Assembly: GCA_929200255.1 (NCBI GenBank)
Contig: CAKMYZ010000014.1
Coordinates: 46,950 to 110,949, forward strand
Direction: 5' to 3'
From: an uncultured Alphaproteobacteria bacterium
Lineage (GTDB): Bacteria; Pseudomonadota; Alphaproteobacteria; Rhodobacterales; Rhodobacteraceae
Length of the DNA stretch: 64,000 nt
This document shows, piece after piece, positions 1 to 64,000 of this stretch (its first letter is position 1; every line of letters begins with the position of its first letter). Position numbers and translations under genes: made by a program. Below the pieces are notes generated by a model. The model did no database searches. It had not been told where the DNA came from and was given only the letters and a program-made list of their open reading frames with translations.

Positions 1-320
1 ATCCGTACCAGCGCGTCATAGATCGCACTGTCGCCATGTGGGTGATATTTACCCATCGTTTCGGCCACAGGGCGCGAGGATTTCCGATAGGGTTTATCCG
101 GCGTGTTATTTGTGCCGTGCATCGCGTATAAGATCCGCCGATGCACAGGTTTCAACCCGTCACGCAGGTCTGGAATAGCACGCGATACGATCACGCTCAT
201 CGCGTAATCAAGGTAGCTGGTTTTCAGCTCGTGCTCGATGGTGACAGACGGGCCATCATATGCTGGACCCGCGGGCGGCATTTCATCATCGTTTTCAGGG
301 GTTTCTGGGGTGTCGCTCAC
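1..320 (-). CDS. gyrA: DNA gyrase subunit A, N-terminal part (cut by window edge)
   Basis: About 106 N-terminal residues are visible; the rest lies left of the window. GyrA is the breaking/rejoining subunit of gyrase, which introduces negative supercoils. The segments [20 protein letters not shown] and [13 protein letters not shown], then [13 protein letters not shown], are the classic GyrA N-terminal landmarks; ParC has a different version of the first block. The start is GTG at 318-320, because an in-frame TAG at 348-350 lies just upstream and no other start fits; the Shine-Dalgarno is weak. Within the quinolone-resistance region, the residues matching E. coli Ser83 and Asp87 are Ser and Asp, so no classical resistance change is seen. 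The acidic, proline-rich first ~20 residues are not conserved. Confidence 0.93.
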
Positions 321-465
321 GTGATCCGCCTGCTGTTTGCTGTTCTGCTACATATCGTTGCTATCACTCTATCAGACACTTGATATGGGGTGCAATGACG
401 GAAGCGCCCGAGCTGTATCCGGCGCGAATTCAGAAAGAGTTTGCCATGTAGTGCGCGTCCTGACG

Positions 466-1512
466 TTAGCCTGCGCGCTTGATCATGCCAAACAGATCGC
501 GCGGGTCATCGGGATCTGCGATCAGATCCAGGTCAATGTAGAACGGCGTATCCTGAATTTTCTGATGCACATACCGCAGCGCGCTGAAATCCTCGATTGC
601 AAAGCCAACACCGTCAAAAAGCGTGACCTCGCTTGCGGATTGCCGCCCCGATTGCGCGCCTGTGATCACCTGCCAAAGCTCTGTCACCGGGTGATCTTCT
701 GGCATCTGCTGGATTTCACCTTCGATCCGCGTCTGTGGTGGATACTCGACGAACACGGAAGACCGCGCCACGATATCACGGTGCAGTTCTGTCTTGCCTG
801 GGCAGTCGCCGCCGATGGCGTTGATATGGACGCCGGCGCCAACCATGTTATCGGTCAGGATGGTCTGCATATCTTTGTCAGCCGTTGCGACAGTGATGAC
901 ATCTGCCCCCTCAATCGCGTCTTCCGGGGTGGAGCAGGGGGTGATGCTGAACCCCAGACCGGTGAGGTTCTTCACACATTTTTCGGTGGCGGCACTGTCG
1001 ATGTCATACAAGCGAATGTCCTCGATCCCGCAAACGGCTTTGATCGCGAGACATTGGAATTCTGCCTGCGCACCATTCCCGATCATCGCCATGGTCTTGG
1101 CGTCTTTCGCGGCCAGATGTTTGGTCGCCACTGCCGACATCGCCCCGGTGCGCAGGGCTGTGAGAACAGTCATCTCGGAGAACAGAACCGGGTAGCCGCT
1201 GTCGACATTGGATAACACACCAAAAGCCGTGACCGTTTGCAGCCCTTCTTTCATGTTCTTGGGGTGACCGTTGACGTATTTAAAGCCATAAAGCTCGCCA
1301 TCTGAGGCTGGCATCAACTCAATCACACCAACCTCAGAGTGGCTGGCGATGCGGGGCGTCTTGTCGAAAAGCTCCCAACGGGTGAAATCATGTTCGATCG
1401 CTGTCGCAAGGTCTGACAGGAAGGTTTCGATACCGATGTGATGCACAAGGCGCATCATGTTGTCGACGCTGACGAATGGCACCATGGCCAGTTTGGATGC
1501 TTTGAGGCTCAT
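466..1512 (-). CDS. ocd: Ornithine cyclodeaminase
   Basis: This 348-residue protein belongs to the ornithine cyclodeaminase/mu-crystallin family, which converts L-ornithine to L-proline and ammonia using tightly bound NAD. A Rossmann motif GNGAQ lies at about 145-149. The substrate-side arginine is in RTGAMSA (Arg121). GGDCPGKTEL contains Asp236, which matches the catalytic Asp of the Pseudomonas enzyme. Its ATG overlaps the arginase stop codon (ATGA), so the two are translationally coupled and form an arginine-to-proline route: arginase makes ornithine and this enzyme cyclises it. This pairing is known from agrobacterial arc/noc loci. It is probably controlled by the divergent Lrp/AsnC regulator. 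Length and motifs are normal for the family. Confidence 0.92.
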   Translation of the reverse strand: MSLKASKLAMVPFVSVDNMMRLVHHIGIETFLSDLATAIEHDFTRWELFDKTPRIASHSEVGVIELMPASDGELYGFKYVNGHPKNMKEGLQTVTAFGVLSNVDSGYPVLFSEMTVLTALRTGAMSAVATKHLAAKDAKTMAMIGNGAQAEFQCLAIKAVCGIEDIRLYDIDSAATEKCVKNLTGLGFSITPCSTPEDAIEGADVITVATADKDMQTILTDNMVGAGVHINAIGGDCPGKTELHRDIVARSSVFVEYPPQTRIEGEIQQMPEDHPVTELWQVITGAQSGRQSASEVTLFDGVGFAIEDFSALRYVHQKIQDTPFYIDLDLIADPDDPRDLFGMIKRAG

Positions 1513-2438
1513 TGTTTGTCCCTTGTTGGGCGGTCAAACACGCGTCGACCAAGAAGTGAGGCGGTCAGATCGACCATGAGGTTCGCGGTCTTGCCGCAAT
1601 CGTCGAGGAATGGGTTCAGTTCAACCAGATCAAGTGATGTGACCAGATTGCTGTCTGACAGAATTTCCATGACCAGATGGCCTTCACGTACCGTCGCACC
1701 ACCCGGAACAGTGGTGCCAACCGCAGGGGCGATGGATGGATCAAGGAAATCGACGTCCAGCGATACATGCAGCATGCCATTTGCGGCTTCCACACGCTCC
1801 AGAAAGGCCTTCAGGGGGGCACTGATACCTTCTTCGTCAATGCGGCGCATGTCGACAAGCATCACATCTGCCTGTGACAGGATTGCGTGTTCAGGTGCAT
1901 CAACTGAGCGCAGACCGATCATACAAATGTTCTGTGTTTCGACTTTTGCGGGCAGCTCTGGATAGGCTTCAAACCCCTCGCGCCCGGTCACGTAACCCAC
2001 AGGCGTTCCGTGTAAATTTCCGCTGTCAGTGGTAAGTGGCGTATTGATATCGCTATGGGCATCCAACCAAAGCACAAAGAAGGGGCGACCTTCCTTTTGT
2101 GCATGTGCGGCCATGCCTGCCACAGTGCCGGCCGCCAATGCATGATCGCCGCCAAGAAAGATTGGCATTCCCCGCTGTGCAGTCTCTTGTGCGGCTGTCG
2201 TCAATGTATGGGTCCAGCCGACATTCTCGGCCAGTTTGTAGACAACCGGGTTGTCGGATGCGGCCACGGTCACATCCTTGGGCGCTAGATTGCCCATATC
2301 TTCAACCGTATGTCCCAGTTTGGTGATTGCCTCGGCGATCCCGGCGGTGCGGTAGGCGTCAGGCCCCATCAGGCAGCCCTGGCGGCGCTTTCCGCAGTCG
2401 ACAGGTGCGCCGACGAGTATGCAGTGTTTTTGTGTCAT
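1509..2438 (-). CDS. rocF: Arginase
   Basis: The 309-residue protein hydrolyses L-arginine to ornithine and urea with a binuclear manganese centre. The metal ligands are in GGDHA (His99), WLDAHSDIN (Asp126, His128, Asp130) and SLDVDFLDP (Asp228, Asp230), the full arginase signature set. The ATG at 2436-2438 is chosen because the family begins close to the CILVGAPVDCG strand; an upstream extension would run through the repeated operator-like motifs. It is first in an operon with ocd and divergent from an Lrp-type gene, which is likely its regulator. No urease or urea carrier is in the window. In alphaproteobacteria the gene may also be called arcA. Confidence 0.93.
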   Translation of the reverse strand: MTQKHCILVGAPVDCGKRRQGCLMGPDAYRTAGIAEAITKLGHTVEDMGNLAPKDVTVAASDNPVVYKLAENVGWTHTLTTAAQETAQRGMPIFLGGDHALAAGTVAGMAAHAQKEGRPFFVLWLDAHSDINTPLTTDSGNLHGTPVGYVTGREGFEAYPELPAKVETQNICMIGLRSVDAPEHAILSQADVMLVDMRRIDEEGISAPLKAFLERVEAANGMLHVSLDVDFLDPSIAPAVGTTVPGGATVREGHLVMEILSDSNLVTSLDLVELNPFLDDCGKTANLMVDLTASLLGRRVFDRPTRDKQ

Positions 2439-2448
2439 GGGCGGAGTG

Positions 2449-2513
2449 TTGTGCAAAACAGGGGGTGGGTTAAGCCCGCAATTTGTGCAAAATGACGACA
2501 GATTGCACAAAAT
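2449..2513. promoter_or_regulatory. Three repeated operator-like sites in the arginase/lrp divergent region
   Basis: Three near-identical elements lie between the divergent genes: TTGTGCAAAA at 2449-2458, TTTGTGCAAAAT at 2482-2493 and, in the opposite orientation, ATTGCACAAAAT at 2502-2513. The core TTGTGCAA is the reverse complement of TTGCACAA. Centres are about 34 and 20 bp apart. Lrp/AsnC proteins bind several spaced sites as oligomers, so these are good candidates for the local regulator. That assignment is inference from position and repetition. Confidence 0.5.
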
Positions 2514-2524
2514 GGACAGTCACG

Positions 2525-2944
2525 ATGGACGAAATGGATTGCAGCCTGATTGCGGCGCTCAAATGCAACGGACGGGCGTCTCTGTCAGAACTGGCTGATC
2601 AGCTTGGAGTCACGCGCAGTACAGTTCGGGTGCGACTGGATAAGTTGGTGCAAGGGGGCGAGATTGCGGGGTTTACTGTGCTGACACGTTCTGACGTGCG
2701 GCCTGATCCGGTGCGCGGGTTGATGATGCTGGAAATTGCCGGGCGCGGTGCGGAAAAAGCCATGAAGCAGCTGCAACGCATGGCGGCGGTGCAGGCCGTG
2801 CATTCGACAAATGGCGCTTGGGATCTGATAGCAGAGATCGGGACCGATACGCTGGAACACTTCGATCAGGTGCTCTTTGATATCAGGCGACTGGACGGCG
2901 TTACGCGTTCCGAGACGAACCTGCTGCTATCCACGCGCCGCTAA
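2525..2944 (+). CDS. Lrp/AsnC family transcriptional regulator
   Basis: This 139-residue protein has an N-terminal winged helix-turn-helix (LSELADQLGVTRSTVRVRLDKL) followed by a RAM/AsnC ligand-sensing domain. Family members bind amino acids and control their metabolism as octamers or hexadecamers. It diverges from the arginase-ocd operon, so it is probably the arginine- or ornithine-responsive regulator of that operon and of itself. Start choice is uncertain: in-frame TTG 2483, ATG 2492, ATG 2525 and ATG 2534 are possible. ATG 2525 gives the usual family N-terminus (short helix starting DEMDCSLI) and leaves the three repeats outside the coding region. Its last 44 bp overlap the end of the convergent dsbB. 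Confidence 0.88.
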   Translation: MDEMDCSLIAALKCNGRASLSELADQLGVTRSTVRVRLDKLVQGGEIAGFTVLTRSDVRPDPVRGLMMLEIAGRGAEKAMKQLQRMAAVQAVHSTNGAWDLIAEIGTDTLEHFDQVLFDIRRLDGVTRSETNLLLSTRR

Positions 2945-3392
2945 GCACCACCGCAACAATCCATCCCATCATTAGGCCAAATGAGAATATCGCATTCCAC
3001 GTGGCCATAGACAGCGACAGAAACTCCCAGCTGACCTGATCGCACATCACAACACGCGGCCCCTCAACCGCAAGCAGGTCTGCGCCGCTCAGCCCGTCCA
3101 GAATGCTCCCGCCCGAGCAGCTGCTGGGGCCTTCCCACCAGCCGCGCTCCACGCCGGTGTGAAAGACACCAATAGCTGCGGTCGTGCCCGCCGCCAATGC
3201 GCCCAATGCAGGCAGAAACCGTCCCTGGAACCGCAATGCCAGCACACCGATGACAATAGCTGCCATGTGTGGCCAGCGCTGCCACAGGCACATCATACAA
3301 GGCGGATAGCCCATCGCCTGAAACAGATATGCCCCGGCCAGCAATGCCGCCGACCCACCTGCGGAAAGCGTAGTCATCAGCTGACGTGTCAT
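2901..3392 (-). CDS. dsbB: Disulfide bond formation protein B
   Basis: The 163-residue inner-membrane protein has four predicted membrane segments. The first periplasmic loop carries a CxxC pair (PPCMMC, Cys32 and Cys35) and the second loop a wider pair (SSCSGG, Cys92; VMCDQ, Cys117). This is the DsbB layout for reoxidising DsbA and passing electrons to quinone. The ATG at 3390-3392 overlaps the stop of the upstream DedA-like gene by 4 bp, indicating coupling; a longer upstream reading would only translate that gene out of frame. The 3' end overlaps lrp on the other strand. No clear dsbA partner is adjacent; the DsbA-like protein at 21765 is a FrnE-type relative. Confidence 0.88.
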   Translation of the reverse strand: MTRQLMTTLSAGGSAALLAGAYLFQAMGYPPCMMCLWQRWPHMAAIVIGVLALRFQGRFLPALGALAAGTTAAIGVFHTGVERGWWEGPSSCSGGSILDGLSGADLLAVEGPRVVMCDQVSWEFLSLSMATWNAIFSFGLMMGWIVAVVLSGAWIAAGSSRNA

Positions 3393-3967
3393 AGCAAACC
3401 TACCAATGCAAAACCGCCGATCAGAAGGACGCAGAACAGAATGAATATCAGCCCCAAGCGCCTTTCGATGAAGTCGCGGATTGGCGCACCAAATTTCCAC
3501 AACAGTGCTGCAACCAGGAAGAACCGCAGCGATCGTGCAAAGATAGACGAGACGATAAAGACTGTCAGCGGCAAACCAGTGACCCCTGATGCAATTGTGA
3601 TCACCTTGAATGGCAGGAAGGTAACACCCGCCACCACGACGGCCCATGCGCCATATTCGTTAAAGACCGCCGACATTTCGGCAAAGCTGTCGCCCTTGCC
3701 GTACATATCAAGGATTGGCTGGCCAACACTCTCCATCAAGACGGCACCGATGTAGTATCCCAACAATGCACCAGCCACAGAAGCGACGGTTGCAATCCCG
3801 GCAATCAGGAAAGCGCGTGAGGGCCGCGCGATGATCATCGGGATCATCAATACGTCAGGGGGGATGGGAAAAAATGAGGATTCCACAAAAGACACAATCG
3901 CCAGCGCCCAGAGCGCATGCGGCGATTGTGCCAATGATATTGTCCAGTCATAGAGCCTGCGTAACAT
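3389..3967 (-). CDS. DedA/SNARE-associated family membrane protein (YqaA-like)
   Basis: The 192-residue protein has about five hydrophobic segments and the family hallmarks FVESSFFPIPPDVLMIPMI and a GxLLGYYIG stretch (around residues 35-90), followed by an amphipathic VTFLPFKVITIASGV segment. DedA-type proteins are inner-membrane proteins linked to lipid carrier flipping and membrane homeostasis; the short YqaA branch is poorly characterised. The start is ATG 3965-3967, since the upstream extension is polar and atypical. It is coupled to dsbB by an ATGA overlap, which suggests a shared role in envelope biogenesis but does not prove it. Confidence 0.82.
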   Translation of the reverse strand: MLRRLYDWTISLAQSPHALWALAIVSFVESSFFPIPPDVLMIPMIIARPSRAFLIAGIATVASVAGALLGYYIGAVLMESVGQPILDMYGKGDSFAEMSAVFNEYGAWAVVVAGVTFLPFKVITIASGVTGLPLTVFIVSSIFARSLRFFLVAALLWKFGAPIRDFIERRLGLIFILFCVLLIGGFALVGLL

Positions 3968-4071
3968 CGTCTGCCTTTTTTGTTGCTTAGGGCATAGGCG
4001 TGGCGCTCCGTCAAGCTTGTGAACACCTGCTTTGGCGATAAACTGCACTGAAATTGTCGGGGAGGCCTCAG

Positions 4072-4923
4072 ATGAAATGGCAAGGACGGCGCGGTAGCAG
4101 CAATATCGAGGACCGGCGACGCAGTGCCGGCGCGCGCAGGGCAGGGGGCATCGGCGGCATTGCGGGTGTTCTGATCCTGCTGGCGGGATGGTACTTTGGC
4201 GTGGACACCAGCCAATTCGTTGATCTGGGCGCCGGCGGGCTGCAATCCAGCCAGTCAGCCGAGATCACGCCGGAGGATGAGCGCGCAGCCGAATTTGTCT
4301 CTGTTACCCTGGCAGATACCGAAGACGTCTGGGCCGACATCTTTGCCCGCCAGGTTGGCCAGCCTTACACCCCACCCACCCTGGTTCTTTTCAAGGGGCA
4401 GACACGCTCTGCCTGCGGTGGGGCATCCGCGGCGACGGGGCCGTTTTACTGCCCGCCGGAACGTAAAGCGTATCTGGATACTGAATTCTTTGTCACATTG
4501 GACCAGCGGCTTGGCGCATCGGGCGATTTTGCGGCGGCTTATGTCGTTGCCCATGAAGTCGCCCATCATGTGCAAAACGAATTGGGCATTCTTGGGCAGG
4601 TCAACCAGCTGCGCGCGCAGATGAGTGAGGCCGATTCGAATGCAATGTCTGTGCGGGTTGAACTACAGGCCGATTGCTTTTCCGGGATATGGACACGCGC
4701 GACCCAAGCCCGATTTGCCAGTCTGGAGCCCGGCGACATTCAAGAAGCGATGAATGCAGCAGCCCAGATCGGTGATGACACTTTGCAACGCAATGCTGGG
4801 CAGCGGGTGCAGCCGCATACATTCACCCATGGCACAAGCGCACAGCGGCAGCGCTGGTTCCGGCGCGGGTTGGAAAGTGGGGCCCTCGCTGATTGCGATA
4901 CATTCGCGACCAACCAATTGTAG
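4072..4923 (+). CDS. Putative neutral zinc metallopeptidase (YpfJ family)
   Basis: The 283-residue protein begins with a basic cytoplasmic tail and one membrane anchor (about residues 26-43), then a peptidase domain facing the periplasm. The zinc site is HEVAHH (His161, Glu162, His165) with a downstream acidic ligand region in ELQADCFSG (about Glu197-Asp201), as in the YpfJ/PF04228 family. A conserved SACGGA...GPFYCPPE block, with two cysteines, precedes it. Start ATG 4072 has a GGGGAGG Shine-Dalgarno about eight bases upstream. Substrates are unknown in this family. It stands alone between the divergent DedA-like gene and tRNA-Leu. Confidence 0.88.
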   Translation: MKWQGRRGSSNIEDRRRSAGARRAGGIGGIAGVLILLAGWYFGVDTSQFVDLGAGGLQSSQSAEITPEDERAAEFVSVTLADTEDVWADIFARQVGQPYTPPTLVLFKGQTRSACGGASAATGPFYCPPERKAYLDTEFFVTLDQRLGASGDFAAAYVVAHEVAHHVQNELGILGQVNQLRAQMSEADSNAMSVRVELQADCFSGIWTRATQARFASLEPGDIQEAMNAAAQIGDDTLQRNAGQRVQPHTFTHGTSAQRQRWFRRGLESGALADCDTFATNQL

Positions 4924-4933
4924 TAAAACCCGA

Positions 4934-4962
4934 TTGACGGGGGTTTGCGCGCGCATTAGGAG
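4934..4962 (+). promoter_or_regulatory. Possible tRNA-Leu promoter
   Basis: TTGACG (4934-4939) and TAGGAG (4957-4962) are 17 bp apart and end about 10 bp before the first base of tRNA-Leu. The -35 is good and the -10 is poor. The position is right for a tRNA promoter. Confidence 0.35.
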
Positions 4963-4971
4963 GTGCGGGCG

Positions 4972-5057
4972 GCCGATGTGGCGGAATGGTAGACGCAGGG
5001 GATTCAAAATCCCCCGATGGTAACATCGTGAGAGTTCGAGTCTCTCCATCGGCACCA
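4972..5057 (+). tRNA. tRNA-Leu (anticodon CAA)
   Basis: This 86-nt sequence folds as a class II tRNA. The acceptor stem pairs GCCGATG with CATCGGC, the anticodon stem is GGGGA/TCCCC with loop TTCAAAA (anticodon CAA), there is a long variable arm closed by CGATG/CATCG, and the T arm is GAGAG TTCGAGT CTCTC. The 3' ACCA is encoded at 5054-5057. It reads UUG codons. No integrase gene or direct repeat of its 3' end was noticed nearby, so it does not appear to be an occupied attachment site here. Confidence 0.96.
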
Positions 5058-5149
5058 ATAATCCCTCCAATGTACCTTTTTCCCTTGACTAAGGGGGGCA
5101 AGTGCCAGCCGCGACATATATTGGAGAAACCATCGGCCGTGCCGGGTTC

Positions 5150-6127
5150 CTACCCCGGAAGTGTGACAACAACCGCGCCCACCTTGCGGCCTGTATCTGC
5201 GCGGGCATGTGCCTGGGCGATTTCAGACAAGGTAAAGGTGCTGTCTATCACTGGTTTCAGATAGCCTGCTGCTTGGGCGTCCAAAAGCCATTGCAGGTCT
5301 TCCTGTGTTGAATTGGACGTTCCGCCCATTGCCTTGTGGGGGCCACGCATGGATTGGAACGGAGCAGCCAGCGCCTGTGCCAAGGTTCCAACAACCATAA
5401 GCAAGCGGCCGCCCGGCTTTAGGCGCTGCCTCATCCGGGAATAGGGGGCCGTTCCGACACAATCGGCGATCACGTCATACGTCTCAGCGATTTTTGCGAT
5501 GTAAGTCGATCTGTAGTCGATGACCTCATCAGCACCAAGGTCGCGCAATAGGTCATGATTGGTTGATGAACTGACGCCGGTGACATGGGCGCCAAGATAT
5601 TTGGCAAGTTGTATCATGGCCACGCCCACCGCACCGGATGCACCATTGATCATGATTCTTTCGCCTCGCTTCAGCTGTGCCTTATCGACCAAAAAGAAGC
5701 GCGATGTGGTGCCCCCAAATGGAATGGTTGCTGCCTGCGCGTAAGGCATACCATCCGGCATTTTCGCAAGTCCGGAGTTTGCTTTCACGACGACCATTTC
5801 CGCATGAGCGCCCATTCCAAAACCGGTCACACCGAATACTCTGTCGCCGATTTCAAATCTGGTGACCTTATTTCCCACTTCGACCACCTCGCCAGCAATG
5901 GACATGCCAAGGATTGGAATGCGTGGTTTATTGAAGCCGAAGACCAGATTGACCATTGGGCCATAGCCTTGGGGTACGTTTTTTCCGCGTATACGCGCAT
6001 CACCGGAACTGACGCTGGTTGCTCGAACCCGAATAAGAACCTGATGGGGCTTGTGTTTTGGGCGCGGGACGTCGCGTATCTCGATGTTCTCTGGTGCGCC
6101 AAAACGGGTTAGGACAGCGGCTTTCAT
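5150..6127 (-). CDS. NAD(P)-dependent alcohol dehydrogenase / quinone oxidoreductase-like (MDR superfamily)
   Basis: This 325-residue medium-chain dehydrogenase/reductase has an N-terminal GroES-like fold (GMSIAGEVVEVGNKV) and a Rossmann domain with NGASGAVGVAMIQLAKYLGA (about residues 145-165), typical of NADPH:quinone-reductase-like members. I see no structural-zinc cysteine cluster, so it is probably zinc-independent. ATG 6125-6127 follows an AAGGAGG Shine-Dalgarno; the upstream 30 codons belong to the preceding gene. It overlaps the DUF2306 gene by 4 bp and is last in a leftward set of four (membrane protein, XRE regulator, DUF2306, this). The substrate cannot be told from sequence. Confidence 0.82.
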   Translation of the reverse strand: MKAAVLTRFGAPENIEIRDVPRPKHKPHQVLIRVRATSVSSGDARIRGKNVPQGYGPMVNLVFGFNKPRIPILGMSIAGEVVEVGNKVTRFEIGDRVFGVTGFGMGAHAEMVVVKANSGLAKMPDGMPYAQAATIPFGGTTSRFFLVDKAQLKRGERIMINGASGAVGVAMIQLAKYLGAHVTGVSSSTNHDLLRDLGADEVIDYRSTYIAKIAETYDVIADCVGTAPYSRMRQRLKPGGRLLMVVGTLAQALAAPFQSMRGPHKAMGGTSNSTQEDLQWLLDAQAAGYLKPVIDSTFTLSEIAQAHARADTGRKVGAVVVTLPG

Positions 6128-6786
6128 ATCATGACCTCCTTCTTGTTTCTGGTCGTTGTGTTTGTTGGCTTTCTGCGCCGCATTATCCACTCGGCCGCGG
6201 CAAGATGTATGGGCCAAGCCGCGGTCTGAACGACCTCAAACATCAGATCGTTTCCGTCTTCCCCGAAGATCAGGGCCAGTGGTAGCAATACGAAGACAAG
6301 CGATCCGGCGGGTACGGCGATCGCATAGGCGCGAATGACCCAACGCTGGTGGTTCAAGATATCTCGTTTCGCGATCGCACGGATAGCGATAGCCAAAGCC
6401 AAAATCCAAAACGCGGAGGCAAAAATCCTACCCCAGAAATGGATTGGCCCGCTTATGCCGGTGTGTACCAGCGTCAACCACAATCCAGACGCTGCACCGA
6501 TAAGGCCAGCAACAAAGGCAACCCGACCTGCGCGCCTGTGCCAACGCATGTGGCGCGACCGAAAACCCGGCAAGACCTGCAAGGCACCCAGGCACAAGAA
6601 AAGCGCAGAACACACCGCATGGATCGCAAGCGGCAAATGATCGACCGCGTCCGGCGCAAAGGTCAGCCCCCAGTTGTTTTCGACGGCCATTGTGAAAACG
6701 CTAAAACTTCCAAACGCTGCGGGGGGCAGGCAGACAATGAACAACGCAACAGCCAAAGCTCTCCCGCTCATAGAAATACGTTCCAT
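6124..6786 (-). CDS. DUF2306-type integral membrane protein
   Basis: The 220-residue protein has about seven hydrophobic segments. The HAVCSALFLCLGALQVLPGF segment followed by HMRWHRRAGRVAF matches the DUF2306 family, whose conserved histidines and arginines resemble haem- or metal-binding membrane proteins; its function is not established. The start is ATG 6784-6786 with GGAAGGAAG upstream; a start six codons earlier is possible. It overlaps the downstream alcohol dehydrogenase by 4 bp, so the two are translated together. The pairing hints at a membrane redox role, but that is inference. Confidence 0.75.
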   Translation of the reverse strand: MERISMSGRALAVALFIVCLPPAAFGSFSVFTMAVENNWGLTFAPDAVDHLPLAIHAVCSALFLCLGALQVLPGFRSRHMRWHRRAGRVAFVAGLIGAASGLWLTLVHTGISGPIHFWGRIFASAFWILALAIAIRAIAKRDILNHQRWVIRAYAIAVPAGSLVFVLLPLALIFGEDGNDLMFEVVQTAAWPIHLAAAEWIMRRRKPTNTTTRNKKEVMI

Positions 6787-6851
6787 GATACTTCCTTCCA
6801 ACAATGTGGGTTTAAGTTACAGCCAGCCCAACTCAGGGCAGACGCTAAGGA

Positions 6852-7073
6852 TTATTCTTCCATTTCGATGGTGAATACCTCGTCGATTTGTTTGCCGAAC
6901 GTGTGCGCAATGAGAAAGGCAAGCTCCAATGTGGGGGAGTATTTGGCCTTTTCGATCGCTGCGATTGTTTGCCGCGTAACCCCGACTTTGTCTGCCAAGT
7001 CCTTTTGCGACATCTCGTCGGCATCGAACCTAAGACGACGGATGTTGTTTGCTATTTTGGGCTTCTTGCTCAT
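6852..7073 (-). CDS. XRE-family helix-turn-helix regulator
   Basis: The 73-residue protein is essentially one HTH_3 domain: NNIRRLRFDADEMSQKDLADKVGVTRQTIAAIEKAKYSPTLELA. An acidic tail follows. Small stand-alone regulators of this type commonly sit beside a membrane protein and repress their own operon. Here the ATG (7071-7073) lies one base after the stop of the upstream membrane protein gene (TGACATG), so the two are coupled. A longer start 15 codons upstream would only translate the end of that gene in another frame. Confidence 0.85.
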   Translation of the reverse strand: MSKKPKIANNIRRLRFDADEMSQKDLADKVGVTRQTIAAIEKAKYSPTLELAFLIAHTFGKQIDEVFTIEMEE

Positions 7074-7074
7074 G

Positions 7075-7524
7075 TCAGATGGCCATCCTGTAGCGCACCA
7101 GTTTGCCGATTTCTCCAATCATACTACCAATGGAAAAGGAAAGGAGAATTGCCGTCAAACCACCGATAGCGCCCACCCCGAAAGCCATCGCAACCAATGC
7201 CCCCATAAAGCCGAAACAAATACAGGCCACGGCTACTCGGTTGCCTGTATTCTCAATCATGTTGTCACGTTCATCGACGACAAAACTGGGCTTTGGGTCC
7301 CTGTTTACGATGGCCAACAGGATATTGCCGAAGATCACAACAACGATGCCAAAAGCCACCGAAAAGAGGATTGTCCAAAGCACCGTGCGTGCCCAAATCA
7401 TAACGGCATCGGGCCCGTCGAATGCACCAGCGCTATCCAGATCAAGCAGCTTTCTGATTATATATGCGTTGACACAGACTCCGATGAAAATCTGAAAAAC
7501 TGTGTTTCGCTCCTCGTGCGACAT
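7075..7524 (-). CDS. Membrane protein co-transcribed with XRE regulator
   Basis: The 149-residue protein has four hydrophobic segments (about residues 8-25, 43-72, 95-115 and 118-135) joined by a short polar loop NRDPKPSFVVDERDNM. I do not recognise a named family; two-gene units of a small multi-pass protein followed by a short HTH protein are common in bacteria. The start ATG 7522-7524 has an excellent AGGAGGA Shine-Dalgarno. The ligand or signal is unknown. It is first in the leftward operon with the XRE, DUF2306 and dehydrogenase genes. Confidence 0.72.
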   Translation of the reverse strand: MSHEERNTVFQIFIGVCVNAYIIRKLLDLDSAGAFDGPDAVMIWARTVLWTILFSVAFGIVVVIFGNILLAIVNRDPKPSFVVDERDNMIENTGNRVAVACICFGFMGALVAMAFGVGAIGGLTAILLSFSIGSMIGEIGKLVRYRMAI

Positions 7525-7579
7525 CTGATTCCTCCTATCTCGTATGCGTATTGATTGGTGGGTTAATGTTTCTTGTCGT

Positions 7580-7608
7580 TAGGTAATTTATAGTATTCAT
7601 CATGTCAA
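7580..7608 (-). promoter_or_regulatory. Possible promoter for the membrane protein/XRE operon
   Basis: On the minus strand a perfect TTGACA (plus 7603-7608) is followed 17 bp later by TACCTA (plus 7580-7585), about 55 bp before the first gene. The region is AT-rich compared with its surroundings. The -10 is poor, so only the -35 is convincing. Confidence 0.35.
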
Positions 7609-7624
7609 GTATATTTAACACGAT

Positions 7625-8297
7625 GATTTATGCGATTGCGCAAGGCGATACGTGTGGTTCTTAAGTTGGATGGATGTGCCAGGCTGGATCGTTGCCATCG
7701 TATCTTGCCAATACCGTTTGAATTCGGTTGATCGCGACCCCGGAAAGACAAGTACTTGGCTTGCGGACATCCCTACCAAATTTTGTAGCGCCCGGTTGGT
7801 CCGCCGAGCTGCAGTTCAATCAATGTACAGCAAATCGTTGCGCCAAACTCCAAGCGACATTTGTGCAGGCTCACGACCAGATAGAGCGGTTGAGATGATA
7901 CAAATCGGGCGGGCCAAATTCCAAAGCGGTCGTTGTGGCCCTGTAAACAAATGCGTGTTCAGGCCAACGAATCCTTGGGGAGGGGTAAACTCCAACGGCG
8001 CTCACATTTACAGTTTTCGTCGTGCGCTGATCGCTACAATTTGTTGCGCGTAGTCGCGGCGGCGGCACAAAATGAGCGTGATTTGGCCACAAACCGCCTA
8101 TATGCAACACTTAACCTATACCAAAGTAAGTTGGCTCAGAATTATCCTTGTAATGTCTGGCTGTGCTTGCGAATAGGGTGCCCAACCAGTCGGTGATGTG
8201 GCTTAGGACGGGCTTAACCGACAAGGTCTATGGTTCTTGAACGGTTCGTAAAGAGTAGTTGCGGGATGGGGCCCGTACGGGTGTTGACAAAGGGACG
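7625..8297. other. Gene-poor stretch without a recognised gene
   Basis: About 670 bp lie between the XRE operon and the Hint gene. A 133-codon frame at 7652-8053 (+) and shorter ones on the other strand have no recognisable motif, no good Shine-Dalgarno and no family resemblance. I consider them chance frames. A TTGACA at 8284-8289 lacks a matching -10. The stretch may be the remains of an eroded gene, but I cannot identify it. Confidence 0.4.
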
Positions 8298-9116
8298 ATG
8301 GCAGATGACCGCAATATGTGGGGCCATTTTATGATGAAGATAACTCCATCGACGAAACCTGCGACTGCAACGCCCTACGCTGCGAACGTGAGCGTTGATG
8401 CGCACAACCGCATCGCCCCCAGCGCATTCGATAAGATCATTGATGTCGCATCAGAGCCTAAAACGCGGTCGATTACGTTTGATGATGGCAAAACGCTTGC
8501 CATCTCCGAAATTGACCGCCTGATCCCATGCTTCACGCCGGGCACTGCTATTGCGACCCCAAAGGGTGAAGTGCCGGTTGAAACCCTCAATGCAGGCGAT
8601 CGTGTCATAACGCGTGACAACGGCATCCAAACAATTACTTGGGCAGGCGCGCGCCGTCTGATACATCGACATCTTAAAGGGCGCCCGGAACTGCGCCCGA
8701 TCCGTATCAAAGCCGGTGCTTTGGGGGACAATCAACCAGAACGCGACATGCTCGTTTCACCAACACACCGCATGTTGATTTCCTCGGAGCTCGCGCAGGT
8801 TTACTTTGATCAGTCAGAAGTGCTGGTCGCTGCTAAGCATATGCTGGCCATAGACGGGGTTGAAATCGATAAAGCGCCCTACATCACTTACATCCACTTC
8901 ATGTGCGCAAACCACGAGATTGTCCTTTCAGACGGTATCTGGAGCGAGAGCTACCAGCCCAGTGATTTTTCTCTCAAGGGGCTGGACGAGGATCAGCGCC
9001 AGGAAATCTTTACGCTGTTCCCGGAACTGAAAACCGATCACGGTGTGCGGGACTATAATGCCGCCCGCCGCACATTGAAAAAACACGAGGCCGATATTCT
9101 GCTTAAGCAGAGGTAG
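8298..9116 (+). CDS. Hint-domain protein
   Basis: The 272-residue protein contains a Hint (hedgehog/intein) domain, starting with CFTPGTAIATPKGEVPVETL (Cys at about residue 78), then DRVITRDNGIQTITWAG and the block-B-like LVSPTHRMLI and MCANHEIVLSDGIWSESY. Such domains are abundant in Rhodobacteraceae, where they sit in secreted or surface proteins; splicing activity is usually not shown. No signal peptide or RTX repeat is visible, so its location is unclear. The start is uncertain: ATG 8298 with GGGA upstream, or the ATGATG at 8331-8334. Its 3' end overlaps the convergent nucleotidyltransferase gene by 14 bp. Confidence 0.82.
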   Translation: MADDRNMWGHFMMKITPSTKPATATPYAANVSVDAHNRIAPSAFDKIIDVASEPKTRSITFDDGKTLAISEIDRLIPCFTPGTAIATPKGEVPVETLNAGDRVITRDNGIQTITWAGARRLIHRHLKGRPELRPIRIKAGALGDNQPERDMLVSPTHRMLISSELAQVYFDQSEVLVAAKHMLAIDGVEIDKAPYITYIHFMCANHEIVLSDGIWSESYQPSDFSLKGLDEDQRQEIFTLFPELKTDHGVRDYNAARRTLKKHEADILLKQR

Positions 9117-9696
9117 ATGCGCGCCACGCCGCCCATTGCTCAGGCGTATCCAGATCAAGTCGCGCCCGTTCCCCGGGCAGGGGCACCAGACAGGTGCGGG
9201 CGCAGAGTGGCTTGACCAGTGCCTCCCCGCCGCCATCGCCGCGCAATTTTTCAAACGCAGGCCGGAGGCTGGCGTCAAAGATGATCGGGTGCCCCGCTTT
9301 GCCATTCGCGGTTGCGCCTCGCCAGATCAGATGATCGGGTTGATTTTCATAGGCCCCTAGAATGGCGTGCAGGTCGGCCGCATCAAGGGCGACCAGATCG
9401 CCCAACATCATCATGAAACCCTGACCCTCAGGCAGCCGCCTGACCGCACCGCGCATTGTACCAGACATACCTTCTGCGGCCTCTTCAACGCGGATCGGGG
9501 TTGCGGGCAGATTATCCAGCGCGGCCTGTCGCGCCGCTGCATTGTGGTGCAAGGCGACAAAGACATTGGGGCTGACCTTCAGTGCCATCTCGACCTGTTT
9601 GCGCAGCAAGGGTATCCCGCCCACATCCTCCAGCAGCTTGTCGGTGCCGCGCATGCGCGTGGACTGGCCTGCCGCGAGGATCAGGATAGGTATCAT
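9103..9696 (-). CDS. MobA-like NTP transferase
   Basis: The 197-residue protein has the MobA/MocA-type nucleotidyltransferase fold: LILAAGQSTRMRGTDKLLEDVGG (residues 5-27) is the nucleotide-binding loop with its lysine, and MMMLGDLVAL (about 95-104) has the metal-binding Asp. KAGHPIIF is the usual substrate-side block. Relatives load CMP or GMP onto molybdopterin or activate other small molecules. The ATG overlaps the stop of the upstream FAD/GcvT dehydrogenase (ATGA), so the two are co-translated. Why a dehydrogenase that needs FAD and folate should be tied to a MobA-like protein is unclear; no molybdoenzyme gene is nearby. Confidence 0.82.
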   Translation of the reverse strand: MIPILILAAGQSTRMRGTDKLLEDVGGIPLLRKQVEMALKVSPNVFVALHHNAAARQAALDNLPATPIRVEEAAEGMSGTMRGAVRRLPEGQGFMMMLGDLVALDAADLHAILGAYENQPDHLIWRGATANGKAGHPIIFDASLRPAFEKLRGDGGGEALVKPLCARTCLVPLPGERARLDLDTPEQWAAWRASTSA

Positions 9697-12101
9697 GCGC
9701 GCATGACCGCGCCATCAGGGTCGAAAAGCGGTGTTGTGATCCGTTTGGCGCTGCGCAACTGGCCCATGATCTCGATCTCGACCTCCAGATCATCCGTGGC
9801 CAGCGCGCGCGGCACAAGCGCCAGCGCGATCGACTTTCCACTGTGGTGCGAATAGCCGCCGGATGTGCAAAAACCTTGCACTTTGCCGTCGATGAAAACG
9901 GGTTCATAGGCCACGACATCGGCATCATCCGCATCCACCTCAAATGCAACTGACATGCGGGCAGGGGGAACGGCCCGCTCGGCCTCTGCCGCGGCGCGCC
10001 CGATGAAATCTGTGTTCTTCTTGAAGCTGATGAAACGGTCCATGCCGGTCTCAGCCGCGGTGTAGTCCGGCGAAAATTCTGACAACCAAGAGCCAAAGAA
10101 GCGATCCAGCCGCAGCGACATCATCGCCCGCATTCCAAAAGGTGTGATGCCCACCGGCTGTCCGGCTTCCCAGAGTGTCCACCACAGCTGGCGCTGATCC
10201 ATTGCATCGCAGTAAATCTCATACCCCAGATCACCTGTATAGCTGACGCGCTGTACGATGCAGGCCACCTGACCGATGACCATGTGGCGCACATCCATGA
10301 ATTTGAGGCTGGCCACATCATCGCGGGTGCATGCGGCCAGCAGATCTCGCGCCTTTGGCCCTGCTATCTGAAACCCGGTCCGACGGTCCGAGATGTTCGC
10401 GACCTGCGCATCGGGGCTTGCGTTCTGCAAGAACCAGCGGTGATGGATATCTTGCGCCCCGTAGCTGGCCGTGATCTGGAAGTCGTTTTCTGTCAGGCAG
10501 GACACCGTAAAATCACCCCAAAGCCGCCCCTTGGGCGACAGCATTGGTGTCAAAGACATGCGTCCCGGCTGTGGGATGCGACCGGCCATGATACGATCAA
10601 GCCACGCGCGTGCGCCTGTGCCAGTGATCGCAAATTTACCAAAGTTCTGGACCTCGTTGATGCCGACAGCAGCGCGCACCGCCTTCACCTCGCGGGCAGT
10701 GGCGGCAAAGGCATCAGACCTGCGGAAGGTCGGCGTTTCATAGCCAGGTTCATCACCTTGGGCAAAGTAGTTCGCCACCTCTAATCCGAACTGATGCCCC
10801 CAAACCGCCCCTAAATCGCGAAAGATATCATACATCGGTGTTGTCCGGTGGGGCCGGGCGGCAGGCAATTCTTCGTTCGGGTAGCTGACCGAAAAACGGT
10901 TCTGATAGTTCTCAATCACCTTGGGTCGTGTGTAACCCGGCGTGATCCATTTGCCGTAACGGCCCACATCCATCGCCGTTACATCACGTTCGCATTCGCC
11001 CTCTACCATCCATTGCGCCAGCATGAGGCCGACACCACCACCCTGGCTGAAACCAGCCATGACGCCGCAAGCGGACCAGTAGTTACGCAAGCCCGGAACA
11101 GGCCCCACCAGCGGGTTGCCATCTGGCGCAAAGGTGAAGGGGCCGTGGATCACGGATTTGACGCCGGCACGTTCCAAAACGGGGAAGCGTTTATAGGCGA
11201 AAGCAATGGAATCTTCGATCTTGTCCAGGTTATCGGGCAATAGCTCATGACCGAAGTCCCATGGTGTGCCATCCACAGCCCAGGGTTCGCAGGTCTGTTC
11301 ATAAAACCCAATGCACAGCCCGCGGCCTTCCTGCCGCAGATAGCTTTCGCCGGCAGGGTCCATCACATGCGGATGTTCCGCGTCACGTTCGTAAATCTCG
11401 GCCAAATCGTCGGTGACGATATATTGGTGTTCCATCGGATGCAGCGGCACATAGGTGCCAGCCATCGCCGCAACCTCACGGGCCCAAAGACCGGCCGCAT
11501 TGACCACATGTTCGGCGTGGATCGTACCTTTGTCTGTCACCACATCCCATGTGCCATCGGGGCGTTGATTTGTTGCGATAACCTTCGTGTGCAATTCAAT
11601 CGCCGCACCGCCCATGCGCGCGGCCTTAGCATAGGCGTGGGTCGTGCCGGAGGGATCCAGATGCCCGTCAAGTGGGTCGTAAAGCCCGCCAACAATGCCA
11701 TCGAGGTTTGTGATCGGTGCGATCTTGGCGATTTCCTCTGGGCCGACAATCTCGGTCTCTAGACCCATGTAGCGGTGCTTGGCCCGCTCTGCGACCAGCA
11801 TGTCAAAGCGGTCCTGATTGTCCGCCAAGGTCACGCCGCCGACATGATGCAACCCGCAGGACATGCCCGTGATCGCTTCCAATTCGCGGTAAAGCTTGAT
11901 CGTATACCCCTGCAGGGCGGCCATATTCGTGTCGCCGTTGAGCGTATGGAAGCCACCGGCAGCATGCCATGTGGAGCCGGAGGTCAGCTCCGATCGTTCG
12001 ACCAGCATCACATCTGACCATCCCAGTTTCGTCAGGTGATACAGTACCGACGCGCCGACAACGCCGCCGCCGATAATCAGAGCTTGGGTGGTGGTTTTCA
12101 T
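9693..12101 (-). CDS. FAD-dependent dehydrogenase with GcvT domains (dimethylglycine/sarcosine dehydrogenase-like)
   Basis: This 802-residue protein has the architecture of dimethylglycine and sarcosine dehydrogenases. An N-terminal DAO-type FAD domain has ALIIGGGVVGASVLYHL (about 6-22) and STWHAAGG, whose His is the usual covalent FAD attachment point. A middle FAO_M-type segment follows, then a GcvT aminomethyltransferase domain (about 430-720) and GcvT-C. These enzymes demethylate N-methylated amino acids and pass the one-carbon unit to tetrahydrofolate. ATG 12099-12101 has an AGGAG upstream. It faces away from a paralogue at 12250. The exact methylated substrate is not determined. Confidence 0.87.
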   Translation of the reverse strand: MKTTTQALIIGGGVVGASVLYHLTKLGWSDVMLVERSELTSGSTWHAAGGFHTLNGDTNMAALQGYTIKLYRELEAITGMSCGLHHVGGVTLADNQDRFDMLVAERAKHRYMGLETEIVGPEEIAKIAPITNLDGIVGGLYDPLDGHLDPSGTTHAYAKAARMGGAAIELHTKVIATNQRPDGTWDVVTDKGTIHAEHVVNAAGLWAREVAAMAGTYVPLHPMEHQYIVTDDLAEIYERDAEHPHVMDPAGESYLRQEGRGLCIGFYEQTCEPWAVDGTPWDFGHELLPDNLDKIEDSIAFAYKRFPVLERAGVKSVIHGPFTFAPDGNPLVGPVPGLRNYWSACGVMAGFSQGGGVGLMLAQWMVEGECERDVTAMDVGRYGKWITPGYTRPKVIENYQNRFSVSYPNEELPAARPHRTTPMYDIFRDLGAVWGHQFGLEVANYFAQGDEPGYETPTFRRSDAFAATAREVKAVRAAVGINEVQNFGKFAITGTGARAWLDRIMAGRIPQPGRMSLTPMLSPKGRLWGDFTVSCLTENDFQITASYGAQDIHHRWFLQNASPDAQVANISDRRTGFQIAGPKARDLLAACTRDDVASLKFMDVRHMVIGQVACIVQRVSYTGDLGYEIYCDAMDQRQLWWTLWEAGQPVGITPFGMRAMMSLRLDRFFGSWLSEFSPDYTAAETGMDRFISFKKNTDFIGRAAAEAERAVPPARMSVAFEVDADDADVVAYEPVFIDGKVQGFCTSGGYSHHSGKSIALALVPRALATDDLEVEIEIMGQLRSAKRITTPLFDPDGAVMRA

Positions 12102-12249
12102 GATGCACACTCCTGTCTTGCCTGCCGCCAATATGACGTCGAAAAAAGCGCAGGCGGTTCAAAAAACGACATGAGGTGTCGGTGAAGGGCTATCACTCAC
12201 GCCTACCATTGCAGACGGTGAAGATGTCATCAAACGAAAGGGACCCCAG

Positions 12250-14661
12250 ATGCGCACCCATGCCCAAGCCGTCGTGATCGGGGGCGGCGTGATCGGCTGT
12301 TCCATCCTTTACCATCTGGCGAAATTGGGGTGGACGGATGTTGTGCTGCTGGAACGGGACGAGCTGACGTCCGGGTCCACATGGCATGCGGCAGCCAATA
12401 TTCACGGGCTGCATGACAGCACGAATATCAGCCGGATCCAGCACTATACGATGAACCTCTACAACACACTGGAAGAGGAAACCGGACAGTCCTGTGGGGT
12501 CTTCCAGCCGGGTTCACTATACCTCGCACAGACTGAAGAGCGCGAACATCAACTGCGCTTGCAGGCCGCCAAGGCGAAGTTTTACGGGATGAATTTTTAC
12601 GAGGTGGACCGGGCCGAGGCCGAGCTCCTTCATCCTCTGGTCGACTATGATGGCATCCGGTGTATCATGTACGAGCCTGACGGCGGTAACGTCGATCCGT
12701 CCGGTGTGACAAACGCCTATGCTATCGGTGCCCGGCAGAAGGGTGCAGAGATCTACCGGTTCACGCCAGTGACCGCGACCGTGGCGCAGCCTGACGGCTC
12801 TTGGATAGTCGAGACGCCAAAGGGCAACATCAAGACCGAATGGGTAATCAACGCGGCGGGGCTTTGGGGGCGCGAGGTTGCGAGGCTTGCGGGCATTGAA
12901 TTGCCGCTCTTGCCCACTGAACACCAGTATTTTGTCACCGAAATCATCGCCGAAATTGCGGCAATGGACCGCCGCCTGCCATCTGTCGCTGACCGCGATG
13001 GCGAGTATTACTTGCGCCAAGAGGGTCAGGGGCTGTTGGTGGGTGCTTATGAAAAAGACGTGCGGTTCTGGGCCGAGGATGGCACGCCGCAGGGCTTTGG
13101 GCACGAGCTTTTCGCCGATGATCTGGAACGTATCGAAGACAACATGATGAGGGCGATTGACCGTGTGCCTGCCGTGGGTGAGGCCGGGATCAAGCGGGTC
13201 ATCAACGGCCCGATGATCTGGTCCCCTGACAGCAACGTGCTTTATGGGCCGCACCCTGATCTGCGCAATTACTTCTGCTGTAATGGCATCATTCCAGGGT
13301 TCAGTCAGTCGGGCGGCATGGGCCTGATGGCGGCACAATGGATCATCAAGGGCGAAAGCGATTATGATATGTTCGCCTGGGATGTCGCGCGGTTCGGGCC
13401 CTGGGCGGATGCAAAATTCACCAAGGCGCGGGTGGGTGACCAATATGCCAAACGCTTTGCCATTCACTTTCCCAACGAGGAACGCGCGGCAGGGCGGCCG
13501 GTGCGCACAAGACCCATCTATGACATGCAAAAAGGCATGGGCGCTGTCTTTGGTTTGAATTACGGCTGGGAACACGCCCTTTGGTTTGCCGAAACACCGG
13601 GTGCCAAAGACACCAACGGTTTCACGCGCCAAAACTGGTTTGAACCGGTGGGGCAAGAGGCGCGCATGTTGCGCGATACGGCTGGCATCATAGATATCTC
13701 CAACTTTGCCAAATATTTCGTGCGTGGGCCGGGGGCTGCGGATTGGCTGAACGCTGTTTTTGCAAATAACATGCCAACGGTCGTCGGGCGGTCCTGCCTG
13801 ACGCCCCTAATCGGCGTAAACGGGGGGATTGCAGGGGACTTCACCGTTACCCGGCTTGCCGAGGATGAATTCATGGTCATCGGTGGTGGTGCCGCAGAAC
13901 GCTATCACCAGCGGTTCTGGAAAGACGTGCCGCTGCCACAGGGCACAACCTTTGAAAGCCGCACTGATGCCATGTGTGGTTTTAACGTCGCGGGCCCACA
14001 ATCACGCGCTTTGCTGGCACGTCTGACCAATGCGGATCTGAGCACTGCGGCGTTCCGCTTCATGCGCTCGCAGCGCATCACGGTCGCGGGGGTTGCGGTC
14101 ATTGCCTTACGGGTGTCCTTCACTGGTGATCTGGGATGGGAATTGCATTGCGACGTCGCCGATCAGCTGCGCCTTTATGAAGCTTTGCTAGAGGCGGGTC
14201 AGGCGGTTGATGCAGGGCCGGTGGGATCGCGCGCGCTGATGTCACTGCGCATTGAAAAGGGGTACGGCAGTTGGGGTCGGGAGTATTCGCCGGAATACTG
14301 GCCACAAGAAGTTGGCTTGGAGCGGTTGATCAGGGTTGAAAAGGAATTTCTGAACAAAGGCAGTTATTTGAAGGTCAGAGATAATGCACCGCGCGAGGTG
14401 CTGTCGCTGATCGAGGTCATGGATGTCACCAACGCCGACGCCACAGGCGGGGAGCCGATATTCCTGCCAGATGGCACAGCGGTTGGCCGTGTCACCTCAG
14501 GCACCTACGGCTACACGGTCGGAAAATCGCTAGCCCTTGGATATCTCAAAGAGGTTGCCGCTGGCGATGCTGTGGACGTCATGATCCTTGGCCGACCACA
14601 TCGCGGTGTGGTTCTGGCGGAGCCACCGTTTGACCCCGCCGGAGAAACGCTGCGCGCTTAA
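12250..14661 (+). CDS. FAD-dependent dehydrogenase with GcvT domains, second paralogue
   Basis: The 803-residue protein is a divergent paralogue of its left neighbour and shares its domain order: an FAD domain with AVVIGGGVIGCSILYHLAKL and STWHAAAN (putative covalent-FAD His), a middle segment, a GcvT domain (about 430-720) and a GcvT-C end with TSGTYGYTVGKSLALGYL. The family oxidatively removes methyl groups from sarcosine, dimethylglycine or similar amines and feeds C1 units into folate. The two copies differ around the FAD loop (HAAN against HAAG), so they probably prefer different substrates. ATG 12250 follows AAAGGGA. A 148-bp divergent region separates the pair. Its stop overlaps the convergent SYLF gene by 4 bp. 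Confidence 0.87.
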   Translation: MRTHAQAVVIGGGVIGCSILYHLAKLGWTDVVLLERDELTSGSTWHAAANIHGLHDSTNISRIQHYTMNLYNTLEEETGQSCGVFQPGSLYLAQTEEREHQLRLQAAKAKFYGMNFYEVDRAEAELLHPLVDYDGIRCIMYEPDGGNVDPSGVTNAYAIGARQKGAEIYRFTPVTATVAQPDGSWIVETPKGNIKTEWVINAAGLWGREVARLAGIELPLLPTEHQYFVTEIIAEIAAMDRRLPSVADRDGEYYLRQEGQGLLVGAYEKDVRFWAEDGTPQGFGHELFADDLERIEDNMMRAIDRVPAVGEAGIKRVINGPMIWSPDSNVLYGPHPDLRNYFCCNGIIPGFSQSGGMGLMAAQWIIKGESDYDMFAWDVARFGPWADAKFTKARVGDQYAKRFAIHFPNEERAAGRPVRTRPIYDMQKGMGAVFGLNYGWEHALWFAETPGAKDTNGFTRQNWFEPVGQEARMLRDTAGIIDISNFAKYFVRGPGAADWLNAVFANNMPTVVGRSCLTPLIGVNGGIAGDFTVTRLAEDEFMVIGGGAAERYHQRFWKDVPLPQGTTFESRTDAMCGFNVAGPQSRALLARLTNADLSTAAFRFMRSQRITVAGVAVIALRVSFTGDLGWELHCDVADQLRLYEALLEAGQAVDAGPVGSRALMSLRIEKGYGSWGREYSPEYWPQEVGLERLIRVEKEFLNKGSYLKVRDNAPREVLSLIEVMDVTNADATGGEPIFLPDGTAVGRVTSGTYGYTVGKSLALGYLKEVAAGDAVDVMILGRPHRGVVLAEPPFDPAGETLRA

Positions 14662-15215
14662 GGAATAATGCGCGTGTATTTGGTGCCCTCAAGCGTAGCC
14701 CCCAGGCGCAGACCTGTCTGGCCAAAGACCACGGCAACAACTGGTGACAAGGATGTTGTTGTTTCGGCGCGCAGCATTTCGCTGTTGTTGCTGACGGCAT
14801 ATTCGACGTCTGCACCTGCTGCCCAGCCGGGCGACTGACGGAAATCAAGCAGCGCATCCGACGAGAGGAAGAACAACACGTGGCTATACTGCTGCGCCCC
14901 AATCTGAAGGCCCGCACTGCCAGACGCCGCCGAATAGTAGTCAACCGTTGACTGGCCAACGCGCAATGCGCCACGGCCGTACGAGCCGCCAAGACCAAGG
15001 CCCACTTCGGTCACCAAGGGCATCACCAGCATACCTGCGGCCCGTGATGACAGATCACGCGTGCCGGGGAACTGAGAATACATTGTATTGAGCGTGCTAT
15101 CGACACGCGCGTCGATCGTGGCCGCACCACCACCGCCAATACCGTTGCTACATGCCGCAAGCGTTGATGTCGCCAGCGCACCAAGCGCAAAGCTGCGCCG
15201 TGAAAAATCGGTCAT
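14658..15215 (-). CDS. SYLF (YSC84-type) lipid-binding domain lipoprotein
   Basis: The 185-residue protein starts with MTDFSRRSFALGALATSTLAACSN. This combines a lipobox (LAAC, Cys22) with an SRRSF twin-arginine-like motif, so it is probably an exported lipoprotein, possibly by Tat. The mature part (about 60-185) has the glycine-rich SYLF pattern: GMLVMPLVTEVGLGLGG, YYSAASGSAGLQIGAQ and VVFGQTGLRLGATLEG. SYLF domains bind membrane lipids; the bacterial role is not defined. ATG 15213-15215 is chosen because it begins the signal peptide. It stands alone and converges on the upstream dehydrogenase with a 4-bp overlap of stops. Confidence 0.8.
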   Translation of the reverse strand: MTDFSRRSFALGALATSTLAACSNGIGGGGAATIDARVDSTLNTMYSQFPGTRDLSSRAAGMLVMPLVTEVGLGLGGSYGRGALRVGQSTVDYYSAASGSAGLQIGAQQYSHVLFFLSSDALLDFRQSPGWAAGADVEYAVSNNSEMLRAETTTSLSPVVAVVFGQTGLRLGATLEGTKYTRIIP

Positions 15216-15380
15216 TTGATATCCGCCTATTTGCCTGTTTGGGGCGTTTTCCGCCCTATTATGCAAGCAGTATAGGTGAGACCGGCCACTGTGTCACGTG
15301 GGAAGGTTCGCCAAGAGAGCGGGCACGCCATGCGCATTATCACCAAGCCTGCAGGATCGACCCAACTTCACTCCACATCA

Positions 15381-16379
15381 CTACCGCTGCAGTACTTTCG
15401 CCGCTTCTGGTGCGAAATAGGTCAGGATGCCATCACAACCTGCGCGTTTGAACGCCAAGAGGCTTTCCATCATCACCTTTTCACCGTCCAGCCAGCCATT
15501 TTGTGCCGCCGCCTGCATCATCGCGTACTCGCCGCTGACCTGATAGGCATAGGTGGGCACGCCAAAGCTGTCCTTCACACGGCGACAGATATCCAAGTAT
15601 GGCATGCCCGGTTTGACCATGATCATATCTGCACCCTCACGCAGGTCGCGTTCGACCAGCCGCAGCGCTTCATCGCTATTGCCGGGGTCCATCTGGTAGG
15701 TGTTCTTGTCACCCGTCAGCGCCGAGGACGCACCGACCGCATCACGAAACGGCCCATAAAAGCTGGAGGCATATTTGGCCGTATAGCTGAGGATCGCGAC
15801 GTTCTGATGGCCCTCGGCCTCCAGCGCCGCGCGAATGGCCCCGATCCGCCCGTCCATCATGTCAGACGGGCCAAGGATATCGGCGCCAGCCTTAGCCTGT
15901 GCAAGGCCCATTTTGACCAGCGCCTCAACCGTGCGGTCATTTACGATTTCACCGTTTTCGACAAAACCGTCGTGGCCGTTGATGTTATAGGGATCAAGCG
16001 CGATGTCGGTCATGACCGCGATATCAGGGGCCGCGTCCTTGATCGCCCGGATGGCCTGATTAGTTAGATTGTTTGGGTCCCAGGCCATTGCGCAATCTTC
16101 GGTGCGCGCTGCCATCCCGGTGTAGGGAAAGATGCAGATCGCCGGAATACCAAGGGCTTGCGCCTCTTTGGCGGCCTTGGCCACCCGATCGACCGTGCGC
16201 CGCGCAACACCGGGCATCGAGGCCACAGGCGTTTCATCGTCCTTGCCGTCCATCACAAAGACGGGCCAGATCAGATCATCGACCGTAAGCGTGTTTTGTC
16301 GCGCCAGCGCCCGCATTGCAGGATTTTTGCGCAAGCGCCGCAGCCGGGTTGCGGGGAAGGGGGCAAGGGTCGGTTTCAT
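15381..16379 (-). CDS. hemB: Delta-aminolevulinic acid dehydratase (porphobilinogen synthase)
   Basis: The 332-residue enzyme condenses two aminolevulinate molecules to porphobilinogen in haem, chlorophyll and cobalamin synthesis. The Schiff-base lysines are Lys202 (SYTAKYASSFYGPFRD) and Lys256 (MIMVKPGMPYLDI). At the metal-determining loop the sequence reads TDIALDPYNINGHDG, with aspartates 125, 129 and 137 where zinc enzymes have cysteines. This is the magnesium-type site known from alphaproteobacteria such as Bradyrhizobium. The start at 16377-16379 gives the standard MKPT...FPATRLRRLR N-terminus; the longer frame is not conserved. It appears to be a single-gene unit. Confidence 0.95.
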   Translation of the reverse strand: MKPTLAPFPATRLRRLRKNPAMRALARQNTLTVDDLIWPVFVMDGKDDETPVASMPGVARRTVDRVAKAAKEAQALGIPAICIFPYTGMAARTEDCAMAWDPNNLTNQAIRAIKDAAPDIAVMTDIALDPYNINGHDGFVENGEIVNDRTVEALVKMGLAQAKAGADILGPSDMMDGRIGAIRAALEAEGHQNVAILSYTAKYASSFYGPFRDAVGASSALTGDKNTYQMDPGNSDEALRLVERDLREGADMIMVKPGMPYLDICRRVKDSFGVPTYAYQVSGEYAMMQAAAQNGWLDGEKVMMESLLAFKRAGCDGILTYFAPEAAKVLQR

Positions 16380-16505
16380 GGGGCTGGCCTTTTTCACGTC
16401 ACATATTGTTGGTCGCATGGATTTTACGGCATCACAAGACTGGGCAAGTGGCCGTGAGGCCGCTAGGTTCCGCCGTAACTGGGGACCACATGGGAAGACA
16501 CAGGT

Positions 16506-17030
16506 TTGGACTGGACCGATGGCATCGTTCGCATCATCGAACTGAATACGTTTTCAAACATCTGGTATTGGCTGATTGTGATCGGCACGTGGTCCATGGC
16601 CAGCAATTGGCTGGTTGGGGTGCCTTTTGACATGCTTTTTCGGGCGCGCCGCCTTGATGCGGCCGAGCTTGCCGATCTTGAGGGGCTGGTGGACATTCAT
16701 GTGCGACGTATCGTGGCCTACCAACACGGCCTTGGACCGTGGTTGGTCGGATTGCTTGCGTTTGTGCTCAGCGCTGTGGGTTTTGCCGGTTTCTACTACG
16801 GGTTGGAACTTGGGCAGGGCTTGTTCATCCTTGGCGCGCCGCTGTGTCTGATTGGGGCGATTAATGTCAGGCTTGCGTTGCAATTGAATCGGACACCGTT
16901 GGTGGGCAAGGATCTGGTGCATCGCCTGTTTCGGGTGCGACTGTGGACACAGGTTATCGCCATGGTGACGATGTTCTTTACTGCGATGTATGGGATGTAT
17001 TTCAGCCTCGCCAAGCTGCATTTGTTCTAG
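16506..17030 (+). CDS. Four-helix-type membrane protein (relatives annotated as component of SufBCD complex)
   Basis: The 174-residue protein has about four membrane segments: FSNIWYWLIVIGTWSMASNW, the GPWLVGLLAFVLSAVGFAGF region, LFILGAPLCLIGAINV and a last one near VIAMVTMFFTAMYGMYF. The block SNIWYW...WLVGVPFDMLFRARR is typical of a Rhodobacteraceae protein often labelled component of SufBCD complex; I know of no experimental support and no suf genes are here. It has a TTG start at 16506 with AGG close upstream; no ATG or GTG fits. It lies between hemB and mfd. Confidence 0.65.
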   Translation: MDWTDGIVRIIELNTFSNIWYWLIVIGTWSMASNWLVGVPFDMLFRARRLDAAELADLEGLVDIHVRRIVAYQHGLGPWLVGLLAFVLSAVGFAGFYYGLELGQGLFILGAPLCLIGAINVRLALQLNRTPLVGKDLVHRLFRVRLWTQVIAMVTMFFTAMYGMYFSLAKLHLF

Positions 17031-17036
17031 GCTCTG

Positions 17037-17064
17037 TTGACACGCAAAGCCCGCAGGGTAGAGC
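17037..17064 (+). promoter_or_regulatory. Possible mfd promoter
   Basis: TTGACA (17037-17042) and TAGAGC (17059-17064) are 16 bp apart, right after the stop of the upstream gene and about 25 bp before the mfd start. The -35 is perfect; the -10 keeps only the first two conserved bases. Confidence 0.4.
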
Positions 17065-17090
17065 GGTTCGAAAAACAATAGGTGAGCGCA

Positions 17091-20000
17091 ATGGCTGATC
17101 CCAAACACATCACGGTTTCCGGCGCACCTGAAGGGTATGATGCGCAGCTTATTCTTGCCGAGCTGGCCAAAGGCCAACCCGTATTGCATGTGGCGCGCGA
17201 CGACAAACGCCTTGCTGCGATGCAAGCCGCGTTGCGCTTTTTTGCACCTGATACCCCGGTTGTAGTTTTTCCCGCCTGGGACTGCCTGCCTTATGACCGG
17301 GTGTCGCCGAACACGGACATCTCGGCGGCGCGTATGGCCACATTGGCGGGGCTTGTGCATGGGATGCCGGCACAGTTCATCCTGCTGACCACCTTGTCCG
17401 CCGCCACGCAACGGGTGCCCGCGCGCAGGATGTTACGCGAGGCAGCCTTTACCGCAACAGTTGGCAAACGGCTGGACGAAGATGCGCTGCGCCAGTTTCT
17501 GATCCGCATGGGCTTTACCCAAAGCCCCACCGTGATGGAACCCGGCGATTATGCCATTCGGGGCGGGATTATTGATATCTTCCCGCCGGGCCAAAGCGGC
17601 CCGGTCCGGCTGGATCTGTTTGGCGATGTGCTGGATGGTGCACGGCGTTTTGACCCGGCAACACAACGCACCACCGAAAAACTGACCGAGGTTGAACTGG
17701 CCCCCGTGTCAGAGGTCATTCTGGATGACACCGCAATCACCCGGTTTCGCCAGAACTACCGCCTGGAATTTGGCGCTGCTGGTACCGATGACCCGCTTTA
17801 TGAGGCTGTTTCGGCGGGCCGCAAACATGCCGGGGTTGAACATTGGCTGGGGTTCTTTCAGGATGATCTCGAAACGCTGTTTGACTACCTACCGGGTGCT
17901 ACCGTCACGCTTGATGATCAGGCAACGCCCATGCGTCTGTCCCGCGGGGATAGCATTGCCGATCAATATGGCACGCGGATGCATGCGCTTGGCCAGAAGG
18001 GGCGAATGGACAGCGTCTATAAACCAGCACCGCCGGACCTGCTTTACCTGAATGATGACGCTTGGGCGGCCGCAATCGCGGACCGCCGGATCATGCAGTT
18101 TTCCCCGCTCAAACAAGCCACAGGGCCCGGCGTGATTGATGCAGGTGGACGGATTGGCCGCAACTTTTCGCCCGAACGGCAACAGGAACAGATCAGCCTG
18201 TTTGCTGCCTTGGCCGATCATATCCGCGCGAAACTTGATGATGGGCCGGTTGTCATCGCCTCATACTCCGAAGGTGCGCGCGAGCGTCTTGAAGGGCTGA
18301 TCGAGGACGAAGGCGTGGCCGAGGTGATCCCGGTTACCGATTTCAGCCGCGTTGGTAAACGCGGCGTACATCTGGCGGTCTGGGCCTTGGATCACGGGTT
18401 TGAGGCCCCCGGCATGACGATCATATCCGAGCAGGACGTGCTGGGTGACCGTTTGATCCGCCAGACCAAACGCAAGCGGCGGGCCGAGAATTTCCTGAGT
18501 GAAGCCAACAGCCTGTCCCCCGGAGATCTGGTGGTGCATGTCGATCACGGCGTCGGGCGCTATATGGGCATGGAGGTGGTGACGGCACTGGGTGCCGCGC
18601 ATGAATGCCTGCTGCTGGAATATGCCGAGGATTCAAAACTTTACCTGCCGGTCGAAAACATCGAACTGTTGTCGAAATACGGCCATGAGACCGGGCTGCT
18701 AGACAAACTGGGTGGTGGCGCATGGCAGGCCAAGAAGGCCAAGCTTAAGGAACGCATCCGCCAGATCGCCGAACGCCTGATCCGGGTGGCGGCAGAGCGG
18801 GAGTTGCGCACAGCACCTGCGCTGGACCCGCCGGATGGGCTTTGGGATCAGTTTCTGGCTCGGTTTCCCTATGTGGAAACCGATGACCAACTCGCCGCGA
18901 TCGAAGACGTGCTGACTGACCTTGGTTCTGGGAAACCCATGGATCGTCTCATCTGCGGCGATGTGGGCTTTGGTAAGACTGAGGTGGCCATCCGTGCGGC
19001 CTTTATCGCTGCCTTGTCAGGTGTGCAGGTGGCAATCATCGCCCCCACAACATTGCTGGCGCGTCAACACTACCAGAATTTTGCTGAACGCTTTCGCGGC
19101 TTTCCCGTGAACGTGCGCCCGTTGTCGCGGTTTGTTTCGGCGAAAGATGCGAACCTGACCCGCGAAGGGCTGACCAAGGGCACCGTCGATATCGTTGTCG
19201 GTACCCATGCGCTTTTGGCCAAGGGGGTGCGGTTCAAGAACCTTGGGTTGCTCGTCATTGATGAAGAGCAGAAATTCGGCGTTCAACACAAGGAGCGGCT
19301 CAAGCAACTCCGTACAGATGTGCATGTGTTGACCCTGACGGCGACGCCGATCCCACGCACGCTGCAACTGTCGCTGTCTGGCGTCCGCGATCTGTCGATC
19401 ATTGGCACGCCACCCATCGACCGCTTGGCGATCCGCACCTATGTCAGCGAATTCGACACAATCACCGTGCGCGAAGCGCTGTTGCGTGAACACTACCGCG
19501 GTGGGCAGTCGTTTATCGTTGTGCCGCGGATTTCCGATATGGCCGAGATGGAGGATTTTCTCAAACGTGAAGTGCCAGAGGTATCTTATATCACAGCCAC
19601 CGGTCAAATGGCCGCCGGCGAACTTGATGACCGTATGAACGCCTTTTATGATGGCAAGTTCGATGTATTGCTGGCCACGACAATTGTTGAATCGGGCCTC
19701 GACATTCCGACAGCCAACACCATGATTGTCTGGCGCTCCGATATGTTCGGCTTAAGCCAGCTGTATCAAATCCGGGGCAGGGTGGGCCGGTCCAAAACCC
19801 GCGCCTATGCCTATCTGACAACAAAGCCACGCCAGAAGTTGACCGATACTGCGCAGAAACGTCTGCGTGTATTGGGGTCAATTGATACGTTGGGGGCCGG
19901 GTTTACACTGGCCAGTCAGGATTTGGATATTCGCGGTGCAGGCAATCTGCTGGGTGAAGAACAATCGGGCCAAATGCGCGAGGTCGGGTACGAGCTGTAT

Positions 20001-20531
20001 CAGCAAATGCTGGAGGATCAGATCGCCGCTATCCGCTCTGGTCAGGCAGAAGGTATCATCGACGACGGACAATGGGCGCCGCAGATCAATCTCGGCGTGC
20101 CGGTCCTTATACCCGAGGATTATGTGCCCGACTTGGATGTCCGTCTGGGCCTCTATCGGCGCCTGTCAGAGCTAAGCACCAAGGTTGAACTGGAAGGCTT
20201 TGCCGCTGAATTGATCGACCGCTTTGGCAAACTGCCGCGTGAGGTCAACACGCTGATGTTGGTCGTGCGGATCAAAGCGATGTGCAAACGCGCCGGGATC
20301 GCCAAACTGGACGCCGGGCCAAAAGGGGCCACCATTCAGTTCCACAACGACAAATTCGCCTCACCCAAGGGGCTTGTTGAATTTATCGAAGCGCAGAACG
20401 GCCTGGCCAAGGTAAAAGATAACAAGATCGTCGTCCGCCGGGATTGGGCGAAGGAGCGCGACAAGATCCAAGGCGCGTTCAACATTGCACGGGACCTGGC
20501 GAAGAAACTGGCGGCGCAGAAAAAAACCTGA
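17091..20531 (+). CDS. mfd: Transcription-repair coupling factor
   Basis: The 1146-residue protein (E. coli Mfd is 1148) is the translocase that removes RNA polymerase stalled at DNA damage and recruits UvrA. The N-terminal UvrB-homology region (about 1-330), with DYAIRGGIIDIFPPG, is followed by the RNA-polymerase-interaction domain (about 470-550, DLVVHVDHGVGRYMG). The RecG-like motor has Walker A GDVGFGKTE (about 620-630) and DEEQ (about 723), then motif VI QIRGRVGRS and the C-terminal autoinhibitory TRCF domain. ATG 17091 is preferred; an in-frame GTG at 17082 with AATAGGTG around it is an alternative. It stands alone. Confidence 0.96.
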   Translation: MADPKHITVSGAPEGYDAQLILAELAKGQPVLHVARDDKRLAAMQAALRFFAPDTPVVVFPAWDCLPYDRVSPNTDISAARMATLAGLVHGMPAQFILLTTLSAATQRVPARRMLREAAFTATVGKRLDEDALRQFLIRMGFTQSPTVMEPGDYAIRGGIIDIFPPGQSGPVRLDLFGDVLDGARRFDPATQRTTEKLTEVELAPVSEVILDDTAITRFRQNYRLEFGAAGTDDPLYEAVSAGRKHAGVEHWLGFFQDDLETLFDYLPGATVTLDDQATPMRLSRGDSIADQYGTRMHALGQKGRMDSVYKPAPPDLLYLNDDAWAAAIADRRIMQFSPLKQATGPGVIDAGGRIGRNFSPERQQEQISLFAALADHIRAKLDDGPVVIASYSEGARERLEGLIEDEGVAEVIPVTDFSRVGKRGVHLAVWALDHGFEAPGMTIISEQDVLGDRLIRQTKRKRRAENFLSEANSLSPGDLVVHVDHGVGRYMGMEVVTALGAAHECLLLEYAEDSKLYLPVENIELLSKYGHETGLLDKLGGGAWQAKKAKLKERIRQIAERLIRVAAERELRTAPALDPPDGLWDQFLARFPYVETDDQLAAIEDVLTDLGSGKPMDRLICGDVGFGKTEVAIRAAFIAALSGVQVAIIAPTTLLARQHYQNFAERFRGFPVNVRPLSRFVSAKDANLTREGLTKGTVDIVVGTHALLAKGVRFKNLGLLVIDEEQKFGVQHKERLKQLRTDVHVLTLTATPIPRTLQLSLSGVRDLSIIGTPPIDRLAIRTYVSEFDTITVREALLREHYRGGQSFIVVPRISDMAEMEDFLKREVPEVSYITATGQMAAGELDDRMNAFYDGKFDVLLATTIVESGLDIPTANTMIVWRSDMFGLSQLYQIRGRVGRSKTRAYAYLTTKPRQKLTDTAQKRLRVLGSIDTLGAGFTLASQDLDIRGAGNLLGEEQSGQMREVGYELYQQMLEDQIAAIRSGQAEGIIDDGQWAPQINLGVPVLIPEDYVPDLDVRLGLYRRLSELSTKVELEGFAAELIDRFGKLPREVNTLMLVVRIKAMCKRAGIAKLDAGPKGATIQFHNDKFASPKGLVEFIEAQNGLAKVKDNKIVVRRDWAKERDKIQGAFNIARDLAKKLAAQKKT

Positions 20532-20541
20532 AGGCCTGGGT

Positions 20542-21768
20542 CTAAACCTCGCCCGGTCGTTTGATCATTGTTGTCAGCCACAGGGCCAGCAGCGAGAACG
20601 TCAGCGTCCCAACAGCCATCGGCAGCGGTGTCCCATCAAACAACAGTGCCACAGGGGCCGCTATGAGAACCCCACCAATCGTTGCCACAGCCGCGATGAT
20701 TGATGCCGCCATGCCCGCGATATGCCCCATTTCTTCCATCGCCAATGCGTTCAGGTTTCCGATGGTCAGACCGGCCTGAAAAAAGTTTGACGTAAGCCAG
20801 ACCACATAGGTACCGAAAGCCAGCCAATAGGGCGCATCGGCGGCTGTCACCGCAATCATGATCAGCGTCACCGCGATTTGTACCGTGAACATCGCCTTGA
20901 TGATCGCCCGCATACCCAACCGGACCACGATCCGCGCGTTTAGCACGCTGGCAGAGGCCGCAACAATTGCGATACCCCCAAACCAAAGGTGAAAGTGGTC
21001 GCTTTGCCCGAAGGTGATATCAAATACCTGCTGGGTTGAAGACAGCACCGTAAAAAGCATCCCAAAGGTCAGTGTCTGCACAAAGATTGACAGCCGCGCG
21101 GTGCGATGGGCGAACATCTCTTTGATTGCGGACCAAAGGGCCGTGATGCTCAGCGGGCGGCGGTTTTCCGGCATCAGCGTCTCAGGTTGCCGTACAAGCA
21201 GCCAGGCGAGGGACAAAACCGAAAAAATCACAAAGGCCGCAAAAATCGCACGCCATCCAAATCCAAGAATGATGTAGTGTCCCATGGTCGGCGCCAGTGC
21301 CGGGACAAGCGAGAATACCACCATCACAAACGACAGGATCCGCGCCATGTTCGGCCCGGAATACAAATCGCGGATCAACGCCATGGCCACAACACGCGGG
21401 CCCGCAGCCCCAAGGCCCTGCACGACGCGGGCGGCCAGCATCACCTCCAGCGATTGCGCGGCCCAAGCCACGACGCAGGCAATGACATAGATCATCGCAC
21501 CACCAACCATCACAGGTTTGCGCCCGAACGCGTCCGAGAGCGGCCCGGTGAACATCGTGCCAACCCCCATGCCCAGTACAAAGCTGGTGATGATCAGCTG
21601 GGCGTTGTTCACATTCTCGGGCGACAGGGCTGCGCCGATCTCAGGTAGAGCGGGCAGCATGGCGTCGATGGAAAAGGCGACTGTCGCGGCCAACATCGCC
21701 ATCAGTGCGATGAATTCAGTTTGCGGCAGACGCTTGGCTGTGGATGGGACGTTGACCGCGGTTGTCAT
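20542..21768 (-). CDS. MFS multidrug transporter, Bcr/CflA-like
   Basis: The 408-residue protein has 12 predicted membrane helices. The N-terminal half shows FIALMAMLAATVAFSIDAMLPALPEIGAAL and the MFS loop motif GPLSDAFGRKPVMVGGAMIY, as in Bcr/CflA drug:proton antiporters; relatives export bicyclomycin, chloramphenicol or small peptides. The substrate is not predictable. Its ATG overlaps the stop of the upstream DsbA-family gene by 4 bp, so the two form a unit. It converges on mfd with only 10 bp between the stops and no clear terminator. Confidence 0.87.
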   Translation of the reverse strand: MTTAVNVPSTAKRLPQTEFIALMAMLAATVAFSIDAMLPALPEIGAALSPENVNNAQLIITSFVLGMGVGTMFTGPLSDAFGRKPVMVGGAMIYVIACVVAWAAQSLEVMLAARVVQGLGAAGPRVVAMALIRDLYSGPNMARILSFVMVVFSLVPALAPTMGHYIILGFGWRAIFAAFVIFSVLSLAWLLVRQPETLMPENRRPLSITALWSAIKEMFAHRTARLSIFVQTLTFGMLFTVLSSTQQVFDITFGQSDHFHLWFGGIAIVAASASVLNARIVVRLGMRAIIKAMFTVQIAVTLIMIAVTAADAPYWLAFGTYVVWLTSNFFQAGLTIGNLNALAMEEMGHIAGMAASIIAAVATIGGVLIAAPVALLFDGTPLPMAVGTLTFSLLALWLTTMIKRPGEV

Positions 21769-22409
21769 TCCGCGGCTTCAATCTGATCCATGATCTCTTT
21801 GATCACGCCGACCCACATGTCTGGTGGCTGTGCACCGGGCACAGCATGCTGCTGGGCCACGATGAAGGTCGGGACAGAGTTCACACCCGCCTTGCGGCTG
21901 TGTTTGTCCCGCGCGCGGATGTCGTCGGTATCGCTGTCGGATGCCAGCAGTTTGGTCACCATGGCAGCATCCATTTCGGCGGCATCAGCAATATCTGCCA
22001 GCACTTCATGATCGCCGATATCGCGGCCGTCGACAAAATAAGCCTTGAACAGCAGATCGACCACAAAACTCTGGCGCTGCTCAATCCCCGCCCAATGGAT
22101 TAGCCGGTGGGCGTCTATTGTGTTGGGTGTTGTCTTGATCGCGTCAAAGTTGATATGCGCGCCGGACTTTTCCGCGTGTTCCACAACAGGGGCGTATGCC
22201 TTCACCGCATTCTCTTTTCCGCCAAACTTGCCCTCCAGATAGGCACGACGGTCCATACCACCCGCCGGCATGTCAGGGTTCAACTGAAAGGGGTGCCATT
22301 CGATCGTGAAGGGATGATCGGGAAATTGTTCCAGTGCTTTGTCCAGATTGGTCTTGCCGATGTAGCACCACGGGCAGATGGGATCAGAAATAATATCTAG
22401 CTTGACCAT
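21765..22409 (-). CDS. DsbA-family (FrnE-like) oxidoreductase
   Basis: The 214-residue protein has a thioredoxin fold with an inserted helical domain. CPWC lies near the N-terminus in ISDPICPWCYIGKTNL, with the cis-proline loop VPTFIV near residue 185. This is the cytoplasmic FrnE/polyketide-type branch of the DsbA superfamily, since no signal peptide is present. Members act as thiol oxidoreductases or glutathione-linked isomerases, often in oxidative-stress protection. ATG 22407-22409 is chosen because the family starts a few residues before the first strand. It is coupled to the MFS transporter downstream. Confidence 0.85.
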   Translation of the reverse strand: MVKLDIISDPICPWCYIGKTNLDKALEQFPDHPFTIEWHPFQLNPDMPAGGMDRRAYLEGKFGGKENAVKAYAPVVEHAEKSGAHINFDAIKTTPNTIDAHRLIHWAGIEQRQSFVVDLLFKAYFVDGRDIGDHEVLADIADAAEMDAAMVTKLLASDSDTDDIRARDKHSRKAGVNSVPTFIVAQQHAVPGAQPPDMWVGVIKEIMDQIEAAE

Positions 22410-22503
22410 GGCAGACTCCGACAGTGGGGGGTTACCCTTTCCCTCTATCACGTCTGACGGGAGGGGAAAGCCCGGCCCCGCAGAAATCGCTGTTTGATCT
22501 GGA

Positions 22504-23148
22504 CTAGGCCTTGAACAGGCGGGGCAGGATCAATGCGGCCACGCCGACCCCCACAATCTGCATCACGATGAACATGGGAATATTGGTCGGGTTGATGCCA
22601 GCAAAGGTGTCGCTGAACCCTCGTGCGATGGTCACAGCGGGGTTTGCAAAACTGGTGGACGACGTGAACCAATAGGCGCCTGTGATGTAAAGGGCCACAA
22701 GTGTCGGCACCGCGTCCGGGCGACTTTTCAGACCGCCAAATATCACAAAGAGGAGCCCAAATGTGGCAAGGGCTTCGGAAAACCACAGCGACATGCCTGT
22801 ACGGTCTGTGGTCGAAGCCTGCAAGATGCTGAGGTCAAACATGATATGCGCAGCCCAAACACCCAGGATGCCCCCGATGATCTGCACGACAGCATAGGGG
22901 ATCGCATCGCTGACGCTGATTTCGCCCCGTAGCAGAAATGCCAACGTCACTGCCGGGTTGAAATGCGCTCCGGAAATGGGGCCAAGGGTGGTGATGATGA
23001 CATAAAGAATACACCCCGTCGCTATCGCATTGGCCAGTAGAGCCACTGCTACGTTGCCGTCCGCAAGTGCTGCCCCCATGATGCCAGAGCCGACAACGCC
23101 AATCAGCAAAAATGCGGTTCCCAGCCCTTCGGCCAATAGTTTCTGCAT
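22504..23148 (-). CDS. aqpS: MIP-family channel, probably arsenite-efflux AqpS
   Basis: The 214-residue protein is a six-helix aquaporin-fold channel with both pore motifs: FNPAVT (after SGAH) and FANPAVTIAR, whose final Arg is the selectivity-filter residue. ATG 23146-23148 comes one base after the arsC stop (TAAGATG), so the two are coupled; a TTG at 23158-23160 is an alternative. In Sinorhizobium meliloti an aqpS gene beside arsC provides arsenite efflux through the channel in place of ArsB. I infer the same role here from gene order. The pore motifs alone would also fit a glycerol or water channel. Confidence 0.8.
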   Translation of the reverse strand: MQKLLAEGLGTAFLLIGVVGSGIMGAALADGNVAVALLANAIATGCILYVIITTLGPISGAHFNPAVTLAFLLRGEISVSDAIPYAVVQIIGGILGVWAAHIMFDLSILQASTTDRTGMSLWFSEALATFGLLFVIFGGLKSRPDAVPTLVALYITGAYWFTSSTSFANPAVTIARGFSDTFAGINPTNIPMFIVMQIVGVGVAALILPRLFKA

Positions 23149-23149
23149 C

Positions 23150-23620
23150 TTATCCCCCAATCCGATTGAATTCCGCCTGCAGCGCCTCTTGTGTCATTTC
23201 CTCAAACGGAAGCGCAAGCAGGGCTTCGGCCTTGGCAGACAGCAAGGCGTAGGCATTGGTAAAGGCGGCAGGCTGATCGGCGGGGGCGGCAGCGGCTGGA
23301 TCCTCAACACCCCAATGCGCGCGCAACGGTGCGCCGGGCCAATAGGGGCATTCTTCGGCGGCGGCCGATCCGCAAACGGTGATCACAGCATCCATCTGTG
23401 GGGCGTCCGGTTTGGCGTAGTCATCCCAACTTTGTGAGGAAAGACCCGCAGTCGGAAAACCTTCATCGGCCAACAGCCGCAGCGATTGTGGATGCACCTT
23501 GCCCGCGGGTTTCGACCCAGCCGACCAAGCCTTGATGCGCCCGTCAGAGCGATGCCTGAGAATGGATTCCAGTAGGATTGAGCGGGCAGAATTGCCGGTA
23601 CACAGAACAAGGATATTCAT
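23150..23620 (-). CDS. arsC: Arsenate reductase, low-molecular-weight phosphatase type
   Basis: The 156-residue protein has the LMW protein-tyrosine-phosphatase fold. The P-loop CTGNSARS gives Cys7 and Arg13, the late acidic residue is in EDPAA (Asp107), and two further cysteines lie at 83 and 91 (VCGSAAAEECP). These match the Cys10/Cys82/Cys89 relay of thioredoxin-coupled ArsC, which supports arsenate reduction over a plain phosphatase. ATG 23618-23620 is the only sensible start. It is coupled to the MIP channel downstream. No ArsR repressor, ArsB pump or ArsH is in the window. Confidence 0.9.
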   Translation of the reverse strand: MNILVLCTGNSARSILLESILRHRSDGRIKAWSAGSKPAGKVHPQSLRLLADEGFPTAGLSSQSWDDYAKPDAPQMDAVITVCGSAAAEECPYWPGAPLRAHWGVEDPAAAAPADQPAAFTNAYALLSAKAEALLALPFEEMTQEALQAEFNRIGG

Positions 23621-23693
23621 CTGGGGCCTTTTGGGGTATTTGGCCCCGCGTAGTCAGCCCATGTAACAAGGCCATGACAGCGGGGCCAATTCC

Positions 23694-25508
23694 CTATTCT
23701 TCGTACCACCAAACGTCTGGTTGCCAGCCCGGCCAATCCCCAAAGATCGGGATGTAATCAGGATGCCGCAGCTCTTTGGCTTGGGCAATGCGGCTAATGT
23801 TCCACTGGTAAATCGGGATGACATAGCGACCAGCGGTCAGGACCCGGTCCAGCGCTTTGACGGCCGCAACAAAATCATCCTGACTTTCCGACGTCAGCAG
23901 GCGGCCGATCATGGCGTCAGCAGCTGCAGATTGCACACCCATCAGGTTGCGGCCACCCACTTCGTTGGCGCGTTCAGACCCATAGTAGCTGTACTGCTCG
24001 TTGCCCGGCGACAGGGACAGACCGCGACGGTAATAGACCATGTCGAAGTCAAAGGCGTCGGTGCGTTCCTTGAACTGGGCGCTATCGGCCACGGTCATCA
24101 CAGGTGTGATCCCGATCCGGGCAAGCGACTCCATATAGAGATCAATGATCGATTGCATCTCGGTCGCGCCCTGGTCCAGCAGGATTTCAAGCGTGAAGTC
24201 GTTCCCATCCGCGTCGCGCATCGCGCCTTCCTGAATGGTCCAGCCTGCGGCCTCGAACATTTCAAACGCAGCGGCGCTGCCTGCACGGTTGCGCTCGCTG
24301 CCATCGCTGACGGGCAGGGCATAACCTTCGATGGTACCGGGGATCAGGTCATTCGCAAAAGGTGCCAGGAATTCCGCCACGCGGCCAGTTGCCGGGCCGC
24401 TGTCCATACCCAAGGGAGAGTTCGACCAATACGATGTGATACGCGGTTGGGCAGAACCCGTCATGGTTTCATTGATGAATTCAAAATTGAACGCATGGAT
24501 CAGCGCATCGCGCACGCGCCAGTCGGCCAGATGTTCGCGGCGGGTATTCATCGCGAAGCCCGTCATCCCGGATGGGCGTTGGTGTTCAATCACCTCCTTG
24601 ACGATGTCACCGCTTTGTGTCGCTGGGAAATCATAGCGGGTATCCCAACGCACGACATTGAATTCACGGGTGGCGTTCACCTCGCCCACTTTGAAAGCCT
24701 CAAAGGCGGCGGTTTCATCGCCAAAAAACTCTAGCCGGACCTCATCTAGATTGTTGGTGCCAACGCGGAACGGAACATCCACACCCCAGTAGTCAGGGTT
24801 GCGCCGCAGGGACACAAAGCGCCCCGGCTCAAAGTCATCGATCACATAAGGCGAGGACGTGATCGGCACGATATCGGTGGTGCTTTCGGCGAAGTCGACG
24901 CCCTCCCACTGATCCTTTTTCAGGATGGGGCGCATGCCAGCCAGCAGGGCCAGCTCTCGGTCCTCAACATTGAAGGTAAACCGCACGGTGCGATCGCCCA
25001 CCTGTTCCAGGCTTTCGACCTTGGCCCAAAATCCCAGATACCGGGGGTGGCCGACTGTTCCCAATGTCTCATAAGACCAAATGACGTCTTCAACGGTGAC
25101 AGGGCTGCCATCGGAAAAGCGCGCTTCTTCGCGCAGGGTAAATTCGACCCATTCGCGGTTCGGACCGGTCTCAATCGATTCGGCCAAAACGCCATAAAGT
25201 GAGAAAGGTTCGTCGAGTGAGCGCCCCATCAGGCTTTCGCCCAGGAAAAACCGCAACTGCCATGGCACAGAGCCTTTGCGGATGAACGGGTTAAGGCTGT
25301 CAAAACTGCCGACCTCTGCGGTGACGATCTGGCCGCCCTTGGGTGCGTCTGGGTTGGCATAGGGCAGGGACACAAAATCAGGTGGTAGGGCAGGGTCGCC
25401 ATACATAGCTATGCCATGTTTGGGTTCTGCCATGGCGGCGTGACCCGTGACCCCAAGAACCAGCGCCGCCACTGTGTAGCGCGCCATTTTACCAAATTGG
25501 ATCGTCAT
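23694..25508 (-). CDS. Extracellular solute-binding protein, family 5 (YejA-like)
   Basis: The 604-residue protein has a signal peptide (MARYTVAALVLGVTGHAAMAE) and an SBP_bac_5 fold, starting HGIAMYGDPALPPDFVSLPYANPDAPKGG, which is typical of the YejA subgroup of peptide/microcin C binding proteins. It delivers oligopeptides to an ABC importer in the periplasm. No permease or ATPase genes adjoin it: leftward are arsC and the MIP channel, rightward the divergent bdhA. It is therefore an orphan, or its operon lies elsewhere. ATG 25506-25508 is chosen; a longer start would add an untypical stretch before the signal peptide. Confidence 0.87.
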   Translation of the reverse strand: MTIQFGKMARYTVAALVLGVTGHAAMAEPKHGIAMYGDPALPPDFVSLPYANPDAPKGGQIVTAEVGSFDSLNPFIRKGSVPWQLRFFLGESLMGRSLDEPFSLYGVLAESIETGPNREWVEFTLREEARFSDGSPVTVEDVIWSYETLGTVGHPRYLGFWAKVESLEQVGDRTVRFTFNVEDRELALLAGMRPILKKDQWEGVDFAESTTDIVPITSSPYVIDDFEPGRFVSLRRNPDYWGVDVPFRVGTNNLDEVRLEFFGDETAAFEAFKVGEVNATREFNVVRWDTRYDFPATQSGDIVKEVIEHQRPSGMTGFAMNTRREHLADWRVRDALIHAFNFEFINETMTGSAQPRITSYWSNSPLGMDSGPATGRVAEFLAPFANDLIPGTIEGYALPVSDGSERNRAGSAAAFEMFEAAGWTIQEGAMRDADGNDFTLEILLDQGATEMQSIIDLYMESLARIGITPVMTVADSAQFKERTDAFDFDMVYYRRGLSLSPGNEQYSYYGSERANEVGGRNLMGVQSAAADAMIGRLLTSESQDDFVAAVKALDRVLTAGRYVIPIYQWNISRIAQAKELRHPDYIPIFGDWPGWQPDVWWYEE

Positions 25509-25586
25509 TGTTGTAATGCCCCTGCTATCTGTTTGTTCGTTACCAAGAACCGTAAAGAGGGTTTTCTGCCTTTTCAAACTTTTAGC

Positions 25587-25615
25587 TTGGACGCGGGCAA
25601 GTCATTGCTTATAAA
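25587..25615 (+). promoter_or_regulatory. Promoter of a candidate small RNA
   Basis: TTGGAC (25587-25592) and TATAAA (25610-25615) are exactly 17 bp apart. This is one of the best sigma-70-type matches seen in the window. The expected transcription start is near 25622. No open frame with a plausible start follows; instead a terminator begins about 50 bp later. Confidence 0.6.
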
Positions 25616-25621
25616 GAAGCC

Positions 25622-25697
25622 ACTGCTCGATAGGTTTCTTGCCTGTATGAAACCTGCCTCAATAACTTTACGCCCGCCTTGTGCGGGCGTTTTTTTT
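25622..25697 (+). ncRNA. Candidate small RNA, about 75 nt
   Basis: Between the promoter at 25587-25615 and a strong terminator ending at 25697 lies a predicted transcript of about 75 nt. It has a 5' hairpin, AGGTTTC (25632-25638) pairing with GAAACCT (25649-25655) around a 10-nt loop, then a short unpaired stretch (GCCTCAATAACTTTA), then the terminator hairpin with eight U residues. This is the layout of a trans-acting, Hfq-type small RNA. I do not recognise it as 6S, 4.5S, tmRNA, RNase P or a CCUCCUCCC-type Rhodobacter RNA. It sits between divergent genes, and neither is read into it. Being an sRNA is inference from structure. Confidence 0.55.
25670..25697 (+). terminator. Rho-independent terminator
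   Basis: The stem CGCCCGC (25671-25677) pairs with GCGGGCG (25683-25689) over a 5-nt loop, extended by an A-T pair, and is followed by eight T residues (25690-25697). No protein gene on this strand ends upstream within 5 kb, so it must serve a short transcript. The nearest promoter is at 25587-25615. Confidence 0.85.
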
Positions 25698-25778
25698 ATG
25701 GCTCACGGAACCGTAACGTGGCTTTCGCAGTTGCAGCATATACACTGAGTCGAACGCGAGAGAATCGGGAGCTAAATC

Positions 25779-26552
25779 ATGTCGCTTGCAGGGAAAACCG
25801 CCGTTATCACCGGATCAAACTCTGGCATTGGTCTGGGTGTTGCCCGCGAATTGGCCAAGGCAGGGGCCAACGTGGTGCTCAACTCATTCACCGACAGTGC
25901 AGAAGATCATGCATTGGCTGCCGAAATCGCCAAGGCGACCGGGGTCGAAGCGAAATACGTGCAAGCCGACATGTCTAAGGCTGATGATTGTCGCCGGTTG
26001 ATCGTCGCCGCGGGCGGTTGCGACATTCTGGTGAACAATGCGGGTATTCAGCACGTCGCCCCGGTCCAGGACTTCCCAACGGCCAAATGGGACGCAATCA
26101 TCGCAATCAACCTTAATTCCGCGTTTCACACCATCGCCGCTGCAGTCACGGGGATGCGCGAACGTGGCTACGGGCGGATTGTGAACATCGCGTCAGCCCA
26201 TGGCCTGACCGCATCACCCTACAAATCTGCCTATGTGGCCGCCAAGCACGGCATTGTTGGCCTGACAAAGACCATTGGCCTGGAAACCGCGCAGGAGCCG
26301 ATCACCTGCAACGCGATCTGCCCCGGCTACGTGCTAACCCCGCTGGTCGAGGCGCAAATCCCCGACACGATGAGGGAATACAACATGTCCCGTGAGGACG
26401 TGATCAAGAAGGTCATGCTGGAACGCCAGCCATCCAAGGAGTTTGCGACGGTTGAACAACTGGGCGGTACGGTTGCCTTCCTCGCCTCTGACGCAGCGAC
26501 ACAGATCACTGGCACGACGATTTCGGTTGATGGCGGCTGGACAGCCCTTTGA
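25779..26552 (+). CDS. bdhA: D-3-hydroxybutyrate dehydrogenase (SDR)
   Basis: The 257-residue short-chain dehydrogenase interconverts 3-hydroxybutyrate and acetoacetate with NAD. TGSNSGIGLG (11-20) is the cofactor loop and NNAG lies at 86-89. The catalytic set is Ser139, Tyr152 and Lys156 (SPYKSAYVAAKHG). The closing block is EFATVEQLGGTVAFLASDAATQITGT with SVDGGWTAL, the characteristic 3-hydroxybutyrate-dehydrogenase ending. ATG 25779 has GGGAG upstream. The patatin gene starts inside its stop codon, so the pair is coupled and probably serves polyhydroxybutyrate use. Confidence 0.9.
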   Translation: MSLAGKTAVITGSNSGIGLGVARELAKAGANVVLNSFTDSAEDHALAAEIAKATGVEAKYVQADMSKADDCRRLIVAAGGCDILVNNAGIQHVAPVQDFPTAKWDAIIAINLNSAFHTIAAAVTGMRERGYGRIVNIASAHGLTASPYKSAYVAAKHGIVGLTKTIGLETAQEPITCNAICPGYVLTPLVEAQIPDTMREYNMSREDVIKKVMLERQPSKEFATVEQLGGTVAFLASDAATQITGTTISVDGGWTAL

Positions 26553-27580
26553 AGCGGATCAACCTCGCATTGCAGGGCGGGGGTGCGCATGGCGCCTTTA
26601 CATGGGGTGTTCTGTGTCGCGTGTTGCGCGATGAAGATATTGAAATTGCCGCAATTTCCGGCACATCAGCCGGGGCGCTCAACGCCGCAGCGCTGAAATC
26701 TGGCTGGGTGGCAAACGGGCGTGAAGGCGCGCGCGAAAATCTTGACTGGCTGTGGTCGCAAATCGGTGCAATCACCGACCCGCTATTTACACCGTGGATG
26801 TCTGCCGCAATGCCAACAGCACAGCTTTGGGCCAAGGCGATGGAGTATTCCCCCGCCTTCGCCGCATTCGACATGACGACACGCCTGATGTCGCCTTACG
26901 TTTATGGGCCCGCGCTTCGCAACCCTTTGACACATATTGTCAAAAGGTTTCACTACGACGCCGTCTGTGCCAGCTCTGGACCAGAGCTACATATCTGCGC
27001 CACAAACGTCAGGTCGGGTAAGATCCGCGTGTTCAGCGGTGACGAGATTATGCCAGAGGTCATTATGGCCTCGGCCTGTCTGCCCAGCCTGTTTCAGGCT
27101 GTCGAATTTGAAGACCCCAAGACGGGCAAGATGGAAGCGTTCTGGGACGGTGGCTATACTGGGAACCCAGCACTTTTCCCTTTATTTGCCAACGCGCTAC
27201 CGGACGATATTCTTGTTGTGAATATCAATCCGCTTCACCGAGACACACTGCCAACCGACAGCCAATCCATCCAGAACCGCATCAACGAGATCAGTTTTAA
27301 CAGTTCGTTGTTCCGCGAATTGCGCGCCATTGATTTTGTAAAGCGCCTACTGAAAGACGGGTCGATCAAACCAGGCACGATGAAGAACGTCTTGGTCCAC
27401 ATGATTGCCGATGATGATTTGATGAATGACCTCAACGTGGCCACAAAAACTATTCCATCCCCGCTGATCCTCTCGCGGCTGAAAGAGGCAGGCGAAGCTG
27501 CGGCGGATAAGTTTCTCAAAGACCACAAAAAGGACATCGGCAAGCGCAGTACGGTCAAACTGACCGAGATGTTCAGCTAA
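26549..27580 (+). CDS. Patatin-like phospholipase / acyl hydrolase
   Basis: The 343-residue protein carries the patatin signature: oxyanion hole GGGAHG (10-15), nucleophile GTSAG (Ser40) and the dyad aspartate in FWDGGYTGN (Asp200). Family members cleave acyl esters of phospholipids; related proteins lie beside 3-hydroxybutyrate dehydrogenase and have been proposed to act on PHB or its oligomers. It starts with TTG at 26549-26551, overlapping the bdhA stop (TTGA); no upstream in-frame start is available and LALQGGGAHG must lie at the N-terminus. No signal peptide, so probably cytoplasmic. The 3' end overlaps lysE by 8 bp on the other strand. Confidence 0.88.
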   Translation: MKRINLALQGGGAHGAFTWGVLCRVLRDEDIEIAAISGTSAGALNAAALKSGWVANGREGARENLDWLWSQIGAITDPLFTPWMSAAMPTAQLWAKAMEYSPAFAAFDMTTRLMSPYVYGPALRNPLTHIVKRFHYDAVCASSGPELHICATNVRSGKIRVFSGDEIMPEVIMASACLPSLFQAVEFEDPKTGKMEAFWDGGYTGNPALFPLFANALPDDILVVNINPLHRDTLPTDSQSIQNRINEISFNSSLFRELRAIDFVKRLLKDGSIKPGTMKNVLVHMIADDDLMNDLNVATKTIPSPLILSRLKEAGEAAADKFLKDHKKDIGKRSTVKLTEMFS

Positions 27581-28175
27581 GCAGCTTTGCCGCCAGCGCC
27601 CACATCACAACGCCAATCAGCACGTCCAAAATACGCCATGCGCGGGCGGACTGCATGATGGGGGCAAGTAGACGCGCACCATAGCCAAGGCTGAAGAAGA
27701 ACACAAAGGACGACGCCACAGCGCCAACCCCAAAGGCTGTTTTCTCGGCGGTATCAGTAAATTGGGTCGAAACCGCACCAGCCAGACCAAGCGTATCCAG
27801 ATAAACATGTGGGTTGAGCCAGGTGAAGGCCGCCCCCGTCGCCAGTGTCGCCCATAGCCCCGCGGACTGCCCGGCCAGTGGCATCGCGTAATTGCCCTGC
27901 CACGCCGCCCAAAGCCGCATCGCCCCATAGACAAGCAGAAACGCCGCACCACCCCAGGCCATGATCTGTGGCAGCAGGGGGTAAAGTTCAACAATGATCC
28001 CGAACCCCAGCACACCTGCGGTGATCAGCAGTGCGTCGGATACCGCACAAAGTAAACACAGCCAGAACACATGCGCCTTGAGTAACCCCTGGCGCAGCAC
28101 AAACGCGTTCTGCGCACCGATAGCGAGGATCAGCGCAAACGCTGTTGCAAAGCCGGTCAGTCCTGCGGTGATCAT
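27573..28175 (-). CDS. LysE/ArgO family amino-acid exporter
   Basis: The 200-residue protein has about six membrane segments and the LysE opening GFATAFALILAIGAQNAFVLRQG, with WLNPHVYLDTLGLAG in the middle, where LysE-type members carry the conserved NPH/Y block. The ArgO/LysE branch exports arginine and lysine under excess. The substrate is not certain. A three-base gap separates it from the DUF502 gene upstream, so they may be co-transcribed; otherwise the context is mixed. Converges with the patatin gene. Confidence 0.87.
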   Translation of the reverse strand: MITAGLTGFATAFALILAIGAQNAFVLRQGLLKAHVFWLCLLCAVSDALLITAGVLGFGIIVELYPLLPQIMAWGGAAFLLVYGAMRLWAAWQGNYAMPLAGQSAGLWATLATGAAFTWLNPHVYLDTLGLAGAVSTQFTDTAEKTAFGVGAVASSFVFFFSLGYGARLLAPIMQSARAWRILDVLIGVVMWALAAKLLS

Positions 28176-28178
28176 CGA

Positions 28179-28907
28179 TTATTCGTCAATCGCAGGTGTG
28201 TCTTTGATCTCAACACCATTGGGATAGACGAGGCCCGCAGAGATCACCAACTTGGCCGCATCCTCGACCGTCATATCCAGCACTTTGACGTCACGCTGCG
28301 GCAGGAAAAGCAAAAAACCCGATGTGGGGTTCGGCGTCGTGGGCAGGAACACCGTGACGATGGGCTCTCCATCGTTCAGTTTCGCGTCAATCTCGCCCTT
28401 GGCATTGGTCGAGATAAAGGCGATCGCCCAGATGCCCCGCCGCGGGTATTCTACCAGACAGGCCTTATCAAACGAGGTGTCGCGCTGTGAAAAGACAGTT
28501 TCTGAGATTTGTTTCACCGCATTGTAGATTGATCGCACCACAGGTGTACGGTCTACCAGACGTTCGCCCATCCCCAGAAAAGACCGCCCGATCAGGCCCT
28601 TACCGACCCATCCCACCAGCATGGTGAAGATCAGGAAGATCACGACACCAACGCCGCGGACATTCACGTTGATTTCATCTCCGGGCTCGCGCCCCATGAT
28701 CAGGTTCAGCAGCTCGGTCGGTTGATAAGCGGTTGGCACGAAAGGCCAGACCCAGCTGTCAACCCAGCCCACAACGGTCCAGATCAGCCAGACGGTCATG
28801 CCGATCGGGGCAACGATGATCAAGCCGGCAAGAAAGTTACCCCGCATGCGCGAAATAATACCCGGCTTACTGCGCCGTTTGCCGTCTGGTGGGTTGGGAT
28901 CAAGCAT
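28179..28907 (-). CDS. DUF502-family membrane protein
   Basis: The 242-residue protein has two N-terminal membrane segments (about 24-48 and 85-107), then a soluble domain with LVDRTPVVRSIYNAVKQISETVF and PTTPNPTSGFLLFLP. This is the standard DUF502 layout; the family is widespread and uncharacterised. The start at ATG 28905-28907 gives the usual basic tail before the first helix. It lies between psuG and lysE on the same strand, with 66 bp to psuG, so it may be read with either or alone. Confidence 0.85.
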   Translation of the reverse strand: MLDPNPPDGKRRSKPGIISRMRGNFLAGLIIVAPIGMTVWLIWTVVGWVDSWVWPFVPTAYQPTELLNLIMGREPGDEINVNVRGVGVVIFLIFTMLVGWVGKGLIGRSFLGMGERLVDRTPVVRSIYNAVKQISETVFSQRDTSFDKACLVEYPRRGIWAIAFISTNAKGEIDAKLNDGEPIVTVFLPTTPNPTSGFLLFLPQRDVKVLDMTVEDAAKLVISAGLVYPNGVEIKDTPAIDE

Positions 28908-28973
28908 CGCGAATTTCCAAGTCTTTCTTCAACGCACACTTAGGCACTGATGGGGCACACAACAAGCGTAAGC

Positions 28974-29894
28974 TCAGGTTGTGGCGCGCAGTTTCCCCAT
29001 TGCGATCGAAATTTCTGCCGCAAGTCGGGCGTTGTTGCGCACAAGGGCGATGTTGGCCGTCAAGGACCGCCCTTGGGTCAGTTCGAAAATGCGCCCCAAC
29101 AAGAATGGCGTCACCGCCTTGGCACTGACGGATTGCGCCTCTGCCTCGGCCAAGGCCTGATCAATGATGGGCTGCAGCTGCTCTGCGGGGATTTCGTCAT
29201 CCTTGGGAATCGGGTTGGTAATCAACTGCCCGCCTGCAAGCCCCATGGACGTGCGCATCAGTTGCGCCTTGGCAACCTGTGCAGCGCTATCCATCCGCAA
29301 AGGTGCCACCATGCCAGAGGCCGCAGACCAAAACGCAGGCAACATATCCTGACCATAGGCAATCACCGGGACGCCGAGCGTCTCCAGCACCTCATAGGTC
29401 TTTGACAGATCGAGGATCGCCTTGGCACCGGCGGCCACCACTGTCACTGGCGTTTGCGCCAGTTCGTGCAGGTCCGCAGAAATATCAAAGCTGTCCTCGG
29501 CCCCGCGATGCACGCCACCGATGCCACCCGTGGCAAAGACGTGAATGCCCGCCAGATGCGCGGCAATCATCGTCGCTGCGACGGTTGTAGCGCCGGTGCC
29601 ACCAGTCGCAATACAGGCCGCCATATCGGCCCGCGACAGCTTGGCCACATCCTGAGCCTGTCCCAGCGCATCCAGTTCAGCAGATTCAAGCCCCACATGA
29701 AGCACCCCATCGAGCACCGCAATTGTGGCGGGCACCGCACCGGCAGCACGTACGTCCGCCTCAACCAATCGGGCGGTTTCCACGTTTTGTGGGAAGGGCA
29801 TGCCGTGGGTAATGATCGTGCTTTCAAGCGCAACGAGGGCTGCGCCTGCATTGCGTGCTTCGGCCACTTCGGCACTATAGCGGATCGGGATCAT
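28974..29894 (-). CDS. psuG: Pseudouridine-5'-phosphate glycosidase
   Basis: The 306-residue enzyme splits the C-C glycosidic bond of pseudouridine 5'-phosphate to uracil and ribose 5-phosphate. The family signature ALESTIITHGMPFPQN lies at about 23-37, and GLAGGQLITNPIPKDDEIP and FELTQGRSLTANIALV form the C-terminal conserved blocks. Its ATG overlaps the stop of the upstream kinase gene by 4 bp, giving the standard psuK-psuG degradation pair: kinase first, glycosidase second. This pathway recycles pseudouridine from RNA turnover. No pseudouridine transporter is adjacent. Confidence 0.94.
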   Translation of the reverse strand: MIPIRYSAEVAEARNAGAALVALESTIITHGMPFPQNVETARLVEADVRAAGAVPATIAVLDGVLHVGLESAELDALGQAQDVAKLSRADMAACIATGGTGATTVAATMIAAHLAGIHVFATGGIGGVHRGAEDSFDISADLHELAQTPVTVVAAGAKAILDLSKTYEVLETLGVPVIAYGQDMLPAFWSAASGMVAPLRMDSAAQVAKAQLMRTSMGLAGGQLITNPIPKDDEIPAEQLQPIIDQALAEAEAQSVSAKAVTPFLLGRIFELTQGRSLTANIALVRNNARLAAEISIAMGKLRATT

Positions 29895-30784
29895 AAGGGT
29901 GTTTCTCCGGAAACATATGTGGCGGCGGCATTCAATGCGCGGGTCAGGGCGGTCGCGCGATCCATGCCTTGCCCCTCTGATGCGATATGCGCCGCCATAA
30001 AGGTGTCACCCGCGCCGGTCACACGGGTGACCATGACGGACGGTGGGGTTTGTGTGATGACATCACCCTTTGTGCCTTCGGACGCGGATTTGCCACCGTC
30101 GGTTACCAGAACCCGGTGCGCGCCGCGGGCGATCAAGGCCTCGGCGGCGGTCGCGGCTTCGGTGAAAACTGTCTGGCACAACAGCCCCGCTTCTTCGAGG
30201 TTCACATAAAGCGTCGCCGATGGGTGCCCCAGCAAGGCCAGCAGCCGCTCTGCTTTACCCGGAGAGGCGGGGGCGACGCGCAGATCTGCGGCAGCAAAGA
30301 GGGGCGAGGACGCGATATGTTGCAGCAGTTCCTCGGTCAGGTTGCCGTCCAATGCAATCGGCCCGGCAAAGGGGGCATCGGCGCTCCCAAGCGCGCCGTT
30401 GGACAATGGGCGCAGCACTTTGTCACCTGCTGCCTCAAGCGAATGCGCGTCAGCGATGGCCGCGATCAGCCCGTTGGCCCCTTCAACCGCCATATAGACG
30501 TCCGTGGGCAGGTCGTCAGAGCGGTAAATATGGTCACAGATCATGCCCATGCGCCGGGCCTCTGCGATCAGTTCTTCGCCTTCGGCATCGCGCCCGATGG
30601 TGGTGAGCAGGGCAGGGTGCATGTCAAAACGGCGCAGGGTCATGGCGATATTCATCGCCACGCCGCCGGGCAGACGGGTGATCCGCCCAGGCACATCAGA
30701 GCCCACGCGCATATGGCTGGCGGCGCGGCCAATCACGTCCCACAGGACCGATCCAATGCACAAGATATCCGGTGTATGTGTCAT
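29891..30784 (-). CDS. psuK: PfkB-family carbohydrate kinase, probably pseudouridine kinase
   Basis: The 297-residue protein is a ribokinase-fold kinase. The N-terminal DVIGRAASHMR...GRITRLPGGVAMNIAMTLRRF block is the PfkB substrate lid region, and VTRVTGAGDTFMAAHIA near residue 260 holds the catalytic Asp and anion hole. Overlap with psuG makes pseudouridine the likely substrate: it would form pseudouridine 5'-phosphate for the next enzyme. Sequence alone would allow other nucleosides or sugars. The start at 30784 has a normal N-terminus (TPDILCIGSVLWDVIG). Confidence 0.88.
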   Translation of the reverse strand: MTHTPDILCIGSVLWDVIGRAASHMRVGSDVPGRITRLPGGVAMNIAMTLRRFDMHPALLTTIGRDAEGEELIAEARRMGMICDHIYRSDDLPTDVYMAVEGANGLIAAIADAHSLEAAGDKVLRPLSNGALGSADAPFAGPIALDGNLTEELLQHIASSPLFAAADLRVAPASPGKAERLLALLGHPSATLYVNLEEAGLLCQTVFTEAATAAEALIARGAHRVLVTDGGKSASEGTKGDVITQTPPSVMVTRVTGAGDTFMAAHIASEGQGMDRATALTRALNAAATYVSGETPL

Positions 30785-30825
30785 CCGGGCCTTCTGGCGC
30801 AGGGATCAGACAAGGGCAAGGCCTG

Positions 30826-31629
30826 TTACTCTGCAGGGACGGCGAAAGTCAGATTGGCCCAAAGCGTTTCCCAGACGGCGTTGGATGTCGCTGCCAGCTC
30901 GATATTGGGGGCGCGCAGGACGACCGCGTCGACCATATAACGATAGCCCGGTTGCACCGGAAAGGTCGCAATTCCGTCCGCGTTCGTGCGGTAAAGGCCA
31001 ATGCTAACCCGGCCGTCTGGACCCTTTTGAAAGACCTCGACCTGCACATCGACCCGCAATTCATTGCGGTAATGCACTTGCACTTGCATCCCCTCTGACA
31101 GATCGTCGGTGTAAGGGTTCTTAAGTGCGACAATCTCGGTTTCAAGTCCAACGCGCTGGTCGTTGCCAATGTTGTCCCCAACACCAATCAGGGTCTTTGC
31201 GTATCTCGAATAGATCTCACGAAACCCATCAAGCGAGATGCCGCGTTCCAGATGCCGGCTACGGATATCCCCGAAATCTTTGTGATCGACGAACTTCTGA
31301 AAATCTTCCCACGCTTCATAGGTGACCGTCGCATTGAGTGACTCGTAGGCCGCGATATGCAGACCCTCGCCAAGCGGCTCTTGCTGCAGCGCAGGGATGT
31401 CGCCCGGGCGGCCGTTTACGCGCTGCGCCTCATCCCCCTGAAACATGACAAAATTGACAAAGCGGTTGGGCAGATATGCTAATTCCTCGCCTGCGAATTC
31501 CTGCCCATTGACAATATGCGCTTCAAGACTACCGTCCGCTTCGATCTGATACTCCAGCGGTTCAATCCAGAATTCATGGGCCGCCAACGGGGTTGCGAGA
31601 ATACTGAAAATGAGGGTGAGAAGACGCAT
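30826..31629 (-). CDS. DUF4198 periplasmic protein
   Basis: The 267-residue protein has a signal peptide (MRLLTLIFSILATPLAA), then AHEFWIEPLEYQIE, the typical start of DUF4198, a family sometimes described as nickel-uptake-associated; a beta-rich domain with PVQPGYRYMVDAVVL closes it. The mature protein begins with His, as in many periplasmic metal-binding proteins. ATG 31627-31629 has an AAGGAAG Shine-Dalgarno. The divergent HupE gene begins on the other strand with an ATG overlapping this one. The function is not established. A TTGACA on this strand lies at plus 31677-31682, inside the HupE signal-peptide region. Confidence 0.8.
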   Translation of the reverse strand: MRLLTLIFSILATPLAAHEFWIEPLEYQIEADGSLEAHIVNGQEFAGEELAYLPNRFVNFVMFQGDEAQRVNGRPGDIPALQQEPLGEGLHIAAYESLNATVTYEAWEDFQKFVDHKDFGDIRSRHLERGISLDGFREIYSRYAKTLIGVGDNIGNDQRVGLETEIVALKNPYTDDLSEGMQVQVHYRNELRVDVQVEVFQKGPDGRVSIGLYRTNADGIATFPVQPGYRYMVDAVVLRAPNIELAATSNAVWETLWANLTFAVPAE

Positions 31630-33004
31630 GAAAACTTCCTTTTTGACTGCCGCAAAAGTGGTCTTTCTTCGAGTATTGTCAAGCGCAGTGCTTGTTTTGT
31701 TCACAACTCTGTCAACCGCGCAGGCGCATGAGGTTTTGCCGGCGATCGGCGATTTGCGCGCTGATGATGGTATCGTCACGGTTGAGGTTCGCGCCAATCT
31801 GGAAAGCTTTGTTGCAAAGATAAACTTGGCAGAAGTGGCCGATACGAATGACAGCGCAGAGGCCGCCACCTATGATGAGCTGCGTGCGCTGCCGCCAGCA
31901 GAGCTCCAACAACAGTTCGAAGCGTTTTGGCCGCAGATGGTGCAAGGCATCACCCTGACAGCGGACGGACAGGCGTTGCGCCCTGAACTCGTACAGGTTG
32001 ACGTGGGCCCTATTGGCGATGTCGAGGCGGTACGCCCATCAACCATCACATTCAATGCGCAACTGCCCGAGGGCGCCGAGGCACTTCAAGTCGGCTGGGC
32101 GCCTGAATTCGGCGTGCTTGTCTTGCGGCAAATGGATGTGCCGGAACCCTATGACGGTTATCTCGAAGCAGGTGCGCTGTCAGATGAATTTGCCTTGGCT
32201 GGTGGCAATCAGGCGACCGGTTGGGAAACCTTTGTTGACTATATTCCCGTGGGCTTTGATCACATTGTACCCAAGGGTCTTGATCATATCCTTTTTGTTT
32301 TGGGTCTGTTCTTTCTTGCCGCCCGTTTCCGGCCACTGCTTTTGCAGGTCTCCCTCTTTACCGTGGCGCATACAATCACGCTGGCGTTGGCCGCGCTTGG
32401 CCATACCAAGTTCTTGGATGATTTCTTTCTTGGCACCTTCGGGATCGAATTCATCGCCGTCGTTGAACCGTTAATTGCATTGTCCATCGTCTATGTGGCC
32501 ATCGAAAACATCTTCATGAAAGGAATCAGCCCGTGGCGACCGTTCGTGATCTTTGTCTTTGGCCTTCTGCATGGTCTCGGATTTGCATCGGTCCTAGCAG
32601 AATTCGGACTGCCAGAGGCCACATTCTTGCCTGCCCTGATCGGCTTTAACGTCGGTGTTGAAGTGGGCCAGCTTTTCGTGATTGCGGTGATGTTCCTGTG
32701 CGTCTGGCAGGCCTTGCGGATTGATCGCGGCGCAAATGAAGCCGGGCGGGGGTTTGCCATTTATGGCGCGCTGCTTGCTGTTGCGCTGGCGCTCATCGCG
32801 CTGAACCCGGCAGGGCTCTCCGCGGTGCTGGAAAACCCGGTCTGGCTCTTTGCGGGACCATTGGCTGCGGTCTTTGTGCTTTGCATGGCATCAATCGGGT
32901 TGCGCGATCAACAAGAGGCATATCGCCGTCTTGTGGCGGTCCCATGTTCGCTCGCCATCGCCCTTGTGGGGGCCTATTGGTTCATTGAGCGTACAATTCT
33001 CTGA
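31628..33004 (+). CDS. HupE/UreJ-type membrane protein
   Basis: The 458-residue protein has a signal sequence (about 1-33), a soluble N-terminal region (about 34-190), then a HupE/UreJ_2-type membrane part. That part has YIPVGFDHIVPKGLDHILFVLGLFF with its conserved histidines, then HTITLALAALG, LSIVYVAIENIF and GLLHGLGFASVLAEFG. HupE and UreJ relatives are linked to nickel or other metal uptake; this long form is uncharacterised. ATG 31628 forms a CATG with the divergent start. GTG 31661 or TTG 31676 are possible alternatives that would leave promoter room. The neighbouring DUF4198 gene suggests a joint metal-related role. Confidence 0.78.
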   Translation: MKTSFLTAAKVVFLRVLSSAVLVLFTTLSTAQAHEVLPAIGDLRADDGIVTVEVRANLESFVAKINLAEVADTNDSAEAATYDELRALPPAELQQQFEAFWPQMVQGITLTADGQALRPELVQVDVGPIGDVEAVRPSTITFNAQLPEGAEALQVGWAPEFGVLVLRQMDVPEPYDGYLEAGALSDEFALAGGNQATGWETFVDYIPVGFDHIVPKGLDHILFVLGLFFLAARFRPLLLQVSLFTVAHTITLALAALGHTKFLDDFFLGTFGIEFIAVVEPLIALSIVYVAIENIFMKGISPWRPFVIFVFGLLHGLGFASVLAEFGLPEATFLPALIGFNVGVEVGQLFVIAVMFLCVWQALRIDRGANEAGRGFAIYGALLAVALALIALNPAGLSAVLENPVWLFAGPLAAVFVLCMASIGLRDQQEAYRRLVAVPCSLAIALVGAYWFIERTIL

Positions 33005-33033
33005 AAATACTGCCCCGGGACCGATCCTGAGGC

Positions 33034-33062
33034 TTGCACCAGTTGTGAACGCCCGCTATAGG
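33034..33062 (+). promoter_or_regulatory. Probable rpsB-tsf promoter
   Basis: TTGCAC (33034-33039) and TATAGG (33057-33062) are 17 bp apart, 30 bp after the HupE stop. Transcription from here would give an rpsB leader of about 110 nt. That leader contains a small CCCG-CAGG-CGGG hairpin near 33077-33088, whose role is unknown. Confidence 0.55.
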
Positions 33063-33179
33063 GCGCTCACTTAATCCCGCAGGCGGGGGCGGGTGTGTTG
33101 GGGAGAAATCCCAAGACATCCACCGGTTGGCGCAACGCTGATCCCCCGCTGAGGTTTGAAACCGGAAAAGGAAAACGAC

Positions 33180-33974
33180 ATGGCTCTTCCAGAGTTCACC
33201 ATGCGTCAGCTGCTTGAAGCAGGCGTACACTTTGGCCACCAGACAGCGCGCTGGAACCCAAAGATGGATCAATACATCTACGGATCACGCAACGGCATCC
33301 ACATCATGGACCTCACACAGACGGTCCCACTGCTGGACCAGGCGCTGCAGGTTGTCCGTGACACTGTTGCAAAAGGCGGCCGGGTGCTGTTCGTCGGCAC
33401 CAAGCGTCAGGCGGCCAAGCCGATCATGGACGCGGCAGAAAAATCTGCACAGTTCTACATGAACCACCGCTGGTTGGGTGGCACGCTGACAAACTGGCAG
33501 ACCGTATCGCAATCCATCAACCGCCTGAAGGCAATTGACGAAGCCTCCGCCAACGGCTTTGCTGGCCTGACCAAGAAAGAGCGTCTTGGCATGGAACGTG
33601 AGCAGGGCAAATTGCAGGCGTCTTTGGGCGGTATCCGCGAAATGGGTGGCGTTCCTGATCTGTTGTTCGTGATCGACTGCAACAAAGAAGACCTGGCCAT
33701 CGCAGAAGCCAACAAACTGGGCATTCCGGTTGTGGCAATTGTTGACACCAACTGCTCACCCGCAGGCGTTGACTATGTGATCCCAGGCAATGACGATGCC
33801 GCACGCGCCATCGCACTTTACACCGATCTGGCCGCACGCGCAGCGCTTGACGGCATGACAGCACAGATGGGTGCCGCAGGCATCGACATGGGCGAGATGG
33901 AAGAGCTGGTTGAAGAAGCTGTTGCTGAGGAAGCACCTGCTGAAGCAGCGACAGCCGAAGCCACCGCTGAATAA
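33180..33974 (+). CDS. rpsB: 30S ribosomal protein S2
   Basis: The 264-residue protein is ribosomal S2, needed to bring S1 to the small subunit. [27 protein letters not shown] (3-29), [17 protein letters not shown] and [25 protein letters not shown] are family signatures. A C-terminal acidic, Ala/Glu-rich tail (about 235-264) is usual in alphaproteobacteria. ATG 33180 has an AAGGAAA Shine-Dalgarno; a frame starting eight codons earlier reads into the leader. It is followed by tsf, the conserved gene order. No frr or pyrH follows in this genome's arrangement. Confidence 0.97.
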
Positions 33975-33993
33975 GCGCCAATAAATCAGTCGG

Positions 33994-34017
33994 GCAGGGG
34001 CCTTTGGCCCCGCCTGC
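33994..34017 (+). promoter_or_regulatory. Hairpin between rpsB and tsf
   Basis: GGGGCC (33997-34002) pairs with GGCCCC (34006-34011) over a TTT loop, with partial extension on both sides. No T run follows, so it is more likely an mRNA processing or attenuation hairpin than a full terminator. It would let rpsB and tsf be expressed at different levels. Confidence 0.5.
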
Positions 34018-34047
34018 AATGCATTATACCTCTTAAGGAGAAGTAAC

Positions 34048-34920
34048 ATGGCAATCACCGCTGCAATGGTGAAAGAGCTGCGCGACACCACAGGCGCAGG
34101 CATGATGGACGCCAAGAAGGCGCTGACAGAAAACGATGGCGACATGGACGCCGCTGTTGACTGGCTGCGCACCAAAGGCCTTGCAAAGGCGGCAAAGAAA
34201 TCCGGTCGTACGGCTGCTGAGGGCCTAGTTGCCGTTGCAGTGTCCGACGGGAAAGGCGTTGCGGTTGAAGTGAACTCCGAAACCGACTTCGTTGCAAAGA
34301 ACGCCGATTTCCAGAAAATGGTCGCCCGCATCGCAGAAGTCGCCTTGGGGACATCCGACATTGACGGCCTGAAAGCGGCCGATATGGACGGCAAAACCGT
34401 TGAGCAGACGGTCACAGATGCGGTTGCCGTAATTGGTGAGAATATGTCGGTGCGTCGTATGACAGCACTCGAAGGTGGGTCCGTCGTAAACTACGTACAC
34501 AACGCAGCCGCCCCCGGCATGGGTAACATCGGTGTTCTGGTTGCAATGACTGGCGACAACGAAGCGTTCGGCCGTCAGGTGGCAATGCACATTGCAGCGG
34601 CCAACCCTGCGTCTTTGTCCGAAGCTGATCTTGATCCGTCCGTGGTCGAGAAGGAAAAGCAGGTTCAGATGGACATCGCCCGCGAAAGTGGCAAGCCAGA
34701 AGCCGTGATTGAAAAGATGATCGTCGGCCGCATGAAGAAATACATGGCGGAGGTCACATTGCTGAACCAACAGTTCGTGGTGAACCCTGATCTGACGGTT
34801 GCAAAGGCGGCTGAAGAGGCTGGTGTCGAAATCACCGGCTACACCCGTCTGGAAGTTGGCGAAGGCATCGAAAAAGTTGAAGAAGATTTCGCCGCCGAAG
34901 TGGCCAAGCTGAACGGCTAA
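34048..34920 (+). CDS. tsf: Elongation factor Ts
   Basis: The 290-residue protein is the guanine-nucleotide exchange factor for EF-Tu. The N-terminal UBA-like part has [21 protein letters not shown], and the core begins near [15 protein letters not shown], the EF-Tu-contact signature. The C-terminal end has [16 protein letters not shown] 34048 has an AAGGAG upstream. It shares the promoter at 33034 with rpsB and is followed by a strong terminator. Length is normal. Confidence 0.97.
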
Positions 34921-34948
34921 GCCGCACCAGTAGACCCTGAAAATGTAA

Positions 34949-34995
34949 AAACGGCCCGCATACAATACACACGCGCGGGCCGTTTCCCTTTTCTG
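34949..34995 (+). terminator. Rho-independent terminator of rpsB-tsf
   Basis: AAACGGCCCGC (34949-34959) pairs perfectly with GCGGGCCGTTT (34975-34985) over a 15-nt loop and is followed by a T-rich tail, TTTCCCTTTTCT. It lies 28 bp after the tsf stop and matches the expected end of this operon. Confidence 0.85.
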
Positions 34996-35217
34996 GGGAG
35001 AAAAGCTCGGCTCTGCGACTGGAAGACGACGCAGTGCCACAACGATACAGCGCCGGACCAACTTCGGGACGGAGGGCCGGTACTATCGCAGTCGCTGACG
35101 TAAACGGGCAAACCCGCCGCGCCAACATGCAAATCACAGGGCCCTGAAATCACAGGGTGTATGAGCTGCCGTTCCCAGGCCTTAGGCCACCACTCACGGA
35201 ACACCGGCAACATGCGA

Positions 35218-35253
35218 CTTAACGTAGCGTTAAGAAAGTCAGGGAAACCTGAC
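35218..35253. repeat. Two adjacent inverted repeats next to the transposase remnant
   Basis: CTTAACG (35218-35224) and CGTTAAG (35228-35234) form a 7-bp-arm palindrome with a TAG centre. Directly after it GTCAGG-GAAA-CCTGAC (35238-35253) is a perfect 6-bp hairpin with a GNRA-type loop. They lie at the left edge of the IS3-like remnant. They could be relics of the element's end or regulatory structure; no function is assigned. Confidence 0.45.
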
Positions 35254-35822
35254 CATTGCCCCCTCCACGCTCTATGCGCATCTGGCCATGGAGAATGACC
35301 CAGACAAAGCGTCTGATCACGCTGAGCGCGACGTTGAATGACTGATGCGAGACATCGACATTGAAGGCGTTCGGCGTGGCAAGACGGCCAAACGACTTGG
35401 CCGGACAGGCCCTGCCATGCCCGCTGGACCGTGTGAACAGGCAGTCCCGAGCGACCATGCCAAGCCAACTCTGGGTGTCGGGTTTTATCCAACTCTCGGC
35501 CTGCCAAGGGTTTGTTCGCGTGGCGTTCGTCATCGACACGTTTGTCAACAAGAGCGTCGGTTGGTGCGTCTCCAGATCGCAGAGAACACAGTTCGTTCTG
35601 GGTGCTTTGGAGCACGCGCTCTATGAAAGAAAGTCGGTTGATTGTTTGATCCATCACAGCGACCGGGGCAGCCAAGGCCTGTCAATCAGATACACATGAA
35701 GGCTGGCTGATGCAGGCTTGGAACCCAGCGTCGGGGCCGTCGGCGACAGTTATGATAATGCGCTGGCTGAAACCATGATCGGTCTGTTCAAAGCCGAAGT
35801 TGTCCACAGAGTGGGGCAGAGT
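35249..35822 (+). pseudogene. Decayed IS3-family transposase (OrfB) remnant
   Basis: Translated fragments in more than one frame match the IS3 OrfB pattern. In order they are TIAPSTLYAHLAMENDPDKAS, then DIDIEGVRRGKT, then CPLDRVNRQSRATMPSQLWV, VAFVIDTF...VGW, LIHHSDRGSQ and SVGAVGDSYDNALAETMIGL. The fragments are interrupted by TGA at 35339-35341, a frameshift between about 35380 and 35425, and TGA at 35697-35699; about 50 residues after the first fragment are missing. The first catalytic Asp (usual WVSDF) is Gly here, though the later HSDRGS Asp and NALAE Glu remain. It is a dead element, also cut at the C-terminus. No intact inverted ends were found. Confidence 0.85.
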
Positions 35823-35963
35823 GATGCCGCAGCCCCGACCTAGCAACATTGAGAATGTCTTGAGGTGCTTGTCGCATATCTCAAATCGGGTCAGTGACGG
35901 CTTGACAGACTGCCACTTTACCGATGTCGTCTGCAATAGCTGTCAGTAACAGGACTATGAACA

Positions 35964-36911
35964 ATGAAAATAGGATTTATCGGCCTTGGCAATGTCGGTG
36001 ACAAGCTCAGCGGCAGCTTGTTGCGGAACGGGCATGATCTGGTCGTTCATGACCTGAATGCTAATCTGGTCACACAGAAGGTTGCGGACGGTGCCAAGGC
36101 GGGCCAAAGCCCGGCCCAGATGATGCGTGATTGTGATGTGGTGATCACCTGCCTGCCTTCACCCGCGGCCTGTGACGCGGTCATGCAGGAGATGTTGCCA
36201 GAGGTGCGTTCGGGCAAGATCTGGATGGAAATGTCCACCACCGATCAGGCAGAGGCTGAACGGCTGGGCGGTCTGGTGATCGCCGCGGGTGGTGCGGCGG
36301 TGGATTGCCCGGTTTCAGGGGGCTGTCACCGGGCTGACACCGGTAACATCTCGATTTTTGCAGGCTGTGATCGCGCCACATTCGAACGTATTCTGCCCTT
36401 GCTGACAACGCTTGGCCGCCGGGTTCTGCACACGGGCGACCTTGGCTCAGCTTCGATGCTCAAAGTGTTGACCAACTATCTTGCGACCGTTCATCTTGTC
36501 GCCAATGCCGAAGCGCTTGTGACAGCCAAGGCCGCCGGAATGGACCTGAACACCGCTTACGAGGCGATCGCGATTTCTTCGGGCACCTCGTTCAGCCATG
36601 TCACGGAAAGCCAGGTTATTCTGAACGGGTCGCGCGATATCTCTTTCACGATGGATCTGGTCAAGAAAGATATCGGCCTGTTCCAGGAGATTGCCGAGCG
36701 TAACAATGTGCCGCTGGAGATTTCGCCACTGATTTGCAAAATCTTCGACGATGGGATCGCCCGCTATGGCGACCGAGAGCTTTCACCCAACATCATCCGC
36801 CGTCTGGAGGACGCCACGGGCCTTGATATCCGTGCGCCGGGTTTCCCGGCCGAGATGACAGACGACGAACCTGAAGAACCCGGATATGAGGTGACGCCGA
36901 CAGGGCTTTAA
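35964..36911 (+). CDS. NAD(P)-dependent oxidoreductase, 3-hydroxyisobutyrate dehydrogenase family
   Basis: The 315-residue protein has an N-terminal Rossmann domain (GFIGLGNVGDKL, 4-15) and a C-terminal helical domain. The substrate loop reads DCPVSGG (114-120, usual DAPVSGG) and the catalytic Lys is Lys167 in GSASMLKVLTNYL. Family members oxidise beta-hydroxy acids such as 3-hydroxyisobutyrate, tartronate semialdehyde or L-serine. The acidic C-terminal extension DDEPEEPGYEVTPTGL is unusual. ATG 35964 is just after the transposase remnant; Shine-Dalgarno is weak. Its stop overlaps the end of the convergent glycosyltransferase gene by 4 bp. The actual substrate is unknown. Confidence 0.87.
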   Translation: MKIGFIGLGNVGDKLSGSLLRNGHDLVVHDLNANLVTQKVADGAKAGQSPAQMMRDCDVVITCLPSPAACDAVMQEMLPEVRSGKIWMEMSTTDQAEAERLGGLVIAAGGAAVDCPVSGGCHRADTGNISIFAGCDRATFERILPLLTTLGRRVLHTGDLGSASMLKVLTNYLATVHLVANAEALVTAKAAGMDLNTAYEAIAISSGTSFSHVTESQVILNGSRDISFTMDLVKKDIGLFQEIAERNNVPLEISPLICKIFDDGIARYGDRELSPNIIRRLEDATGLDIRAPGFPAEMTDDEPEEPGYEVTPTGL

Positions 36912-38200
36912 CCAAATGGTGCGGGCTTTTGCTCTCTGGCACCCAGCACCCATTGGTAAATGTCACTGATCTGCTCGGCGCGCCGCGGCCATGTAAAGGT
37001 CTGGTGAATCCAGCGTTGCCCTTTCTCGCGCAGCGCTAAAAGCTGGGCAGGATTGTCGGCAATCTCGGTCAGGGTCGCGCGCAGGTCGGTGACCAATTGG
37101 TCCCGTGTTGTCAGCGGCAGTTTGAAGCCAAGGTCGGCGGGAATGTTGTCACCCGGCCCACCATAATCGACGATCACGGGGACAAGGCCAATCGCCATCA
37201 TCTCAAGGATCGAGGTGCCGCCGAATTCGCGCACGCTGGGGAATGCAAAGATGTCCGATGCGATCGTAGTGCTTTGCAGGCGTTCGTGCGGCACCCAGCC
37301 ATGCAGGGTGACTGCGTCAGCGATGTCTTCTTCGACGATGATCGTCTTGAGCAGGGGCATCAGTGGGCCGTCACCGATCAGATCAATATGCAGGCGACCA
37401 TCGCGCAAAAGCGGGGCAGCGGCCCGGAGCAAGAGATCAGGTCCTTTGTAGGGGACCATGCGCCCGATAAAGCAAGCGCGCAGCGGCGTGTTCAACCCAT
37501 CTTTGGGCGCTAGTGAGAACCGGTCAGGATCAACGGCGCTTTCCGATATCAGAATGGTCTTCGCGGCCAGCCTTTTGGGCACCTCAGAAGCGGTGGCACT
37601 GGAGCCTGTGATGATCGCGCTCGCCGCCTCCAGCATTCGCCGGTAGCCGGGTGCAAGCCGGTGGACACCACGAATGTAAGACAGATACTCACGCTCGCGC
37701 CGCCGCTCGGTGTCAAAACCCTTGGGCCAGGGCAACCCCCCGTTGATGGGGCCCAGCACAAAGGGCACGCCGATCTTGGCGCATTTGCGTGCGATAGCGG
37801 AATGCGAGGTTGGGCTCATCGGGGTGATCCGGTGGACAATGTCGAATTCCCCCGCGCTAAGCTGATCCTTGAATGTGCGCCAGACCAGCCGTTCGAAATA
37901 GGGGTAGGTCATCGATTGGAACGTCTGAAGCGTTGTCCAGCCTTTGCCTGCGTCACCGCGCAATGTGTTGGCAATCCTCACGGCAGGCGCTTCGAGCCAT
38001 TCGGTGTCAATCGCCGTAAAGTCCTGCCCCTCAACGCGCCCGGCCCTGACGAAGGCGTCGCGGTTCCGGGCCTGCGTGACAACATGGACATCGGCGACCG
38101 CGCGCAGGGCCTCACTATGAAGCCAGCCGATCAAAGGCACGCTGACCCATTCAGGGTTAGCGGCTTCTGCAATGACGAGGACGCGTGGTTTGGCTGGCAT
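36908..38200 (-). CDS. Glycosyltransferase family 4 (GT-B)
   Basis: The 430-residue protein has two Rossmann-like halves. The N-terminal acceptor half starts PRVLVIAEAANPEWVSVPLIGW, and the C-terminal nucleotide-sugar half has ACFIGRMVPYKGPDLLLRAAAPLL, DLIGDGPLMPLL and FAFPSVREFGGTSILEMMAIGLVPVIVDYGG, the EX7E region of GT4. Such enzymes build surface polysaccharides or lipopolysaccharide. ATG 38198-38200 is chosen because the 27 residues upstream are atypical and Ser/Arg-rich. It shares its strand with the PhyH gene (117 bp upstream). No other polysaccharide genes adjoin it. Confidence 0.85.
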   Translation of the reverse strand: MPAKPRVLVIAEAANPEWVSVPLIGWLHSEALRAVADVHVVTQARNRDAFVRAGRVEGQDFTAIDTEWLEAPAVRIANTLRGDAGKGWTTLQTFQSMTYPYFERLVWRTFKDQLSAGEFDIVHRITPMSPTSHSAIARKCAKIGVPFVLGPINGGLPWPKGFDTERRREREYLSYIRGVHRLAPGYRRMLEAASAIITGSSATASEVPKRLAAKTILISESAVDPDRFSLAPKDGLNTPLRACFIGRMVPYKGPDLLLRAAAPLLRDGRLHIDLIGDGPLMPLLKTIIVEEDIADAVTLHGWVPHERLQSTTIASDIFAFPSVREFGGTSILEMMAIGLVPVIVDYGGPGDNIPADLGFKLPLTTRDQLVTDLRATLTEIADNPAQLLALREKGQRWIHQTFTWPRRAEQISDIYQWVLGAREQKPAPFG

Positions 38201-38317
38201 CAGTTGACTGTTTTGGGGCCGGTGGGGAACTTGGCGGAACGCTACCGTGCTGGTGGCGGAACGGCAAGCACCGCCCAGCATGTCGGCAACGCCACTTGAC
38301 CATGGCGCTGGTGGGCA

Positions 38318-39112
38318 TCAACGTTGGTAGATCACGGGAAACCAGTCTTCGCGCAGGGGCTGCCCCGGCTTCATATCATGGCCCGGAAATGGTGGAGATG
38401 TTGGCCCCGGCCTTTCCACATATCGCGCGTCATCGCCGATGAGGCGCAGTGAGAATGCGCGGCGGCGTATGTCGGATGTATTGCCGCGCGCGCCATGCAA
38501 TATGGCATAGCTAAAGGCAACGGCATCGCCCGGTTCCATCGCCCATTCCTTGATGTCCATGCCTTCGGCATCCGGGTCGGGCACCGGCATGTAATCATCC
38601 TCGTTTGGAAAGAAACTGGTATCAGCCAACCAACGCTTTGGCAGAATCGGCTTTGGCCAGGCATGGCTACCCGCCACGCAACGCAGACTGGCATCTGTTA
38701 CAGGGTCCATTGGCGACCAGAAGCTGACGTTTTGCACGCCGTCCACAAAATAGTAGGGGCCATCCTGATGCCACGGCGTTGGTTTTGACGTACCGGGTTC
38801 CTTGACCAAAACATGGTCGTGAAACACCTGCACGCGGTTGGACGTCATCAGGTCGGCGGCGACCTCTGCGGCTGGCGAGTTTTCGATCACCTGCCGGAAT
38901 TCGGGGATGCGGGTCCAGTTGCAGTAGTCATCAAAGAACCGACCGGCTTCACCCTCTTTAAGGTTCTCGGCGGCGTAGGGGCCGGGTGCGTCCATGTTGC
39001 GCGCGATCCCGTTGCGGAGTGTGTCCACGTGGTCGGCGAAAAGACCCTTGATCAGGACCACTCCGTCGGCCTGAAAGGCATCAACATGCGCTTGGGTGAT
39101 AAGTGGGTGCAT
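38318..39112 (-). CDS. Phytanoyl-CoA dioxygenase (PhyH) family protein
   Basis: The 264-residue Fe(II)/2-oxoglutarate dioxygenase has the metal triad His115-x-Asp117 (WHQDGPYY) and His206 (LHGARGN), plus a likely 2-oxoglutarate arginine a few residues later (RRRAFSLRLIGDD). Relatives hydroxylate phytanoyl-CoA, ectoine, or small natural products; here no ectoine genes adjoin it. It precedes hutC-hutF on the same strand by 104 bp, so it is probably a separate unit. The substrate is unknown. Confidence 0.85.
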   Translation of the reverse strand: MHPLITQAHVDAFQADGVVLIKGLFADHVDTLRNGIARNMDAPGPYAAENLKEGEAGRFFDDYCNWTRIPEFRQVIENSPAAEVAADLMTSNRVQVFHDHVLVKEPGTSKPTPWHQDGPYYFVDGVQNVSFWSPMDPVTDASLRCVAGSHAWPKPILPKRWLADTSFFPNEDDYMPVPDPDAEGMDIKEWAMEPGDAVAFSYAILHGARGNTSDIRRRAFSLRLIGDDARYVERPGPTSPPFPGHDMKPGQPLREDWFPVIYQR

Positions 39113-39216
39113 GGCTGCGGTGCTCCTATGGTTTTTCGAGCCGTATCATTTTTGCGCAATTGCATCCATTGCCATGTTTGTTGCCCGGCGCGCGGCCCGA
39201 TCGAAAGGACCTGCCT

Positions 39217-39918
39217 CTAAAGCACCGTCCGCATCTGGTGTCCGGGTGCAAACACAATGCGCACCTTGGTCACAGCATCGCTGCGGTTCCATGTCAAACG
39301 ATCGATAATGAACAAGGCCGCACCGGCGGCACAACCCAAGGCCTGTGCTTCGACGTCGGTTGCATTGACCGCCGAAAATGCGATGTCACCGTGGGTGTAA
39401 GGCGCGTGCCTGAGCAGCCACTCATTGCTGCTGATTTCATCAAAGCGCTCTTCCGCAGCCTCTGGGACAACATCAAGACGGATCCATCGGTCCTCAAGCG
39501 CATAGGGCTGCCCATCCGCCAAATGCAGCGCCTTGAGATAAAGCATGGCTGTTTCGGGCGATGATTGCATTGCCGCGCTCACAGCCGTCGGGGGGATGGT
39601 GGTTTTGCGCGCGATCAGCCGGTGATCATAGCGCTGTCCGCGTGCTTCAACATCCATGCGGATGACCGAGATATCCAATGTGGCCTTTGCGACGGGTTGG
39701 GCCGCAACGCGGGTGCCAGCCTTGCGGCGGCGATCAAGCAGGCCGGTTTCAGCCAGCGTGCGCAGCGCCCGGTTAACCGTGGCCCGTGAGCAGCCGAATT
39801 CTTCTGCCAGATCCGCCTCATTGGGGATCAGATCGCCGGGCGGCCATTCTCGGGCGTGGATGCGGCGCAGAACTTCTTCCTGAACGCTTTGCCAACTACG
39901 GAATTGGGGTTTGGTCAA
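39217..39918 (-). CDS. hutC: Histidine utilisation repressor
   Basis: The 233-residue GntR-family regulator has a winged HTH (EADLAEEFGCSRATVNRALRTLAETGLL, about 34-61) and a UTRA ligand domain of the HutC branch. In relatives, urocanate releases HutC from hut promoters. Its ATG overlaps the hutF stop (ATGA), so it is the second gene of the leftward hut transcript and probably represses its own synthesis. The divergent promoter at 41291-41342 has GTAC-centred palindromes that are good HutC sites. N-terminal basic HTH and length are standard. Confidence 0.9.
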   Translation of the reverse strand: MTKPQFRSWQSVQEEVLRRIHAREWPPGDLIPNEADLAEEFGCSRATVNRALRTLAETGLLDRRRKAGTRVAAQPVAKATLDISVIRMDVEARGQRYDHRLIARKTTIPPTAVSAAMQSSPETAMLYLKALHLADGQPYALEDRWIRLDVVPEAAEERFDEISSNEWLLRHAPYTHGDIAFSAVNATDVEAQALGCAAGAALFIIDRLTWNRSDAVTKVRIVFAPGHQMRTVL

Positions 39919-41279
39919 ATCGCGTCCTTCAACTCGTCAAGCGTGCGGCGATAAGCATCAGTGATCGCAGCGCGGTGGATGTGTTGGCCGCGTTGTACCA
40001 TGTGGCGGCCAGCGGACCAAACATCTGTGACTAAACTGTCGTCGCCTGCAAAGATCCAGCTATCCAACGCGGTGTCCTCTGTGCGCCCCGCAAGGTGGAT
40101 GGACGTATCATCAAGGCTCATCAAATCGGCCCATTGGCCTGGCGCGATTGTACCAGACTTGCGCCCGGTTGCCACAGCACCACCCGCGCATATCGCATCA
40201 AACAAGCGGCGGCCTGTTGCGTGATCCGGTGTTGCAAAGGCCGCGCGGCTGTTGTCGCGCAGACGTTGCGAATAATCGAGGGTGCGCAGTTCTTCGGAAA
40301 GTGCGATGCGAATATTGCTGTCAGACCCAACCGCGATCTTGCCCGGATTTTCCATCCAGCGGATGCCATCAAAGATGCCATCGCCAAGGCTGCTTTCGGT
40401 GATCGGACACAGGCCAGCAACCGCCCCGCATTGGGCAAGCCGTGCCGTTTCAGCAGGCGTCATCTGTGTGCAATGGATCAGGCACCAACGCGCATCCAGC
40501 CCCATGTTATCAATTGCCCATTCCACCGGCCGCGCACCCCAATGCTGCTTGACCTCATCGACCTCTGGTATTTGTTCGGCCAGATGCATGTGGATCGGGC
40601 CAGCAGGGAAAAGCGCGCCATAGGCCCGCAAATCTTGCGGTGCAACAGCACGCAGCGAATGGGGGGCCACGCCCATGGCAGTGTCAGCAGGAAGGCTTTG
40701 AAGCGCATTCGTAGCCTCACCATGCAGCCGCTGAAACCGTTCCAGATCATTGCCAAAACGCACTTGTCCAGCCGCGAGCCCGCGCCCATCGCAGCCGCCA
40801 AACTGATAGTGAACCGGCAACAGGCACAGCCCGATCCCGGTTTGCGCGGCGGCGGCCGCGATCCTTTGGGACGTTTCCGCCAGATTGTCATAGGGCACGC
40901 CGCCCGGCTGATGGTGCAGATAGTGAAATTCGGCATTGGTGGCATAGCCTGCTTCGAGCATTTCCATCTGCACAAGTGCCGTGATTGCCTCGATATGATC
41001 AGGGGTCAGCCGGTCCAGAAACCGGAACATCAATTGCCGCCATGTCCAGAAGCTATCATTGGTATGGGGGCCGCGCGCTTCGGTCAGGCCAGCCATCGCA
41101 CGCTGGAACCCATGCGAATGCACATTGACCGGGGCAGGGAGCAAAATACCAAAGCTCTGACCTTCCTGTGGTGCGTCCGGCGTGACGTTTCCAATCTGAC
41201 CTGTGGCGTCAACTTCAACCAAGACATCCTGCGCCCAACCCTGTGGCAGCAATGCGTTCCGCGCCCAAATCGTTTTCAT
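39915..41279 (-). CDS. hutF: Formimidoylglutamate deiminase
   Basis: The 454-residue amidohydrolase converts N-formimidoyl-L-glutamate to N-formyl-L-glutamate and ammonia, the fourth step of the HutF-HutG branch of histidine breakdown. Metal ligands are in [13 protein letters not shown] (HxH), [17 protein letters not shown] and [11 protein letters not shown], the subtype III amidohydrolase order. The start is the second of two adjacent ATGs (41279; the other is at 41282), because the AGGGG Shine-Dalgarno sits at better spacing. It is divergent from hutI and coupled to hutC downstream. Confidence 0.93.
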
Positions 41280-41290
41280 CATAGCCCCTG

Positions 41291-41342
41291 TTGACAGATT
41301 ATTATGTACATACTTAATATTATTAAACGTACATTTAATCAA
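41291..41342. promoter_or_regulatory. Divergent hut promoters sharing a -10 element, with HutC-like palindromes
   Basis: Rightward (hutI): TTGACA at 41291-41296 and TTAATA at 41314-41319, spacing 17. Leftward (hutF): TTGATT (plus 41342-41337) and TATTAA, which is the reverse of the same 41314-41319 bases, spacing 17. The -10 hexamer is thus read on both strands. TATGTACATA (41303-41312) is a perfect 10-bp palindrome in the right spacer, and CGTACA (41328-41333) lies in the left spacer 23 bp away. TTAATA-T-TATTAA (41314-41326) is another palindrome. HutC (GntR/UTRA) is the natural candidate; binding is inferred. Confidence 0.65.
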
Positions 41343-41355
41343 GCGAGTCGCTCTG

Positions 41356-42549
41356 ATGATTTTGACAAACGCGACCATTGCCATACTCACCGATGATGCC
41401 AGCTTTGGGCTGATTGCAGATGGGACAATTGCAATTGAGGGTGACCGGATTGTCTGGGTTGGTGCATCCAAAGATCTGCCGACGCAGTATCAAAGCGATG
41501 CCGCGCAGGACGTTGAGCAACGCTTGGTCACACCCGCCCTGATCGATTGTCATAGCCATGTCGTTTTTGGCGGCAACCGCGCGGCAGAGTTTGAACAACG
41601 CCTGAATGGCGTAAGCTATGAGGAGGTCGCGAAGGCAGGCGGCGGGATCGTCTCAACGGTTACGGCGACGCGGATGGCGACCGAAGATGACCTGCTCAAA
41701 GATGCGCTGACCCGTGTTGATGCGATGATCGCCGAAGGGGTGACCCTGCTTGAGGTCAAATCCGGCTATGGGCTGGACCGTGACACGGAACTCAAGATGT
41801 TGCGTGTGGCGCGTGCCATTGCCGCCTGCCGTCCCATCCGTGTGCACACAAGTTTCCTGGGCGCACATGCCGTACCGCCCGAATATACCGGTCGCCCGGA
41901 CGCCTATATTGATGAGGTCTGCATTCCCACCTTGCAGGCCGCCCATGCGGAGGGGCTGGTTGATGCGGTGGATGGTTTTTGCGAGGGCATCGCCTTTGAT
42001 GCAGCGCAGATTGCGCGCGTCTTTGATGCTGCCCGCGCGTTGGGTCTGCCGGTCAAGCTGCATGCAGAGCAGCTGTCCAACATTGGTGGGGCGCAACTGG
42101 CTGCGCGTTATGGGGCTTTGTCTGCTGATCATCTGGAGTATGCCAACGATGCAGATGCGGCAGCACTGGCGCAAGCAGGGACCGTCGCGGTCATTCTGCC
42201 GGGCGCATTCTATACCCTGCGTGAAACGCAAGCGCCGCCAATCGCCGCCTTTCGCAAACATCGGGTGCCGATGGCGCTGGCGACCGATTGTAACCCGGGA
42301 TCGTCCCCGCTTGCGTCGCTTTTGCTGACCATGAACATGGGCTGCACGCTGTTCCGCATGACCCCGCTTGAGGCGCTTTTGGGTGTCACCCGCCATGCGG
42401 CGCAGGCCCTCGGGCAGGCGGATCGCGGCACCATCAGACCCGGCGCGTTTGCAGACCTTTGTATTTGGGATGCGGCCCATCCCGCTGAACTTTCATATCG
42501 CATCGGGTTCAACCCCTTGCATTCACGCATATTTCAAGGTGCCCAATGA
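41356..42549 (+). CDS. hutI: Imidazolonepropionase
   Basis: The 397-residue amidohydrolase opens the imidazolone ring of 4-imidazolone-5-propionate to give formimidoylglutamate. Signatures are [40 protein letters not shown] (metal/substrate His) and [17 protein letters not shown] (Asp). ATG 41356 is chosen because [11 protein letters not shown] begins the first strand; the frame upstream crosses the promoter. The ATG of hutH overlaps its stop (ATGA). First gene of hutI-H-G-U. Confidence 0.93.
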
Positions 42550-44087
42550 CAATCACACTTACCCCTGGCACAGCCACATTGGCCCAGCTTCACGATATCT
42601 GGCGCAATGAACGTGCCGCTGTGCTGGACCCCGCTGCACACGACGGCATCGCCGCCTCTGCCGCGCTTGTTGCGCAGGCGGCGGCAGGTGAGGATGCAAT
42701 TTACGGTGTGAATACGGGCTTTGGCAAACTGGCCAGCGTCAAGATCGCAGCACAGGACACAGCAGCCCTGCAACGCAATCTGATCCTGTCGCATTGCTGT
42801 GGCGTGGGTGATCCTTTGGATGTTCCAACGACGCGGTTGATGATGGTTCTCAAGTTGCTGTCACTGGGGCGCGGTGCCTCTGGTGTGGCAATGACCACGA
42901 TCAGGCTGATCGAACAGATGCTGGAAAAGGGCGTGACACCTGTCATTCCGTCACAAGGGTCGGTCGGGGCGTCAGGCGACCTGGCACCATTGGCCCATAT
43001 GGCGGCAACAATGATCGGCGCGGGCGAGGCGATGTTTGCTGGCGCGCGCATGGGGTCGGAGGCCGCGCTGAAGCAAGCGGGGCTGGTGCCCATCACGCTT
43101 GGCCCGAAAGAGGGATTGGCCCTGATCAACGGCACGCAGTTCTCGACGGCTTGCGCTTTGGTCGGGCTATGGGGGGCATGGTCAAACGCGGCAGCCAGTG
43201 TTGTCACCTGTGCATTGTCGACCGATGCCATCATGGGCTCAACCGCCCCCTTGCAGGACGCCATCCACACGTTGCGCGGTCATGCCGGCCAGATTGCTGT
43301 CGCGCGCGCGCAGCGCGCACTGATGGCGGGATCCGAGATTCGGGAAAGTCACCGTGAAGGCGACACCCGCGTGCAGGATCCATATTGCATCCGCTGCCAA
43401 CCGCAGGTGACCGGTGCCGCGATGGATCTGCTCCACTTTGCCGGGCGCACGCTCGAGGTCGAGGCGAATGCCGTCACTGACAATCCGCTTGTTCTGGTCG
43501 ATGATGGTCTGATCGTCTCGGGTGGGAATTTCCATGCAGAGCCGGTTGGCTTTGCTGCGGATCAGATCGCGATTGCCGTCTCTGAAATCGGGGCCATTGC
43601 ACAGCGTCGTGTGGCCCTGATGGTTGACCCCACGCTATCCTTTGATCTGCCGCCGTTCTTGACGCCTGATCCGGGGCTCAATTCCGGCCTGATGATAGCA
43701 GAGGTCACAACCGCCGCATTGATGAGCGAAAACAAGCATCTGGCGAACCCCTGCACAACCGACAGCACGCCGACCTCTGCCAACCAGGAAGATCATGTCA
43801 GTATGGCAGCCCATGCCGCCCGACGCCTGACCCGTATGAACGCGAACCTCAACGTCATTTTGGGGGTCGAGGCGATTTGCGGCGCGCAAGGCATAACGTT
43901 CCGCGCGCCGTTGCAAACCAGCAATGACCTTCAGGCCGTCATCGCTGTTCTGCGCCGTGACGTGCCGGAATTGGCCGAAGATCGCTACATGGCCCCCGCA
44001 CTGGAAAGTGGTGCAAAGATGATCGCCGATGAACGCTTGATTGATGCGGTTCCACTGCCCGAATACGTCAAAGGGCAGGCCGGATGA
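42546..44087 (+). CDS. hutH: Histidine ammonia-lyase
   Basis: The 513-residue enzyme deaminates L-histidine to urocanate, the committed step. The MIO electrophile forms from Ala142-Ser143-Gly144 in [14 protein letters not shown], and the catalytic Tyr53 is in [10 protein letters not shown]; both positions equal those of the Pseudomonas enzyme. [12 protein letters not shown] and [14 protein letters not shown] complete the signature set. It overlaps hutI upstream and hutG downstream by 4 bp each. Length is normal. Confidence 0.96.
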
Positions 44088-44887
44088 TGACACCAGTCGA
44101 AATTCAGCAGGGTGATAGCCCGATTGTGCTGGGGGTGCCGCATACCGGTACATTTCTGCCCGATGATGTCACCGCGACGCTGAATGAAAACGGGCGGGCA
44201 CTTACTGATACAGATTGGCATATCGATCAGCTTTATCAGGGGCTTATGCCTAGTGTGACAACTGTCCGGGCGACGTTCCACCGTTATGTTATTGACGCCA
44301 ACCGTGCCCCGGATGGCGGCAGCCTTTATCCAGGGCAGAACACCACAGGCCTTGTGCCGCTGACTGATTTTGACGGTCACGGGATTTGGAATGAAGCACC
44401 GACGGACAGCGACATCGCAGCGCGTCAAACGCGCTTTCACGCGCCTTACCATGCGGCGCTTAAGGCGGAACTTGAACGGGTGCGCGCACGTCACGGCATT
44501 GCGATCCTTTATGATTGTCATTCCATCCGTTCACAGATTCCGTTTCTGTTTGAAGGCACGCTGCCGGATTTCAACATCGGGACCAATCTGGGCACGACCT
44601 GCGACCCGATGATCGCAGCTGCGGTGACGCAGGTTTGTGAAAAGGCACAAGGCTATTCCACAACCAGCAACGGCCGTTTCAAAGGCGGCTGGACCACCCG
44701 CCACTATGGTCAGCCATCCCAAGGCATCCATGCCATCCAGATGGAACTCGCACAATCGACCTATCTGAGCGCTGAAGCGTCTCCATGGCACTACGACACC
44801 GTCAAAGCGGACGCTCTGCGCACGCATCTGACATCCATCCTGACAAGCCTTGCCGTATTGGCACCCCGTCTGAAAGGTTCAAAATGA
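44084..44887 (+). CDS. hutG: N-formylglutamate amidohydrolase
   Basis: The 267-residue metallohydrolase hydrolyses N-formylglutamate to glutamate and formate, the last step after Hut[16 protein letters not shown] holds the first metal His, [13 protein letters not shown] the second set, and [16 protein letters not shown] the conserved C-terminal block. The ATG at 44084 overlaps the hutH stop; a second ATG follows directly. Its stop overlaps the hutU start. The presence of HutF and HutG shows the five-step route to glutamate plus formate rather than the formamide route. Confidence 0.92.
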
Positions 44888-46554
44888 CCAACCCGCGCCA
44901 CAACACCCGCGATATATTTCCCCCAACAGGTACTGATATTTCAGCCAAAAGTTGGCTGACCGAGGCGCCGATGCGGATGCTGATGAACAATTTGCACCCC
45001 GACGTTGCCGAGAACCCGCATGAGCTGGTGGTCTACGGCGGGATCGGGCGGGCGGCCCGGACATGGGAAGATTTTGACGCCATGGTCGCCAGTCTCAAGA
45101 CGCTTGAAGAGGACCAGACGCTGTTGGTGCAGTCGGGCAAACCCGTAGGTGTGTTCAAGACCCATAAAGACGCGCCGCGTGTCCTGATCGCGAACTCCAA
45201 TCTGGTGCCGCATTGGGCCACTTGGGATCATTTCAACGAACTCGATAAGAAGGGCCTTGCGATGTACGGCCAAATGACCGCCGGGTCATGGATCTACATC
45301 GGCACCCAAGGGATCGTGCAGGGCACCTATGAAACCTTCATGGAGGCCGGCCGCCAGCACTATGACGGCGACCTGACGGGCCGCTGGATTTTGACAGGCG
45401 GGCTGGGCGGTATGGGGGGCGCACAACCGCTGGCCGCTGTGATGGCCGGTGCCTGTTGTTTGGCCGTCGAATGCGATGAAACCCGCGCCGATTTTCGGTT
45501 GCGCACGCGCTATGTGGATGAAAAAACCCATAGCCTTGATGACGCGCTGGCCATGATCGACGCCTGGACCAAAGCGGGCGAGGCAAAGTCAGTCGCATTG
45601 ATCGGCAACGCCGCAGATGTCTTCCCCGCATTGGTCAAGCGTGGCATCCGTCCAGACATCGTGACCGACCAGACCAGCGCACATGACCCCATCCACGGGT
45701 ATCTGCCGCAGGGGTGGAGCGTTGCCGAATGGCGCGCCAAGCAGGAAAGCGATCCTGCCGCGGTTGAAGCCGCCGCAAGGGCATCCATGAAGGTTCAGGT
45801 CGCGGCCATGGTTGATTTCTGGAACGCGGGGGTGCCGACGCTGGATTATGGCAACAACATCCGTCAGGTGGCACTGGAAGAGGGGCTTGAGAACGCCTTT
45901 GCCTTCCCGGGGTTTGTTCCTGCCTATATCCGCCCGCTTTTCTGTCGGGGCATCGGCCCGTTCCGCTGGTGTGCCCTGTCCGGCGATCCCGAGGATATCT
46001 ACAAGACCGATCAGAAGGTCAAAGAACTGATCGACGACCCGCATCTGCACAATTGGCTTGATATGGCGCGCGAACGCATCGCATTTCAGGGCCTGCCCGC
46101 GCGGATTTGCTGGGTCGGATTGGGGCTGCGGCACAAGCTGGGCCTTGCCTTTAACGAAATGGTCCGCACTGGCGAGCTCAGTGCGCCTGTGGTGATTGGC
46201 CGCGATCACCTCGACAGTGGCTCTGTGGCCTCACCGAACCGAGAAACAGAAGCAATGAAAGATGGCTCAGACGCGGTGAGCGACTGGCCGTTATTGAACG
46301 CCATGCTGAACGTGGCCGGTGGTGCCACATGGGTGTCACTGCATCACGGCGGCGGTGTTGGCATGGGGTTCTCGCAGCACTCTGGCATGGTGATCTGCTG
46401 TGACGGAACCGAAGATGCAGACCGCCGCATTGCCAATGTCCTGTGGAATGACCCTGCAACAGGTGTGATGCGGCACGCCGATGCCGGCTATGACATCGCT
46501 TTGGACTGCGCGCGCGAACAAGGATTGGATCTGCCGGGTATTCTGGGCAAGTGA
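44884..46554 (+). CDS. hutU: Urocanate hydratase
   Basis: The 556-residue NAD-dependent enzyme hydrates urocanate to 4-imidazolone-5-propionate, step two. [13 protein letters not shown] is the NAD-binding loop and [27 protein letters not shown] holds the active-site Cys region. ATG 44884 overlaps the hutG stop; the frame upstream reads through hutG. It is the last gene of the rightward hut operon, and the gene order I-H-G-U is unusual only in that hutU follows hutH. No clear terminator was seen in the 110 bp after it. Confidence 0.96.
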
Positions 46555-46665
46555 TAAAGGCGGGGTGACTGGCCCGACCCACAGATTCTAAGTGCCACAT
46601 GGGCAAACCAGCGCTATCGTCCTTTTGTGAGCTGTCACGAGAGGACGCGGCATTTGGCGGAACGC

Positions 46666-48201
46666 ATGACCCGGGGTGGGCGCAAGGCGCGATTAGCGAA
46701 ACGGGCAGCAAAGCCTGCGATCGACCCCTGTCCGCCGGGGCAAGTTGGCGGTGCCTATAAGCCCCTTTCCAACGCCGACCTTCAGGACATTTTTCAAACA
46801 GCGCTTCGGTTGCTTGAACATCTGGGGCTAGGCGAGGTGCCTGATCGGTTAATGGCCGATCTTGTGGGGGCAGGAGCCATCGACAATAATGCCGGGCGGG
46901 TTTTGATCCCGGCAGGCCTTGCGACGCAAGCGATTAAGAATGCGGTAAAAACCTTTGTCTTGCATGGGCGCGATCCGGCGCGGTCCATCGAAGTTGGCGG
47001 CAAGCGCGTTCATTTTGGTACCGGTGGGGCAGCGGTGCAGACCCTGGATCTGGATACGCAATGCTATCGCCCTGCTACGCTGGCTGATCTGCATGACTTC
47101 ACCCGCCTGCAAGACACTTTGCAAAACGTCAGCTGGTACACCCGATGCTGCATCGCTACCGATGTGCCTGACATCTATGACCTGGACGTCAACACGGCCT
47201 ATGCGCTGCTCGCGAACACCACAAAACCGACAGCCACGGCATTCACAGTGGCCGCACATGTCGCCCCGATCGTCGAGATGCTGGATATCGCGGCCGGTGG
47301 GCCCGGCGCATTCGCCAAGCGACCCTTTATGAAAGCGCATATCAGCCCCATCATTTCGCCCATGCGGTTTGGTGAGGACGCGGTGGATGTGGCTTATGAA
47401 TGTATCAAGCACAATATCCCGATCTCCTGTATTACCGCAGCACAGGCCGGGGCGACAGCGCCAGCCACACTGGCAGGGTTTCTGGCGCAATCACTGGCCG
47501 AAACCCTGGCCAGCCTTGTGATGGTTCACGCAATCCAGCCCGGGTTTCCCATGGTGTTCTCGAATTGGCCGCTTGTGATCGACTTGCGCACAGGTGCATT
47601 CTCTGGCGGTAGCGGTGAAACGGCGGTCTTGAATGCTGCCTCGGCCCAGCTATCCAATTGGCTTGGGCTGCCGTCGGGGGTGGCCTGTTCGATGACCGAT
47701 GCCAAAGCCATCGACGCGCAATACGGAATGGAGAAAGGGCTGACATCCCTTGCGGCGGCGCTGGCAGGAGGCAATCTGATTTACGAAAGCGCTGGCATGA
47801 CCGCGTCGTTGCTTGGGGCCAGCTTTGAGGCTTTCGTGCTTGATGACGAAATGCATTCGCATACCTATCGCGTGCTGCGCGTGCTGCGCGTGCTGCGCGT
47901 GCTGCGCGGGATCGAGGTGAACGCGGACAACCTTGGCTATGACGCGATTGTTGAGGCCGTTTTGGGCGAGGGGCATTTCCTGGGCGGGCAGCATACCTAC
48001 GCGGCAATGGAGAGAGATTACTTCTATCCCACGCTTGCTGACAGAGACGAACCACGGACCTGGGCTGCCAATGGCGGGAAAGACGCCTGGGCGGTCGCCC
48101 ACGACAAAGTGCGCGAGGTTTTGAGGTCGCACTACCCAACCTATCTGACCGCCACACAGAAGGCCGCAATCAAGAAGCGGTTCAACATCCTACACGATTG
48201 A
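46666..48201 (+). CDS. Trimethylamine-methyltransferase-like protein (MttB/MtgB family, non-Pyl type)
   Basis: The 511-residue protein belongs to the MttB superfamily of corrinoid-dependent methyltransferases. Conserved stretches include VHFGTGGAAVQTLDLDT, ITAAQAGATAPATLAGFLAQSL and GLTSLAAALAGGNLIYESAGM. No in-frame UAG occurs, so it is not the pyrrolysine form; non-Pyl members use glycine betaine, proline betaine or carnitine. No corrinoid protein (MttC-like) gene is adjacent. The VLR tandem near residue 407 is odd (see repeat). The start is uncertain: ATG 46666 with GGCGGAAC upstream, or GTG 46627, 13 codons earlier. Confidence 0.82.
   Translation: MTRGGRKARLAKRAAKPAIDPCPPGQVGGAYKPLSNADLQDIFQTALRLLEHLGLGEVPDRLMADLVGAGAIDNNAGRVLIPAGLATQAIKNAVKTFVLHGRDPARSIEVGGKRVHFGTGGAAVQTLDLDTQCYRPATLADLHDFTRLQDTLQNVSWYTRCCIATDVPDIYDLDVNTAYALLANTTKPTATAFTVAAHVAPIVEMLDIAAGGPGAFAKRPFMKAHISPIISPMRFGEDAVDVAYECIKHNIPISCITAAQAGATAPATLAGFLAQSLAETLASLVMVHAIQPGFPMVFSNWPLVIDLRTGAFSGGSGETAVLNAASAQLSNWLGLPSGVACSMTDAKAIDAQYGMEKGLTSLAAALAGGNLIYESAGMTASLLGASFEAFVLDDEMHSHTYRVLRVLRVLRVLRGIEVNADNLGYDAIVEAVLGEGHFLGGQHTYAAMERDYFYPTLADRDEPRTWAANGGKDAWAVAHDKVREVLRSHYPTYLTATQKAAIKKRFNILHD
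47869..47904 (+). repeat. Four tandem copies of a 9-bp unit inside the mttB-like gene
   Basis: CGCGTGCTG repeats four times without change at 47869-47904, and a fifth partial unit (CGCG) follows. It encodes an in-frame run of R-V-L units, so the protein reads YRVLRVLRVLRVLRGIEV, where I would expect about YRVLRGIEV. Gain or loss of a unit changes length by three residues and keeps the frame, so it looks like slipped-strand expansion. Confidence 0.9.
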
Positions 48202-48249
48202 TGCGGGGCTTGCGTGCACTACCGATACTGCCGTCGAAGCGTTACCCAG

Positions 48250-48263
48250 TGCAACCGGTTGCA
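48250..48263. promoter_or_regulatory. LacI-type operator palindrome
   Basis: TGCAACCGGTTGCA is a perfect 14-bp palindrome with the LacI-family hallmark of TGCAA arms around a CG-containing centre. It lies 56 bp before the first gene of the transport operon that ends in a lacI-family gene. It overlaps the -35 element at 48259-48264. Confidence 0.7.
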
Positions 48264-48286
48264 AAAATGAGCGATATTGCTACAGT
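48259..48286 (+). promoter_or_regulatory. Probable promoter of the polyol/sugar import operon
   Basis: TTGCAA (48259-48264) and TACAGT (48281-48286) are 16 bp apart. The predicted start near 48293 leaves a leader of about 25 nt before the ATG at 48319. The LacI palindrome covers the -35, so repressor binding would block polymerase. Confidence 0.5.
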
Positions 48287-48318
48287 GTGAGTCGGAAAAA
48301 GGATTGGCCGATCTGTCT

Positions 48319-49146
48319 ATGTTACCGATTGCGATAAACCATGTGACTGCCCCGGCACTGACCGCGCGCCAGCTTATTGATGTGGCCACGCAGTTGGATT
48401 GTGTTGGCGTTGAGCTGCGCAACGACCTGGGGCGTGCACTTTTCGAAGACGAGACGGCCAGCAGCATTGGGCGAGCGGCCACTGCGGGTGGTCAACGTAT
48501 ATTGGCTTTGGCTGAGGTGAAAGCGTTTAACCAAAACCCCGAAGACAAGCAGCAGGCCGTTGAGGCGCTTGCCCTGACCGCTGCTGCATGTGGCGCGGAA
48601 GGCGTGGCTCTGATCCCGCGCGTGGCCGATGATATGATCGAACGCAGTGCGCAGCGCGATGCATTGCGGGAGGCATTGCAGATTTTGCAACCGATCCTCG
48701 AAGAATATGGAAAAATCGGCTTTATTGAACCTCTGGGGTTTTGGAACAGCAGCCTGCGCTTCAAGGAAGATGCCGTTGCAGTGCTTGACGCGATGGGGCG
48801 CCCGGATTGCTTCGCACTTATTCACGACACATTTCACCACTTCCTTGTCGGGACTGACAAGATTTGCCCGGAACTTACGGCGATTGTGCATGTCTCCGGG
48901 GTTGTCGACCCGGCACCTTCGGCAAGCGAAATGACAGATGCGCACCGGGTGCTCATCGACGGGAACGACAGGCTGGGCAGTGTCGCCCAGCTTAGGGCGC
49001 TTTATGGTGGAGGATTTGAAGGACCCGCATCCTTCGAGGCTTTTGCCCCCGAAATCCACAAGATGACAGATCTGACCAATGCGTTGTCACGGTCTATCGC
49101 ATTCATCACCTCGCAACTGCTCGACACGGGGGCAGGGGCGGCATGA
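48319..49146 (+). CDS. Sugar-phosphate isomerase/epimerase-type TIM barrel, possibly 2-keto-myo-inositol isomerase (IolI-like)
   Basis: The 275-residue protein has the AP-endonuclease-2/xylose-isomerase TIM-barrel fold. ATQLDCVGVELRND is the first barrel segment; FIEPLGF, LIHDTFHHF (metal-binding His) and FEAFAPEIHK mark later strands. The ordering resembles IolI, which isomerises 2-keto-myo-inositol. It begins an operon with an ABC importer and LacI regulator, so it probably acts on the imported polyol or sugar. The ATG at 48319 is chosen since earlier codons are polar and follow the promoter. Substrate assignment is inference. Confidence 0.68.
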   Translation: MLPIAINHVTAPALTARQLIDVATQLDCVGVELRNDLGRALFEDETASSIGRAATAGGQRILALAEVKAFNQNPEDKQQAVEALALTAAACGAEGVALIPRVADDMIERSAQRDALREALQILQPILEEYGKIGFIEPLGFWNSSLRFKEDAVAVLDAMGRPDCFALIHDTFHHFLVGTDKICPELTAIVHVSGVVDPAPSASEMTDAHRVLIDGNDRLGSVAQLRALYGGGFEGPASFEAFAPEIHKMTDLTNALSRSIAFITSQLLDTGAGAA

Positions 49147-49219
49147 TGAACCAATCGCCTCAGACAGAGGTCCCGGCATCAATGAACCGTGCGCCGGGCA
49201 CGATCCTTGGGAGGAAACC

Positions 49220-50164
49220 ATGAAAAAGACCCTATTGGCCGCTGGCCTTTCGACCCTGATGATGGGCACGACCGCGATGGCAGAGATGCAAATTGGCGTG
49301 TCGGTCGCGCGTTTTGACGACAACGGCCTGACGGTCATGCGCAACGGCATGACAGCATACGACGATGCAAACGGCGATGTCAGCCTGCAAATCGAAGATG
49401 CGACCGATGACGTGGCCAAGCAGCTTGATCAGATCAACAACTTCATCGCGTCCGGCGTTGATGCGATCATTGTGAACGCCGTTGATACCAATGCGACAGA
49501 GGCGATGTCGAATGCCGCCGCTGCGGCGGGTGTGCCGTTGGTTTACGTCAACCGCCAGCCCATCAACATGGACACACTGCCAGACGGGCAGGCATTTGTT
49601 GCATCAAACGAGATCGAATCCGGAACATTGGCGGCATTCCAGATGTGTCGTCAGCTGCGTGCCGAAGGTAAGGCCGGCGGCGCGCGCGCCTATGTCCTGG
49701 TAGGCCAGCTGTCTAACCAAGCCGCTGTTCAACGTACAAAAGATTTCCATGACGTCATCGGCATGGACATGTGCAACTTCATCACCATCATTGATGAACA
49801 GACAGCAAACTGGTCCCGCGATGAAGCCAACGACCTGATGACAAACTGGCTGTCTTCTGGTGATGAATTCGATGCGGTCTTTGGCAACAACGACGAAATG
49901 GCGCTGGGTGCAATTCAGGCGATGAAAGCGTCGGGCATTTCCATGGACGACGTTGTCGTTGGTGGTGTCGATGCGACATCTGATGCGCTGCTGGCAATGT
50001 CCGCTGGCGATATGGATGTGACAGTATTCCAGGATCTTGCAGGTCAGGGTGCCGGGTCCATCGAAACTGCAATGGCGCTGGTAAATGGCGATGACGTCGA
50101 CAAGACAGTGTTCATCCCGTTCAAGCTGGTGACACCGGATAACCTTTCAGACTTCACGCAATAG
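49220..50164 (+). CDS. ABC transporter periplasmic sugar/polyol-binding protein
   Basis: The 314-residue protein starts with a signal peptide (MKKTLLAAGLSTLMMGTTAMA) and then a type I periplasmic binding fold: QIGVSVARFDDNGLTVMRNGM, NAVDTNATEAMSNAAAAAGVPLVYVNRQP and AVFGNNDEMALGAIQAM. These are the ribose/inositol-binding (RbsB/IbpA) landmarks. ATG 49220 has GGGAGG just upstream. It is second in the operon; a hairpin at 50190-50207 lies before the permease gene. The ligand is probably a polyol such as inositol or a pentose. Confidence 0.88.
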   Translation: MKKTLLAAGLSTLMMGTTAMAEMQIGVSVARFDDNGLTVMRNGMTAYDDANGDVSLQIEDATDDVAKQLDQINNFIASGVDAIIVNAVDTNATEAMSNAAAAAGVPLVYVNRQPINMDTLPDGQAFVASNEIESGTLAAFQMCRQLRAEGKAGGARAYVLVGQLSNQAAVQRTKDFHDVIGMDMCNFITIIDEQTANWSRDEANDLMTNWLSSGDEFDAVFGNNDEMALGAIQAMKASGISMDDVVVGGVDATSDALLAMSAGDMDVTVFQDLAGQGAGSIETAMALVNGDDVDKTVFIPFKLVTPDNLSDFTQ

Positions 50165-50189
50165 ATTTGTGAGATGACAATACGTTGCG

Positions 50190-50207
50190 GGGGCGGGCGA
50201 CCGCCCC
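50190..50207 (+). promoter_or_regulatory. Intergenic hairpin after the binding-protein gene
   Basis: GGGGCGG (50190-50196) pairs with CCGCCCC (50201-50207) over a GCGA loop, a GNRA-type tetraloop. It has no T tract. Such hairpins after binding-protein genes commonly protect the upstream mRNA from 3' decay so that more binding protein than permease is made. Confidence 0.5.
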
Positions 50208-50249
50208 TGTTGCACAAAACAAAACACGCGCAGGGGAGGGATCAGGCGA

Positions 50250-51323
50250 ATGTCAGAGAATAGCGATGGTGTCGGCGGTTTGACGTTCGACAAGTCAAAG
50301 CGTCAGTGGCCAAATGAACTGAACGTGTTCGGGGCTCTTATCCTGATCATTGTTATTTTTGAGGTGTTAGGTGCCATCTTCGTGGGTCAAAGCCTGTTGT
50401 TTGATACCAACGACCGCTTTGACAGTATCTTCAATGAGGCGCGCCTGCGCATTATTATCATTCAGGTCGCCATTATTGGGATCATCGCCCTGGGTGTGAC
50501 ACAAGTGATCATCACGGCAGGAATCGATCTGTCGTCTGGCTCGGTGGTGGGGGCCACGGCCATGATCGCGATGAGTTTCGCCCAGGTCGCCACGGTGAAC
50601 GGAAACCCAAACCCAAAGGCGATCTTTGGCGAATGGGCGCTTGATCTGCCTTGGATCATTCCGGTCTTTGTCGGGCTCGGCGTAGGGTTCATCGCAGGCA
50701 TGATCAACGGCCTCTTGGTGGCCTTCGCCCGCATTCCACCCTTTATCGCAACACTGGGCATGATGCTGTTCGCGCGCGGTGTCGCGCAGTGGTGGTCGCT
50801 GGGTAACCCTGTGTCTTTCCCAACCGAAGGCTATGCCAAGATTGGCGCAGGCATGATGCCGGTGATTATCTTCCTGTCGCTTGCGGTGCTGTTCCACTTT
50901 ATCATGAACTACACCGTTTACGGCAAACACACCTATGCCATCGGATCAAATGAACAGGCCGCGCGGATGTCGGGGATCAACGTGCCGCGCCATTTGGTGC
51001 TGGTCTATGTCATCGCGGGGATGCTGGCTGGACTGGCCGCTGTGATCCTGACCTCCAAGAACCTGACCGCACAATCGGGCATGGGCCTGACCTATGAGCT
51101 CGAGGCGATCGCCATGGCGGTGATCGGTGGGGTGTCGCTATTTGGCGGGCGCGGATCGATCATCGGGACGGTGATCGGTGCGCTGATTATCGGTGTGATC
51201 ACCTCTGGCTTTACCTTCCTGCGCCTTGGTGCGTTCTATCAGGAAATGGTGCTGGGTATGATCATCGTCGGGGCGGTTGCCCTTGACCAGTGGCAACAAC
51301 AACGTGCTGCGGCGCGGGCATAA
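50250..51323 (+). CDS. ABC transporter permease (ribose/inositol type)
   Basis: The 357-residue protein has about ten hydrophobic segments and the RbsC-type coupling region: ITAGIDLSSGSVVGATAMIAM, IPPFIATLGMMLFARG and the EAA-like AIAMAVIGGVSLFGGRGSIIGTVIGALIIGVI. It forms the membrane pore of the importer. ATG 50250 has AGGGGAGGG upstream. It lies 85 bp after the binding protein and 14 bp before the ATPase. The N-terminal 30 residues are cytoplasmic and polar. Confidence 0.9.
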   Translation: MSENSDGVGGLTFDKSKRQWPNELNVFGALILIIVIFEVLGAIFVGQSLLFDTNDRFDSIFNEARLRIIIIQVAIIGIIALGVTQVIITAGIDLSSGSVVGATAMIAMSFAQVATVNGNPNPKAIFGEWALDLPWIIPVFVGLGVGFIAGMINGLLVAFARIPPFIATLGMMLFARGVAQWWSLGNPVSFPTEGYAKIGAGMMPVIIFLSLAVLFHFIMNYTVYGKHTYAIGSNEQAARMSGINVPRHLVLVYVIAGMLAGLAAVILTSKNLTAQSGMGLTYELEAIAMAVIGGVSLFGGRGSIIGTVIGALIIGVITSGFTFLRLGAFYQEMVLGMIIVGAVALDQWQQQRAAARA

Positions 51324-51337
51324 GGGGGACCTGAACA

Positions 51338-52111
51338 ATGTCAGATATCATTCTGGAAACCAAAGGCCTGACCAAGCATTATGGCGGTGTCCATGCGCTC
51401 GAGGATGCGGATTTCGTCCTTAAACACGGCGAGCATGTGGCGATCATGGGCGACAACGGGGCGGGGAAATCTACCTTTGTTCGTCAGATCACGGGGGTGG
51501 AGCAGCGTACGCGCGGCACCGTGATTTTTGACGGAGACGAGGTGAGTTTTGCGGGGCCCCTAGATGCGCGCGAGGCGGGGATCGAAACCGTGTTCCAAAC
51601 GCTCGCCCTGGCCGATGATCTGAACGTGCCGGACAATCTTTTTCTGGGCCGAGAAAAGACGATGTGGAATTGGCTTGGTCCGTTTCGTCGTCTGGACTAT
51701 CGGGCGATGCGTGAGGATACGATGGCCGGCCTGGTCAAGACGGGGGTGAAAATCCCCAATATTCGTAACACCATTGCCAATATGTCCGGTGGGCAACGAC
51801 AGTGTGTGGCGATTGCACGCACGGCAACCTTTGCCAGTAAACTGACGATTATGGACGAACCCACAGCGGCGCTTGGTGTGCAGGAAACCGCACAGGTGGA
51901 AAACATCATCCGCACCCTCAAAGACCAAGGTGAAAGCCTGATCCTTGTGTCGCATAACATGCGGCAAGTGTTTGATCTGGTGGACCGGATCATCGTATTC
52001 CGGCGCGGGCGCATTGTGGCCAACCTCAATAAAGAGGATACAGACGGGCAGGACGTCGTGGCATATATTACCGGCGCAAAAACCGGAGCAGAGTATGAAG
52101 GTGCCGCCTGA
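51338..52111 (+). CDS. ABC transporter ATP-binding protein
   Basis: The 257-residue protein is a single nucleotide-binding domain: Walker A GDNGAGKST, signature NMSGGQRQCVA, Walker B LTIMDEPTAALG. RbsA-type ATPases have two fused NBDs of about 500 residues; here only one is present, so it must act as a homodimer, as in some inositol/fructose systems. GGGGGACC before the ATG. Its 3' end overlaps the next small gene by 17 bp. Confidence 0.9.
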   Translation: MSDIILETKGLTKHYGGVHALEDADFVLKHGEHVAIMGDNGAGKSTFVRQITGVEQRTRGTVIFDGDEVSFAGPLDAREAGIETVFQTLALADDLNVPDNLFLGREKTMWNWLGPFRRLDYRAMREDTMAGLVKTGVKIPNIRNTIANMSGGQRQCVAIARTATFASKLTIMDEPTAALGVQETAQVENIIRTLKDQGESLILVSHNMRQVFDLVDRIIVFRRGRIVANLNKEDTDGQDVVAYITGAKTGAEYEGAA

Positions 52112-52346
52112 CCGCCCAAAACCGAAATTCTTTGACCTGGCGGTGCCATTCTTTTTGCCGATGTGGCGCAGGGTCGTGACTGCTGTTGTCCCCATTTTAT
52201 GGTCGACCGTCGAATTGTCGCGCGGAGAGCCATTCTGGGCCTTGATCTTTTTCGCACTGGGCGTCACGGCCATATGGAAGTTTTACACGGCGGATTGGGT
52301 GGCGGTCGCGGCACAGGCCGAACGGGACGCAGGAGGAGGCGGTTAA
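52095..52346 (+). CDS. Small membrane protein of the import operon
   Basis: The 83-residue protein (PKFFDLAVPFFLPMWRRVVTAVVPILW and FWALIFFALGVTAIWKFYTADWV) has two hydrophobic segments. It starts inside the end of the ATPase gene (17-bp overlap) and ends one base before the LacI gene, so it is part of the operon. I know of no named family. It could be a membrane partner or assembly factor for the importer. Confidence 0.65.
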   Translation: MKVPPDRPKPKFFDLAVPFFLPMWRRVVTAVVPILWSTVELSRGEPFWALIFFALGVTAIWKFYTADWVAVAAQAERDAGGGG

Positions 52347-52347
52347 A

Positions 52348-53343
52348 GTGGCGGTGACGTTGAAAGACGTAGCAAAACTTGCAGGCGTTTCGCGCTCTGC
52401 TGTGTCGCGTACCTATACCGAGGGCGCGTCCGTGTCCGAAAAGACCCGCGCCAAGGTTGAGAAGGCAGCGAATGCACTGGGCTACAGCCCCAATGCACTC
52501 GCCTCCTCTTTGACAACCGGGCGTACCAAACTGATTGGACTGGTATCCAACAACTTTCACAACCCGATCTTTCTGGAAGTCTTTGACCTTTTTACCAGAG
52601 GATTGCAGACGCGGGGCCTGCGCCCTTTGCTGGTCAATCTGACGGATGAGGTGAACCCCGCGAACTCAATCCGCATGCTGCGTGCCTATTCGGTGGATGG
52701 CGTGATCGTGGCCTCATCCACTTTGCCCGCCACCTTTGCCGAAGGGTTCAAGGATGCTGGCGTGCCGGTAGTGCACTCCTTTGGTCGGCAATCTGCCAAC
52801 CCCAAGGTGAACGTGCTTGGTATCGACAACATCGAGGCAGGGCGTCTTGCCGGGCAGACATTGATTGATCGCGGCTACAAGCGGGTTGCGTTTTTGGGGG
52901 GGCCGAAATCGGCCACCTCGACCCAGGACCGCTTTGCCGGATTCGAAGAGGTGATTGGCAAATCCGATGTGGATCTGACCGTCAGCTATGCCAGCAATTA
53001 TTCCTTTGATGCAGGGCGGTCCGAGATGCAGCTGCTGCTGCGGGACACCCCGGCAGAGGCCTATTTCTGCGGCGATGATGTGCTGTCCATCGGGGCGCTT
53101 TCCGCGATTGAGGATGCTGGGCTACGGGTGCCACAAGATATTGGAATCATTGGCCTCAATGACATGGAAATGGCGGGCTGGGCCAATATCAACCTAACCA
53201 CCATCCGCAATCCGGTTGAACAGATTATCGCATCCTCCATTGAACTGATCGAGGCATCGCTACAAGACGACAGCCGCTACCCAGAGGCACGGCTGTTTGC
53301 CTCTACGATTGTGGAAAGGGGCACGCTGCGGCCGCTGGGGTAG
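52348..53343 (+). CDS. LacI-family transcriptional regulator
   Basis: The 331-residue protein has the LacI HTH (TLKDVAKLAGVSRSAVSRTYT, 3-23) with the hinge (SPNALASSL) and a periplasmic-binding-protein-like sensor domain (residues about 60-331). It starts with GTG at 52348 right after the small membrane gene. The palindrome TGCAACCGGTTGCA at 48250-48263 is the likely operator, giving autoregulation of the whole operon. The inducer is probably the transported sugar or its keto derivative. Confidence 0.9.
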   Translation: MAVTLKDVAKLAGVSRSAVSRTYTEGASVSEKTRAKVEKAANALGYSPNALASSLTTGRTKLIGLVSNNFHNPIFLEVFDLFTRGLQTRGLRPLLVNLTDEVNPANSIRMLRAYSVDGVIVASSTLPATFAEGFKDAGVPVVHSFGRQSANPKVNVLGIDNIEAGRLAGQTLIDRGYKRVAFLGGPKSATSTQDRFAGFEEVIGKSDVDLTVSYASNYSFDAGRSEMQLLLRDTPAEAYFCGDDVLSIGALSAIEDAGLRVPQDIGIIGLNDMEMAGWANINLTTIRNPVEQIIASSIELIEASLQDDSRYPEARLFASTIVERGTLRPLG

Positions 53344-53478
53344 GCGGGTGTCTGGTTTGAACGCAGAGCGGCGGAAGTCTCGATCAGTATGAATGCCTGG
53401 CTGCTCACTTGGGATGGGCAGCGCCTTGCCTGCCGGATGTGTCGTGGCGGTGCCATTGCGTTCAGACGCCATTGGATC

Positions 53479-53511
53479 AAAAAAGGGGCGCAGGCTTTGG
53501 CCCGCGCCCCA
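53479..53511 (-). terminator. Rho-independent terminator of the PBP-OmpA gene
   Basis: Read on the minus strand, GGGGCGC pairs with GCGCCCC (53504-53510 and 53485-53491 on the plus strand), extended inward by GGG/CCT-like pairs, and is followed by TTTTTT (plus 53479-53484). It lies 26 bp after the stop at 53537. The convergent lacI gene ends at 53343; on its strand no T run follows the hairpin. Confidence 0.75.
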
Positions 53512-53536
53512 ATAGCTTTCAGAGATAGCATGAAGA

Positions 53537-55117
53537 TCAGGCGGGTTGCTTAATCCATACTTCGACGCGTCGGTTGATCCGCCGACCATCTTCGGTATCG
53601 TTGCAAGCGGATGGCGAAACCTCACCAAAGCCGACCGACGAGAACCTCACGTTTGGAAGTCGATCCCCCGCAACCCTGCGGAACTCTTCTTCGACCAACG
53701 CTGCGCGGCGCTGGGACAAACTGATGTTGCCATCAAATTCACCGATAGTATCGGTGAATCCGACAAAGACAATTTCTGTACCTTCAGGCTGAGCTTCTAG
53801 ATATGTGATGAGACGTTGCTTATCGATCGCCGCCCGTTCGTCCAGGTTCGACGACCCGCTTCGGAACCGGAAAGTTGTGGACAGCCGGTCATAGTCTACC
53901 GTCTGGGCCAACATATCCCGCATGAAACCCGCTTCGTAAGGGTCATCGACCGGCGCGAGCAAAGCGCGTGCCCTTTGACCGTCTAGGGATTGATCACGGC
54001 GGTCAACCGCGAACCCGATGAAGCCAGCCTTCGTAATCTGATTGTCGGCGTCGACCGACTTGACGTAAGACAGGAAGTCTTGTGTGGCCTCAGTGACCGT
54101 ATCCTCACGCGTGTAAGCGTAAAGGCGACGCTGCAAGGCGTATTCTTCAGTTCGTGCAGAGAACGCATCCGGGCGCATTGCAATCCCGCAGTCGTTCACA
54201 ATGGTAAGTGGGTTGCCACCGCGCTGAAAGGCAAAACTAACATAAGCCAGCCCGCCGATGTTTTCGTCAATAAACCGCGATGCATCCGGGTTGGTTGCCA
54301 CAACAACGATGTCAGCACCTATCCCCGAGCCGCTGTCACCAAAAATGCGGCTTTCGAAAACTGAGCGGGTGCCAGATCCTTCCGGCAACGTTGTTGCCAA
54401 GATAGGGAGGTCAGCACCGCCAACCTCTGACCAATTTGTAATGCGACCTGCATAGATATCTGCAACTTGATCCTGTGTGAGCGATTTTACCGGGTTGTCG
54501 GGGTGTGTGATCAACACAAGGCTGTCAACAGCGATGACGTGTTCCTGGGAAGGGCTCACCATGTTTCCGCCCCCGGCATTGCGAATGGCGCGCGCTTCTT
54601 CCGGGCGAATGCGGCGGGACGCCATGCTCACGTCGATCTTGCTTGCTGCGATCAAGTCAAAGCCGTTGCCTGACGTTGTGGAGGAAACCAGAATGGTGGC
54701 CAGTTCGTCACCATATCCATCGTCGCCGGTTAACTTTGCGATCACCTCGTTTGGTGTCGTCGTCGGCTGCACATCGGCGGCGGCATTCCGCACCCCGGCA
54801 TAGCCGTCAAGTAGCAGAGGCATCAGGCCAAGCCCCACTGTATCCGAGCCGCCGATGTGAACATCGGCGCTGCCGACATGTGAAACCGGGCATCCATCAC
54901 CAAAACACGTCACTTGATCGGTGGCCACTCGGATCTGGCCCATTGTGGTTTCCAAAATATAGGCATTGCTTTCCACCCCGGCCAGCACGCCGACAATGTC
55001 GACTGATCCATCTTCCGATTTCAAGTTGACGGTTTGTGCGATTGCTGGAGAGGAAAAAGTCATCGCTCCTACAAGGGCAAAAATGGCGGTATTTAATCTG
55101 TTAGTTCGCATACTCAC
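53537..55117 (-). CDS. Phosphate-binding-protein-like and OmpA-domain fusion protein
   Basis: The 526-residue protein has a signal peptide (up to about 27). A PstS-like periplasmic binding region follows (about 60-370, with GSDTVGLGLMP, ASRRIRPEEA and TTLPEGSGTRSVFESRIFGD). Last comes an OmpA-family peptidoglycan-binding domain (about 405-524, FRFRSGSSNLDERA and GFGEVSPSACNDTEDGRRINRRVEVWI). This puts a solute-binding module on the cell wall. GTG 55117 is preferred because AAAGGGG lies eight bases upstream; ATG 55111 is the alternative. No pst genes are nearby. It is a single gene with its own terminator. Confidence 0.85.
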   Translation of the reverse strand: MSMRTNRLNTAIFALVGAMTFSSPAIAQTVNLKSEDGSVDIVGVLAGVESNAYILETTMGQIRVATDQVTCFGDGCPVSHVGSADVHIGGSDTVGLGLMPLLLDGYAGVRNAAADVQPTTTPNEVIAKLTGDDGYGDELATILVSSTTSGNGFDLIAASKIDVSMASRRIRPEEARAIRNAGGGNMVSPSQEHVIAVDSLVLITHPDNPVKSLTQDQVADIYAGRITNWSEVGGADLPILATTLPEGSGTRSVFESRIFGDSGSGIGADIVVVATNPDASRFIDENIGGLAYVSFAFQRGGNPLTIVNDCGIAMRPDAFSARTEEYALQRRLYAYTREDTVTEATQDFLSYVKSVDADNQITKAGFIGFAVDRRDQSLDGQRARALLAPVDDPYEAGFMRDMLAQTVDYDRLSTTFRFRSGSSNLDERAAIDKQRLITYLEAQPEGTEIVFVGFTDTIGEFDGNISLSQRRAALVEEEFRRVAGDRLPNVRFSSVGFGEVSPSACNDTEDGRRINRRVEVWIKQPA

Positions 55118-55668
55118 TTGTCCAGCCCCTTTTCTCTGGCGTCATGTGTCAAATGCGCCCGTCAAATCAGATCAAAATGGAAAGCTCAGTACCTACACTC
55201 ATGCGCATCAGAGGCAGATTTGCGGCAATATAAATCACCAGCATTGGTTTATTTCGAAACGTCAGTCGCTTGACCTCCCGCGGTGGAGACTTCCATATTT
55301 GCGTCTGTTAACGAAATCCAAGGCTCCAGAAATGGTTAATGAAATTGGCCCTGAAATGGCGGCTATTCTGCTTGGCGGGTTTTATCGTCTTTGACGATCT
55401 TCTCGCCGGATTGGGCCCCAGAAGTGCTGACGCCAGGCACGACCAGCGCCTTGGGTAGAACCTGATCAAGTCAGCCATTCATCACGTGTGCCCCACAAGA
55501 GCATTCACGGCTTCGACTATGGGCTGGGCATTCAAGAGAGCGCCTCCGATAAGATTTCTCAGAACCCTATTTCACAAAACAGATTCCTGCCAATCGAAAC
55601 CACGCCTCTTGGTGCGTGGTGGTCAAACTGATATCGTCAGTAACAACCTATTATGGAAAGGCTTCAAG
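55118..55668. other. Intergenic stretch with no recognised gene
   Basis: About 550 bp between two divergent genes. Short open frames occur on both strands but lack motif, family match and Shine-Dalgarno. ACCACGC (55599-55605) and GCGTGGT (55614-55620) form a 7-bp hairpin about 50 bp before the next gene, without a T tract; it may be part of that gene's leader. Promoters of both neighbours must lie here, but none is clear. Confidence 0.45.
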
Positions 55669-56067
55669 ATGATCCGTATTCTGATGATCGCCGCATGCAT
55701 GTGCCTTTGGGGCGCGTCAGCGACGGCAGAGGATGACTGTCCGATCTTTGAAACAAGAGCCTGGCATGCTTGGGTGGATCAGGCGGTTGAAGACGGTGGC
55801 AACAGACTGATTGTATTTGGTCAAATCGATCTACCTAACCCCGGCTATACAGTCGATTGGGAAGAAGGCCCAATGGATCGCATGAACCCACCATCGCTGC
55901 GCATACGCCTCACTGCAACTCCTCCTGAAGGGGCAGCAATTCAGGTGATTACACCAATTGATTTGACGTTGGTTATACCGACAACTGTGTCCACTTTCCG
56001 CTCAGTCTTTATTCTTTGTGGGGACCGATCGCTTGTTGAAATAGCGGATGTCTATCCAAAAGATTGA
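55669..56067 (+). CDS. Secreted protein of unknown function
   Basis: The 132-residue protein starts with a signal peptide (MIRILMIAACMCLWGASATA, cleavage likely before EDDCP). The mature part has two cysteines (DDCPIF and FILCGDRSL) that could pair, and a beta-rich pattern (RLIVFGQIDLPNPGYTVDW, RIRLTATPPEG). I do not recognise a named family, though small two-cysteine periplasmic proteins of this size are common. ATG 55669 has GGAAAGG six bases upstream; the longer frame starting at 55486 is not supported. It stands alone. Confidence 0.68.
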   Translation: MIRILMIAACMCLWGASATAEDDCPIFETRAWHAWVDQAVEDGGNRLIVFGQIDLPNPGYTVDWEEGPMDRMNPPSLRIRLTATPPEGAAIQVITPIDLTLVIPTTVSTFRSVFILCGDRSLVEIADVYPKD

Positions 56068-56410
56068 TGACATCTCAAAGTCTCGAGGCGAAGAGGCACA
56101 AATCGACACTTTGTGAGATGCGGGCCCCGAGATGCGCGTAACGGCTCTCCACAGGATTGCAGATCGGTGCCAACCTTGGTTTTGAACGGTGCATAGCAGA
56201 TATTAACGCAGCGAAGTTGCAGGTCCGCTTTGTCTCACCCTGCGCCCCTCGATATCGACACTTTGAACGGCTGGTTTCGATGTAGTCGTGATTAGGGGGC
56301 AATCAATCTGTCAAAATGGTCGATCAGATTTTGGGCGGTCGTGAAGCAATGGTTAGCAGGCACCCAAGGGTCGATCTATGTGGCACGGCACAAAACGAAA
56401 CACGATGGTG
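56068..56410. other. Intergenic stretch with no recognised gene
   Basis: About 340 bp between convergent genes. The phrase ATCGACACTTTG occurs twice (near 56103 and 56256), a short direct repeat without known meaning. A frame starting at 56341 is a shadow of the LuxR gene on the other strand. No terminator with a T tract was found. Confidence 0.4.
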
Positions 56411-57172
56411 TTAGAGGTCTGCGTCTATTACAAACATCTGGTTGTAAAATGCGGCCTTTAGAACGGCTTGGGCCGTTGTCTCCACATCCAACGCCTCTCG
56501 TGCTAGGCGCAGGTGCTTTTCAACGGTTGCAGCGGTCAACCCAAGCAAAAGGGCGATGTCCTGGGTCGTCTTGCCATCACCCACCCATTGCAACACTTCG
56601 CGCTGCCGCTTTGTCAGGTGCCGTTCGCCCGAATAGGGCAGGGTCAACAGTTTGAGGTGCATGACGTTGTTCATGACGATGATATCGTCGCCATGTTTCG
56701 CCCAGACCTGCTCAACCGCGTCTTGCGTGACACCGGGTTTCGCGGTCAGTGCAATCGCACCTTTCGTGCGCTCCGAGATCGACCGAAAGCTGATGGTATA
56801 GCCTGCCGTGACATCCATGGATTTGTTGAACTCCATCACCCGAAGCTCGCTAGCGGTGAGGTTATCGACGCGGTTCATATCCAGCATCCAGCGCCAGCTG
56901 CACGCGCCATCATTGGCAAGCGCCCAGCGTATCATTGGTGCGTGGTAATAGAGGCCTTCGTCAAAAAAGACCTTCATGTACGCATGGCTTTGTGTTGACA
57001 GCAGCACCCAATCCTGCGGATCACCCAGCCCCGTGGACGTGCGATATCGTGTATATCCGTACATCAGACGATCAAACCCATAGGTGGCCATCTGACGCGT
57101 GTGGATGTCCCACAGCTCTTCCACCGTGCGTGCGTTCGTCAGCTTTTCTAGCGCCTTCACAACTGCGGTCAT
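56411..57172 (-). CDS. LuxR-family regulator with autoinducer-binding domain (solo)
   Basis: The 253-residue protein has an N-terminal autoinducer-binding-type domain (about 10-165) and a C-terminal LuxR HTH (HLTKRQREVLQWVGDGKTTQDIALLLGLTAATVEKHLRLAREAL). No luxI gene is in the window, so it is a LuxR solo here. Relative to TraR, the residues at the Trp57, Tyr61 and Asp70 positions read Tyr65, Phe69 and Ala78, so three ligand-contact positions are changed. The ATG overlaps the aroQ stop by one base (TGATG). A longer start 23 codons upstream reads into aroQ. Confidence 0.85.
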   Translation of the reverse strand: MTAVVKALEKLTNARTVEELWDIHTRQMATYGFDRLMYGYTRYRTSTGLGDPQDWVLLSTQSHAYMKVFFDEGLYYHAPMIRWALANDGACSWRWMLDMNRVDNLTASELRVMEFNKSMDVTAGYTISFRSISERTKGAIALTAKPGVTQDAVEQVWAKHGDDIIVMNNVMHLKLLTLPYSGERHLTKRQREVLQWVGDGKTTQDIALLLGLTAATVEKHLRLAREALDVETTAQAVLKAAFYNQMFVIDADL

Positions 57173-57615
57173 CAGCGATCCCCGATATATGAAAGCAGTG
57201 CATCCATCGCGAGGGGATACCCGGCCGCGCCAAACCCACAAATCTGCCCCACAACAACGCGGGAGATAAATGATGTTTTGCGAAACTCTTCACGGGCATG
57301 AATGTTGGACAGGTGCAGTTCAACCGCAGGCAGGGCAATGCTTGCAATCGCATCCATCAATGCGACGGATGTATGTGTATAGGCCCCGGCATTCAGGATG
57401 ATCCCGGCATGAATCCCGCGCGCGGCATGGACCGCATCGATCAGCGCACCTTCGTGGTTGCTTTGACGAAAATCGATGGTGATACCCATCTCTTTTGCCT
57501 TTGCCTGGCAAAGCGCTTCGATATCCGCAAGCGTCATAGGTCCATAAACTTCGGGTTGGCGGGTGCCAAGCAGGTTCAGGTTCGGACCGTTAAGGATCAG
57601 AATGGAACGGGTCAT
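57172..57615 (-). CDS. aroQ: 3-dehydroquinate dehydratase, type II
   Basis: The 147-residue enzyme removes water from 3-dehydroquinate in the shikimate pathway. LILNGPNLNLLGTRQPEVYG (5-24) holds the active-site Tyr, DFRQSNHEGALIDAVH (Glu/His region) and HLSNIHAREEFRKTSFIS (His) are family signatures, and ILNAGAYTHTSVALMDAI lies between. The dodecameric type II enzyme has this size. It is first in a two-gene unit with the LuxR regulator, which overlaps its stop. No accBC pair, the usual alphaproteobacterial neighbour, is present. Confidence 0.95.
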   Translation of the reverse strand: MTRSILILNGPNLNLLGTRQPEVYGPMTLADIEALCQAKAKEMGITIDFRQSNHEGALIDAVHAARGIHAGIILNAGAYTHTSVALMDAIASIALPAVELHLSNIHAREEFRKTSFISRVVVGQICGFGAAGYPLAMDALLSYIGDR

Positions 57616-57716
57616 GCTGTGTCTCTAACAGCTTTTGGCAATTCGTTAAACGGAATCTTCGTACTGGATCAAAGCGTTGCAGGATGGCAGTTCCGTCGCG
57701 CCGCATTCACAGCTGA

Positions 57717-59930
57717 TCATCCCATCTCGCGCAGCCGCTTACGAACCCCGGCATTGGGGTTTCTATGCAGAATGTAAGCCCCCAGAGACCTTGCAAGATC
57801 CTTATGCCCACAGGCGACAGCGCGGTTGAACAACTCACGTTGATACCGTGGAAAATCACGTCGTTTCCGCAGCAACTGGTAGTAATCCGCAGAGGTCAGC
57901 GTACCATCCAATGCCCCCAGAATAATCGGTTTGAGGATACCCATCTGGTTCAGCGAACTGCCCAACCTGTGCCCCAGCAATGGCGCGCGCAGCCGTTGCA
58001 CGTTGTCTTGCGTAAACCGTGCCGCGTGCTGGGCATCCAGCGGCTCGTAGGGATCGTAGATCAATGACACCTGGCGGGCTGCCTTGCTCACCTCAGCCGC
58101 ATCGCCATAGGGGCCGGTGAAATCTCTGTTCCAGACCACCTTGTAGCGCGTTTCCCAGGGCACAACCGCCTTATCCACCGTCGATTGTGGTGAGATCGCG
58201 ACCACATCGCAGCCCGGTGCTGCGGGTGAAAATGCGCAGGCGGCATAGCCCCCCATGGATGCGCCATAGAACACAACCCGTTTGAATTGCTTGAAGAAGC
58301 CCTCGCTCTGCAATCGGTCGAATTGGGCACAAACCCAAGGATCACGGTACCAGGTCCATCCCCCGGCCAGAACACCCAACATCGACCAGCCTTGTGATGT
58401 GATCAGATCATAGCCCCAGGGGCGGCGGTCATCACGTTTGGTCATGGTGATATCAAGGTTGTCGAAGGTCACCACCAACGTGTCGGCACTTTGTGGTGCG
58501 TAAAGAAAACTATGACCTTCGGGTCCATCGAGATACCATCCGTTGGACCCTGCAAGCTTTTGCGCAATGGCCGACCACGCGGCGGCATTGCTTTGGGGGA
58601 CGGCTTTGACAACCGGAGTCAGCCTGATCCGCGAGACAGGCTTACCGTCGTGGTCATGGGTCGATAGCACGATGTTTTCGCCGTAGTCGCGCAGGAAGGG
58701 GAACGCACCGGATCCCTTGCGGATATCCATGAACAACCGGCTGTCCGCGTGCAAAAGCCCATCAAGGAGGAACCCAAGAGGCTTTACCCGGTGCCTGTCG
58801 CCAAACCCGGCAAGGTTCAACACAACATCAACCGGGCGCAGGGCCTCCGCTTGTCGGATCACTTTGATCCGCGCGGGATCGACGTCATTGTCGGTTAGGA
58901 ATGTGATGTAGGGGGCGATCCAATCGGCATCCTCATCGCCAAAGGCGCCGCGTTTGTCCACATTCACCAAATGCACGTCGCAGTCGAACTTGTGATGTAG
59001 TGCCAGGCACAGCCCCTTTGCCCCGCCGCTGATATCAGCAACCGTGTGAACATCGTGCAGGTCCACATCATCAGCCAATGCGCCATCAAAGACCGCAACG
59101 CCACGCCCTTTGATCGGGGCCAGATGCGGGGCGATGTCATGCTTGCGCACCAACATGTCCAGATAACTGCCTTTGGGGGGGAGGCCGCTGTGAATATTGC
59201 CCAATTGCCGTTTGTTGGAGGCCCAAAGGTGCAAAGCGGTGGTCTCATCCGTGATCAGACCTGCGGCCAGGTCCGCGCGGCGCAGGAACTTTGTCCGGTC
59301 CCGAAATGTCAGCGGGTAGAAGGCATTCAGCGGTTGCACATGATCCTGCAATCCCAAAGCATGCACATAATGGGTCACCATCAGCGGGCCCCAAACCCCC
59401 CATGGCTGCTGCGTGATATGCACCGGATCACCCGCATCGGCGCGCGCCTGCATGTCGCGCCGTTTGCCGCGCGGCAGAAACGGGGCAATAGATGTGCGAT
59501 CCGATGTGAAGGCCAACATTTGCGCCAGTATCTCACTGTCCGCAGGTAGCCCCAGCACAGCGTTGTTCACGCGCTTGTCGCCGGGCAGTTCAAACCCAAA
59601 CACATAGTCGCTGTCGTAATCCATCGGGCGGTGGCAGTAGACATCCGTATCCACCCAAATCATGCCGGGGTTCTGATGGATCATGTGCAGGCGGAACCAA
59701 TCGGCAAAAAGCGCAAAGCTATTCTTTTGCTCGTATTTGATGAAATCATCGGTATCGATGATCTCGCGCCCGTCACGACGGATCACGCCGTCGGGCACAT
59801 TGGGGATATCTTCGTAAGAAAACAGGGTGATCTTCTGGCCCTGATCAACAAAGGACTTCAGGCAAAGCTGCTCCATCCAGCTGAGGGCACCGCCGATCCA
59901 GAGCGTTCCAACTTCGCGTACCCGTGCCAT
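57717..59930 (-). CDS. Fused glycosyltransferase / alpha-beta-hydrolase-like protein
   Basis: The 737-residue protein appears to have three parts. The N-terminus (1-270) is a DXD-type glycosyltransferase: TLWIGGALSWMEQLCLKSF opens it, the DTD lies at 94-96 (IWVDTDVYC), and it resembles capsule/GT32-like enzymes. The middle (about 285-440) begins GRGVAVFDGALADDV and reads like a Rossmann-type nucleotide- or SAM-binding domain. The C-terminus (about 470-650) has an alpha/beta-hydrolase-like nucleophile elbow YGASMGGYAACAF near 555. The start is the second of two ATGs (59930; the other is 59933) given AAAAGGGGAC upstream. Divergent from another glycosyltransferase gene. Confidence 0.7.
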   Translation of the reverse strand: MARVREVGTLWIGGALSWMEQLCLKSFVDQGQKITLFSYEDIPNVPDGVIRRDGREIIDTDDFIKYEQKNSFALFADWFRLHMIHQNPGMIWVDTDVYCHRPMDYDSDYVFGFELPGDKRVNNAVLGLPADSEILAQMLAFTSDRTSIAPFLPRGKRRDMQARADAGDPVHITQQPWGVWGPLMVTHYVHALGLQDHVQPLNAFYPLTFRDRTKFLRRADLAAGLITDETTALHLWASNKRQLGNIHSGLPPKGSYLDMLVRKHDIAPHLAPIKGRGVAVFDGALADDVDLHDVHTVADISGGAKGLCLALHHKFDCDVHLVNVDKRGAFGDEDADWIAPYITFLTDNDVDPARIKVIRQAEALRPVDVVLNLAGFGDRHRVKPLGFLLDGLLHADSRLFMDIRKGSGAFPFLRDYGENIVLSTHDHDGKPVSRIRLTPVVKAVPQSNAAAWSAIAQKLAGSNGWYLDGPEGHSFLYAPQSADTLVVTFDNLDITMTKRDDRRPWGYDLITSQGWSMLGVLAGGWTWYRDPWVCAQFDRLQSEGFFKQFKRVVFYGASMGGYAACAFSPAAPGCDVVAISPQSTVDKAVVPWETRYKVVWNRDFTGPYGDAAEVSKAARQVSLIYDPYEPLDAQHAARFTQDNVQRLRAPLLGHRLGSSLNQMGILKPIILGALDGTLTSADYYQLLRKRRDFPRYQRELFNRAVACGHKDLARSLGAYILHRNPNAGVRKRLREMG

Positions 59931-60025
59931 CATGTCCCCTTTTCGACTTGCGTTGTTTCAAATCCCGCAGGTCAGCGTCAACTGCTAAATGCCCCATTGG
60001 TCGGACGTGATGTAGGCTTGTGTTG

Positions 60026-62335
60026 ATGCGCAATTGCCCCAATAAGATCACCTATGAAGACCCGCAGCCTGCAAACCGGCCAGTGATGGCTGGCACAGTG
60101 ATCCACCGCCGCTTGGCGGGGCAAGTGCTGGGCGATCACCACTTGATTGACGTGGTAAAGCAGGGCGTGGGCGATTGGTGCAGGGTAACGCTCTATTTTC
60201 TGGGCGCTGCCCACCCAGAGGCCATCACCCCCCCTAAGGGCGCAGCGCTTGTCGATGCCAAGAGCATTGGTGGATCAGTGGCGCTTCGTTATCAGATTCC
60301 CGCAGATCACCCCGCTGAGTTTCGCATCAATGGTGACCCGGTTCAGGTGCAGGCCAACACGCCAGAACTTGCGCTTCTAGAGGGGCACAATGCCTTTGTC
60401 GCCGTCAGAAATGGTGAACATGCTGACATTGTGCTGGACTGGCTAAGGTTTCATATCCGCAGCCAAGGCCTGCAAGGGGCAGTGATCCTTGATAGGGCCA
60501 AACCGGGCTACGACAATACCTTTGATGCCGAGCTGCAGCAAGGGATCCACCAGCTGGACGCGCCTTGCACAATCGTTGTGGTCCGCAGCGACACGCCGCT
60601 TGGCAAAACCAACCTGCCCGCCGAAGCGCACCCATTCTGCGCACCCGGCGCGCCTGGCAAAGATCGGATGAAGATCCCGAAACCGGACCCGTGGGCGGCA
60701 CCGCTTGGCGCGCTCAACTGGTTTGAAATCGCCAAGGACAGGTTTCTGGCCCAGGCCCGCGCAGTGGCGAACGTTGAGGCGCATGATCTGCTTGTCCGCG
60801 AGGGCGACACCGTCTTTGATAAGGCGATTGCGGCGAAAGGTGGTGTTGCGACGTTGATCGGGCAACACTGCTACCCTTGGCGAATCCGAAACGCGGGCAG
60901 CATCCACTTTGGCGATCACATCTGTACGCAGTTTGACGCAGACCGCGGGCGCAAACGCTGGTGCATCGCCCCGGCCAAAGCCCCCGAAGGTGCCACGTGG
61001 CGGCTCTTGCGGATCGGTAACGCCGTGCCGGACCCACAGCAGGTCAATCGGTTTCACCGGCATATGGCCCTGCGGCATCCCACCGACAGCGTTTCAACCA
61101 TTGTGCCCAAAAGTTCACTGGTCGAAAATAAAGCGCTCAGGCAGCAAGCGAAAGGTACCTTTGGGCACAAAGCCTTACGCGCGCCCAAGGTAAAGCTGAA
61201 ACAAGTGCCAAAGGGCAGGGGGCGCAGGGCGATTGTCACCACGATGAAGAATGAGGGGCCCTTTATCCTTGAATGGCTGGCCTATCATCGGGCGATCGGA
61301 TTTGACGATATCCTTGTCTACACCAATGACTGTACCGATGGCACTGACACGATGCTTGATATGCTCATGGACAAAGGCATTGTGATCCATCGCGACAACA
61401 AATTTCAGAAGATGGGACTGCGTCCGCAACATGCAGCGCTCCAAATGGCAGAGGATGAGCCGGTCATTCAGAAGGCCAAATGGGTGACCTGCATCGATGT
61501 TGATGAATACGTGAACATCAAGGTGGGCGACGGTACGCTGGATGCGCTTTTTGCCGCGGTGCCCGCAGCAAATCTGATTTCCATGACATGGCGCTTGTTT
61601 GGTAACGCTGATGTGGCAGCGTTCGAGGACAGGCCAATCACCGAACAATTCGATCTCTGCGCCCATGAAAACACCCGCAAGCCGCATCAGGCCTGGGGTT
61701 TCAAAACATTGTTTACGAACAACGGGATATTTCGCAAACTTGGTGTGCATCGGCCGAAGGGGTTAAACCCGCAGCTGTGGGACAAGATCGTTTGGGTTAA
61801 CGGATCAGGGCAGGCGATGCCCCGCACCATGTTCCGCAATGGCTGGCGTTCAACCTCTGCGACCTATGGGTATGACCTTGTGCAGTTGAACCATTACGCG
61901 GTGCGCTCAGCTGAGAGTTTTTTGGTGAAGCGCGACCGAGGGCGCGTGAACCATGTCGATAGGGATCAGGGCTTGGCCTATTGGTTTCGGATGAACAACA
62001 ATGTCGAATCCGATGATTCAATTGATAAAAATATCCACTTAATGCAGCATGAGCTTGCCAAGCTCATGGCCGATCCAGAGATTGCGGCTGCACATCGGGC
62101 CGCCGTGTCTGCGCATCGTGCAAAGATCGCCGAATTGCGCGATACGCCGGCCTATGCCGAATTCTATGCCAAACTGACCGGCGATAGGCTGAAGAAACTC
62201 GCACGCCTGCACGGGCACTTTGGGGCGCATGTTTACCTCGCAGGACCAGATGCCTTGCCTGATCACATCACCGATAAAGACCCCGACGGGACATGGTTCT
62301 TTACCGTCGACCCACCCGAAGAAACCAAGCATTAA
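60026..62335 (+). CDS. Large glycosyltransferase with N-terminal unknown region
   Basis: The 769-residue protein carries a glycosyltransferase family 2-like domain in its C-terminal half. From about residue 400 comes TTMKNEGPFILEWLAYHRAIG, VYTNDCTDGTDTMLDML and, near 490, a DVDEY metal-binding motif. The pattern is the Glyco_tranf_2_4/GT92-like branch, shared with the gene at 62345. The N-terminal 380 residues have no domain I can name; they may be a second transferase or acceptor-binding part. ATG 60026 is preferred over GTG 60020 and TTG 60023 just upstream. It is divergent from the fused gene at 57717. Confidence 0.75.
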   Translation: MRNCPNKITYEDPQPANRPVMAGTVIHRRLAGQVLGDHHLIDVVKQGVGDWCRVTLYFLGAAHPEAITPPKGAALVDAKSIGGSVALRYQIPADHPAEFRINGDPVQVQANTPELALLEGHNAFVAVRNGEHADIVLDWLRFHIRSQGLQGAVILDRAKPGYDNTFDAELQQGIHQLDAPCTIVVVRSDTPLGKTNLPAEAHPFCAPGAPGKDRMKIPKPDPWAAPLGALNWFEIAKDRFLAQARAVANVEAHDLLVREGDTVFDKAIAAKGGVATLIGQHCYPWRIRNAGSIHFGDHICTQFDADRGRKRWCIAPAKAPEGATWRLLRIGNAVPDPQQVNRFHRHMALRHPTDSVSTIVPKSSLVENKALRQQAKGTFGHKALRAPKVKLKQVPKGRGRRAIVTTMKNEGPFILEWLAYHRAIGFDDILVYTNDCTDGTDTMLDMLMDKGIVIHRDNKFQKMGLRPQHAALQMAEDEPVIQKAKWVTCIDVDEYVNIKVGDGTLDALFAAVPAANLISMTWRLFGNADVAAFEDRPITEQFDLCAHENTRKPHQAWGFKTLFTNNGIFRKLGVHRPKGLNPQLWDKIVWVNGSGQAMPRTMFRNGWRSTSATYGYDLVQLNHYAVRSAESFLVKRDRGRVNHVDRDQGLAYWFRMNNNVESDDSIDKNIHLMQHELAKLMADPEIAAAHRAAVSAHRAKIAELRDTPAYAEFYAKLTGDRLKKLARLHGHFGAHVYLAGPDALPDHITDKDPDGTWFFTVDPPEETKH

Positions 62336-62344
62336 TTGTTGATT

Positions 62345-63412
62345 TTATTGATATTTCTCATCGCGCTTCTGCTGTGTGATCGCGCGCCTGATGGCAAACA
62401 ACTGCTTGAGCAGTGAAACCTGTTCCGACATCTCCAAAATTGGCGTATCTGGCATCTGGCGAATACGCGCCATCAGGTAAAAGTAATCGGATGAGTGCAA
62501 AAGCGCGTCAATCTTGGCCTTGCGCCAGGCCACACCGGCCTGATGCAGTTCAGCGATGACATCGTCCTGCTTGAACGCCGCAATCCCCTCACGAATGGCG
62601 GCGCTGTGGCGCTGAATCCGCGTGTCAGTGACAGTGTTGAAATTGCGGTCCGACCAATAGGCCAGATCAATCGGATCAGAAGTATGGTTCGGTTTTCCCC
62701 GGGCCGCTTTGACCAGAAAACTCTCAACAGAACCAATGGCATAGTGGTTGATCTGTGCCAAACCATAGCGCGGCGCCGTCGTGGGAACAACGGTGCCCAA
62801 ATGCCGGGGCAGGGCGTTGCCGTTGCCATCAACCCAATCGGCCAGGGCATCAACCTGGGCTGTCTTAGGGCGGTGAATGCCCAGTTTATCATAACGCCCG
62901 CATTGTCGATAGAGCGACTTGTACTGCACAGCGCGCCAGGGCCAGACCAGCGCCTCGGGCGCGGCCTTTGTAAACTGCTCTGTCAGTGGTGCATCATCAA
63001 AGACCTGAATACCGGCATTGCCAAACATCCGCCAGGGAATGGCAAACCCCTGCGCCTCAGGGGCGGCCATCATCAGATCGGCAATCATCCCATCACCGGC
63101 ATGGATGCACAAAAATTCATCCACATCGGTCCCATAGACCCAATCTGCATCCTGCACGAGCGGGTGCCGACCCGCCTTGGTCAGGGCCCGCCATTGGACA
63201 GTTTTCTTACCACCCGAATGATTGCGCACGTGGCTCAGGACGCCCATGGCGTCGAGCCTGTCCAACATCGCATCCGTGCCATCCTCACAATCATTGCTGA
63301 AAACAATGAAGTCGGTGACGCCAATATGCTGGTGGTATGCGAGCCACTCAAGAATGAAGGGCGCCTCATTGCGCATGGTGGTGATCGCGAGAATACGCAA
63401 AGCGGGCCTCAT
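62345..63412 (-). CDS. Glycosyltransferase family 2-like protein
   Basis: The 355-residue protein is mainly one Glyco_tranf_2_4/GT92-type domain: ILAITTMRNEAPFILEWLAYHQHIG, FSNDCEDGTDAMLDRLDAMG and GTDVDEFLCIHAGDG, then YGLAQINHYAIGSVESFLVKAARG. The block is parallel to that in the 769-residue neighbour, which suggests an old duplication. ATG 63410-63412 starts the first strand; 14 upstream codons are untypical. It converges on the neighbour with a 9-bp gap between stops. Probable role: addition of a sugar to a surface glycan. Confidence 0.85.
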   Translation of the reverse strand: MRPALRILAITTMRNEAPFILEWLAYHQHIGVTDFIVFSNDCEDGTDAMLDRLDAMGVLSHVRNHSGGKKTVQWRALTKAGRHPLVQDADWVYGTDVDEFLCIHAGDGMIADLMMAAPEAQGFAIPWRMFGNAGIQVFDDAPLTEQFTKAAPEALVWPWRAVQYKSLYRQCGRYDKLGIHRPKTAQVDALADWVDGNGNALPRHLGTVVPTTAPRYGLAQINHYAIGSVESFLVKAARGKPNHTSDPIDLAYWSDRNFNTVTDTRIQRHSAAIREGIAAFKQDDVIAELHQAGVAWRKAKIDALLHSSDYFYLMARIRQMPDTPILEMSEQVSLLKQLFAIRRAITQQKRDEKYQ

Positions 63413-63469
63413 GGATTGCGAGTCCGGCTTAGGCCAATGCCAGCACCGGGTCAAACCCGTAGCGGCCTG

Positions 63470-63862
63470 TCAGGCTTCCGAAAAATAGCCGAGGTGAGCA
63501 TGGCAAGATGAACCGATCCTGTTTTCAGGGAGCCGGCGCCGACTGCCCGTCGTTATATGTACGATTGCATATATATTAACATAATACAGATTATGCGAAT
63601 TCAACATATGTAGCCGCAAAATATTCGCAAAAGCGATGGAAAAATCCTTAAATGCTCGTTTGTCTTTCTTCTTGGAGTGATCCATGAGACTGCCTTCGAG
63701 CGCCTTCTCGAACTGTATTGCGCCGTTCCAAGCTGCTTGGACGCGGTGGTTTTTTCCCAGCTTAAGAGCGGTTGATGCTGTCATATCGGGCAGCCCCAAC
63801 TGCGTTGCGTATGGAGAGCTGCATTTGCCACACACCACTGACACTGCTTTTCCGTTGTACAT
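63470..63862 (-). CDS. Hypothetical protein with a CxxC motif near the N-terminus
   Basis: The 130-codon frame reads MYNGKAVSVVCGKCSSPYATQLG, with a CxxC that could bind zinc, then a lysine-rich middle (MDHSKKKDKRAFKDF). The last third crosses an AT-rich tract (63545-63620) and is unlike its neighbours in composition. I do not recognise a family, and the Shine-Dalgarno is weak. It could be a real short gene, a gene with a disrupted 3' end, or chance. Confidence 0.3.
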   Translation of the reverse strand: MYNGKAVSVVCGKCSSPYATQLGLPDMTASTALKLGKNHRVQAAWNGAIQFEKALEGSLMDHSKKKDKRAFKDFSIAFANILRLHMLNSHNLYYVNIYAIVHITTGSRRRLPENRIGSSCHAHLGYFSEA

Positions 63863-63959
63863 GAACGCTGTTGAAGCCTGACGGTCGTTGTATTCAAGAC
63901 AATGTGTCGTCAGTGGCCGCCGATGCTTCCAGCAGAAAGTCTGAGTGTCTTGCCCCCTT

Positions 63960-63987
63960 AAAACTGTGCCAAAGTTGGCTTAGTTTT
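63960..63987. repeat. Imperfect inverted repeat near the window edge
   Basis: AAAACT (63960-63965) and AGTTTT (63982-63987) enclose GCCAA-AG-TTGGC (63968-63979). The arms are interrupted by a two-base mismatch. The structure could be a terminator, an operator or an element end; the neighbouring sequence outside the window is needed to tell. Confidence 0.4.
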
Positions 63988-64000
63988 GGAGATTGGATTG

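Follow-up and report, generated by a model that had tools for sequence, protein, structure and literature searches.

A small RNA gene conserved across Rhodobacteraceae, probably the local StsR, is complementary to the mraZ leader of its own genome

The window analysed here, which is the whole stretch of 64,000 nucleotides from an uncultured bacterium of the Rhodobacteraceae, carries a free-standing small RNA gene located upstream of bdhA. Judging from its sequence and from analogy with Rhodobacter sphaeroides, the predicted RNA is very probably (about 0.9) the local copy of StsR, with its hairpin loop and 3' arm matching the leader of the dcw operon. The sequence features of the gene, its conservation, the compensating changes in its terminator, the complementarity to the leader and the recurrence of this complementarity in other genomes were established here. 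An earlier interpretation made from the letters of the window (the sequence-only reading) had proposed a free-standing small RNA at this place, which was the right reading, and had described it as an unexplained signal. The latter description no longer holds, as its size, its target and its bacterial family agree with those of StsR of R. sphaeroides. The features of the locus are presented in Table 1.

Table 1. Features of the small RNA locus, in positions of the window
Feature	Position	Strand	Basis or remark
A/T-rich conserved stretch just 5' of the -35 element	25571..25583	+	alignment conservation
Promoter, TTG 25587-25589 and TATA 25610-25613	25587..25615	+	sequence, conservation
StsR-type small RNA, predicted 76 nt	25622..25697	+	fold, blastn, covariance model
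5' segment CTGCTCG	25623..25629	+	complements CGAGCAG in the own mraZ leader, about 50 nt past the 17-nt site
5' hairpin, stem 25631-25638 with 25649-25656, loop of 10	25631..25656	+	predicted fold
Antisense segment, perfect 17-nt complement of the own mraZ/dcw leader (UpsM)	25641..25657	+	genome search
Intrinsic terminator, 8-bp stem and eight T	25670..25697	+	terminator scan, compensatory changes
Solute-binding protein gene, divergent neighbour	23694..25577	-	ORF list; name from the sequence-only reading
bdhA-like short-chain dehydrogenase, outside the RNA gene	25779..26552	+	ORF list; name from the sequence-only reading

The promoter elements were read directly from the sequence and consist of TTGGAC (25587-25592), a spacer of 17 nt and TATAAA (25610-25615). 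Based on the sequence, the fold and the terminator scan, the sequence-only reading had placed the 76-nt unit correctly, together with its promoter, hairpin and terminator. The conservation of the region was analysed on 116 rows, i.e., the window and 115 of at least 118 loci collected by an exact match to the 31-mer 25631-25661, while three loci without 70 nt of upstream sequence were left out. As this 31-mer lies within the RNA, only the bases outside it count as evidence of conservation in this dataset. Among the matches listed, the -35 element was conserved at T25587 (100%), T25588 (90%) and G25589 (97%), and the TATA at 25610-25613 was conserved in 94-99% of the rows. The first nine bases of the RNA (25622-25630) were identical in 116/116 of these rows, and full conservation sets in at A25622, where the +1 is expected, which coincides with the start near 25622 proposed previously. 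The A/T-rich stretch in front of the -35 element, with A25576-A25578 conserved in 91-95% and T25580-T25581 in 93% of the same rows of listed matches, may by its sequence be an UP-like element or an activator site.

The consensus promoter scan did not return this promoter because it requires T as the sixth base of the second hexamer, which is A here. The RpoH motif of R. sphaeroides, as given in the excerpts of PMC10673084 and PMC3441632, comprises TTG at -35 and TAT at -12. The TTG and TAT elements of the window are found at the published RpoH spacing, and the pattern fits RpoHI/RpoHII and the housekeeping sigma factor alike.

The 77-nt fold had a predicted energy of -24.1 kcal/mol, compared with -13.7 +/- 2.4 kcal/mol for dinucleotide shuffles (z -4.3), and none of the 200 shuffles was as good. 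The 5' hairpin, described earlier as a 7-bp helix, is present and is one pair longer (25631-25638 with 25649-25656). The terminator stem (25670-25677 with 25683-25690) consists of 8 pairs, including 7 G-C pairs, and is accompanied by eight T residues at 25690-25697. It is the richest in G-C pairs of the 16 terminator-like sites detected in positions 20000-32000, a number within the range of the shuffled sequences (12.4 +/- 3.8). The ORF list places the genes between 20542 and 25577 on the minus strand, as the sequence-only reading had stated, so that no upstream gene needs this terminator. The eight-U tail would, by its sequence, be compatible with Hfq binding.

The structure was further compared among 46 sequences, of which 16 were picked for divergence. 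Compensatory changes, named earlier as possible support for both hairpins, were present in the terminator, where 8/8 pairs showed double changes, and absent from helix 1 of the 5' hairpin, where double changes occurred in 0/9 pairs and 6/9 pairs were invariant. In the model-fitted alignment of these sequences, which leans towards structure, 99.2% of the cells of the whole structure were paired; MAFFT alignments gave the same terminator swaps. None of the 500 shuffles and no slid version equalled the observed pairing value on any of five measures.

The blastn search with the fragment 25580-25700 matched 36 of 60 drawn genomes, that is, 36/36 genomes of the same genus, including the own one, and 0/24 genomes from other families of the class. 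In the family draw, the RNA was detected by blastn in 289/295 genomes, and in 258 of the 260 with a completeness of 90% or more and a contamination of 5% or less. The six family genomes in which the RNA was absent by both blastn and the covariance model were 71-92% complete and consisted of 70 to 530 contigs. The covariance model R1, built from 20 sequences, matched 148/148 genomes representing 72/72 genera of the order draw, all from one family; the RNA is not confined to this strain. In the class draw, model R1 matched 11/289 genomes: four in the family and seven in other families. These seven matches were weak (29.8-35.8 bits) and were dropped as terminator matches sharing at most 7 nt with the core.

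The most conserved part of the RNA is a core of 39 nt; among the 46 sequences, with the divergent ones counted, 39 carry it without any change. Conservation extends over all positions of the core, and the lengths of the linker and the terminator vary between genomes; the terminator drifts freely while the 39-nt stretch stays nearly letter-identical. The exact 31-mer was found in at least 118 contig stretches of the genome collection, and the loci among the matches listed include Paracoccus, Ruegeria, Sulfitobacter, Rhodovulum, Cereibacter flavus and Neomegalonema. The RNA is carried by 7/7 genomes of the genus holding Cereibacter flavus, and in the C. flavus locus (L138) the core lies between the same neighbours as in the window. 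The occurrence of the RNA is hereby extended to practically the entire family, with marine roseobacters and Paracoccus among its carriers.

The 17-nt segment complementary to the own mraZ/dcw leader is formed by the hairpin loop and the 3' arm of the RNA. In the own genome, the 17-mer has exactly two sites: antisense in the RNA gene and in the mraZ leader. The leader site lies 193 nt before the putative GTG start of mraZ, with a strong terminator between them. In the predicted fold of this leader (L217), a long-range helix surrounds the StsR site and the strong terminator is present, and from the modelling the leader looks like the local UpsM gene. The 17-nt site is partly paired in that predicted fold, with a mean unpaired probability of 0.54, and the cofold of the RNA and the leader gains 13.2 kcal/mol over the separate folds. 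The 7-mer match of the 5' segment is also present in the leaders of many other genomes, usually about 50-65 nt past the first site.

The recurrence of the match was analysed in 44 scorable leaders with each genome's own RNA as the query; mraZ was placed by tblastn, at least 250 nt of leader had to be available and sites within 450 nt were counted. A match of at least 11 nt was found in 36/44 leaders, always between -157 and -234, compared with 0/44 in each of the reversed, sense and complement controls. Matches of at least 9 nt occurred in 40/44 leaders, and in 1, 3 and 5 of 44 in the respective controls. The two remaining genomes of the 46 were G078, with a leader of 199 nt and a 16-nt match, and G076, whose 54 nt were not scorable. 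When the window RNA was used as the query, a perfect match of at least 9 nt was present in 28/29 leaders; these came from 31 loci, in two of which no mraZ start was recognised. In 20 of these 29 leaders, the unconstrained duplex energy was better than that of any of 60 shuffles, and in the other 9 it was not. In Cereibacter flavus, the match between the RNA and the mraZ leader is 17 nt long.

No match of at least 11 nt was found in 8/44 leaders (G067, G073, G088, G118, G161, G231, G253 and G416). In G067, G073, G231, G253 and G416, the RNA core is unchanged though the 11-nt leader site is missing, which means that the site is not universal and that the RNA and the site do not always occur together. 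Compensating changes of the RNA and its target were sought in the strongly changed hairpins of G088, G118 and G161, and no compensated site was found there. These eight genomes may reflect decay, an altered interaction or additional targets that keep the RNA from changing. It is also worth mentioning genome G092 (74% complete), in which a 13-nt leader site was present and the RNA was not detected.

The background on R. sphaeroides was taken from excerpts of PMC8307010, PMC8625941, PMC11354728, PMC5089854, PMC3688512, PMC3413700, PMC6509803 and PMC13414033. According to these excerpts, StsR, formerly RSs0827, is an RNA of 72 nt, which is under the control of RpoHI/RpoHII and binds UpsM (PMC8307010). 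UpsM is an sRNA derived from the mraZ leader; the pairing with StsR opens an RNase E site in UpsM, and the cleavage of UpsM lowers the dcw mRNAs and growth. StsR is induced by RpoHI/RpoHII in the stationary phase and under stress, and it pairs with the dcw leader as well as with UpsM. The same excerpts describe a long, terminator-bearing mraZ leader as exclusive to Rhodobacteraceae, which matches the family limit of the RNA found here.

The window RNA resembles StsR in length (72 nt published and 76 nt predicted), in its complementarity to the dcw leader/UpsM and in belonging to Rhodobacteraceae. However, R. sphaeroides represents another genus, and the likeness is one to the published description (size, target and family). 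The sequence features and their conservation correspond to an orphan sRNA of some 72 nt that has a promoter and a terminator of its own, and base-pairing with the UpsM/dcw 5' UTR is seen as complementarity. UpsM is the partner of StsR and comes from a different locus; its counterpart in the present genome has the 17-nt site and the strong terminator. In the excerpts of the literature searched, StsR is reported only from R. sphaeroides, although the central paper (NAR 2021, gkab491) may say more.

For the window RNA, transcription, the sigma factor, Hfq, cleavage and the growth effect would follow by analogy with R. sphaeroides. Stress or the stationary phase would turn on the gene via an RpoH-type sigma factor, and the RNA would unfold its 5' hairpin and base-pair to the UpsM leader before mraZ through the 17 nt and, further along, through the 7-nt match of its 5' end. 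The pairing would expose the RNase E site in the UpsM leader, UpsM and the dcw mRNA would then be cut, and division would slow. The near-invariance of the 5' hairpin is most likely due to its 3' arm, which must also pair with the UpsM leader. This double demand of hairpin closure and dcw-leader invasion would keep an sRNA near letter-identical over 39 nt across hundreds of genera, and it is offered as a testable reason for the unusual conservation. We give an even chance to the broader proposal that StsR and UpsM form a two-RNA stress brake on cell division, shared near-universally by the Rhodobacteraceae, in which the 3' arm of the hairpin latch is the antisense, frozen by two demands. From the present data, a stress-triggered RNA brake on the dcw operon is predicted to operate in marine Rhodobacteraceae as well.

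The possibility that the region is a leader or attenuator of bdhA, with the start at 25622 and a terminator that tunes the read-through into bdhA, was weighed against the gene neighbourhood. The bdhA gene is on the same strand and starts 82 nt past the last T of the U tract, its start lies at most 400 nt downstream of the RNA in 77/101 loci among the matches listed, and UpsM, in the excerpts mentioned, shows that such terminators can be partial. However, 24/101 of the loci listed retain the RNA although no bdhA start was detected in the next 400 nt: bdhA is 499-2216 nt away in 8/101 and undetected in the available downstream sequence of 16/101, and so the RNA is not always directly upstream of bdhA. 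The solute-binding gene is located within 900 nt of the RNA in 102/107 listed loci with enough sequence, and the comparison of these figures ties the RNA to the place and not to bdhA. Moreover, the spacer between the terminator and bdhA is poorly conserved, the MFE and centroid folds of the 77-nt sequence include no competing anti-terminator, and a bdhA leader leaves the antisense match to mraZ unexplained. The alternative, which the sequence-only reading had kept in view, is thereby weakened, and we regard it as improbable. As for the solute-binding protein ORF, its true start may sit further downstream than annotated.

It is similarly improbable that the gene encodes another family-wide sRNA that shares UpsM as a target by chance. 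Such a reading draws on the fact that StsR was compared by its published description, whereas the predicted size, the target and the family all agree with StsR, and the 17-mer of the own leader has one exact antisense partner in the genome, which is this RNA. The membership of the rhizobial mmgR (suhB, RF00519) or another Rfam sRNA family is even less likely. The mmgR/suhB RNA is also a short alphaproteobacterial sRNA with one 5' hairpin and a terminator, and weak full-length matches were obtained for mmgR (21.6 bits), RyhB (26.4), BjrC1505 (25.0) and Hrs13 (24.7), but the gathering scores are far higher (41, 55, 50 and 52, respectively). By eye, these matches rest largely on the terminator and the U tract, and the matches obtained at relaxed thresholds were judged to be due to chance. 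In the Rfam 15 search of the window, a tRNA alone reached the gathering level and no family matched this RNA at that level; a covariance model is now given for it. The least probable reading, which can be practically disregarded, is that of a small protein. A frame starting with ATG at 25647 is open to the end of the RNA and an ORF of 110 aa crosses the region, but no frame that closes within the 76 nt is longer than three codons, and a core conserved at every position is combined with linker and terminator lengths that vary between genomes.

The exact 31-mer was also present, among the matches listed, in L063, L125 and L133 (Neomegalonema) and in two further alphaproteobacterial genomes (L074 and L086). 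The solute-binding neighbour was undetected in four of these five listed loci, and L125 has one of 42%. These copies may be deep branches or moved copies.

The excerpts of PMC5107571/PMC4809877 mention two sRNAs of P. denitrificans (intergenic 134 and 100) whose genomic context is said to be that of an sRNA of R. sphaeroides; they might be the RNA described here. In the accessible parts of the sRNA lists of P. denitrificans and R. pomeroyi (PMC5107571 and PMC4809877), no entry was mappable to this locus, and the text search of papers with 12-13-letter strings of the window returned none on this RNA by title.

The own genome contains 15 further sites with 2-3 mismatches to the 17-mer, compared with 4 for the backwards control, and these could be further targets or a result of composition. 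Ten of the 15 sites were examined, and each of them falls within a frame that is open for 100 codons or more on one of the two strands.
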